A stretch of 35,644 nucleotides of DNA from Acidobacteriaceae bacterium (GTDB taxonomy: Bacteria > Acidobacteriota > Terriglobia > Terriglobales > Acidobacteriaceae): the NCBI GenBank assembly GCA_003171315.1, contig PMYE01000109.1, positions 1 through 35,644 on the forward strand, read 5' to 3'. How positions within the stretch are numbered: the stretch's first letter is position 1; each line of letters opens with the position of its first letter. Below, one piece after another: positions 1 to 35,644 of this stretch. The notes beneath the pieces were generated by a model that did not search any database, was not told the origin of the DNA, and worked only from the letters and a program-made list of their open reading frames with translations. The translations under genes and the position numbers were made by a program.

Positions 1-1215
1 TACCGAAAATTCAAGTGCGCGGCAAAGCCGCGCCCAAACCCCGCCACACCACGCCTGCAGTCATCCCGAGCGAAGGTCGCCGCGGCGGCCGCAGCCGAGA
101 GCCTGCCCTGAGCGGAGATCGCGAAGCGATCGGAGTCGAATGGGGATCTGCGGTTGCTTTTCGCCCTGTATCAGGGCTTGGCTTCAGCCATGCCGTAACC
201 GCCCACCCATTTTTCAAGAAATAAAGTGCGCGGCAAAGCCGCGTCCAAACCCCGCCTCACCACGCCTGCAGTCATCCTGAGCGAAGTTCGCCTTGGCGGA
301 CGAAGTCGAAGGACCTGCATTTCGGGCTCTTCTCCACCCACAAGAGCTAGTCACGTGATCGCTGCCCATCAACCGCCGCTCTTCCTCCCGGAGGGAGAGC
401 AGAGAATAGCCCAGGGCGTCAGCCCTGGGAACCGCGCCGTTCTTACCGAAAAATAAAGTGCGCGGCAAAGCCGCGCCCAAACCTCGCCGTTCGTCCCGCC
501 CTGGTGCCGCTTGGGTGGGATCACGGCGGAGGGAGCGCGGGGCTTCAGCCCCACGAATCCCCGGCCACCCATTCTTCAAGAAATAAAGTGCGCGGCGAAG
601 CCGCGCCCAAACCCCGCCTCACCACGCCTGCAGTCATCCTGAGCGGAGTCCGCCGTGGCGGACGAAGTCGAAGGACCTGCATTTCGGGCTCTTCCCCACC
701 CACAAGAGCTAGTCACGTGATCGCGGCCCATCAACCGCCGCTCTTCCTCCCGGAGGGAGAGCAGAGAATAGCCCAGGGCGTCAGCCCTGGGAACCGCGCC
801 GTTCTTACCGAAAATTCAAGTGCGCGGCGAAGCCGCGCTCAAACCCACGCCTCACCACGCCTGCAGTCATCCTGAGCGAAGTTCGCCGTGGCGGACGAAG
901 TCGAAGGATCTGCGGTTGCTTTTCGTCTTGTATCAGGCCGTGGCTTCAGCCATGCCGTACCGCCCACCCATTTTTCAAGAAATAAAGTACGCGGCAAGGC
1001 CGCGCTGAGCTAAGCGCCGAAACTCTTCTTCGTTTCCCCCACTCCCGGAGGGAGAGCAGAGAATAGCCCAGGGCGTCAGCCCTGGGAACCGCGCCGTTCT
1101 TACCGAAAAATAAAGGTCGCGGCGAAGCCGCGCCCAAACCCACGCCTCACCAATGCGCTGTCATCCTGAGCGGACGCAGGGAGTCGAAGGATCTGCGGTT
1201 GCCTTTCGCCTTATA
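1..1215. repeat. Modular extragenic repeat array (mosaic of at least four recurrent modules, seven GCGCGGC-NNN-GCCGCGC-type hairpins)
   Basis: Hairpin module GCGCGGC-(A/G)AA-GCCGCGC at about 17-33, 228-244, 460-476, 600-616, 822-838, 990-1005 (degenerate) and 1118-1132. 'GTCATCCTGAGCGAAGTTCGCCGTGGCGGACGAAGTCGAAGGA' module recurs at about 60, 271, 635, 867, 1160. 'CTCCCGGAGGGAGAGCAGAGAATAGCCCAGGGCGTCAGCCCTGGGAACCGCGCCGTTCTTACCGAAAA' recurs at about 385, 749, 1044. Confidence 0.9.
222..817. repeat. Near-identical ~230-bp direct repeat (copies about 222-454 and 594-815)
   Basis: Both copies read ATAAAGTGCGCGGC...CACCACGCCTGCAGTCATCCTGAGCG...GACCTGCATTTCGGGCTCTTC(T/C)CCACCCACAAGAGCTAGTCACGTGATCGC...TTCTTACCGAAAA with few differences. 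Confidence 0.9.
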
Positions 1216-4200
1216 TCAGCGCGTAACTTTCACTCGTGCCGGATCGGGGCCAGAGACCCCCCGGGCTTCAGCCCCTGAGGGCAATCTGCCCAAGACAAAC
1301 CAGCGCTCCAACACCCTGAAAACCTCATCCTGTGTGTCGGGGTCCGACGTGCGACTCTCGACCAACTCGCGCATCCGCACCGAGGCGGCCTCATGCCGCC
1401 CCTCCAGCTCAACCAGCAAGCGTTTAGCGGACTCGTCACTCATCGGCAATACCTGCGGTCCCGTAACGCCGAGCTCAGCCATCCGCGTGAGGAGCTCCGC
1501 CGTACCGCGCGACGGACAGACCACATGCTCCTGTCGCCTCTTGCCAAAATAAACCACCTCGTGATCGAACATACTCCCAGTCGCCAAGTATGCTGGCCGC
1601 TCGTCGGGTATTGTGATCTCGCGCGTAGGGGCCGTTGCGTGGTTCCGGACCCAATCGGATAGCGGCGTCATATCGTCAAGATCGAGAGCGTCCCAGGCAT
1701 CGGCCGCCTGCTCGGCTATCGTGAACCCGCCTCTTCCGCCCTTCGCCCGATCCTCCATTTTCTGTATTTCTGTCACCCGGATAGCTCGGAAATGCGCAGC
1801 GGTCTCCGCGTAAAGCCTGTCCACCAAGACTTTTCGCTCTGTGGCGCTCTCCATACCCAACAACTCGAACACAGCATCATCCAGTTGCCGTCGGTCCGCT
1901 TGACACAACTCTTCTGAAAGCGCGAGCGGGCGCGCGGCCAACTCCAGAGCGCGCCGGTAAGAATGGCAGTCCATTAAAGATTCTTCAACCAGTCTCCCAA
2001 CCGTCCGACGTGTCATCGAGCGCAACGCATCAATCAGACGTTTTGAAATCTGCCCATCGATGCCGCGCGGGTCGGGGACTTCGATCAGGTTCACGTCTAG
2101 AACCTCTGTCTTGAGGTTGCCCTCGGTTCCGGCAAACCTACCATAGAAGGTCTTGAACAGCCCAACCAATGTGGAGTTGAGCACGGCAACGAGAACCTGT
2201 CTCTCCTTCTTGGTTAAACGCTCAGAGGACATATCAAAGAGGTTGTGGTTGCAGATCAAGCGCTCCGGATTGCTAGGGATGATGTGACGGTATTGCTGTG
2301 CCATGGGCCAAAGCGCGAAGCCGGGGTCAACGAGCTTGGTCAAGTCATACCACGGGTCGCGACCGGCGCACGATTTCCGTTGCGGAACAGGAACCGCTTT
2401 AGACTTCTTCGAGGCATACGTCGCCGACTCGCCATACTTGATGTACCTCGCGGCATAGGTCCCACGAAGCGCGGAAACCGGCCCATCCACCAGCAACACG
2501 ACGCGGTCCAGCTCTTTCGCCAGAATCTCCGGCCTCTCCACCTTCATAAGGCTATGAACCTCTGGCTTCATAAACCTTGCTTCAATTGGATGAAGCGTGC
2601 CGGCTCCATCTCTGACGATGCGAACCTCCCCGCTCTCTACTTCGTCCCGCGACGCCCCGCAGAGCGATTTGAAATCCCTGGCCGACAACTCCCGCGAAAG
2701 AACTTCATCCGTCACGTCCCGCGGCATGAAAAATGCGTCGCATCCAGTCTTGACTCCAAAACGAACATCGGCAATTTCGCCGAGAGGGCAGAATCGGCCA
2801 CGGAATCGAGACATCAGCTCAAAGTAGAGGTCCGGCGCCCGCAGATAGCGTCCCCATTTTCCCGCAACGTAATCCCGCTCCGCGCGGCGATCCTTCAGCC
2901 AGACCCTTTCGCCTTGCGCATCCTCGTCCTGCTCTTCGGAATCCTCATCGTCAGACACTTCTTCCGGCTGCCCGGGCTTCAAAACTTCCCCCGCTCGAAC
3001 TCCCTCATCCCATAACTCGGCCTGACTCTTCAGCAGAACCCGCCACTTCTCGTCGTGGACCGGATGCGTCAGCCGCTCAAGCTTGTCCCGAACCGCATCG
3101 ACGGCGCTCTGCCGCGAAATCTCGGCAATCTCCGCTTCCTTGCCGACGCCGCCGCTCGCCAATACTCCGATGATCTCCGTCAGCGGCTTTTCAAAGCGAA
3201 CGAAGCGAACCAGATTCGCCCGACGCCTCTCCGGATCGGCACAGCGTTGCAAAATCGTAATGCAGGTCTTGACACGGGCATCCGGGAACCATCGCTCCGT
3301 GGCGCTTTCCAGAATTGCCACGACTCGAAAATTTGAGAGAATCCAGCGCTGCAACGCGAACCCGTAGTCCACATCCAACCATTGCCCGCTCGTAAGGAAC
3401 CCGAAATAGCCGCCCTCCTTAAGAAATCGGCAGGCTTGAGGCCAGAAATAGCAATGCAGGTCCGAACGCCCGCGAAGCTCCGTCCCTGGAAACGCCTCCT
3501 CAACTCGTTTGGAGTACTTCTCTTTCTCCTCTTTGCCAATCTTCTCCTGGCGGACGTATGGCGGATTGCCCACAATAGCGTCAACCATCGGAAGCATGAC
3601 AGGGCGATGCCTGCCAGGACTACCGTTGGGAAGCTCACAGAACGACTTCCCCGGTTCCACATCGAAAAAGTCCGTCCGCGCGATGCGCGGATAGTTTGCC
3701 TCGTCGTTGATCTCGCGCGCAGCCAAATTGAGCGTTGCTAGGTGGGCCGGATAGAGCCCTATATCCGCCCCAAATAACTCGTGCAGTAATTGAGAATGGG
3801 GGCGACGGTCGTTCATAGCATGCTTGCGGTAGTAGGCGCGCACCAGGAAGCTCCCGCTTCCGCACGCGGGATCCAAAACGATCGAGTCGGCACCTCGGAT
3901 GCAAAATGAGTTGATGAGGTCCACTGGATCGGGACCTGTGAAGTGCTGCCCTAAACGATGCCGCTCTTCAGGGCTGATGAGCTTCTGGAAAATGAGGCCA
4001 ACCACATCGGCTGGCACATCCCGAAAATCGATTGACTCAATGCCGCGCAAAAATCCACGCCACGCATCCACCGCGCCATCCGGCGAAAATATCTGATCGT
4101 TCGCCCAATCGTGCTCTTCCGGGAACAGCAGCGTCTCGTAATCGCCGCTCTCCTCAGCGGCCACCCTCAAAATCTCGTTTAAGCGCCGGACCGCTTGATT

Positions 4201-5025
4201 GGCTGTCTTAATGGCTGGACCAAGCTCCAGCCTCGGAAGTTGCGGAAACCGGGCGCGAAGGGCCTTATAAAAGATGAACCGGTTGGTCCAGACATAGGCC
4301 AGAGTACGCGCCGCATTATCGACGGCAGCACTCCACTCCTCTGGCTGCAAACGCAGAAACTGCCTCCCCTGCGAGACCATCCATCCTTGGAGCCTTGCGT
4401 CGAATTTGCGATCTGCCTCCGAGTTTCGATACAGATACCCGCGCAGCAGCATGACAGGCCAATCAAGGTGACTTTCGAGCGATCTGAGGAAGATTTCATC
4501 AGGCGGCAGCGCCCAGTCCTGCCTTACTCCCGTGATGATGTCCGATAGATCGAGGATCAGGTCCGGGAGAAATCTGTTTGCGATCTGCTCAAGAATCTCC
4601 GGGCGGGCGACTTCCTGGGCGGAGGTAAGATTCAGCCGCAAATGCCAAACTCTGATGCGCCTGTCGAGCAGGCTCCGCTCCTGCTTATAACGATCAAATA
4701 GGACAAACGTGTTTACATCCCAAGTGAAGAAGTACTGCACATTCGCGTGGTCAGCCTTTTGTTGCGCGTCTTCTATCAACCCACTGTCAAACGCAGCGGT
4801 ACCGCCCGGGAGCTTTACCTCACCTGTCAATAAGAGCTTTTTATCCTTGCCGTAGAAGCGGAGATCCTTACGCTTGGTCCTCCCCTTCGTTGAGCCCAGG
4901 CCTTCGATGCGCGCCTCGACAAAGGGGCACCGATCTTGCAGTCGGTCGAAAATTGGCCCGGCTGCAGCAGCAATCTTCGCGCAGAAATCGACTTCGTTGA
5001 TAGTCTCGTTGGCAACTGCGGGCAT
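1216..5025 (-). CDS. Type IIG-like restriction-modification protein (N6-adenine methyltransferase with N-terminal PD-(D/E)xK-like nuclease region)
   Basis: 1269-aa ORF; SAM motif I 'VLDPACGSGSFLVRAYY', catalytic motif IV 'VGNPPYVRQEKIG'; N-terminal 'DLRFYGKDKKLLLTGEVKLPGG' fits D-x(n)-ExK; long C-terminal region compatible with target recognition. Confidence 0.85.
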   Translation of the reverse strand: MPAVANETINEVDFCAKIAAAAGPIFDRLQDRCPFVEARIEGLGSTKGRTKRKDLRFYGKDKKLLLTGEVKLPGGTAAFDSGLIEDAQQKADHANVQYFFTWDVNTFVLFDRYKQERSLLDRRIRVWHLRLNLTSAQEVARPEILEQIANRFLPDLILDLSDIITGVRQDWALPPDEIFLRSLESHLDWPVMLLRGYLYRNSEADRKFDARLQGWMVSQGRQFLRLQPEEWSAAVDNAARTLAYVWTNRFIFYKALRARFPQLPRLELGPAIKTANQAVRRLNEILRVAAEESGDYETLLFPEEHDWANDQIFSPDGAVDAWRGFLRGIESIDFRDVPADVVGLIFQKLISPEERHRLGQHFTGPDPVDLINSFCIRGADSIVLDPACGSGSFLVRAYYRKHAMNDRRPHSQLLHELFGADIGLYPAHLATLNLAAREINDEANYPRIARTDFFDVEPGKSFCELPNGSPGRHRPVMLPMVDAIVGNPPYVRQEKIGKEEKEKYSKRVEEAFPGTELRGRSDLHCYFWPQACRFLKEGGYFGFLTSGQWLDVDYGFALQRWILSNFRVVAILESATERWFPDARVKTCITILQRCADPERRRANLVRFVRFEKPLTEIIGVLASGGVGKEAEIAEISRQSAVDAVRDKLERLTHPVHDEKWRVLLKSQAELWDEGVRAGEVLKPGQPEEVSDDEDSEEQDEDAQGERVWLKDRRAERDYVAGKWGRYLRAPDLYFELMSRFRGRFCPLGEIADVRFGVKTGCDAFFMPRDVTDEVLSRELSARDFKSLCGASRDEVESGEVRIVRDGAGTLHPIEARFMKPEVHSLMKVERPEILAKELDRVVLLVDGPVSALRGTYAARYIKYGESATYASKKSKAVPVPQRKSCAGRDPWYDLTKLVDPGFALWPMAQQYRHIIPSNPERLICNHNLFDMSSERLTKKERQVLVAVLNSTLVGLFKTFYGRFAGTEGNLKTEVLDVNLIEVPDPRGIDGQISKRLIDALRSMTRRTVGRLVEESLMDCHSYRRALELAARPLALSEELCQADRRQLDDAVFELLGMESATERKVLVDRLYAETAAHFRAIRVTEIQKMEDRAKGGRGGFTIAEQAADAWDALDLDDMTPLSDWVRNHATAPTREITIPDERPAYLATGSMFDHEVVYFGKRRQEHVVCPSRGTAELLTRMAELGVTGPQVLPMSDESAKRLLVELEGRHEAASVRMRELVESRTSDPDTQDEVFRVLERWFVLGRLPSGAEARGVSGPDPARVKVTR

Positions 5026-5285
5026 GGCTGTATCAAAAATAGCAGGGGTAACCGACCCCCAGGAGTGTCAGGAACGGAACCGGCGGGTCGGCCCTAACTC
5101 GGGAACGAACTCAGACCGGAATTTCCCAAAACTGCAACAAGAGGAGCCATGACCACAGTTCGCCCCGCTGACCCGCCGGCCCGCTAGCTCCGCTAACCCC
5201 GCTGTCCTCCCTGAACCTGGGCTTCGACCGCCGCACCCCCAAAACCTGCCTCCAAGGGGGCGAAACCACCCTTCGCAACATCGCA

Positions 5286-5415
5286 GATGCGACGATTTCA
5301 CTTGAAATCGTAGACCTGCAGATCACAATTTCACCCGATTGCTCCACCTGCAGGTCTCATCTTCCGCGAGCTCCCGATGCGACGATTTCAGCCCCCAAAA
5401 TTCGACCTACAGGTC
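5286..5415. repeat. Small direct and inverted repeats
   Basis: GATGCGACGATTTCA at 5286-5300 and 5376-5390 (90 bp apart); CGATTTCA-CT-TGAAATCG at 5293-5310; ACCTGCAGGT at 5346-5355; GACCT-AC-AGGTC at 5404-5415. Confidence 0.75.
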
Positions 5416-5430
5416 TACGCCTCCCGCCCG

Positions 5431-5521
5431 ATCCCTGCTCCCTATTCCCTACTCCCTATTCCCTACTCCCTACTCCCTGTTCCCTGTTCCCTACTCCCTA
5501 CTCCCTACTCCCTATTCCCTG
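5431..5521. repeat. Heptanucleotide tandem repeat (YTCCCTR, ~13 units)
   Basis: Units ctcccta/ttcccta/ctccctg/ttccctg in exact 7-bp register from 5431 to 5521; minus strand reads (YAGGGAR)n. Confidence 0.95.
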
Positions 5522-5683
5522 CCTTCTTCGCCCTTTCTTCCCCTACCACACCCTTCCCCACCTGTCCATCCGGGGAATCAAAGCGGTTAACCCCATATCT
5601 TGTGGTGCCTGGATTTTTGTCTTCTATTAGTCGATGTTCCCGCGGAGAGCCTGGTTTTCCTTAGCTTTCCACCGATTTTTTTC

Positions 5684-5712
5684 TTGGCGAAAAGTTAGAA
5701 CAGGGATACTAT
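5684..5712 (+). promoter_or_regulatory. Putative sigma70-type promoter of the mraZ operon
   Basis: TTGGCG (5684-5689), 17-nt spacer, TACTAT (5707-5712), directly upstream of the TGGRR repeats and mraZ. Confidence 0.55.
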
Positions 5713-5723
5713 CGACCGAGAGG

Positions 5724-5758
5724 TGGGAATTACTGGAGTTTAGTGGAGTTCCTTGGAG
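5724..5758 (+). promoter_or_regulatory. Putative MraZ operator: four TGGRR boxes with exact 10-bp period
   Basis: TGGGA 5724, TGGAG 5734, TGGAG 5744, TGGAG 5754, each with 5-nt spacers; resembles the TGGGN-N5 boxes known for E. coli MraZ. Confidence 0.75.
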
Positions 5759-5932
5759 CCACTCAACAGCTTTCATCTCAAGTTTACTCCGGTTTCCTCC
5801 TTGGCAATGGGCTTCCGGGCGCCAAACCGGCTGGGGAACCAGCCTGGCTAACCCGGACGGAGCCCGAGTGGCAAGTGGGTCGGGCGCGGCGTGGACAGAG
5901 GATCCCGGCGCGGCAGCAGGAAAGGCTGGCAG

Positions 5933-6388
5933 ATGTTTCGCGGCAACCATCCGGCGAAGGTCGATGAAAAGGGACGGCTTAAGCTTCCGGCTGCCTTCAA
6001 GCAGCTCCTCGATGCTCAGCACGTCGCCCAGTTCTACATCACCTCCGTGGATGGCAAAAGCGCCGAAATCTGGCCTCTGGCCGAGTGGGAAAGGCAGGAG
6101 AATCTTCTGGCCGAGTCCAGCACCATGGACGACGCCGTAGCCAAGTATTTAAACCTGACCAGCTATTACGGTCAGCAGGTGGAAATGGACACCCAGTCGC
6201 GCGTTCTCCTCCCCCAGATTCTCCGCGCGGCAGCCCGGCTCGATGCCGAGGTCGCTGTCATGGGCAAAATCAACCACCTGCAAGTGCACAATCTTGCCCT
6301 CTTCGAGGAGTCACTGCCCGCCAACGCACTGACCCCCGACGATCGCAAGGCGGTGGCGGCGCTGTTGAGCCGCCGGAGCAGTTTGTAA
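5933..6388 (+). CDS. mraZ: Transcriptional regulator MraZ
   Basis: Protein from 'MFRGNHPAKVDEKGRLKLPAAFKQLL' matches the conserved MraZ N-terminus; the ORF-track start at 5891 is 14 codons upstream, and 5933 is preferred. Confidence 0.93.
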   Translation: MFRGNHPAKVDEKGRLKLPAAFKQLLDAQHVAQFYITSVDGKSAEIWPLAEWERQENLLAESSTMDDAVAKYLNLTSYYGQQVEMDTQSRVLLPQILRAAARLDAEVAVMGKINHLQVHNLALFEESLPANALTPDDRKAVAALLSRRSSL

Positions 6389-6407
6389 GCCCCTCAGGGG
6401 GGCGCGC

Positions 6408-7301
6408 ATGTCGCAGCCGCAAGTACGCCATGTGCCGGTTCTTTTTCAGGAAGCTTTGGATTTTCTCCGCGTGCGGCCCGGCGCAACCATTGTCGACTGC
6501 ACGCTGGGCCTGGCGGGACACGCGGAAGGCATCGTCAGGCAACTGGGATGCGTGGGGCACCTGATCGGATTTGACCGCGATCCCGAGGCGCTCGAATTGG
6601 CACGAGCCCGGCTCGTAAAGGTTTGCGAAGAGCTGGGCAGCCAGGCGCCGAAAGTGACTTTGATCGGCGAAGCCTTTAGCCGCATCGCCGAGCACGTAGC
6701 GCCGGTTTCGACGGATGGGTTGCTCGCCGACTTCGGCGTGAGCAGCCTGCAATTCGACGAGGCGCGCAGAGGGTTTAGTTTTCAGGCGGACGGGCCGCTG
6801 GATATGCGAATGGATACGCGATCCGGCCCAACTGCCGAACAAGTGGTGAATGAGACGAGTGAGCGCGAGCTGGCAAATCTCATTTACGAATACGGTGAGG
6901 AAAGGAGGTCGCGGACAGTCGCCAGAGCCATTGTGCGGGGGCGGCCGATTACTACCACCGGGCAGCTTGCACGGATCGTAGCATCGACCGTCCCGCCAAT
7001 GAAACATATTCACCCGGCTACCAGAACTTTTCAGGCGCTGCGTATCTTCGTCAATCAGGAATTGAACGAAATCCGGGCTTTGCTTGAGGCCGCACCACAC
7101 TTGCTTAAGCCCTCCGCACGGCTCGTCGTTATCAGCTTTCATTCTCTTGAAGATCGCATTGCGAAAGACAGCATCCGGGAGGGCGCGCAGCGGGGAATCT
7201 GGAAGGTTTTGACCAGAAAGCCCGTAACTGCAGGCGAAGTAGAGATCCACCGTAACCCGCGTTCGCGCAGCGCAAAGCTCAGAGCCGCGGAACGGCAATA
7301 A
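6408..7301 (+). CDS. rsmH: 16S rRNA (cytosine(1402)-N(4))-methyltransferase RsmH
   Basis: 'HVPVLFQEALDFL...IVDCTLGLAGHAEGIV...LIGFDRDPEAL...ISFHSLEDRIAK'; located directly after mraZ. Confidence 0.96.
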   Translation: MSQPQVRHVPVLFQEALDFLRVRPGATIVDCTLGLAGHAEGIVRQLGCVGHLIGFDRDPEALELARARLVKVCEELGSQAPKVTLIGEAFSRIAEHVAPVSTDGLLADFGVSSLQFDEARRGFSFQADGPLDMRMDTRSGPTAEQVVNETSERELANLIYEYGEERRSRTVARAIVRGRPITTTGQLARIVASTVPPMKHIHPATRTFQALRIFVNQELNEIRALLEAAPHLLKPSARLVVISFHSLEDRIAKDSIREGAQRGIWKVLTRKPVTAGEVEIHRNPRSRSAKLRAAERQ

Positions 7302-7324
7302 ACCGAGGGGCAAGGAGAACAGAA

Positions 7325-7831
7325 ATGGCGGCATGTGCAACAACTTATTTCGAGACCGGCCGCGGCTGGGGCGCGCGGATCGCCGAGCACAACGCCGAAT
7401 TGATGGTGCAGCAAGCGCCGCGCCGCCGCCGCGTGCGCACGCCGGAGTTCTTTTTCGTCAAGCATTTCGACAACTCGCGCCTGGTCAAGGCCTCCGACCC
7501 CGTGCGCGCTCGCGAGATGCGCGTCTTTTCCGTCGCCGTCGCCATGCTATTCTCGCTCATCATGGTCTATGGCCTCCAGCACTTCTACGCCATCGAGAGC
7601 AGCTACCGCGTGGAGAGCGAAAAGCAAACGCTCGATCAAATGCGGGAGGAGAATCGCCAGTTGCGTCTCACCGAGGCTGAACTCACGCAGCCTGGACGCA
7701 TCGATCAGATGGCTCGCCAGCTTGGGCTCGCCGAGCCGCAGCCCGGTCAGGTGGTTCACTCCGATGGCCGTCCCGCCTCCGCCTCTCCCACGCTTGCCCA
7801 GATACCATCTCCGGCACCCACTGCGCAGTAA
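7325..7831 (+). CDS. ftsL: FtsL-like cell division protein
   Basis: Small bitopic protein with TM segment 'VFSVAVAMLFSLIMVYGLQHFY' followed by coiled coil, between rsmH and ftsI. Confidence 0.75.
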   Translation: MAACATTYFETGRGWGARIAEHNAELMVQQAPRRRRVRTPEFFFVKHFDNSRLVKASDPVRAREMRVFSVAVAMLFSLIMVYGLQHFYAIESSYRVESEKQTLDQMREENRQLRLTEAELTQPGRIDQMARQLGLAEPQPGQVVHSDGRPASASPTLAQIPSPAPTAQ

Positions 7832-7855
7832 CCCACCCCACTGGACTCAGTCGAG

Positions 7856-10180
7856 ATGTCGGCAGCCGTCCAAGCCATTCGCAGCCGTTCCCAAACGCCC
7901 AAGGGCGTACCCCTCAAGCGGGCGCGCTTCTTCATCATCTGCCTCTTCTTTATCCTCTGGGTGTGCGCCATCACCGCGCGCCTCTTCTGGCTCCAGATCG
8001 TGCGCCATCAGGACTTCGTCGAGCGCGCTGCAAAGCAGCAGCAGCGCACTTTTGAAGTAGCTCCGCGCCGCGGCATTCTCTATGACCGCAACCTACGCGA
8101 GTTGGCCATGACCGTCCTGGTCGACTCCATCTACGTCGATCCCAGCCAGATCGCCGACAAGCAAGCTGCCGCACGCACGCTTGCCGCGCTCGTCCACACC
8201 GACCCCGAGGATGGACTCACCACCGAAGAGCAGATCGCCGAGCGCCTCAACGGCGGTCACAGCTTTGCCTGGATCGCGCGCCGCGTCACGCCGCGGGTCG
8301 CAGCCAGCGTCAAAGCCCTCAACATGAAGGGCATCTACTTCCAGAAGGAGTTTCAGCGCTTCTATCCCGACAACGAGATCGCCGCTCAGGTGCTGGGTTA
8401 CGTAGGAGTCGACGACAACGGGCTCGGCGGCCTGGAAGATAAATTCGACAGCGATCTCCATGGCCGCCCCGGCCTCATGGACACGGCCATGGATGCGCAC
8501 CGCAAGGTTCTCGGCTCAAGCGAGCACGAACCCGAACCAGGCCGCAACCTGGTTGTCACCATCGACGAGAACATCCAGTTCCTGGCCGAGCGCGCGCTCG
8601 ATCACGCCATCGAGAAGACGCATGCGGCCAACGGCACGGTGGTGGTGCAGGACGTACACACAGGCCAGATTCTCGCTCTCGCCATCCGTCCCACCTTCAA
8701 CCCCAACCAGTTTCGCCATACCACGCCCGATTTGCTCCGCGACCACGCCGTCAGCGATGTCTACGAACCCGGTTCCACCTTCAAGCTGGTTACCTACTCT
8801 GCCACGATGGACGCGAAGGTCGCCACGCCCGACGACACGATCGACTGCCAGGGCGGCCAGATCGCGCTCGCCGGCCGCGTGATTCACGACGACAAGAGCG
8901 ATCGTGGCCTCGGCAAGGTCACCGTCGCCACGGCCCTCGCCCGCTCCAGTGACGTGGCCGCCGTCAAGCTGGCACTCAAGGTCGGTCCCAACCGCTTCTA
9001 TCAATACATCCGCAGCTTCGGCTTCGGCTCGCGATCGGGCATCGAACTGCCCGGCGAGACGCGCGGCCTGCTCCGTCCCGTCAACCGCTGGAACCCCTCG
9101 TCCATCGGATCCATCGCTATCGGTCAGGAGGTTGCCGTCACCCCGCTGCAACTGGTCACCATGGTTTCCACCATCGCCAACGGCGGCGTATATCTACCCC
9201 CTCACATCCTCTTGTTCGATCAGCCCGCCCCCGCCACGAACACCGACCAAAAGTCCGGCTCGCCGCAGGGGTCGCAAGCGCCGCTTCAGGCTTCCCCGGT
9301 GAAAACAGGCGAAGGTTTGCCCGATCCCCTCCCGCCGGGCGCGCACCGTGTCATCAGCACGCTCGCCGCGGCCGAAATGCGCAAGATGATGGAGGGCGTG
9401 GTGCTCTTCGGCACGGGCAAGGAGGCGCAGCTCGACGGTTACTCCTCAGCAGGCAAAACCGGCACCGCGCAGAAGATCGATCCCGCCACGCACACTTACT
9501 CGAAGACCCTGCACATCGCCTCATTCGCGGGCTTCGCGCCGGTTAACAATCCGGCTATCTCTGTGGCAGTGGTGATTGATTCCCCTATGGGAGCGTACTA
9601 CGGCGCCGAGGTCTCCGCGCCAGTATTCGCCGAGGTGGCGCAACAGGTTCTCGAATATCTGGGTGTTCCACACGACATCGACCTGCGCCCCATGACCACC
9701 GCCTCAAAGAAGCAAGCGCCCATCACTGAAGACGATTCCACTTCGCAGGGCGAAGACGTTCAGGCTCTCTACGAAGCCGCCAACAATCTGCCCAGCGACG
9801 ATCCGCTGCGCACCGCGCCCGCTTCATCGGCCAAAGCAGCCTCAGCCGCTACGCCGCCATCTGTTCAGGCCGCGAACTCATCTGAACATTCCAAAACCAG
9901 CGCTGCCTCCGAGCCCTCCCCCACCGCACCTGCCCAAGCCTCTCCGCAGCCAGCCAGAACCGGCTCTTCATCCCCCGCGGATCGCGTCGTTATCACCAAC
10001 ACCGGCCAACTGCGTGTCCCATCCCTTATCGGCCTTTCGGTGCGCCAAGTCATCGAGCAGGCCGGAAGCGCCGGACTGGAAGCGGAAATCGTCGGCAGCG
10101 GCATAGCCCGGGAGCAGGCGCCTGTCCCCGGCACTGTGGTGCCTGCCGGCACCAAGATCGTTGTCCGCTGCGGTCGCTGA
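7856..10180 (+). CDS. ftsI: Peptidoglycan transpeptidase FtsI/PBP2-like with C-terminal PASTA domain
   Basis: N-terminal TM, PBP dimer domain, 'YEPGSTFKLVTYS' (SxxK), 'SSAGKTGTAQK' (KTG), C-terminal 'RVPSLIGLSVRQVIEQAGSAGLEAEIVGSG...PGTVVPAGTKIVVRC' PASTA. Confidence 0.93.
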   Translation: MSAAVQAIRSRSQTPKGVPLKRARFFIICLFFILWVCAITARLFWLQIVRHQDFVERAAKQQQRTFEVAPRRGILYDRNLRELAMTVLVDSIYVDPSQIADKQAAARTLAALVHTDPEDGLTTEEQIAERLNGGHSFAWIARRVTPRVAASVKALNMKGIYFQKEFQRFYPDNEIAAQVLGYVGVDDNGLGGLEDKFDSDLHGRPGLMDTAMDAHRKVLGSSEHEPEPGRNLVVTIDENIQFLAERALDHAIEKTHAANGTVVVQDVHTGQILALAIRPTFNPNQFRHTTPDLLRDHAVSDVYEPGSTFKLVTYSATMDAKVATPDDTIDCQGGQIALAGRVIHDDKSDRGLGKVTVATALARSSDVAAVKLALKVGPNRFYQYIRSFGFGSRSGIELPGETRGLLRPVNRWNPSSIGSIAIGQEVAVTPLQLVTMVSTIANGGVYLPPHILLFDQPAPATNTDQKSGSPQGSQAPLQASPVKTGEGLPDPLPPGAHRVISTLAAAEMRKMMEGVVLFGTGKEAQLDGYSSAGKTGTAQKIDPATHTYSKTLHIASFAGFAPVNNPAISVAVVIDSPMGAYYGAEVSAPVFAEVAQQVLEYLGVPHDIDLRPMTTASKKQAPITEDDSTSQGEDVQALYEAANNLPSDDPLRTAPASSAKAASAATPPSVQAANSSEHSKTSAASEPSPTAPAQASPQPARTGSSSPADRVVITNTGQLRVPSLIGLSVRQVIEQAGSAGLEAEIVGSGIAREQAPVPGTVVPAGTKIVVRCGR

Positions 10181-10256
10181 TTGTATTGTGCGTTCCGAAA
10201 CGATAAAGGTTTGGCGCTTCAAAAGCGATCCTGCACCCAATCCAGGAACCGAATCG

Positions 10257-11411
10257 TCAGTGGCCCTTGACCACCGCCGGGCAGCCTGACGTGTCGATCG
10301 TGTATGTTGCTGTCGACTGGGCGCTGGTGGCTAAGCCGCCGGCCATCGCGATTGCCTTGATCGTTTCGCTCGCCGAAACCGCGATCGCTCCGGCGTAAAC
10401 CGTTGAGCTCGTGGTTGGCATTGTGCCGTCTGTGGTGTAGTAGATGATCGCATCCGTAGTAGCGTCAGTGATGGTTACCGCCTGCGCCGCGCAATAAGTA
10501 CCGGACGCTAGATTGATAACCGGTGTGGCTGGCACGGCTCCGACCCCGTAAACGTACCCGCTTTCGAGGAAATACAGATCCCCTGAAATATAGTCCACGC
10601 CTTCCAGCTCGGTCCCCACCGAGGCCGGCACAATGTAGATCGGGCCGCTGACCGTTCCCGCCGGAGTGACAAGCCACAGGCTCCCAGCGGTCCCGTCCAT
10701 GTCCGTTGAAACCGCGAACTGATTGGCTGCGGCATTCCAACTGATTCCCTGGATCTCTGAAATCGCGCTCGAGAGCGTGATTGTACTGCTATAGGTCATC
10801 GTGCTGCCGGACGGGTTTGTAGTCAGCGCGTTCAGGTCATAATTCCACAACGTCGTATCGCCGTTTTGGTTAGGACAAAAACTCGTCACAACCAATTGAT
10901 TTGAGCCTGGAACCACCGCTACTGCGCTGGCTTCATGTCCATCCGCGGTGATATTGCTCCATGTGACCTGTTGCCCTGTGCGGGCGTCGTACACCGCGAG
11001 CAGCACGGGGGTAAAGCTGCTGCAGCTGCTCCACGCTTCAGCCGACGCATAGATGTACCCGTCGCCGTATTCGATGTCACCCAAATGATCCACTGCTGAA
11101 GGCATGCCGGCAAGCGGGTTGGTATTGCTCCAAAGTACCCGCCATTTCTTGTTATAAGCGGTCAGCACTTCCTGGGAACTTACGTAGACGTTGTCGTCGG
11201 GGCCGGTCGCCACACCTTCCGTGGCTCCCAAATCAGATGAAACGCCAATCCCATCCGGGAATGGAAAATCGTTGGCGCCGCCACGCGTCGAGGTGACAAC
11301 TACTCCTCCGCCGTCGCCAGAATCCGCTTCCCACGCGCATCCGGACAGGGTCCATTGCGCCAGCGACACAAGCACACTGGCGGCTACGACTTTTGCCTTG
11401 CAGGGGACCAT
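10257..11411 (-). CDS. Predicted lipoprotein with C-terminal chitobiase/hexosaminidase-C-like domain
   Basis: Lipobox 'LSGC' after a hydrophobic leader; C-terminal 'IYYTTDGTMPTTSSTVYAGAIAVSASETIKAIAMAGG' typical of CHB_HEX_C_1-type domains. Confidence 0.7.
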   Translation of the reverse strand: MVPCKAKVVAASVLVSLAQWTLSGCAWEADSGDGGGVVVTSTRGGANDFPFPDGIGVSSDLGATEGVATGPDDNVYVSSQEVLTAYNKKWRVLWSNTNPLAGMPSAVDHLGDIEYGDGYIYASAEAWSSCSSFTPVLLAVYDARTGQQVTWSNITADGHEASAVAVVPGSNQLVVTSFCPNQNGDTTLWNYDLNALTTNPSGSTMTYSSTITLSSAISEIQGISWNAAANQFAVSTDMDGTAGSLWLVTPAGTVSGPIYIVPASVGTELEGVDYISGDLYFLESGYVYGVGAVPATPVINLASGTYCAAQAVTITDATTDAIIYYTTDGTMPTTSSTVYAGAIAVSASETIKAIAMAGGLATSAQSTATYTIDTSGCPAVVKGH

Positions 11412-11649
11412 TCTTTTGCTTTATCAGAGTCCGGTAGGCCCGTCAATCAGACGTGTTTGGGCCGCCTCATCGGGGGTAACTTTCTCGGCCTCGCCGGCAG
11501 AGTCCATTGGTGTACCTAACGGTAACCGGTCCCGGATGCCAATGACTCCGCGACATGATTTCTACGGGTGAATTCTCGCGGGCACTCCGCCACCGGTGCG
11601 GCGTGCTTTCCTTCACAAGGGAAAGCTGGAACCGCCATAATCTTATGTT

Positions 11650-11991
11650 ATGGTAGAAATCTCGTGGCGCCCTTTCGAGGAGGGCGCTACCCTCGGTCAG
11701 CCGGGCTCCGAACAGGGCATCATCCTGCGTGACGAGGAGCACGCCCTCGGCGCACGCATCACCCTTGAGCGCGCCACCATCGTCGCGCCGTTTGCCATCA
11801 CGTGCGGCATCTACGGCTGGATGATGCACACGCGCTTCTTCGCCGCAGAGGACGAAGCCAATGCACAGTACGAGCAAATGAAGGACGCTCTTTCCTCGCT
11901 TCTTGAAGCGGCGGAGCAAACCGCTGCAATCGACGGCGGCCGGGAGGTTCTGATGGACGGCATCGACGAATTCATTGGAAACTATCCCTGA
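11650..11991 (+). CDS. Hypothetical protein
   Basis: 113-aa ORF upstream of murE and co-oriented with it; acidic composition; no recognised domain. Confidence 0.6.
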   Translation: MVEISWRPFEEGATLGQPGSEQGIILRDEEHALGARITLERATIVAPFAITCGIYGWMMHTRFFAAEDEANAQYEQMKDALSSLLEAAEQTAAIDGGREVLMDGIDEFIGNYP

Positions 11992-12057
11992 CCCGCACGT
12001 CAGCTCTTCGAATCGCCGCCATCCGCATCTCCTCCGCAATCTACAATCAAAGCCGAG

Positions 12058-13578
12058 ATGAACTGGAACGATCTCGTTACCGAAATCACCGCCGTCGGTT
12101 CGACAGGCAGCTCTGCCGCGCCTATTACCGGCATCGAATATGACTCGCGCCGCGTCCGGCCCGGCTCGGTCTTCGTCGCCGTGAAAGGCGGCTCAACGGA
12201 CGGTAATCGCTACGTCGAGAAGGCCATCGCCTCGGGCGCCCTCGGCATCCTCACCGACTCCGCGCAGACCTTCGACCATCTCACCGTCTACCAGCCCGCC
12301 GTACCCGTTCTTCACGTCGAGCACGGCCGCCGCGCGCTCGCCCAGGCTTCCGCGGCTTTCTTCGGCCACCCCGAACGCTCGCTTGCCGCTACAGGAATCA
12401 CGGGCACCAACGGCAAAACCACGACTGCATTTTTGACCGAGTCGCTTCTGAACTCCGCGCGCCGCAGGAGCGTTCTCATCGGCACGATCGAGAATCACGT
12501 TGCCGGCGAAACTCGCCCCTCCCTTCACACCACGCCCGAGTCCCGCGATCTCTTCGAGTTGATGGCCGAGGGCGTGAGCCGTGGCGCTACCGAGCTGGTC
12601 ACGGAGGTTTCGAGCCACGCGCTCGATCAAGGCCGCATGATCGGAATTACATTTGACGTCGCCGTCTTTACCAACCTGACCCGCGACCACCTCGATTACC
12701 ACCAGACGATGGAGAATTACTTCGCCGCCAAGCGCCTGCTCTTCGACGGGACGGTCTATCCGCCACCGCGCGTTGCGGTTCTTAACGCGCACGACCCGCG
12801 CTGCAGTGAGCTTGCAGACGCCGCTCGCGCCGCCGGCACGGAGATCCGGACATATGGAATTGGCGGCATCGGAAAAGGCGATTGGCGCGCCGCCCGCCAC
12901 ACGCTCACGCCCTCCGGCGCAAGCATCGATCTCCAGACTCCCGCGGGTTCGGCTCGTCTCATCTCGCATCTGGCGGGCGAAGTGAACATCCTCAACCTGC
13001 TCGCGGCCTTCACCGCGGCCCACGCGCGCGGCGTCTCGTTTGCACAGCTCGCCGCCGCTGTTCCTGCGCTCAAGCCCGTCCCCGGCCGCTTTCAGCCTGT
13101 CGATTCGGGCCAGCCCTTCACGGTGATCGTGGACTACGCGCACACCGACGACGCGCTGCGCAACCTTACCGCGCTCGCCCGCCAGATGACCGCGAAATCC
13201 GGCGCGCGCGTGATCACTCTCTTCGGCTGCGGAGGCGATCGCGACCGCACCAAGCGCCCCAAAATGGGCCAGGCCGCCGGCGAAGGCAGCGATTTCGTCG
13301 TCGCCACTAGCGACAACCCCCGCTCCGAGGATCCGGCGGCGATTCTGGCCGAGATTGAACCCGGATTGCAGTCCAGCGGCGTTAAATTTACCGTTGAGGT
13401 GGATCGCGCAGCGGCGATCCGGCAGGCGCTTGAGGCTGCCGCTCCCGGCGACGTGGTTTTGATCGCCGGCAAGGGACACGAAAAGGAACAAATTCTCGTG
13501 GGCCGCACGATCCCTTTTGACGATGCCGAGGTCGCGCTTTCCATGCTGGTCCAATTGGGCTATGGTGAAGGGCAATGA
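12058..13578 (+). CDS. murE: UDP-N-acetylmuramyl-tripeptide synthetase MurE
   Basis: 'ITGTNGKTTTAFLTESLL', 'FTNLTRDHLDYHQTMENYFAAKRLLF', 'VDYAHTDDALRNLT', 'DNPRSEDPAAILAEIEPG' (DNPR motif). Confidence 0.96.
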   Translation: MNWNDLVTEITAVGSTGSSAAPITGIEYDSRRVRPGSVFVAVKGGSTDGNRYVEKAIASGALGILTDSAQTFDHLTVYQPAVPVLHVEHGRRALAQASAAFFGHPERSLAATGITGTNGKTTTAFLTESLLNSARRRSVLIGTIENHVAGETRPSLHTTPESRDLFELMAEGVSRGATELVTEVSSHALDQGRMIGITFDVAVFTNLTRDHLDYHQTMENYFAAKRLLFDGTVYPPPRVAVLNAHDPRCSELADAARAAGTEIRTYGIGGIGKGDWRAARHTLTPSGASIDLQTPAGSARLISHLAGEVNILNLLAAFTAAHARGVSFAQLAAAVPALKPVPGRFQPVDSGQPFTVIVDYAHTDDALRNLTALARQMTAKSGARVITLFGCGGDRDRTKRPKMGQAAGEGSDFVVATSDNPRSEDPAAILAEIEPGLQSSGVKFTVEVDRAAAIRQALEAAAPGDVVLIAGKGHEKEQILVGRTIPFDDAEVALSMLVQLGYGEGQ

Positions 13579-14987
13579 ATCTAACGCTTGCCGAGGTTGC
13601 GATGGGCGCCGGAGCAGTGCTCGAGGCGCCGGCCAGTGTGTCCAACGCAGGCGCGCTGGTGGCTACCGGCTATTCCATCGACTCGCGCACCATCGCGCCC
13701 GGCGAGCTGTTCTTCGCCGTCCGCGGCGAGCGCCACGATGGCCATGATTTTGTCTCCGCCGCTCTGGAGCGCGGAGCCCTGGCCGCAGTCGTCGCTCGCG
13801 CGCGCGCCGCTTCCCTGCCCGATGTGGCGCTCGCTCGTCCGCTTCTTATCGCGGAAGACCCGCTCCTGGCCCTGCAAACGCTGGCTTCGCATGTACGCCG
13901 CCAGTGGGGCCGCCGCGTGGTGGCCATCACCGGCTCAGCCGGTAAAACCACCACCAAGGACGCCGCGGCTGCTGCCCTTGGCGCAAAGTTCCGCGTGCTC
14001 AAATCCCAGGGCAATCTGAACAACAACTTTGGCCTGCCCTTGCAACTGCTGCGCCTTATGCCGGAGCACGAATTCGCCGTCGTGGAGATGGGTATGAATC
14101 ACTCCGGAGAGATCGCCGCGCTGGCGCGCATCGCCGCGCCCGACTGGGGCGTCATCACCAACGTCGGCACGGCGCATATCGAGTATTTCCCTGAAGGCCA
14201 GGCGGGAATTGCCCGCGCCAAGTTCGAGCTCATCGCCGCGCTGCCCTCGAGCGGCGTGGCCTTTCTCAATTGCGACGACGCCTATGCCGCGCAGTTTGGC
14301 CGCGGCTTCCCCGGCCGCGTTGTCTACTTCGGCAGCGGTCCCTGCGCCGACCCGCAAATCCTCTCTGCCGTCGAGGATCCGGATGGGCTTCATGTCCGCT
14401 ACCGGGCTGGCCGTCGCGAAGGCATCTTCACGCTACATCTGCTTGGCGCGCACAATGCGTCCAACGCCATCGCCGGTCTCGCCGTTGCGCTGGAGGCGGG
14501 CGTCGAACCCGATGCCGCCATAGCCGCCATCTCTGCGCTCACTGCCGGCGACAAGCGTGGCCAGGTCATCGAAATCGCCGGCGTAACCATCCTGAACGAC
14601 AGCTATAACTCCAACCCCGAAGCGCTGCGTTCCATGATCCGCACCTTGGCCGCGCGCCCCGCAAAAGGCCGCCGCATCCTCGTGGCCGGTGAAATGCTCG
14701 AGATGGGCGAGCATGGCCCCGCGCTGCACATTGACTGCGGCCGCGCCGCCGCCGAGGCCGGACTCGATCTCGTGGCCGCCGTTCAAGGCAACGCGGAATA
14801 TCTGGCTACGGCCGCCTGCGCCGGCGGAGTTCCGGCAGTGTTTCTTCGTGACGCCGAAACTGCCGGCCAGTGGCTGGCGCAGAATCTCCGTCCCGGCGAC
14901 GTCGTTCTCGTCAAAGGCTCGCGCGGCGTTCACCTTGAACGCGCCATCGAAGCAGCCGTGAATCAGCTTTCGCCGCCGACTGAATAA
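13575..14987 (+). CDS. murF: UDP-N-acetylmuramoyl-tripeptide--D-alanyl-D-alanine ligase MurF
   Basis: 'AITGSAGKTTTKDAAAAAL', 'NLNNNFGLPLQLLRL', 'EMGMNHSGEIAALARIAAPDWGVITNVGTAHIEYF'; ATGA overlap with murE. Confidence 0.96.
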   Translation: MNLTLAEVAMGAGAVLEAPASVSNAGALVATGYSIDSRTIAPGELFFAVRGERHDGHDFVSAALERGALAAVVARARAASLPDVALARPLLIAEDPLLALQTLASHVRRQWGRRVVAITGSAGKTTTKDAAAAALGAKFRVLKSQGNLNNNFGLPLQLLRLMPEHEFAVVEMGMNHSGEIAALARIAAPDWGVITNVGTAHIEYFPEGQAGIARAKFELIAALPSSGVAFLNCDDAYAAQFGRGFPGRVVYFGSGPCADPQILSAVEDPDGLHVRYRAGRREGIFTLHLLGAHNASNAIAGLAVALEAGVEPDAAIAAISALTAGDKRGQVIEIAGVTILNDSYNSNPEALRSMIRTLAARPAKGRRILVAGEMLEMGEHGPALHIDCGRAAAEAGLDLVAAVQGNAEYLATAACAGGVPAVFLRDAETAGQWLAQNLRPGDVVLVKGSRGVHLERAIEAAVNQLSPPTE

Positions 14988-15052
14988 CTCGCGCAGCACG
15001 CGCACGGCCCGTTCTCTTTGCCCACCGTCTCCTGACGTGTTACCGAGCTGTT

Positions 15053-15673
15053 CTACAGGTTCGCGGAGGACCCGGTTCCGTTGCGACGCTCGAGGGGCAG
15101 TGGAACACGGACTGAAGCCATCCCGGCTGCGGTTACGCCCTGAATGCCCATCTCGGTGTCTTCAAAGACCAGGCAATTTTCAGGCGCGACGCCGAGGCGG
15201 GCGGCGGCGGTGAGGAATGCATCGGGGGCGGGCTTGGAGCGGGCGTAATCCTCAGAGCCGATGAGGATGGCGAAGCGGTCGAGAAGGCCGACGGCGGTGA
15301 GCGACTTGACGACGGACTCACGGGTGCTGCCGGAAACCACGGCGAAGGGGATGCGCCCCTGCTGGGCGTTGATGTGCTCCAGAACTTCCGGCACCGGCTT
15401 GAGCTGGGGGAGAAGCTCGTAATAGAGGCTTTCTTTGCGCACGGCAACGGCTTCGACGGGCATGCTGAGCTTCTGCATCCGATTCAATGTGGCAATGATT
15501 TCCGTGGGGGGCTTGCCGCCCCACGAGTAGAAGAGTTCCTCGTCAAAGGCACATCCCCACTCGCCGAGCGCTTGCTTCCAGGCGATGTGGTGGAGGGGCA
15601 TCGAGTCGACGACGGTGCCGTCGCAGTCGAAGAGGTAGGCTTCGAACATTCCTGGGGGCAATGGAAGCTTCAT
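15053..15673 (-). CDS. HAD-superfamily hydrolase (beta-phosphoglucomutase/YqaB-like)
   Basis: 'AYLFDCDGTVVDSMPLHHIAWKQAL', 'VVSGSTRES', 'KPAPDAFLTAAARLGVAPENCLVFEDTEMGIQ'. Confidence 0.9.
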   Translation of the reverse strand: MKLPLPPGMFEAYLFDCDGTVVDSMPLHHIAWKQALGEWGCAFDEELFYSWGGKPPTEIIATLNRMQKLSMPVEAVAVRKESLYYELLPQLKPVPEVLEHINAQQGRIPFAVVSGSTRESVVKSLTAVGLLDRFAILIGSEDYARSKPAPDAFLTAAARLGVAPENCLVFEDTEMGIQGVTAAGMASVRVPLPLERRNGTGSSANL

Positions 15674-15733
15674 GCTTGCAGGGAACTCCTTGGGCTTGGG
15701 TCAAATCGCTGCTAAAAGAACATGTGGCGGCTT

Positions 15734-15768
15734 CCCACCCTTTTCGCAAAAGACGCGAAACGGATGGG
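15734..15768. terminator. Imperfect hairpin repeat between the HAD gene and the AhpD-like gene
   Basis: CCCACCCTTTTCGC-AAAAGAC-GCGAAACGGATGGG; 12 of 14 positions pair. Lies just 3' of the 15789 stop on the minus strand. Confidence 0.5.
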
Positions 15769-15788
15769 TAACGAAAGCACGGCCGGCG

Positions 15789-16373
15789 TCACCGCGCTGC
15801 CGCGGCCTCGGCTGCAGGCGCGGGTTGCGGCGGGCCACCCTCGCCGGGCCTGGTCGGCTCCATCCGCAGAGCGTTGTTGAAGCGGTTGAAGTAGTTGAAG
15901 AGGCCGATGGCGCAGAGTAGCTCGACGATTTCGCCTTCGGAGTAGAAGCCGCGCAATTCGGCAAATTGCTCGTCGCTGACGGCGTTGGCATCGCGCGTAA
16001 CGGTTTCGGCAAGGCGCAGGGCGGCTTTTTCGGCAGGAGTGAAGTCGTCGCGGCGGGGCCAGTCGGCGAGATGGGCTAGCTGGTCGTCAGTCCAGCCCAG
16101 ATTGCGAGCGAGAATGGTGTGACTGGCAAGACAATAGGGCGTCTCGTTGACCTGGCTGGTGCGGACGATGATCAATTCCTTAAGCTTGGTTGGGACCGTG
16201 CCGGTGGAGAGCACCGCGGCGAAATGCGCCTGCATGGTGGAGAAGATCTCAGGGCGATGAGCCATCGCGCGAAACATATTGGGGACATTTCCGCGCTGTG
16301 CGTATACCTTGTCGAAGAGAGCCGAGATGCCGGGCGTCACTTCGCTGCGGTCGAGACGGGAAATCCGGGACAT
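15789..16373 (-). CDS. Carboxymuconolactone decarboxylase/AhpD-family protein (peroxidase-related)
   Basis: 'MSRISRLDRSEVTPGISALFDKVYAQRGNVPNMFRAMAHRPEI...LKELIIVRTSQVNETPYCLASHTILARNLG'; AGGAGG ribosome-binding site directly upstream of the 16373 ATG supports that start over 16481. Confidence 0.85.
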   Translation of the reverse strand: MSRISRLDRSEVTPGISALFDKVYAQRGNVPNMFRAMAHRPEIFSTMQAHFAAVLSTGTVPTKLKELIIVRTSQVNETPYCLASHTILARNLGWTDDQLAHLADWPRRDDFTPAEKAALRLAETVTRDANAVSDEQFAELRGFYSEGEIVELLCAIGLFNYFNRFNNALRMEPTRPGEGGPPQPAPAAEAAAAR

Positions 16374-16527
16374 TGAGCCTCCTGGCCGTACTTCCTCATG
16401 GTATCGTTCCGGGCCCGCGGACGGTTGCGTTCCCATGGCGGGGTTTTGGCTTGCAGGCCGGCGGCAGGACTTTTGACGCACTCCGCGGCCTCTGCTAACT
16501 TAAATAGGGACAATCAAGCGCCAGACA

Positions 16528-16604
<77 letters not shown>

Positions 16605-16666
16605 TAAATCAACAACTTACAGCAGATTGACCTGCTCCCCAACCCCACAAAACCCCACGTTAACGA

Positions 16667-17093
16667 CTAGACCGCTTCAGCAAGCGGACTTTCCTGCTTC
16701 ATGACCATCTGTACGACCTTGGAGTTCGCCTGCTGCTTGGCGCGCAGGGTGCTGCTGCCGTACACGTTCATGGTCGTTGCGACGTTGCTGTGCCGCATCA
16801 GTTTCTGCTGTACACCAATCCGAGCACCCGTCTCGTCCAGGAGCGAACGGTACGTGTGGCGAAAGGTGTGCCAACCGAGCCCAGCAATCCCGATCTGTTC
16901 GCCTCTTGGCTTGAGAATCTGGCGCTGGATGATGCCCGCGTAATAACAACCACCTGTGACGTGAGAGGGGAAGACGAGCCCCGTGGTCCGGTTGCCCCGC
17001 CAATCCTTCAGGACAGCGGCGAACGCGGGATCAAGAGGAACTTCATCATGGGACGCTTCGGTCTTTACTCTGCCGATGCGCCCGTTGACGACG
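16667..17093 (-). pseudogene. Tyrosine recombinase (integrase) C-terminal remnant
   Basis: Minus-strand reading 'VVNGRIGRVKTEASHDEVPLDPAFAAVLKDWRGNRTTGLVFPSHVTGG...GLGWHTFRHTYRSLLDETGARIGVQQKLMRHSNVATTMNVYGSSTLRAKQQANSKVVQMVMKQESPLAEAV*' with the HTFRHTY box and nucleophile-Y motif; the 5' end is cut at 17093 by the IS tip. Confidence 0.88.
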
Positions 17094-17167
17094 TGTCAAG
17101 GGCGGCGTAAAAGGGAACCACTGGGGCGGAGTAAAAGGGAGCCAGTAGAAGGTTGAAGGCAGGGATT

Positions 17168-17218
17168 TCGGGGGAGGAGGGGCGCTGGAGCGTAGCGGAA
17201 GCGGCCCTCCTCCCCCGA
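17168..17218. terminator. Perfect 14-bp inverted repeat downstream of istB
   Basis: TCGGGGGAGGAGGG (17168-17181) and CCCTCCTCCCCCGA (17205-17218), 23-nt loop; positioned 3' of istB inside the element. Confidence 0.7.
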
Positions 17219-17251
17219 GGCGCGTTTGCGTGTGTCCGGTTCCCTGGAGGG

Positions 17252-18016
17252 CTAAGCTCGTTTGCGACGGCTTTGCTTAAGCCTGTAGGAGTCGGCGTTC
17301 ATCTCCAGGATGTGCACGTGGTGGGTGATGCGATCCAGCAGTGCGCCGGTGAGCCGCTCGGAGCCGAAGATCTCAGTCCATTCGTCGAAGGGGAGGTTGC
17401 TGGTGATCATCGTTGAGGAGCGCTCGTAGCGCTGGCTGATGGTCTCGAAGAGCAGCTCGGCGCCGGTCTTCGATAGCGGCACATAGCCCAGTTCGTCGAT
17501 GATCAGCAGCTCATAGGCTGTCAGCTGTTTTTGGAAGCGTCGCAGATACTTCTCGTCGCGAGCCTCGATCAGCTCGCCGACCAGAGCGGCGGCGGTGATG
17601 AAGCGGACGCGGTGGCCGCGCTGACAAGCCGCCAGACCAAGCGCCAGGGCGATGTGGGTTTTCCCGGTGCCGCTGTTACCGAGCAGCAGGGCGTTCTCCT
17701 TGCGGCCGAGGTACTCGCAACGCGCCAGTTCGAGGACCAGGGACTTGTTGAGCGCGGGGATGGCGAGGAAGTCGAAGCTGTCCAGGCTCTTCACCACGGG
17801 GAACCTGGCCTGTCGGATGCGGCGCTCGGTGGCGCGGCGATCGCGGTCGAGCAACTCCAGTTCGGTCAGCCGCAGCAGATAGTGCGGGAAGTTGGCCTTT
17901 TCTTGGGCGCAGGTGCGGGCCAGCTTGTCGTACTCGCGCAGCATGGTGGGTAGCCGCAGAGCCTTCAGGTGATGCTCCAGCAGGACCTGCGGCGTATCGG
18001 GAGTCGCTGTGCTCAT
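17252..18016 (-). CDS. istB: IS21-family helper ATPase IstB
   Basis: 'LLLGNSGTGKTHIALALGLAACQRGHRVRF', 'LLIIDELGYVPLSKTGAELLFETISQRYERSSTMITSNLPFDEWTEIFG'. Confidence 0.95.
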   Translation of the reverse strand: MSTATPDTPQVLLEHHLKALRLPTMLREYDKLARTCAQEKANFPHYLLRLTELELLDRDRRATERRIRQARFPVVKSLDSFDFLAIPALNKSLVLELARCEYLGRKENALLLGNSGTGKTHIALALGLAACQRGHRVRFITAAALVGELIEARDEKYLRRFQKQLTAYELLIIDELGYVPLSKTGAELLFETISQRYERSSTMITSNLPFDEWTEIFGSERLTGALLDRITHHVHILEMNADSYRLKQSRRKRA

Positions 18017-19539
18017 AGCGTCGCCTCCAGGGTTGGGAGTTCAGCGGCAGATGTGTACAGCAGGCTCATGTAGTCTGCGGCGCGTGTGGTGCGCACCTGG
18101 GCCAGGGGCAGGTGCGGCCAGTTGGCCATATCCAGCCGCGGCGGCCTGCGTTCGATGCGGCAGAGCACCAGATGGCGCACGGCATCGAAGCTGAGCGTGT
18201 TCAGCGCCAGCGCCTGCTCGATGGCGGCGGTGACCTCGGCAAGTGGAAAGGTCTCCAGAAGCCGCAGCACCTGGATGTACTCGCGGGCAGCGTGCTTGCG
18301 CAACCGTGCTTCCAGCAGCCGACGGAGTTGAGCAAAGCACTCAGGCAGTTCCCAGCCTGTGAGCGGCGCGGCCTGGTCCAGAGCGCGGCTCTTGTGCTCG
18401 AGTAGGGCAAGATAGTGCAGCGGGTCGTAGACCGTGGCTTCGCGTTCGTAGCTGCGTTGGTGCTCGGCGATGACTTCACTGCCGGAGACGATCACGATGC
18501 GGTGAACGTAGGCCTTGACCAGCACCTGGCGATGGCCGTACTCGGTGGGAACCGAGTAATCGTTGGTGCGGTAGCGAACCAGCGAGATCGAACTGACTCG
18601 AACCGTGGTCTTGTCACAGGCCTCGAAGCGAGCCGCCGGAAGCGGCAGAAGCACAGCACGGTCGCGTTCGAAGCGCTCGCCGATCGTCTCCGTGTGGCCA
18701 CGCAGGCGCTGTGCGCGGCGAGCCATCGAGTCGCGCACGAACTGCTCGTTGAGCGCCTCCCAGCTTGCTGCGCGGGGAATCGGCACCATGAAGTTGCGCC
18801 GCGCGTAGCCGACCATGTTCTCCACCTTGCCCTTGTCGTTGCCCTTGGCAGGCCGGCCGAACTTCTCGGCGAACAGGTAGTGGCTCTGCAACTCGGAGAA
18901 GGCTCGCGTCTTCTGCCGCTCCCCATCGCCGAGGATCCTGGCTACGGCTAGTGCCGTGTTGTCGTAGAGGATCCGCCTCGGAACTCCGCCGAAGTACGCG
19001 AAGGCGCGCACATGGCCTTCCAGGAAGGCCTCCGTGGTCTCGGCCGGAAAGGCCTGTACGAAGCAGTCGTCGGAGTGCGGCAGATCGAAGGCCATGAAGT
19101 GCGCCGTTTGCTCCGCGCCGGCAATGACCACTTGCGCTTGGCCGAAATCCGCCTGCGCCTCGCCCGGCGCGTGGCTCAGCGGCACGAACATCTCCTGGCT
19201 GCCGAGCTTCGCCTGCCGCACGTAATCCTTCACAATGGTGTAGCCGCCGCTATAACTGTGCTCAACGCGCAGCCGCTCGAAAATGCGCTTGGCCGTGTGC
19301 CGCTGCTTCCGCGGCCGCTCCTTGTCCTGTTCCAGAATGGCGTCGATCACGCCCAGCCAGGGGCCCAGCTTGGGACGCCGGATCGGCTTCTGCCGCCGAT
19401 ACCCCGGCGGCAACGAGTACTCCAGCATCTTCCTCACTGTTTTCCGCGCCAGCCCGAACTCCCGGGCTACCGCACGCCGGCTCTTGCCCTCGACCAGAAC
19501 CGCCCGCCGCACACGCGCATACACGTCCACGTCGTACAT
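18013..19539 (-). CDS. istA: IS21-family transposase IstA
   Basis: N-terminal HTH 'GKSRRAVAREFGLARKTVRKML', DDE-type core 'PGEAQADFGQAQVVIAG...FVQAFPAETTEAFLEGHVRAFAYFGGVPRRILYDN', 'GNDKGKVENMVGYARRNFMVP'. Confidence 0.95.
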   Translation of the reverse strand: MYDVDVYARVRRAVLVEGKSRRAVAREFGLARKTVRKMLEYSLPPGYRRQKPIRRPKLGPWLGVIDAILEQDKERPRKQRHTAKRIFERLRVEHSYSGGYTIVKDYVRQAKLGSQEMFVPLSHAPGEAQADFGQAQVVIAGAEQTAHFMAFDLPHSDDCFVQAFPAETTEAFLEGHVRAFAYFGGVPRRILYDNTALAVARILGDGERQKTRAFSELQSHYLFAEKFGRPAKGNDKGKVENMVGYARRNFMVPIPRAASWEALNEQFVRDSMARRAQRLRGHTETIGERFERDRAVLLPLPAARFEACDKTTVRVSSISLVRYRTNDYSVPTEYGHRQVLVKAYVHRIVIVSGSEVIAEHQRSYEREATVYDPLHYLALLEHKSRALDQAAPLTGWELPECFAQLRRLLEARLRKHAAREYIQVLRLLETFPLAEVTAAIEQALALNTLSFDAVRHLVLCRIERRPPRLDMANWPHLPLAQVRTTRAADYMSLLYTSAAELPTLEATL

Positions 19540-19667
19540 GCCTCCGGTGTCCCACGGGAAACACGCCCCTGCGGCACCGAACCCCGCGCTGAACCTGGTT
19601 CGTTACCCTTCAAAGTCCCTGTTGTCCGTGAAACCAGAATGTGGCGGGGTGGGCTACTTTTACTCCG

Positions 19668-19699
19668 CCACGTGACGCCGCTTCCGCGGCGTCACGTGG
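19668..19699 (+). terminator. Perfect hairpin followed by T-rich tract at the IS21 right end
   Basis: CCACGTGACGCCGC-TTCC-GCGGCGTCACGTGG, then TCTATTTTTCC. Confidence 0.6.
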
Positions 19700-19949
19700 T
19701 CTATTTTTCCTCCGGCGCGTACAGCCGAGAGGCAACGTGCGCCGCGGCAACTCCTGATCGGACTAGCGACGCGCTCTCCAGAGCGCGATCAGAAGACTCG
19801 TGCTTTCCAGTTGACAAAGACTTACATGGACGCCGGTAATTCGCCCGGAACCCGAAAGACTCGGCCCCCGTTCTCAACTTTCTGGCCGATTCCTCGATGA
19901 GTGGGAAGGCGATTTCGCGTCAACTGAACCGTGGCCACGATTAGACTTT

Positions 19950-22208
19950 TTATCTGGCATCCACCAGCTGGGTGTCCCGCAGGCTCCGCACCGGTTGTCC
20001 GTCCGCTCCGGTCAGTTCGGCTTCCAGGATGCAGGGCCCGGTCTGGGCCGGCCACTTCACCTCGAACTTCAGAGTGCTTTGGCCCCAAGGCTCCAAGTGG
20101 CACTCCTGTTTGATTTCCTCAGCCACATGCCCGCCGAGCTTCAGGCGCAGAACCACCGGACCGTTCCACGGTTGCTCCAAATCATTCATCACGATCACGG
20201 GAACCTGCGCCGGCTGCGAACCCGCCAGGACTCGCTCCTTGGTGAAATCGACCATCAGGCCAACGGGCGCAAAGGCGTCGCGAACGTAACGGTAGAACTC
20301 CGGCTCCCAGATGAGTTGCTTGACGTCCACCCAGCAGTCGCTGGTCGGCTCATCCGTCCGCGAGTAGGCCAGCGCGCAGAATTGCAACACGCCGGCCGCC
20401 TGCCGGCGGCAACGCCAGTACTCGGTTTCGGCCGCCAGCACGCGGGCCGCCAGGGGATAGAGTTTCGCCGGCGGCGCGTCTTTCCCGGCCAGATTGGCGA
20501 GGAGATCCTTGCTCCTGCTGGCGGGCCTCCCATCGCGGGTCAGCCAAAGCCCGCAGTATTCGTTGATGATATAAGCATTCCGATTGCCCGGGTTTTTGCA
20601 ATCCCCGTCAGTCCAGGGCATCCCCACTGGGTCGGATATGGCCTTGGCGAGGGTCATCTGAGGATCGAGAAAGTGGTAGGGGTGGGCCTCGCACATGTCG
20701 GTCGGAGGCCCCAAGGGACTCCAACCGTTGTCCCAGGGCCGATTGGACAAATCCAAGCCACGCACCTGCTCGATGGCAGCGCCGGTTTCGGTGGTCAAAC
20801 TCTCGTTTTGCGCGTCCCAGATCACGATCGACGGATGGTTCCACCGCTCCTCCATCCGGGCGGTGTATTCTCGGGCCAACTCATCCCGCTTCAGCTCTGG
20901 AGGCCAGTTTATGCGCTGGCCCCCTTCCCAGATGGGAAACTCATCATCAATCAGAATTCCCTCCTCGTCCGCGATGCGATACCACATTTCCGGCGCCTGG
21001 CAGATGGAGTAACGCAGTGAATTCCATTGCATCTCCTTGAAGCGCTGGTGCAGCAGCCGCACCCAATCCTCCCGCCAGGGCAGATCGCCCCGCTCCGTGT
21101 CTTCAAAGAACCGGTATAAAGTGACGTTGCTGCCGCGCAGGAAGTAGGGCTTGCCGTTCAAATAAGCCCGGCCTGGGGTGTCGCCGTGACGTGGCTCAAA
21201 CCGGAATTCCCTCATGCCAAATCGGGTTTCAAAACTGTCCGCTCCACTACTCACCTCCAGCGTGTAGAGAAACGGTCTTTCCGGCCACCAGAGCTGGCAA
21301 TGGGCGACGGGAATGCGAACGTCAACTGTTTGGTCAGCGCCAGCCGCCAGCGACAGCAACTCGCTCTCGGCGCGTCCCGCGACTTTGCCGGACTTGGCCT
21401 CCCGCACAACGAACTTCAGCCGTGCGCTCGTGGGGGTTCCCGCATTGGCCACCCGTACTACCACCCGCGCTTCTTTGGTTCCAATCTCGGGCACCACCTG
21501 CACCCGCGCAAGGTTCGGCGTGCCGGACAGCGTTAACTCGACGCTGTCGAACAATCCAGGGATGTAGTACTCCTTCTCGTAATCCCAGCCCGTGGGAACC
21601 GACGGCGGCAGGGAAGCGCGTGAGGCGCCCACACGGATGAGGAGTTCGTTGGTCGCGCCACCGCCGCGCAGGGCGTCCCGCACGTCATACCAGTTGGCCG
21701 TGAAGCTAGCCAGGCTCTCACCGACTTTGGTTCCGTTCAGATACACCGTCGAGCCATAGGCCGCCTTGCGCACCAGCAGCGTGGCGACGGCCGGCGTCTC
21801 GCTCTCGATGACAAACTCGCGCCGATACCAGTAGGAGCGTTGCGCCAGGGCCGCATCCTCCGGCCCAAACCGGCGTTTGGTGTTTTTGAAAGTGTCCCGG
21901 GCAAAGCCCGGTTGCGCCATATCGACCAGGCCGGGCACCGGGACCTTGCGGTCGAACTGGGCCGGCCGCTGGTCCGTCTGCCCTTCAGCCAGTTGCCACG
22001 TGCCATCCAGCCGGATTGTCAGTCGCCCCGCTGCCGGCGCCGCCGCCGGCGCGGGCGCGGCATTGCCCAACTCCGAGTCTGCCGCTACCAGCGGTGGGAG
22101 GAGCGTCGCGCCGGCCAGCGCTGTAGTGGAAGTCTGAATGAATTGGCGGCGCGTCAGCCCATTGTCCGGCTGAGAAGGCTTTGGCTTATGCATTTGACAT
22201 TTCCCCAT
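19950..22208 (-). CDS. Glycoside hydrolase family 2 protein (beta-galactosidase/glucuronidase-like), Tat-exported
   Basis: Twin-arginine leader 'LTRRQFIQTSTTALAGATLL'; jelly-roll sugar-binding region; 'WNHPSIVIWDAQNES' acid/base region and 'AYIINEYCGLW' nucleophile region. Confidence 0.88.
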   Translation of the reverse strand: MGKCQMHKPKPSQPDNGLTRRQFIQTSTTALAGATLLPPLVAADSELGNAAPAPAAAPAAGRLTIRLDGTWQLAEGQTDQRPAQFDRKVPVPGLVDMAQPGFARDTFKNTKRRFGPEDAALAQRSYWYRREFVIESETPAVATLLVRKAAYGSTVYLNGTKVGESLASFTANWYDVRDALRGGGATNELLIRVGASRASLPPSVPTGWDYEKEYYIPGLFDSVELTLSGTPNLARVQVVPEIGTKEARVVVRVANAGTPTSARLKFVVREAKSGKVAGRAESELLSLAAGADQTVDVRIPVAHCQLWWPERPFLYTLEVSSGADSFETRFGMREFRFEPRHGDTPGRAYLNGKPYFLRGSNVTLYRFFEDTERGDLPWREDWVRLLHQRFKEMQWNSLRYSICQAPEMWYRIADEEGILIDDEFPIWEGGQRINWPPELKRDELAREYTARMEERWNHPSIVIWDAQNESLTTETGAAIEQVRGLDLSNRPWDNGWSPLGPPTDMCEAHPYHFLDPQMTLAKAISDPVGMPWTDGDCKNPGNRNAYIINEYCGLWLTRDGRPASRSKDLLANLAGKDAPPAKLYPLAARVLAAETEYWRCRRQAAGVLQFCALAYSRTDEPTSDCWVDVKQLIWEPEFYRYVRDAFAPVGLMVDFTKERVLAGSQPAQVPVIVMNDLEQPWNGPVVLRLKLGGHVAEEIKQECHLEPWGQSTLKFEVKWPAQTGPCILEAELTGADGQPVRSLRDTQLVDAR

Positions 22209-22495
22209 TTGGTTTCCGGTCCACGACAGGCGCGGGCCTGCTTTGCGATTTTCTTCCTGCTCCGCAGGTTTGCGAGTTGTTCTTTCAGCCGTTTTTCAAA
22301 CCGCCCCGATTTCTCTCCGGCGATAGGAGTGCCTTGTTGATCTTTGCGCTTTTCGGCACGCAGCCGCGACTTTTCCCTGGCGATGCTCTGGTAGTAATTA
22401 GTCGGGGATTACGCACTTGACAACACTGAATGAGTGAGGGACGCATGGCACCGGCCCCGGCGCATCTACCTTGGGCGCGGCGTGCCGGGTTTGCT

Positions 22496-22621
22496 TCACT
22501 TCTTCTTCGTGCTCTTCGCCGCCTCCGAATGTCTTGCCAGACGGGGTGCTTGGAGCGCCCGCTTCATGATCCTGCCGAACTTATCGGCGGGCATCCGAAA
22601 TTCGTTCTTTGCACTCTGCAT
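22496..22621 (-). CDS. Small 41-aa ORF downstream of the truncated RelE/ParE; candidate partner
   Basis: Manual translation MQSAKNEFRMPADKFGRIMKRALQAPRLARHSEAAKSTKKK*; ATG lies 2 nt after the RelE stop (TGAGTATG). Below the length cutoff of the supplied ORF track. Confidence 0.55.
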   Translation of the reverse strand: MQSAKNEFRMPADKFGRIMKRALQAPRLARHSEAAKSTKKK

Positions 22622-22623
22622 AC

Positions 22624-22739
22624 TCACTTATAAGCGTCCTTCCTGCGGCCGATGCCGAGCATAACTACGAGATTGTCTCGAACCACGTACAAAATCCGAT
22701 AGCCACCTAAGCGTATTCGATAAACGCGCTGCTCTGATG
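22624..22739 (-). pseudogene. RelE/ParE-family toxin, C-terminal remnant
   Basis: 'SEQRVYRIRLGGYRILYVVRDNLVVMLGIGRRKDAYK*' matches the RelE/ParE C-terminal half; upstream sequence is IS1595 rather than toxin. Confidence 0.8.
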
Positions 22740-23557
22740 TGGTGATGAGTCCCGTCAATGTTGCGCTTGCTGTTCCCGAAAAATCACTCCACGGTATTCG
22801 CGGTCGCCAGTCTGCCAGTTTCATGGTCGAAACGACCATGCTCTTCGTCGCTGTGGTTTACCAGAACATGCGTTGCAAAGTGGCGACCCGTTGCATTGTA
22901 AAGGGGGGATTCATCCGTGTTGAGGCACGCTGTATCCGAGGCGCTCTCCTTCAAGAGCCGCGTGATGGCCTTGCCCGTCACCACATCGACTATGTGCGAC
23001 CGAACGCGTCCATCCCTTTCGACCAAAGACACAAGCGGAGTCTTGTTTCCCTTGTAGGAGCGGCCCCTGCCGTGAATCCTTTCGTCAAGGTAGGTTTCAT
23101 CCGCCGCAATTGTGCCGTCAAGTTTACTCTTAGGGAACAGGTCCATCAGCGCGAAGCGGATGCGGTGACGGAGGAACCGCGCGGCACTATAGGAACCTAT
23201 CTCAAGCTGCCGCTGCAACTGGACAGCCGATACCTGAGTTTTGCTGGCGCACATCATGTAGAACCCGATCAGCCATTTGTTCAGCGGAACGTGGGAATCC
23301 TCCATGACCGTTCCGAGGCGCACTGTGAACGACAGCCGGCAGTCGGCGCATTGGTGCAGGCCAGGGCGAATCTTCTTTGCTCGATTCGCCGTTATGGAGT
23401 AGTGACGCTTAGCGTCTGCGTTGCCGCAATGCGGGCAATAGAGGCCTTTCGGCCAGCGGATCGCTTCAAAGTACCGAATGGCCGCCTCTTCGGTGGAAAA
23501 CCGCGCCATTACCGACATAAGCGTAAGGTTTTTACCGGCTTGTCTTTTGTTCATCAT
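22735..23557 (-). pseudogene. IS1595-family transposase, interrupted and 3'-truncated
   Basis: 'YFEAIRWPKGLYCPHCGNADAKRHYSI...GLHQCADCRLSFTVRLGTVMEDSHVPLNKWLIGFYMM' (zinc ribbon + IS1595 core) ends '...RLATANTVE*' by TGA at 22784-22786; the same frame continues 'FFGNSKRNIDGTHHHI' before homology ends. Confidence 0.85.
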
Positions 23558-23805
23558 GCTTTTAGGACAGGCTTAAAGTTGGTGTTGTCGAGTGGATAAT
23601 TCCGAATTAGGCAAACATTTGTGGGACATTCCCGTCCCAATCAGGAGGAGAAACTTAGGCCGATCCATGGTTGCATCTTTCCTATTTGACCCCGGCGGCG
23701 AGCCGCTATCCGCGACCGGCCCTGCGTCCTAGCATGATGCCATCCATGCAGAAGCTTCGAGATCCGAACAACCGACACAGCTTGTCTCAGGGAGCCAGGA
23801 AGAGC

Positions 23806-23836
23806 GGGGGAGACGACATGATCTGCCATCTCCCCC
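23806..23836 (-). terminator. Hairpin downstream of the TonB-dependent receptor gene
   Basis: GGGGGAGA (23806-23813) and TCTCCCCC (23829-23836), 15-nt loop, 3' of the receptor stop codon; no strong U-tract. Confidence 0.5.
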
Positions 23837-23858
23837 TTCTGAGGGTTAGTCCTGAGTT

Positions 23859-26800
23859 TTAGAACGACAGGCGCCCTCCGAGTTGCACGATACGGCCGGT
23901 AACGGTGCTGCTTGTGATTTGGCCGACGGTGGGGCCGCTGTAAACTGTGCCCGCGGTAGCATCAACCGGCGATTCCAGACCAACGCCACCACTCCCACTC
24001 CCCGGAGCCGCCCAACTCGTGTGGTTGAATGCGTTGTACGCGTCAATCCGAATCTGGAACTTGACGCCTTCCCAAGGCAAGGAGAAGGTCTTGCTGCCGG
24101 AAAGGTTCACCTGATACCATCCAGGTCCGTACAGGCTATTCCTTTTTACGTTCCCGTAGGTTCCGTTCGCGGGCTTCGTGAAGGCTGCCGGGTTAAACCA
24201 CTCGTCGGTGCTCCGGTGTGCCGGCTTCCAACTGACTCCGGGATTCCAGTTCGGAAATTGTGTACTGCCCGAGGCTTGGTTATAAGTATTGCCATCGGCA
24301 TATACAGAGAACGGACTGCCGCTAAGGATGGCCAACGAGCCGCTAAGCTGCCAGCCGCCAATCACTGCATCCGCCGCCGAATTGTTGTTCAGGAACTGCT
24401 TGCCTTTGCCAAAGGGCAGTTCATAAACCGCGTAGCCCTTGAACGCATGGTGGATATTAAAGTTGGAGTTGCCGTAGTTGGCCGCGGAGTCGTTGGGTAT
24501 CTGATAGTCGCTAACTCCCGCCTGGCAGCACCATCCCGCGCTGTCCTCATCGTCCAGAAACTGCGACCAGACATAGTTGAAGCTGAAGCTCAGACCCGCG
24601 GTCACGCGCTGTGTAATCTCGGCCTGGAGCGAGTTGTAGTTGGAGACGCCGTCCACGCTCGCGGTGCTTGAGCTAAGGTTCCCAAATAGCGGGTACGGAC
24701 GATAGATTGTGTCGTTGGGCGAAAGTTTGGTCGCAGGCACCGCATTGAGGTCGCTCGAGACGGGCAGGTTCCAGCTGTGGCTCCCCACGTAGGCAATTTG
24801 GGCCACTAAATTTGGGAGCAGTTGCCGCTGGACGGCAAAGTTATATTCGTAAATCTTCTGGATCGGTGTGTGGAATGGGCTATAGCCTACGCTTTGGCCA
24901 TTGAGGGCAGCCGGATTTTCGTTAGGCGACACGTAAGGAAGCGGAGTGGCGGTCCCATAGATCGTGCCTGTTCCATCAAGCTGCACGACAGGCGTGATGC
25001 CGCTGGTCGTATCGCTGATGTTGCCGGAGGCGGCAAAGGCGTTGCCCAGACCGACGCTGTAGTCGTCGAGGGTCATGATATGGTCGTAGACGCCGAAGCC
25101 GCCGCGAACGGTGGTATTGGACCACGGCTGCCAGGAAAATCCCAGGCGCGGAAGAAACGTACTAAATACATTTGCCTGCAAGGATTTCCGGCCATTGGCG
25201 TGCGTCGTGGCAAACCACAGAGCGCCCAAACCACCCGCGGGGTTGGCAACCGTCGGGTCAAAGAGCATCTCGTTGCCGTGAATTTCATTCCATCCATGGC
25301 TGATATCGTAGCGGAGCCCGATATTGATGGTGAGGTTGGGGCGCATCTTGTAATCGTCCTGAACGAACATCTCCGGGTCCTTCATGCGCGCTCCGTACTC
25401 CGGCGAGATGGCGGCGTTCCAGTTGTTCGCGAGACCGAGCAGGAAGTCGGCATAACCGAAGCCGGTGGTCCCGCTGCTGGGAGCTGCGCATGTATCCCCA
25501 CTCGGCGTGCCTGCCGGGCAATTGGCGCTCGAAACGGTCCATTGCGTCGTGTACCTACCGTCGAAACTCATGCTTCCGGCGTTGATGTTACCCCAATTTG
25601 TGTCGTCCTCACGGAAGAACAAAAGCTCTCCGCCAAAATGAAGGACGTTCTTGCCGCGGATCATCGTCACGACATCCGACGGATCGAAGTTACCCTGTTT
25701 GTAGTCCGAGTTGCTTGCAGGGCCGATCCCCGAATAGTCCGAGAAACCGCTGATGCTGGGAAATTGGTCGGCCTTGCCAAACTGCCAGCCGACCATCGAG
25801 GCATAGCTTTTATTCAAGGCGGAATCGGGGTAGTCGGAGATGGCCCAGGTGTAACCCATTCTGGCTTCATTGATCACGGACGGGCTAATATTCCACACAT
25901 CCGTAACCTGATAGGTATCTTCATTCGCAAATCCGAACTGGCAACCCAGCGGGCAGGCCGTGAGGTTGCTGAGGTTGGGAGTAGGATTTGCCTGCATCCA
26001 CATGGAATACGTGATCCTGTTGTTCGGCGTGACGTCATAATCCAGACGGCCAGTGTACGATCTAAAAGGGTTGGTATTCGCCAGGCTTGTGTACCAGTTG
26101 TTCTGAAGCACGCCGGTGGTCGGGTTTACAGTTCCAGGCTCGATTGTTCCGAAGGATGGGTGGCTCGTAGCAGTCGGATAGTAGGCCTGGACGGCGTTAG
26201 CCACCGTATCGATCATGCCGGAGGGTATCGTGTTCACGTTCGCGCCGGTTTCGCCGTATTCAGATGTAAACGACTCTCTCACCGGATAGGGGTTGCCCAG
26301 CGAATCGTAGGCAATGGTTTGAGTCGTTGGGTCGTAAAGCGTTCTCGTAATCGATGAAAAGTCGCCGCCCATGATGTCCGCGGTCGGAATGGTTTGAAGG
26401 CTTGTGTTGGCCCCACCGTGTTGCAAAATCTGGTCGTAGTTGAAGAAGAAGAACATCTTCTTCTTCAGGATCGGGCCGCCGATAGCGCCGCCAAAGTCGT
26501 CGTAGCGAAGAATCGGAACTGCCGGCTTCGGACCGGTGCTGTAGTTGTGCCTACGGGAATTGAAGAAGTTATTCTGAGCGTACTCGTAAGCGTCTCCGTG
26601 GAACTTGCTGGTCCCGCTCTTGGTGATCTTGTTGATGACCAAGCCGCCAACACCGTATTCCGCCGAGAACGAGGACTCGGAGATCTGCATCTCGCCTATC
26701 GCATCCATCTCTCCAACAGTGCTCACATTGTCGCTATGGCCGGCGACCATCGAAACGCCATCGTTGAGGATGTTGGTGTAGGGAAGGTTCCCGTCCGCGG

Positions 26801-27359
26801 CAGCCACCATCCCCGGATTCGTCGTCGTCGGGGCGTTCGAGGCCGAGCCCGTAGTGCCAGGGAGCAGGATCATGAACTTTGCGAAGTCCTGGTTGACCAG
26901 GGGCAATCCCGCCATTTGTCTCGATTCCAAGGTCACGGTCTGACTGCCCGATTCGGTCTGCAGCAGGGGCACGTCGGTTGAGACTGTCACTTGCGTCGTG
27001 GTCGAACCGACCTTCAGGCTTGCGTCGACGGTAATGTAGCCAACATTGAGCGTGACCGGACCACGCACCAACGTTTCAAAACCTTGCTTGGTGAAGGTGA
27101 CCGTGTAGTGTCCAGGCACAATCGATGACGTGTCGAACAGGCCATCCTGGTTGGTGGCGTAGTCTTTCGATACGCCGGTGTCGATATTCAGCACCGTGAC
27201 CGTCACACTTGGGATCAACGCTCCCGTATTGTCAGTAACGGTACCCCGTATGTCGCCGGAGTTTGTATTCTGGGCATACGCTCCTCGAGTACAGCACGCC
27301 CCCATAATGAGCAGAACCACGATTCCGCTCCAATACGACAGAAACTTCATTCCCTTCAT
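23859..27359 (-). CDS. TonB-dependent receptor with N-terminal carboxypeptidase-regulatory-like domain (Oar-like)
   Basis: 'GDIRGTVTDNTGALIPSVTVTVLNIDTG' regulatory domain, plug region, TonB-dependent C-terminus 'KFQIRIDAYNAFNHTSW...GRIVQLGGRLSF'. Confidence 0.93.
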   Translation of the reverse strand: MKGMKFLSYWSGIVVLLIMGACCTRGAYAQNTNSGDIRGTVTDNTGALIPSVTVTVLNIDTGVSKDYATNQDGLFDTSSIVPGHYTVTFTKQGFETLVRGPVTLNVGYITVDASLKVGSTTTQVTVSTDVPLLQTESGSQTVTLESRQMAGLPLVNQDFAKFMILLPGTTGSASNAPTTTNPGMVAAADGNLPYTNILNDGVSMVAGHSDNVSTVGEMDAIGEMQISESSFSAEYGVGGLVINKITKSGTSKFHGDAYEYAQNNFFNSRRHNYSTGPKPAVPILRYDDFGGAIGGPILKKKMFFFFNYDQILQHGGANTSLQTIPTADIMGGDFSSITRTLYDPTTQTIAYDSLGNPYPVRESFTSEYGETGANVNTIPSGMIDTVANAVQAYYPTATSHPSFGTIEPGTVNPTTGVLQNNWYTSLANTNPFRSYTGRLDYDVTPNNRITYSMWMQANPTPNLSNLTACPLGCQFGFANEDTYQVTDVWNISPSVINEARMGYTWAISDYPDSALNKSYASMVGWQFGKADQFPSISGFSDYSGIGPASNSDYKQGNFDPSDVVTMIRGKNVLHFGGELLFFREDDTNWGNINAGSMSFDGRYTTQWTVSSANCPAGTPSGDTCAAPSSGTTGFGYADFLLGLANNWNAAISPEYGARMKDPEMFVQDDYKMRPNLTINIGLRYDISHGWNEIHGNEMLFDPTVANPAGGLGALWFATTHANGRKSLQANVFSTFLPRLGFSWQPWSNTTVRGGFGVYDHIMTLDDYSVGLGNAFAASGNISDTTSGITPVVQLDGTGTIYGTATPLPYVSPNENPAALNGQSVGYSPFHTPIQKIYEYNFAVQRQLLPNLVAQIAYVGSHSWNLPVSSDLNAVPATKLSPNDTIYRPYPLFGNLSSSTASVDGVSNYNSLQAEITQRVTAGLSFSFNYVWSQFLDDEDSAGWCCQAGVSDYQIPNDSAANYGNSNFNIHHAFKGYAVYELPFGKGKQFLNNNSAADAVIGGWQLSGSLAILSGSPFSVYADGNTYNQASGSTQFPNWNPGVSWKPAHRSTDEWFNPAAFTKPANGTYGNVKRNSLYGPGWYQVNLSGSKTFSLPWEGVKFQIRIDAYNAFNHTSWAAPGSGSGGVGLESPVDATAGTVYSGPTVGQITSSTVTGRIVQLGGRLSF

Positions 27360-27752
27360 TCCTTCCTCCTAACAGAGTTGGATTCCCTTTTTGGTATCCC
27401 TTCGCTATTGAAGTAACTCGCTAAGGCACACGCCTTGCGCATAGCCTGCCCCGCAATTTTTACCAGGGTGCGTGTTAGCGTAGCGGGACCGGTCCACGAC
27501 TTCAGCGCATGGCTCGGAGAGTCTCGCATGATCGGGTTTTCAAATTGCAGATCATTCTAGGCAGGTCAATCGAAGGGTTGATAAGCTCCTTACGGCAGAA
27601 TGGTGAGGGTCTTTACCGAAAGGAGGAGTAAATTCTTATCCTGTCAGCGTTATAACTCCCTTTCGTTTCAATTATTTGCGTTCTGCGGCGCAAGAAAGCA
27701 GAAAATTTGCTGAGGGTGGGGGTACAATGGCTTCGTCGAGCCGGAGAGCGGT

Positions 27753-28994
27753 ATGAGCGTTGCATCACAGGCACACAGCAAGGAATGTCTAAGCGAAACA
27801 GCCCAGAAAGCAATCGGCGAACAACTGGAGCGCCTTCTGGCAAGTCCGTATTTGAGCCACAGCAAGAGGTTTCCCAACTTCCTGCGCTTCGTTGTAGAAC
27901 ACACTCTGGCCGGGGAAGTAGACGACATAAAGGAACGGACCCTGGGCATTGAGATATTCGGGAAGGATGCCAGCTACGACACCGCCCTTGACCCTATTGT
28001 GCGGGTGACGGCTGCGGAGATCCGCAAACGGGTGGCGCAGTACTATCAGGATTCCGCGCACGACGAGGAGCTGCGCATCACTCTGCCGTCGGGATCGTAT
28101 ATTCCTCAGTTTCACAGCCCGAAGGGCAGAAGCATTCATGGGCTTCCGGAGATCGCTGCGGTTGCAGCGGGCACGCCGGAGCATGTGCCAGCGCCGGCTA
28201 CGCAAGCTCGCCGCTGGTGGCTGCTGGCGGCAGTTGGGGTGGCCGCTGCCGGGCTGTTGGTGTGGGGCACAGTCGTGTTTTGGCAGCGGACCAACCGCGC
28301 GGCGGTCGATTTCTTCTGGCAGCCGGTATTAAGCTCCAACGGGCCGGTATTGCTATGCGTTCCCGAACAGCCCAACAACTTCGCGGTCAATGTGCTGAAC
28401 TCGGGCAATCTCCCCTATTATCAGGATGTGCCAAAGAACGCAAGGGTGCCGCCGGGGATCGGCGACCTGAGCGCTGTCATCAAAGTGGCCGGCATTCTGC
28501 AATCCAACGGGAAGCAGTACGCGCTGAAGGGCGAGGGAGCCACGGCCCTTGACGACCTTCAGCGCAGTCCTGCGGTCTTTGTGGGCGCCTACGACAACGT
28601 GTGGACACTGCGCCTGACCAATCCGCTGCATTACCACTTTGCAAACAGCGCCGACATGATGAACGAGTGGATTGTGGACAGTACGGCGCCGGACAAGACA
28701 CGCTGGATGATCGACCGTGGCGCGCAAATGGCTCTCGACAACTATCGGGACTATGCGATCGTGGCGCGGTTTACCGACCCCAACACTGGCAAGCTGGCGG
28801 TGATATTGGCTGGAATCGGCCCCGGCGGCACACGCGCGGCCGGGGAGTACATCACCGATAGCGCCGATTTGACCCAGCTGATGCGCGCTGCGCAGGCGGC
28901 CGGCGATAAGAAGAACATGGAATTCGTTATAAGCACGGAGGTCATCGATGGCGAGCCGGGCGCTCCGAAGTTGGAAGCCAGTTACTTCTGGTAA
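27753..28994 (+). CDS. Membrane-anchored regulator-like protein: cytoplasmic N-terminal domain, one TM helix, extracytoplasmic domain
   Basis: 'QLERLLASPYLSHSKRFPNFLRFVVEHTLAGEVDDIKERTLGIEIFGKDASYDTALDPIVRVTAAEIRKRVAQYY' domain commonly seen in acidobacterial regulator-like proteins; TM 'RRWWLLAAVGVAAAGLLVWGTVVFW'; divergent from the TonB receptor. Confidence 0.75.
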   Translation: MSVASQAHSKECLSETAQKAIGEQLERLLASPYLSHSKRFPNFLRFVVEHTLAGEVDDIKERTLGIEIFGKDASYDTALDPIVRVTAAEIRKRVAQYYQDSAHDEELRITLPSGSYIPQFHSPKGRSIHGLPEIAAVAAGTPEHVPAPATQARRWWLLAAVGVAAAGLLVWGTVVFWQRTNRAAVDFFWQPVLSSNGPVLLCVPEQPNNFAVNVLNSGNLPYYQDVPKNARVPPGIGDLSAVIKVAGILQSNGKQYALKGEGATALDDLQRSPAVFVGAYDNVWTLRLTNPLHYHFANSADMMNEWIVDSTAPDKTRWMIDRGAQMALDNYRDYAIVARFTDPNTGKLAVILAGIGPGGTRAAGEYITDSADLTQLMRAAQAAGDKKNMEFVISTEVIDGEPGAPKLEASYFW

Positions 28995-29132
28995 TTCGGC
29001 TTTGAGCGCGAGCAAGGATGTCTTGCACTCACAAGCAATATCCGCGATCGTTATTTCAGCTTGTCAGGTGGGTGTCGTATGACTCCGCTCAAATCAATGA
29101 CCAGGGGAGTCTTTATGGGCGCTTCTGCCCAA

Positions 29133-29535
29133 GAGCCTGTTATTGGCTTTATCCATTTGTAGTCAAAGGGGTACCCAATTTTCCCATTGTCTCCGACGAT
29201 GGAAGTATGGGAAACAAAGGGCAGATCCGCTATCCAAGCGATGTGACGGACGAGGAATGGCCTTTGTAGCGCCGTATTTAGCGCAGTTCCACAATACTCG
29301 TGCCACCGCCGGAAACGGCTACAAGTATTGTGGAACCGCTCTAAACGTGGATTCGTGCTGTTGTCGCGCCGCTGGGCGGCGGAGAGAAGCTTTGCGTGGG
29401 CGGCTCGCTTTCGCCGCCTGGCTCGCGACTACGAAAGACTCGCCACCACACTCGGGGCCTTCCACTTCCTCGCCTTCGCTGGCCTTATGATCGCTCAACA
29501 CTTCGGGATGCTCGCATGAAGTTAATAACAGGCTC
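29133..29535 (+). mobile_element. Internally deleted IS5-like element (MITE-like remnant)
   Basis: Terminal inverted repeats GAGCCTGTTATTGGCTTTA (29133-29151) and complement of TGAAGTTAATAACAGGCTC (29517-29535), 16/19 identical; internal transposase N- and C-terminal fragments. Confidence 0.8.
29346..29519 (+). pseudogene. IS5-type transposase C-terminal fragment
   Basis: '[54 protein letters not shown]'; N-terminal piece '[18 protein letters not shown]' at about 29207-29260. Confidence 0.8.
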
Positions 29536-29769
29536 TAGCAGAATCTTTGAGGATTAGGCGGAATTTGTCGAATTATACCGCTCGCGCATTCAGCATTCCT
29601 GATCGGTGAGAATATTCGAGCCCATATAGCCGATGCAGACCAATTGTATCTCAGCGCAATCTACTTGCTAGCGGTATACTCCGGCAACGGGCAGATATGT
29701 CATATTTTTGAGAGAAAAATGGACTTCTGCAAAGACGCAACACGCATTCCAAATCCAGGAAAGACAATT

Positions 29770-32151
29770 ATGAACAACTCTATTGGTTGCACATCTCGAC
29801 TGGTCCTTATGTCGCTGCTGCTCACCGCACCCGGCTCGCTTCCGGCCGTTGCCCAGCCGCCCAACGCCCAGCTCGCTTCAAAGGAAGTGAATGCCCGCGT
29901 TGAGGCGCTCCTGAAAAAGATGACGCTCGACGAAAAGATCGGGCAACTGGTGCAATATTCGGGCGGCTTTGCGGTCGGCCTGGATGCCTCAAATCCCACC
30001 TATGACGACCTGATCGCCAAGGGCCAGATGGGAGGAATGGTGAATGTAGTGGGCGCGGAGGAGACAAATCACTACCAGTACATTGCCATGGAAAAGTCGC
30101 GCCTTCACATCCCCCTGCTCTTTGGGCTGGACGTCGCCCACGGAGACCACACCGTCTTCCCGATACCGCTTGCCGTGGCGGCAAGCTGGGATCCTAGGGC
30201 AGCCGAAATTGTAGCGCGCACGGGAGCAGTGGAAGCTCGCGCCGACGGCATTGACTGGGTGTTCTCGCCCATGGTGGATATCGCCCGCGATCCGCGCTGG
30301 GGACGCATCGTCGAGTCGAACGGCGAGGACCCCTATCTGGGTTCTGTAATGGCGCGGGCATGGGTAAAGGGCTATCAGCAAGACGATCTTTCAGAACCCG
30401 ACTCGGTGGCGGCCTGCGTGAAGCATTTTGCCGCTTACGGCGCGGTCATCGCGGGCCGCGAGTATAATGCCGCGGATATGAGCCAAATCACGCTCCGGCA
30501 GGTGTATCTGAAACCCTATCTGGCCGCGGTGAATGCCGGCGTGGCGACGGTGATGAGCTCCGTTAATTCGATCAACGGCATTCCCGGCACGGCCGACCCA
30601 TTGACGCTTACTGAGATTCTGCGCAAGCAGTGGAGATTCGGCGGTTTCGTGGTCTCGGATTGGGCCGCGGTGGCCGAACTGCTGAACCACGGCATTGCCG
30701 CAAACGGCGCGGCCGCGGCCCGCAAGGCCTTGGAAGCCGGTGTAGACATGGACACGGAAGGCAACCTCTATGGCCCCACCCTCGCCGCGCAGGTGAGATC
30801 GGGGAAGATTCCGGAATCGGTTGTGGATGAAGCCGTGAGGCGCGTGCTTCGCGTGAAGTTTGCGCTGGGATTGTTTGACCACCCTTATACCCAGCCGGGA
30901 CCGAAGTACGAGGCCACGCCGGCGCGCCGCGCGCTGGCGCGCAAGGTGGCCGATGAGACCATGGTTCTGCTCAAGAACGATCCTGTCGAGGGCATTGGAG
31001 CGCTGCTGCCGCTCACTGCCAAGGCGAGGAAAGTAGCCCTGATCGGCCCCATGGCCGACAACCAAGCCGAGTTGCTCGGCGCTTGGTCGTACCAGGGCGA
31101 TCCTAGGGATGTGATAACGCTGAAAACGGCGCTTGCGGCGCGGCTGGGCAACCGGCTGCTCTACGCAAAGGGCTGCGGGTTGCTTTCCGGCGAAGACGAG
31201 AAGGTGCTCGATCAGGTCAGTTTTGGAGTGCCGGCCGCGGCCGAGAAAAGTCTGCCGGTTCCTGACGATGCAAAGATGATAGCCGAAGCGGCGGAGACAG
31301 CGAAAAAAGCCGATCTTGCCATTCTGGCGCTGGGAGAGCCTGCGCGCGAGATGGAGGGTGAAGCCTCAAGCCGCGTTCACCTCGGGTTTACCGGGTCGCA
31401 GGAAAAGCTGCTTGAGGCGGTGGTGGCAACCGGCAAGCCGGTGGTTCTGGTGGTGCTGGCCGGTCGTCCGTTTGTGCTCAAGTGGGCTGAGGCCCATGTG
31501 CCTGCGATACTTGAGGCATGGAGTCCCGGCATTGAAGCAGGGCCCTCCGTGGCCGATGTGCTGTTCGGCCGCGTCAATCCGTCGGGCAAGCTGCCGGCGA
31601 GCTTTCCCCGCGCAGTGGGTCAGGAGCCGCTTTATTATGCTCAACTTCCAACTGGCCTGCCGGCGCAGGGCGACCTGAGCCACATGCCGCGAAATGGGGG
31701 AGAGAAGATGGTGTCGCGGTATGTGGATGAGCAGAATTCGGCGCTGTTTCCGTTTGGGTGGGGATTGAGCTACACGACCTTCAGCTTCTCGAAGCCGACG
31801 GTGAGCCGGCCCGTCGTTCCTGTAAACGAGATTCTGGACGATCACAAGCCGGTGACCATGGTGGGCGTAGACGTAACCAACACCGGCAGGGTGGCGGGAA
31901 CCGAGGTGGTGCAGATCTATATTCGCGACACGGTGGCGAGCGTAGAACAGCCGGTGAGGGAGCTGGAGGGCTTCGCGCGCGTTGCACTTGTGCCCGGCCA
32001 GACCAAGCACGTGGAGTTCCCGCTGGGATTCAATGAGCTGAACTTCTACAACGTGGAACTCAAACAGACCGTGGAGCCGACGACATATGACATATGGGTT
32101 GGAGGGAGTTCGCTGGCGACGGCGGAGACAGAGTTTAAGGTCGCCGAATAG
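29770..32151 (+). CDS. Glycoside hydrolase family 3 beta-glucosidase (BglX-like)
   Basis: Signal peptide 'MNNSIGCTSRLVLMSLLLTAPGSLPAVAQ'; 'MTLDEKIGQLVQY', 'DVAHGDHTVFPIPLAVAASWDPRAAE', 'GGFVVSDWAAVAELLNHGIA' nucleophile region, C-terminal fibronectin-like domain. 29770 preferred over the ORF-track start at 29644. Confidence 0.93.
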   Translation: MNNSIGCTSRLVLMSLLLTAPGSLPAVAQPPNAQLASKEVNARVEALLKKMTLDEKIGQLVQYSGGFAVGLDASNPTYDDLIAKGQMGGMVNVVGAEETNHYQYIAMEKSRLHIPLLFGLDVAHGDHTVFPIPLAVAASWDPRAAEIVARTGAVEARADGIDWVFSPMVDIARDPRWGRIVESNGEDPYLGSVMARAWVKGYQQDDLSEPDSVAACVKHFAAYGAVIAGREYNAADMSQITLRQVYLKPYLAAVNAGVATVMSSVNSINGIPGTADPLTLTEILRKQWRFGGFVVSDWAAVAELLNHGIAANGAAAARKALEAGVDMDTEGNLYGPTLAAQVRSGKIPESVVDEAVRRVLRVKFALGLFDHPYTQPGPKYEATPARRALARKVADETMVLLKNDPVEGIGALLPLTAKARKVALIGPMADNQAELLGAWSYQGDPRDVITLKTALAARLGNRLLYAKGCGLLSGEDEKVLDQVSFGVPAAAEKSLPVPDDAKMIAEAAETAKKADLAILALGEPAREMEGEASSRVHLGFTGSQEKLLEAVVATGKPVVLVVLAGRPFVLKWAEAHVPAILEAWSPGIEAGPSVADVLFGRVNPSGKLPASFPRAVGQEPLYYAQLPTGLPAQGDLSHMPRNGGEKMVSRYVDEQNSALFPFGWGLSYTTFSFSKPTVSRPVVPVNEILDDHKPVTMVGVDVTNTGRVAGTEVVQIYIRDTVASVEQPVRELEGFARVALVPGQTKHVEFPLGFNELNFYNVELKQTVEPTTYDIWVGGSSLATAETEFKVAE

Positions 32152-32270
32152 ACCAGTACCTCCAGCAAAGCGCGCGTTGACGTGTGCACGGTCGAGAGCT
32201 CTTCCACTTGGGCAGAAAGCGTAGCAAGGGGGACGCACGGTTTTTTGATTTGGAGATACAGGAGACACAT

Positions 32271-32357
32271 ATGGCCAACTCTCTCGGCTACGCATCTCGG
32301 CTGGTCCTTATGTCGCTGCTGCTCGCCGGACCTGGCTCGCTTCCGGCCGTTGCCCAG
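32271..32357 (+). pseudogene. Orphan duplicated signal-peptide start (paralogous to the GH3 5' end)
   Basis: 'MANSLGYASRLVLMSLLLAGPGSLPAVAQ' vs 'MNNSIGCTSRLVLMSLLLTAPGSLPAVAQ'; strong nucleotide identity from the ATG to GCCCAG, lost afterwards. Confidence 0.85.
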
Positions 32358-32398
32358 AGCCGGCGCACTTCCCAGACGCGCTGGATGGCTTGCCGGTC

Positions 32399-34243
32399 TT
32401 ATGGAAGGTTCGCCAGGTGCTCGGGCGGCTTGCTCGAGACAATACCCATTCCTTCACGCACGAAATAGAACCTGTCGGCTGCCAGATTGGTGAGTGTTTC
32501 CTTCGTTCCGTCCGGCCACAGTACTTCAGCCTGGTCGACGCGCTCGTGATTGCCTAGCCCGAAGTGGATGCGCAGGTCGTTCTGCGAAAGATAGCTTCCA
32601 CTGCTCAGCACTTCGCCAAGCTGCACCAAATCTCCCGCCGTGGCTCGAATGCGCGCATTCAGTGCCAGCCGGTTACATTTCACGCCTTCCAGTTGAAAGC
32701 TGATCCAATGGTTTTTCGGACCTCCCACAGGGCGCAGAATCATCGGCTGTCCCACCAGATTTTCAACTACCGCTTCCATCTTTCCATCGTTGAACAAATC
32801 GCCGATGGCAAGCCCCCGGCTTACTTGCGGAATCTGCAAGGCCGGTCCGACTCGCCTGCTGATGTTCTCGAAGGTCCCGACGCGCCGATTCCGAAAGAGG
32901 AGCTTCGGTTCCAGAAATCGAGCCGTGGTGTCAGCTTTGTCCACCTGGGGATAAACATGCCCGGTCACCAGGAAGAGATCCTGCCAACCGCTGTTGGAGA
33001 AATCGACGAACGCGTCTCCCCAGCTCACATAGCCCTGCGTTCCTCTCGCGATACCCGAAGCGATCGAGGTGTCGGTGAAGTTCATTCCTCCGTCGTTCCG
33101 ATACAGAGCGGCGTACTCACTGTCGAAATGCGCGATCAGCAATGACATCCGGCCCTCATGCAGATAGTCACCCAGCGCCACGCCCATATTCGCCTGCTCC
33201 ACTCCGTCTTCGTTTGCCGCAACGCCGGCAAGAAGCGCCACATCGGTGAATTTCCCTGTACCGTCGCCCTGATAGAGATAATTCGCCTCGCCGTCGTTGG
33301 CCACAAATAAGTCGAGTTTCCCGTCGTTGTCAAAATCCGACCAGACGGAAGTTAGCCCATACCGCTGCTCCGGATCGTCCACGCCGGCTTGCTTCGATAC
33401 ATCGGTAAATGTCCCGTTTCCATTGTTATGGTAGAGATTATCGGGAAGACCCTTGAGGCCGCGCGGACCGCACTGCACATCAAATCCGAGGTACTTGCAT
33501 GGCTTGGTCGTAGAACCGAATCCGGGTAGGTTGTCGAGATGAAAATCGACGTAATGAGATACAAAGAGATCGGCCCAGCCATCCCCGTCGTAATCTCCAA
33601 ATGCCGCTCCCGTCGCCCACCCTGAATCGCTGCCGAGGCCGCTGGCCTTGGTCACATCGGTAAAAGTCCCGTCGCCGTTGTTCCGATAGAGTACTACTCC
33701 GTTCAGGCAGGTAATCAGCAGGTCGGGCCATCCATCGTTATTAAAATCACCGACTACTGCACCCATCGCCCAGCACGGATAACCCACGCCTGCCTTGTCT
33801 GTAACATCGGTAAAAGTGCCGTCGTGGTTGTTATGATACAAAGCGCCTCGAGCCTTGACGCCGTGAAGCGCCATGTCTACGCTCTGCGCGCCGGTGAAAT
33901 AGATATCCGGCCAGCCATCGCGATCATAGTCGATAAGCGCAACGCCCCCGCTCATTGATTCGGCGATGAATTTCGCCTCAGGGTCGGATCGGTGATTGAA
34001 ATTGATTCCGGTGATTGCGGTGATGTCCACTAACTGCGGGTAATCCGGAAGTGGCCCGGTTGCCTTCCGTTCCGCTTCCGCTTTTTCCCGCTCTGCGGCG
34101 GGAAGAGGTGTAGGAGTTCCCATCTGGCCCATGAGTGCTGCGTTTCCAAACAGGATGACCAGCACGGCCAGGAATATGCGCAACCCGGGCCGCAGTGTCA
34201 TTTTTGCACTAGTTGCGTTTTCCGGTCCTATGCTACTTTTCAT
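32399..34243 (-). CDS. FG-GAP/VCBS-repeat protein with ASPIC/UnbV (CRTAC-type) C-terminal domain
   Basis: Repeated 'DYDRDGWPDIYFT', 'DFNNDGWPDLLIT', 'DYDGDGWADLFVS', 'DFDNDGKLDLFVAN'; C-terminal 'NHWISFQLEGVKCNRLALNARIRATAGDLVQLGEVLSSGSYLSQNDLRIHFGLG' ASPIC/UnbV. Confidence 0.93.
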   Translation of the reverse strand: MKSSIGPENATSAKMTLRPGLRIFLAVLVILFGNAALMGQMGTPTPLPAAEREKAEAERKATGPLPDYPQLVDITAITGINFNHRSDPEAKFIAESMSGGVALIDYDRDGWPDIYFTGAQSVDMALHGVKARGALYHNNHDGTFTDVTDKAGVGYPCWAMGAVVGDFNNDGWPDLLITCLNGVVLYRNNGDGTFTDVTKASGLGSDSGWATGAAFGDYDGDGWADLFVSHYVDFHLDNLPGFGSTTKPCKYLGFDVQCGPRGLKGLPDNLYHNNGNGTFTDVSKQAGVDDPEQRYGLTSVWSDFDNDGKLDLFVANDGEANYLYQGDGTGKFTDVALLAGVAANEDGVEQANMGVALGDYLHEGRMSLLIAHFDSEYAALYRNDGGMNFTDTSIASGIARGTQGYVSWGDAFVDFSNSGWQDLFLVTGHVYPQVDKADTTARFLEPKLLFRNRRVGTFENISRRVGPALQIPQVSRGLAIGDLFNDGKMEAVVENLVGQPMILRPVGGPKNHWISFQLEGVKCNRLALNARIRATAGDLVQLGEVLSSGSYLSQNDLRIHFGLGNHERVDQAEVLWPDGTKETLTNLAADRFYFVREGMGIVSSKPPEHLANLP

Positions 34244-35426
34244 CAGGTGACTCTGCCTTTATTTCAGCCGGCCGTATCAGCAAATCCTTGTAAACGGCTC
34301 GTAGTTTATCTTTCTCTGCCCTCAGATTCTTATAAAGCTCTAACTGCCGCTTCGCATCGTCCATGCGGCCTTTTTCCCGGTAAAACGTGGCCAGGCGATA
34401 GCGAGCAGTCGCATTTGTGGGATCAAGCTGAACCGTCTCCTCCAGAAGCGTCTGGGCCTTATCGGGCTGATTCATTACGATAAGTACTTTGGCAAGACCT
34501 AGCTTGGCATCGGAATCAGCTGGCCGTATTGCCACAGCCTGGGTGTACTCTTGATAAGCTTCCTGCACGTCTCCCCTCTGTACGGCGATATCTGCCAACC
34601 TTGAGAGCGCGACCTCGTCCTCGGGATCTATGGCCAATGCAGAGCGGTATTCTTTTTCCGCCTCCTTCTTCACGACCGGGTCCTGCGACGTGTTCAATAA
34701 CTCGGCTAATTCGAAATGTACGCCGGGTAGCCGGGAATCGATTGCAATCGCCTTGCGAAACTGCGCAATTGCGGCGTTCGTGTTTCCTTCCCGAATCTCC
34801 TCGTGGGCCAGTAGCTGGTGCATTTGCGCCGAGTCGGGAGCTACCGCCGATAACCGTAGCATCGACGCACCGGAAAGGTCCCCATACACGCGGTAAGCGG
34901 CATAAAGCACCTCCGCACCGTCAGGGTATGCCTTAGTCAGCTGTGCGATCACCCCAGCTGCCTGATCAAGGTCGCTGGTTCCTGTATAAAGACCCACTAG
35001 GTCCAATCCCACCTCGATCTTGAACTTCCTATCCTGGATTGCTGGGAAGGATGCTTCCAGGTCCTTCCGTGCATCGACAAGGTCGAACGTTTGCTCCTCG
35101 GCGAGGCCCAATAATGCCTGAGTTTTCGATAAGCCCGGCTGCAGGGTGAGAGCTGCCCGAAGTTGCGGAATGGCGCCCTTGTAATCGCCGCGGAAGAAAA
35201 GCAGCACGCCCAGATTGGACCGCGCATCCACATCGCCGGGATTGAGCGCCACCAGCTTCTGCAACTCTGGAATGGCCAGGTCCGGGCGCCGTTCCTGAAG
35301 GTACTGCTGCGCCATGCGCGAATGAAGATTAATTTGGTCCTGGTTGCCTGGCGGCGACTGGCATAGAGACAGAATGGAGAGGGCGGGGAGCAAGAACAGT
35401 GTAAGCAATATGGATTTGGCGAGCAT
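34233..35426 (-). CDS. Tetratricopeptide-repeat protein, secreted
   Basis: Signal peptide 'MLAKSILLTLFLLPALSILSLCQ'; multiple TPR units ('AQQYLQERRPDLAIPELQKLVALNPGDVDARSNLGVLLFFRGDYKGAIPQLRAAL'). Overlaps the next gene by 11 bp. Confidence 0.88.
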   Translation of the reverse strand: MLAKSILLTLFLLPALSILSLCQSPPGNQDQINLHSRMAQQYLQERRPDLAIPELQKLVALNPGDVDARSNLGVLLFFRGDYKGAIPQLRAALTLQPGLSKTQALLGLAEEQTFDLVDARKDLEASFPAIQDRKFKIEVGLDLVGLYTGTSDLDQAAGVIAQLTKAYPDGAEVLYAAYRVYGDLSGASMLRLSAVAPDSAQMHQLLAHEEIREGNTNAAIAQFRKAIAIDSRLPGVHFELAELLNTSQDPVVKKEAEKEYRSALAIDPEDEVALSRLADIAVQRGDVQEAYQEYTQAVAIRPADSDAKLGLAKVLIVMNQPDKAQTLLEETVQLDPTNATARYRLATFYREKGRMDDAKRQLELYKNLRAEKDKLRAVYKDLLIRPAEIKAESPDEK

Positions 35427-35644
35427 AACACCCGAATCATATCTGGATCTAGGCACGGTGCACAACGACGCGATCACGTAGTGCCTCGCCGGGATGGTGG
35501 AGGAGCCGGACGCGCACAAACCGCTTGCGGTGGGACAACTCCTGGAGGTGCGTATTCGGAGTGTCCTGAGGGGGGTATCGGTGTTCTTTCGGTGCAGATT
35601 GGAGGGCGATTTCCGCATTCCTCAACCCCACATTGACCCCACAA

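What the first reader, a model, noticed from the sequence alone, without database searches (positions are those of the whole stretch)
5684..5758. Putative promoter plus four phased MraZ boxes
TTGGCG-N17-TACTAT is followed by TGGGA-N5-TGGAG-N5-TGGAG-N5-TGGAG at 5724/5734/5744/5754, an exact 10-bp helical period, about 175 bp before mraZ. E. coli MraZ binds TGGGN repeats with 5-nt spacers at its own promoter. Here there are four boxes, mostly TGGAG, suggesting a lineage-specific operator variant and autoregulation.
Basis: partly seen in the sequence, partly recalled or inferred. Interest (0 to 1): 0.65.

Follow-up and report, generated by a model that had tools for sequence, protein, structure and literature searches.

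The report
MraZ self-repression operator in Acidobacteriota
The DNA just in front of this soil bacterium's cell-division gene cluster carries four evenly spaced short repeats, the standard docking site through which the cluster's own first protein, MraZ, turns the cluster down; it is a well-conserved, ordinary example of a known switch.

Summary
Four TGG cores at 10-bp period occur once in the 3.29-Mb genome, exactly here. In 152 non-redundant mraZ upstream regions (Acidobacteriota plus E. coli), 114 have at least three of four TGG cores at period 10. Every other period from 6 to 15 gives 0-4, and shuffles give 0.2. The array starts close behind the -10 hexamer in nearly all, as in E. coli. 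The best reading is the MraZ operator of the dcw cluster, overlapping the transcription start and used for autorepression; binding and repression are inferred, not shown. TGGAG is a genus flavour (57% AG at box positions 4-5), but these positions vary everywhere, and four boxes are already described in Burkholderia cenocepacia. So this is a new member of a known kind, of low interest. Two side leads deserve more attention: a conserved mraZ leader motif pair in this genus, and a leader ORF in sister genera whose frame relative to mraZ is kept.

The parts
5684..5689 (+). -35 element TTGGCG of the mraZ/dcw promoter
   Evidence: Sequence; TTGGCG is the commonest -35 (19 of 39) in genus-like relatives at the same distance
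5707..5712 (+). -10 element TACTAT, 17-nt spacer; predicted start near 5719 (inference)
   Evidence: Sequence; TACTAT is the commonest -10 (21 of 39) in genus-like relatives, usually followed by CG
5724..5728 (+). MraZ box 1, TGGGA
5734..5738 (+). MraZ box 2, TGGAG
5744..5748 (+). MraZ box 3, TGGAG
5754..5758 (+). MraZ box 4, TGGAG
5780..5844 (+). Conserved leader motif pair AAGTTTACTCC ... GGGGAACCAGCC, about 54 nt start to start; function unknown, possibly a second control element
   Evidence: Conserved in 51 genus-like leaders; strict pattern found once in the own genome; no Rfam family and no consensus RNA fold
5933..6388 (+). mraZ, the presumed autoregulator, with two D-x-x-x-R motifs (DEKGR, DTQSR)
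   Evidence: PF02381 E 2.2e-18; D11, R15, D86 and R90 invariant in alignment A1; solved MraZ relatives
6408..7301 (+). rsmH (mraW), presumed co-regulated
   Evidence: PF01795 E 2e-95
7325..10180 (+). ftsL-like gene (7325-7831) and ftsI/PBP (7856-10180), presumed co-regulated
   Evidence: FtsL/DivIC below cut-off, transpeptidase PF00905 E 5e-73

Best explanation
This is the operator and promoter of the dcw (division and cell wall) cluster. RNA polymerase starts near 5719 from TTGGCG-N17-TACTAT. MraZ, made from the first gene of the transcript, is an oligomer that docks on the four TGG boxes. The boxes lie 10 bp apart, so all face the same side of the helix, and cover about +5 to +40. Bound MraZ blocks promoter escape or polymerase binding and so lowers expression of mraZ, rsmH, ftsL and ftsI (negative feedback). 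Shown here: the sequence, its uniqueness in the genome, its conservation and exact phasing, and its fixed relation to the promoter. Inferred from established work on other species: MraZ binding, the oligomer, and the sign of regulation.
For: Exact boxes; only 4xTGG period-10 site in the genome; 114 of 152 mraZ upstream regions with the array against 0-4 for other periods and 0.2 for shuffles; boxes kept while spacers change, for example L090 against the window; array beginning 1 nt (sister lineage) to 11 nt (window) after the -10, 8 nt in E. coli K-12; the same layout in E. coli, AGTGGGA AATTGTGGGG CAAAGTGGGA; MraZ family and conserved D-x-x-x-R motifs; B. cenocepacia MraZ binds a fragment with four 7-nt repeats and 3-nt spacers just after the -10 (PMC7761207); Mollicutes MraZ site is direct repeats of AAAGTG[T/G], in M. 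genitalium only at mraZ (PMC8475190).
Against: No binding, footprint or expression data for any Acidobacteriota MraZ was found. 38 of 152 relatives do not reach three exact TGG boxes, though many of these have GGG or AGG in one box. In Mollicutes, MraZ loss or excess has effects that are not simple repression, so the sign of regulation in this phylum is not certain.
Confidence: 0.93

Rival explanations
1. The boxes act in the RNA: GGA motifs in the 5' leader bind CsrA/RsmA-type proteins.
For: Three boxes read TGGAG and one TGGGA, so GGA is repeated near the 5' end of the predicted transcript.
Against: 74 of 113 arrays with three or more boxes have at most one box reading GGA. In the sister lineage the first box lies 1 nt after the -10, so it is not transcribed. 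A strict 10-bp DNA period is not needed for RNA binding.
Confidence: 0.02
2. The G-rich strand folds into a G-quadruplex that governs mraZ transcription, as reported for S. aureus.
For: A G4 just downstream of the S. aureus mraZ promoter affects reporter expression with a ligand (PMC11796246); the window array has four GG tracts.
Against: Here the tracts are mostly GG with loops of 7-8 nt, a weak two-layer G4 by general knowledge; exact 10-bp period in 114 of 152 relatives is not a G4 requirement. The S. aureus G-rich stretch may itself be MraZ boxes (inference).
Confidence: 0.02
3. The array is an operator, but for another regulator than MraZ.
For: No binding test exists; direct repeats are used by several regulators, and MtrA binds the mraZ promoter in Dietzia (PMC9602371).
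Against: Match to MraZ box core, spacing and place in E. coli, Burkholderia and Mollicutes; the array stays with mraZ across the phylum.
Confidence: 0.03

Closest known systems
Escherichia coli MraZ boxes at Pmra (Eraso et al. 2014)
   Same: Direct repeats with TGG core at 10-bp period just after the -10 and before mraZ; read here from NC_000913.3
   Different: E. coli boxes read TGGG, three to four of them, -35 is TTGACA, and they lie 43 nt before mraZ; the window reads mostly TGGAG, -35 TTGGCG, with a leader of about 210 nt
Burkholderia cenocepacia PmraBc MraZ site (PMC7761207)
   Same: Four repeats at 10-bp period (7 nt plus 3-nt spacer), after the -10 and over the start site; MraZ binding shown by gel shift
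   Different: Box sequence not compared here; different phylum
Mollicutes MraZ site AAAGTG[T/G] repeats (Fisunov et al. 2016, as cited in PMC8475190)
   Same: Phased direct repeats with GTG core, single genomic site at mraZ; relatives of the window also show AAG before TGG
   Different: Window boxes 2 and 4 lack the G before TGG

Membership tests
MraZ-box operator | Direct repeats with a (G)TGG core | tested here: met
   Four TGG cores, two preceded by G
MraZ-box operator | 10-bp centre spacing | tested here: met
   5724, 5734, 5744, 5754; only period 10 is enriched in relatives
MraZ-box operator | Place directly downstream of the -10 of the promoter of mraZ | tested here: met
   11 nt after TACTAT; 8 in E. 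coli. Transcription start itself not measured
MraZ-box operator | Conserved in front of orthologous mraZ | tested here: met
   114 of 152 upstream regions
MraZ-box operator | Bound by MraZ; box mutations abolish binding and regulation | not testable with these tools
   Needs gel shift, footprint and reporter
MraZ protein family (PF02381) | Two MraZ/AbrB-type domains, each with D-x-x-x-R | tested here: met
   PF02381 over cut-off with two stretches; DEKGR and DTQSR, D and R invariant

The most novel reading that the evidence does not exclude
In this genus, dcw control has a second layer: the 174-nt leader between the MraZ boxes and mraZ holds a conserved, mraZ-specific element (AAGTTTACTCC and GGGGAACCAGCC about 54 nt apart) that acts on elongation or translation, or binds another regulator, together with MraZ.
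Probability: 0.3. Interest if true: 0.4.

Novelty: new member of a known kind. Interest (0 to 1): 0.17.

Why it matters
It shows that the MraZ operator, known from a few model bacteria, is kept with exact 10-bp phasing across Acidobacteriota, a phylum in which no MraZ regulation paper was found in the held library. The survey separates what is fixed (TGG core, period 10, place at the promoter) from what drifts between lineages (box positions 4-5, box number 3-4, leader length), which is useful for predicting MraZ sites elsewhere. It does not change the understanding of the mechanism.

Tried and rejected
Rfam search of the leader: no family. Single-strand fold of 5719-5950: no more stable than shuffles, z 0.12. 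RNAalifold on 51 leader cores: no consensus structure; no frame free of stops, so no leader peptide in this genus. Search for further MraZ targets: three other three-box TGGR sites in the genome, all inside open frames of 180-490 codons and about the number expected by my rough chance estimate, so no regulon beyond dcw is claimed. Covariation of MraZ residues with box positions 4-5: the top columns do not lie in the DNA-binding motifs and look like phylogeny. A strict helical register of the array to the -10 across the phylum: fixed at 1 nt in the sister lineage, but it spreads elsewhere (E. coli 8), so not claimed.

Full report
WHAT IS THERE. The mraZ ATG is at 5933. The protein is MraZ (PF02381, E 2.2e-18) and is followed by rsmH, an ftsL-like gene, ftsI, murE and murF. 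Acido-Lenti-1 RNAs in the window and the named nearest relatives, Acidobacteriaceae and Terracidiphilus, place it in Acidobacteriota, Terriglobia.

CHANCE. The three-box pattern TGGR-N6 occurs in the window only in this array, with 0.04 expected. Four TGG at period 10 occur once in the window, 0.02 expected, and once in the 3.29-Mb genome on either strand, at this place. Since four TGG at fixed spacing would be expected a few tenths of a time in a genome of this size (my estimate), uniqueness alone is modest evidence; its position at the mraZ promoter and its conservation are what decide.

CONSERVATION. mraZ was found in 56 of 60 near relatives and 265 of 297 genomes of the phylum. I took upstream regions from these, from 80 named loci and from E. 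coli K-12, 152 after removal of duplicates. 114 have at least three of four TGG cores at period 10, 100 have three in a row; at any other period from 6 to 15 the counts are 0-4, and shuffles give 0.2. Many of these sequences are related, so they are not 152 independent cases, but they include mraZ genes down to about 35% identity. Between close relatives the boxes stay while the spacers change (window against L090). In the unit, TGG is fixed (partly by selection of units), A-A-G is preferred before it, and positions 4-5 differ by lineage: AG in 57% of boxes in the window's genus-like group, TA, TC or AC in the Sulfotelmatobacter-like sister group, GA in E. coli and several other Acidobacteriota.

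PROMOTER. The hexamers are conserved in the genus: TTGGCG is the commonest -35 and TACTAT the commonest -10, although a strict consensus scan misses them. The sister lineage has TTGACA and TAAGAT or TAGGAT with the first box 1 nt after the -10; the window has 11 nt and E. coli 8 nt. So the array always covers the start region. That is the place where a bound oligomer would hinder polymerase binding or escape.

MECHANISM. The best reading is negative feedback: MraZ from the first gene of the transcript binds the phased boxes on one face of the helix and lowers dcw transcription. The steps of binding, oligomer and repression are taken from work on E. coli (Eraso 2014, known to me and cited in PMC8475190 and PMC5138195), B. 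cenocepacia (four 7-nt repeats with 3-nt spacers after the -10, gel shift; PMC7761207) and Mollicutes (AAAGTG[T/G] repeats; PMC8475190). They are not shown for this phylum. Solved MraZ structures match the window protein by sequence at E about 5e-7.

RIVALS. GGA-binding RNA regulators are unlikely: 74 of 113 good arrays have at most one GGA box and the first box is not transcribed in the sister lineage. A G-quadruplex, as reported for S. aureus (PMC11796246), does not require the 10-bp period. Another regulator on the same boxes cannot be excluded without a binding test but has no positive support.

LINEAGE VARIANT? TGGAG is a real preference of this genus, but it lies in positions that drift freely elsewhere. 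I found no sign of matching change in the DNA-binding motifs of MraZ. Divergent MraZ proteins with an N-terminal extension in some genomes of the same genus have TGGGC-type boxes (L048-L054), a further case of drift in these positions.

SIDE LEADS. (1) The leader of the window's genus keeps two motifs, AAGTTTACTCC and GGGGAACCAGCC, about 54 nt apart; a strict version of the pair occurs once in the own genome, here, and in one of 25 other genus members, also before mraZ. It has no consensus RNA fold and no Rfam family. (2) In the sister lineage the leader has an ORF starting GTG behind a GAGG stretch. Its distance to the mraZ ATG ranges from 88 to 223 nt, with about 17 different lengths, yet in 29 of 30 loci is 1 modulo 3, and the frame stays open far into mraZ. 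Codon statistics do not show clear constraint, so whether it is translated is open.

VERDICT. Observation confirmed, interpretation supported, ordinary in kind.

Noticed in passing
window 5780-5844; L002-L027, L090-L128: Two conserved leader motifs, AAGTTTACTCC and GGGGAACCAGCC about 54 nt apart, between the MraZ boxes and mraZ in the whole genus-like group; no RNA fold, no Rfam family, no peptide.
   Followed up: partly
L129-L169, upstream of mraZ (Sulfotelmatobacter-like loci): Leader ORF (GTG start after GAGG, hydrophobic TSLVAVVAA stretch) whose distance to mraZ is 1 modulo 3 in 29 of 30 loci with lengths of 88-223 nt, and which stays open in the alternative frame deep into mraZ. Overlapping gene, frameshift or coincidence of codon use is open.
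   Followed up: partly
L048, L049, L051-L054 (G022, G014, G015, G007, G004, G010): Genomes of the same genus carry a divergent MraZ (35-40% identity) with an N-terminal extension of about 35-40 residues and TGGGC-type boxes; G010 holds both types, which may be a contaminated bin.
   Followed up: partly
window 5432-5520: Tandem heptamer array, 12.7 copies of TCCCTAC, in the intergenic region upstream of the dcw promoter.
   Followed up: no
window 10257-11411 (-): Opposite-strand gene with chitobiase C-terminal and Fn3-associated domains between ftsI and murE, and the dcw cluster stops after murF at 14987: the cluster is interrupted and split in this genome.
   Followed up: no
window 384-429, 746-791, 1041-1086 (-): Three copies of the Acido-Lenti-1 RNA motif (RF01687) within 700 bp.
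   Followed up: no
window 17252-19539 (-): IS21-type element (IstB and transposase with Mu C-terminal domain) near a tRNA gene at 16529-16600.
   Followed up: no
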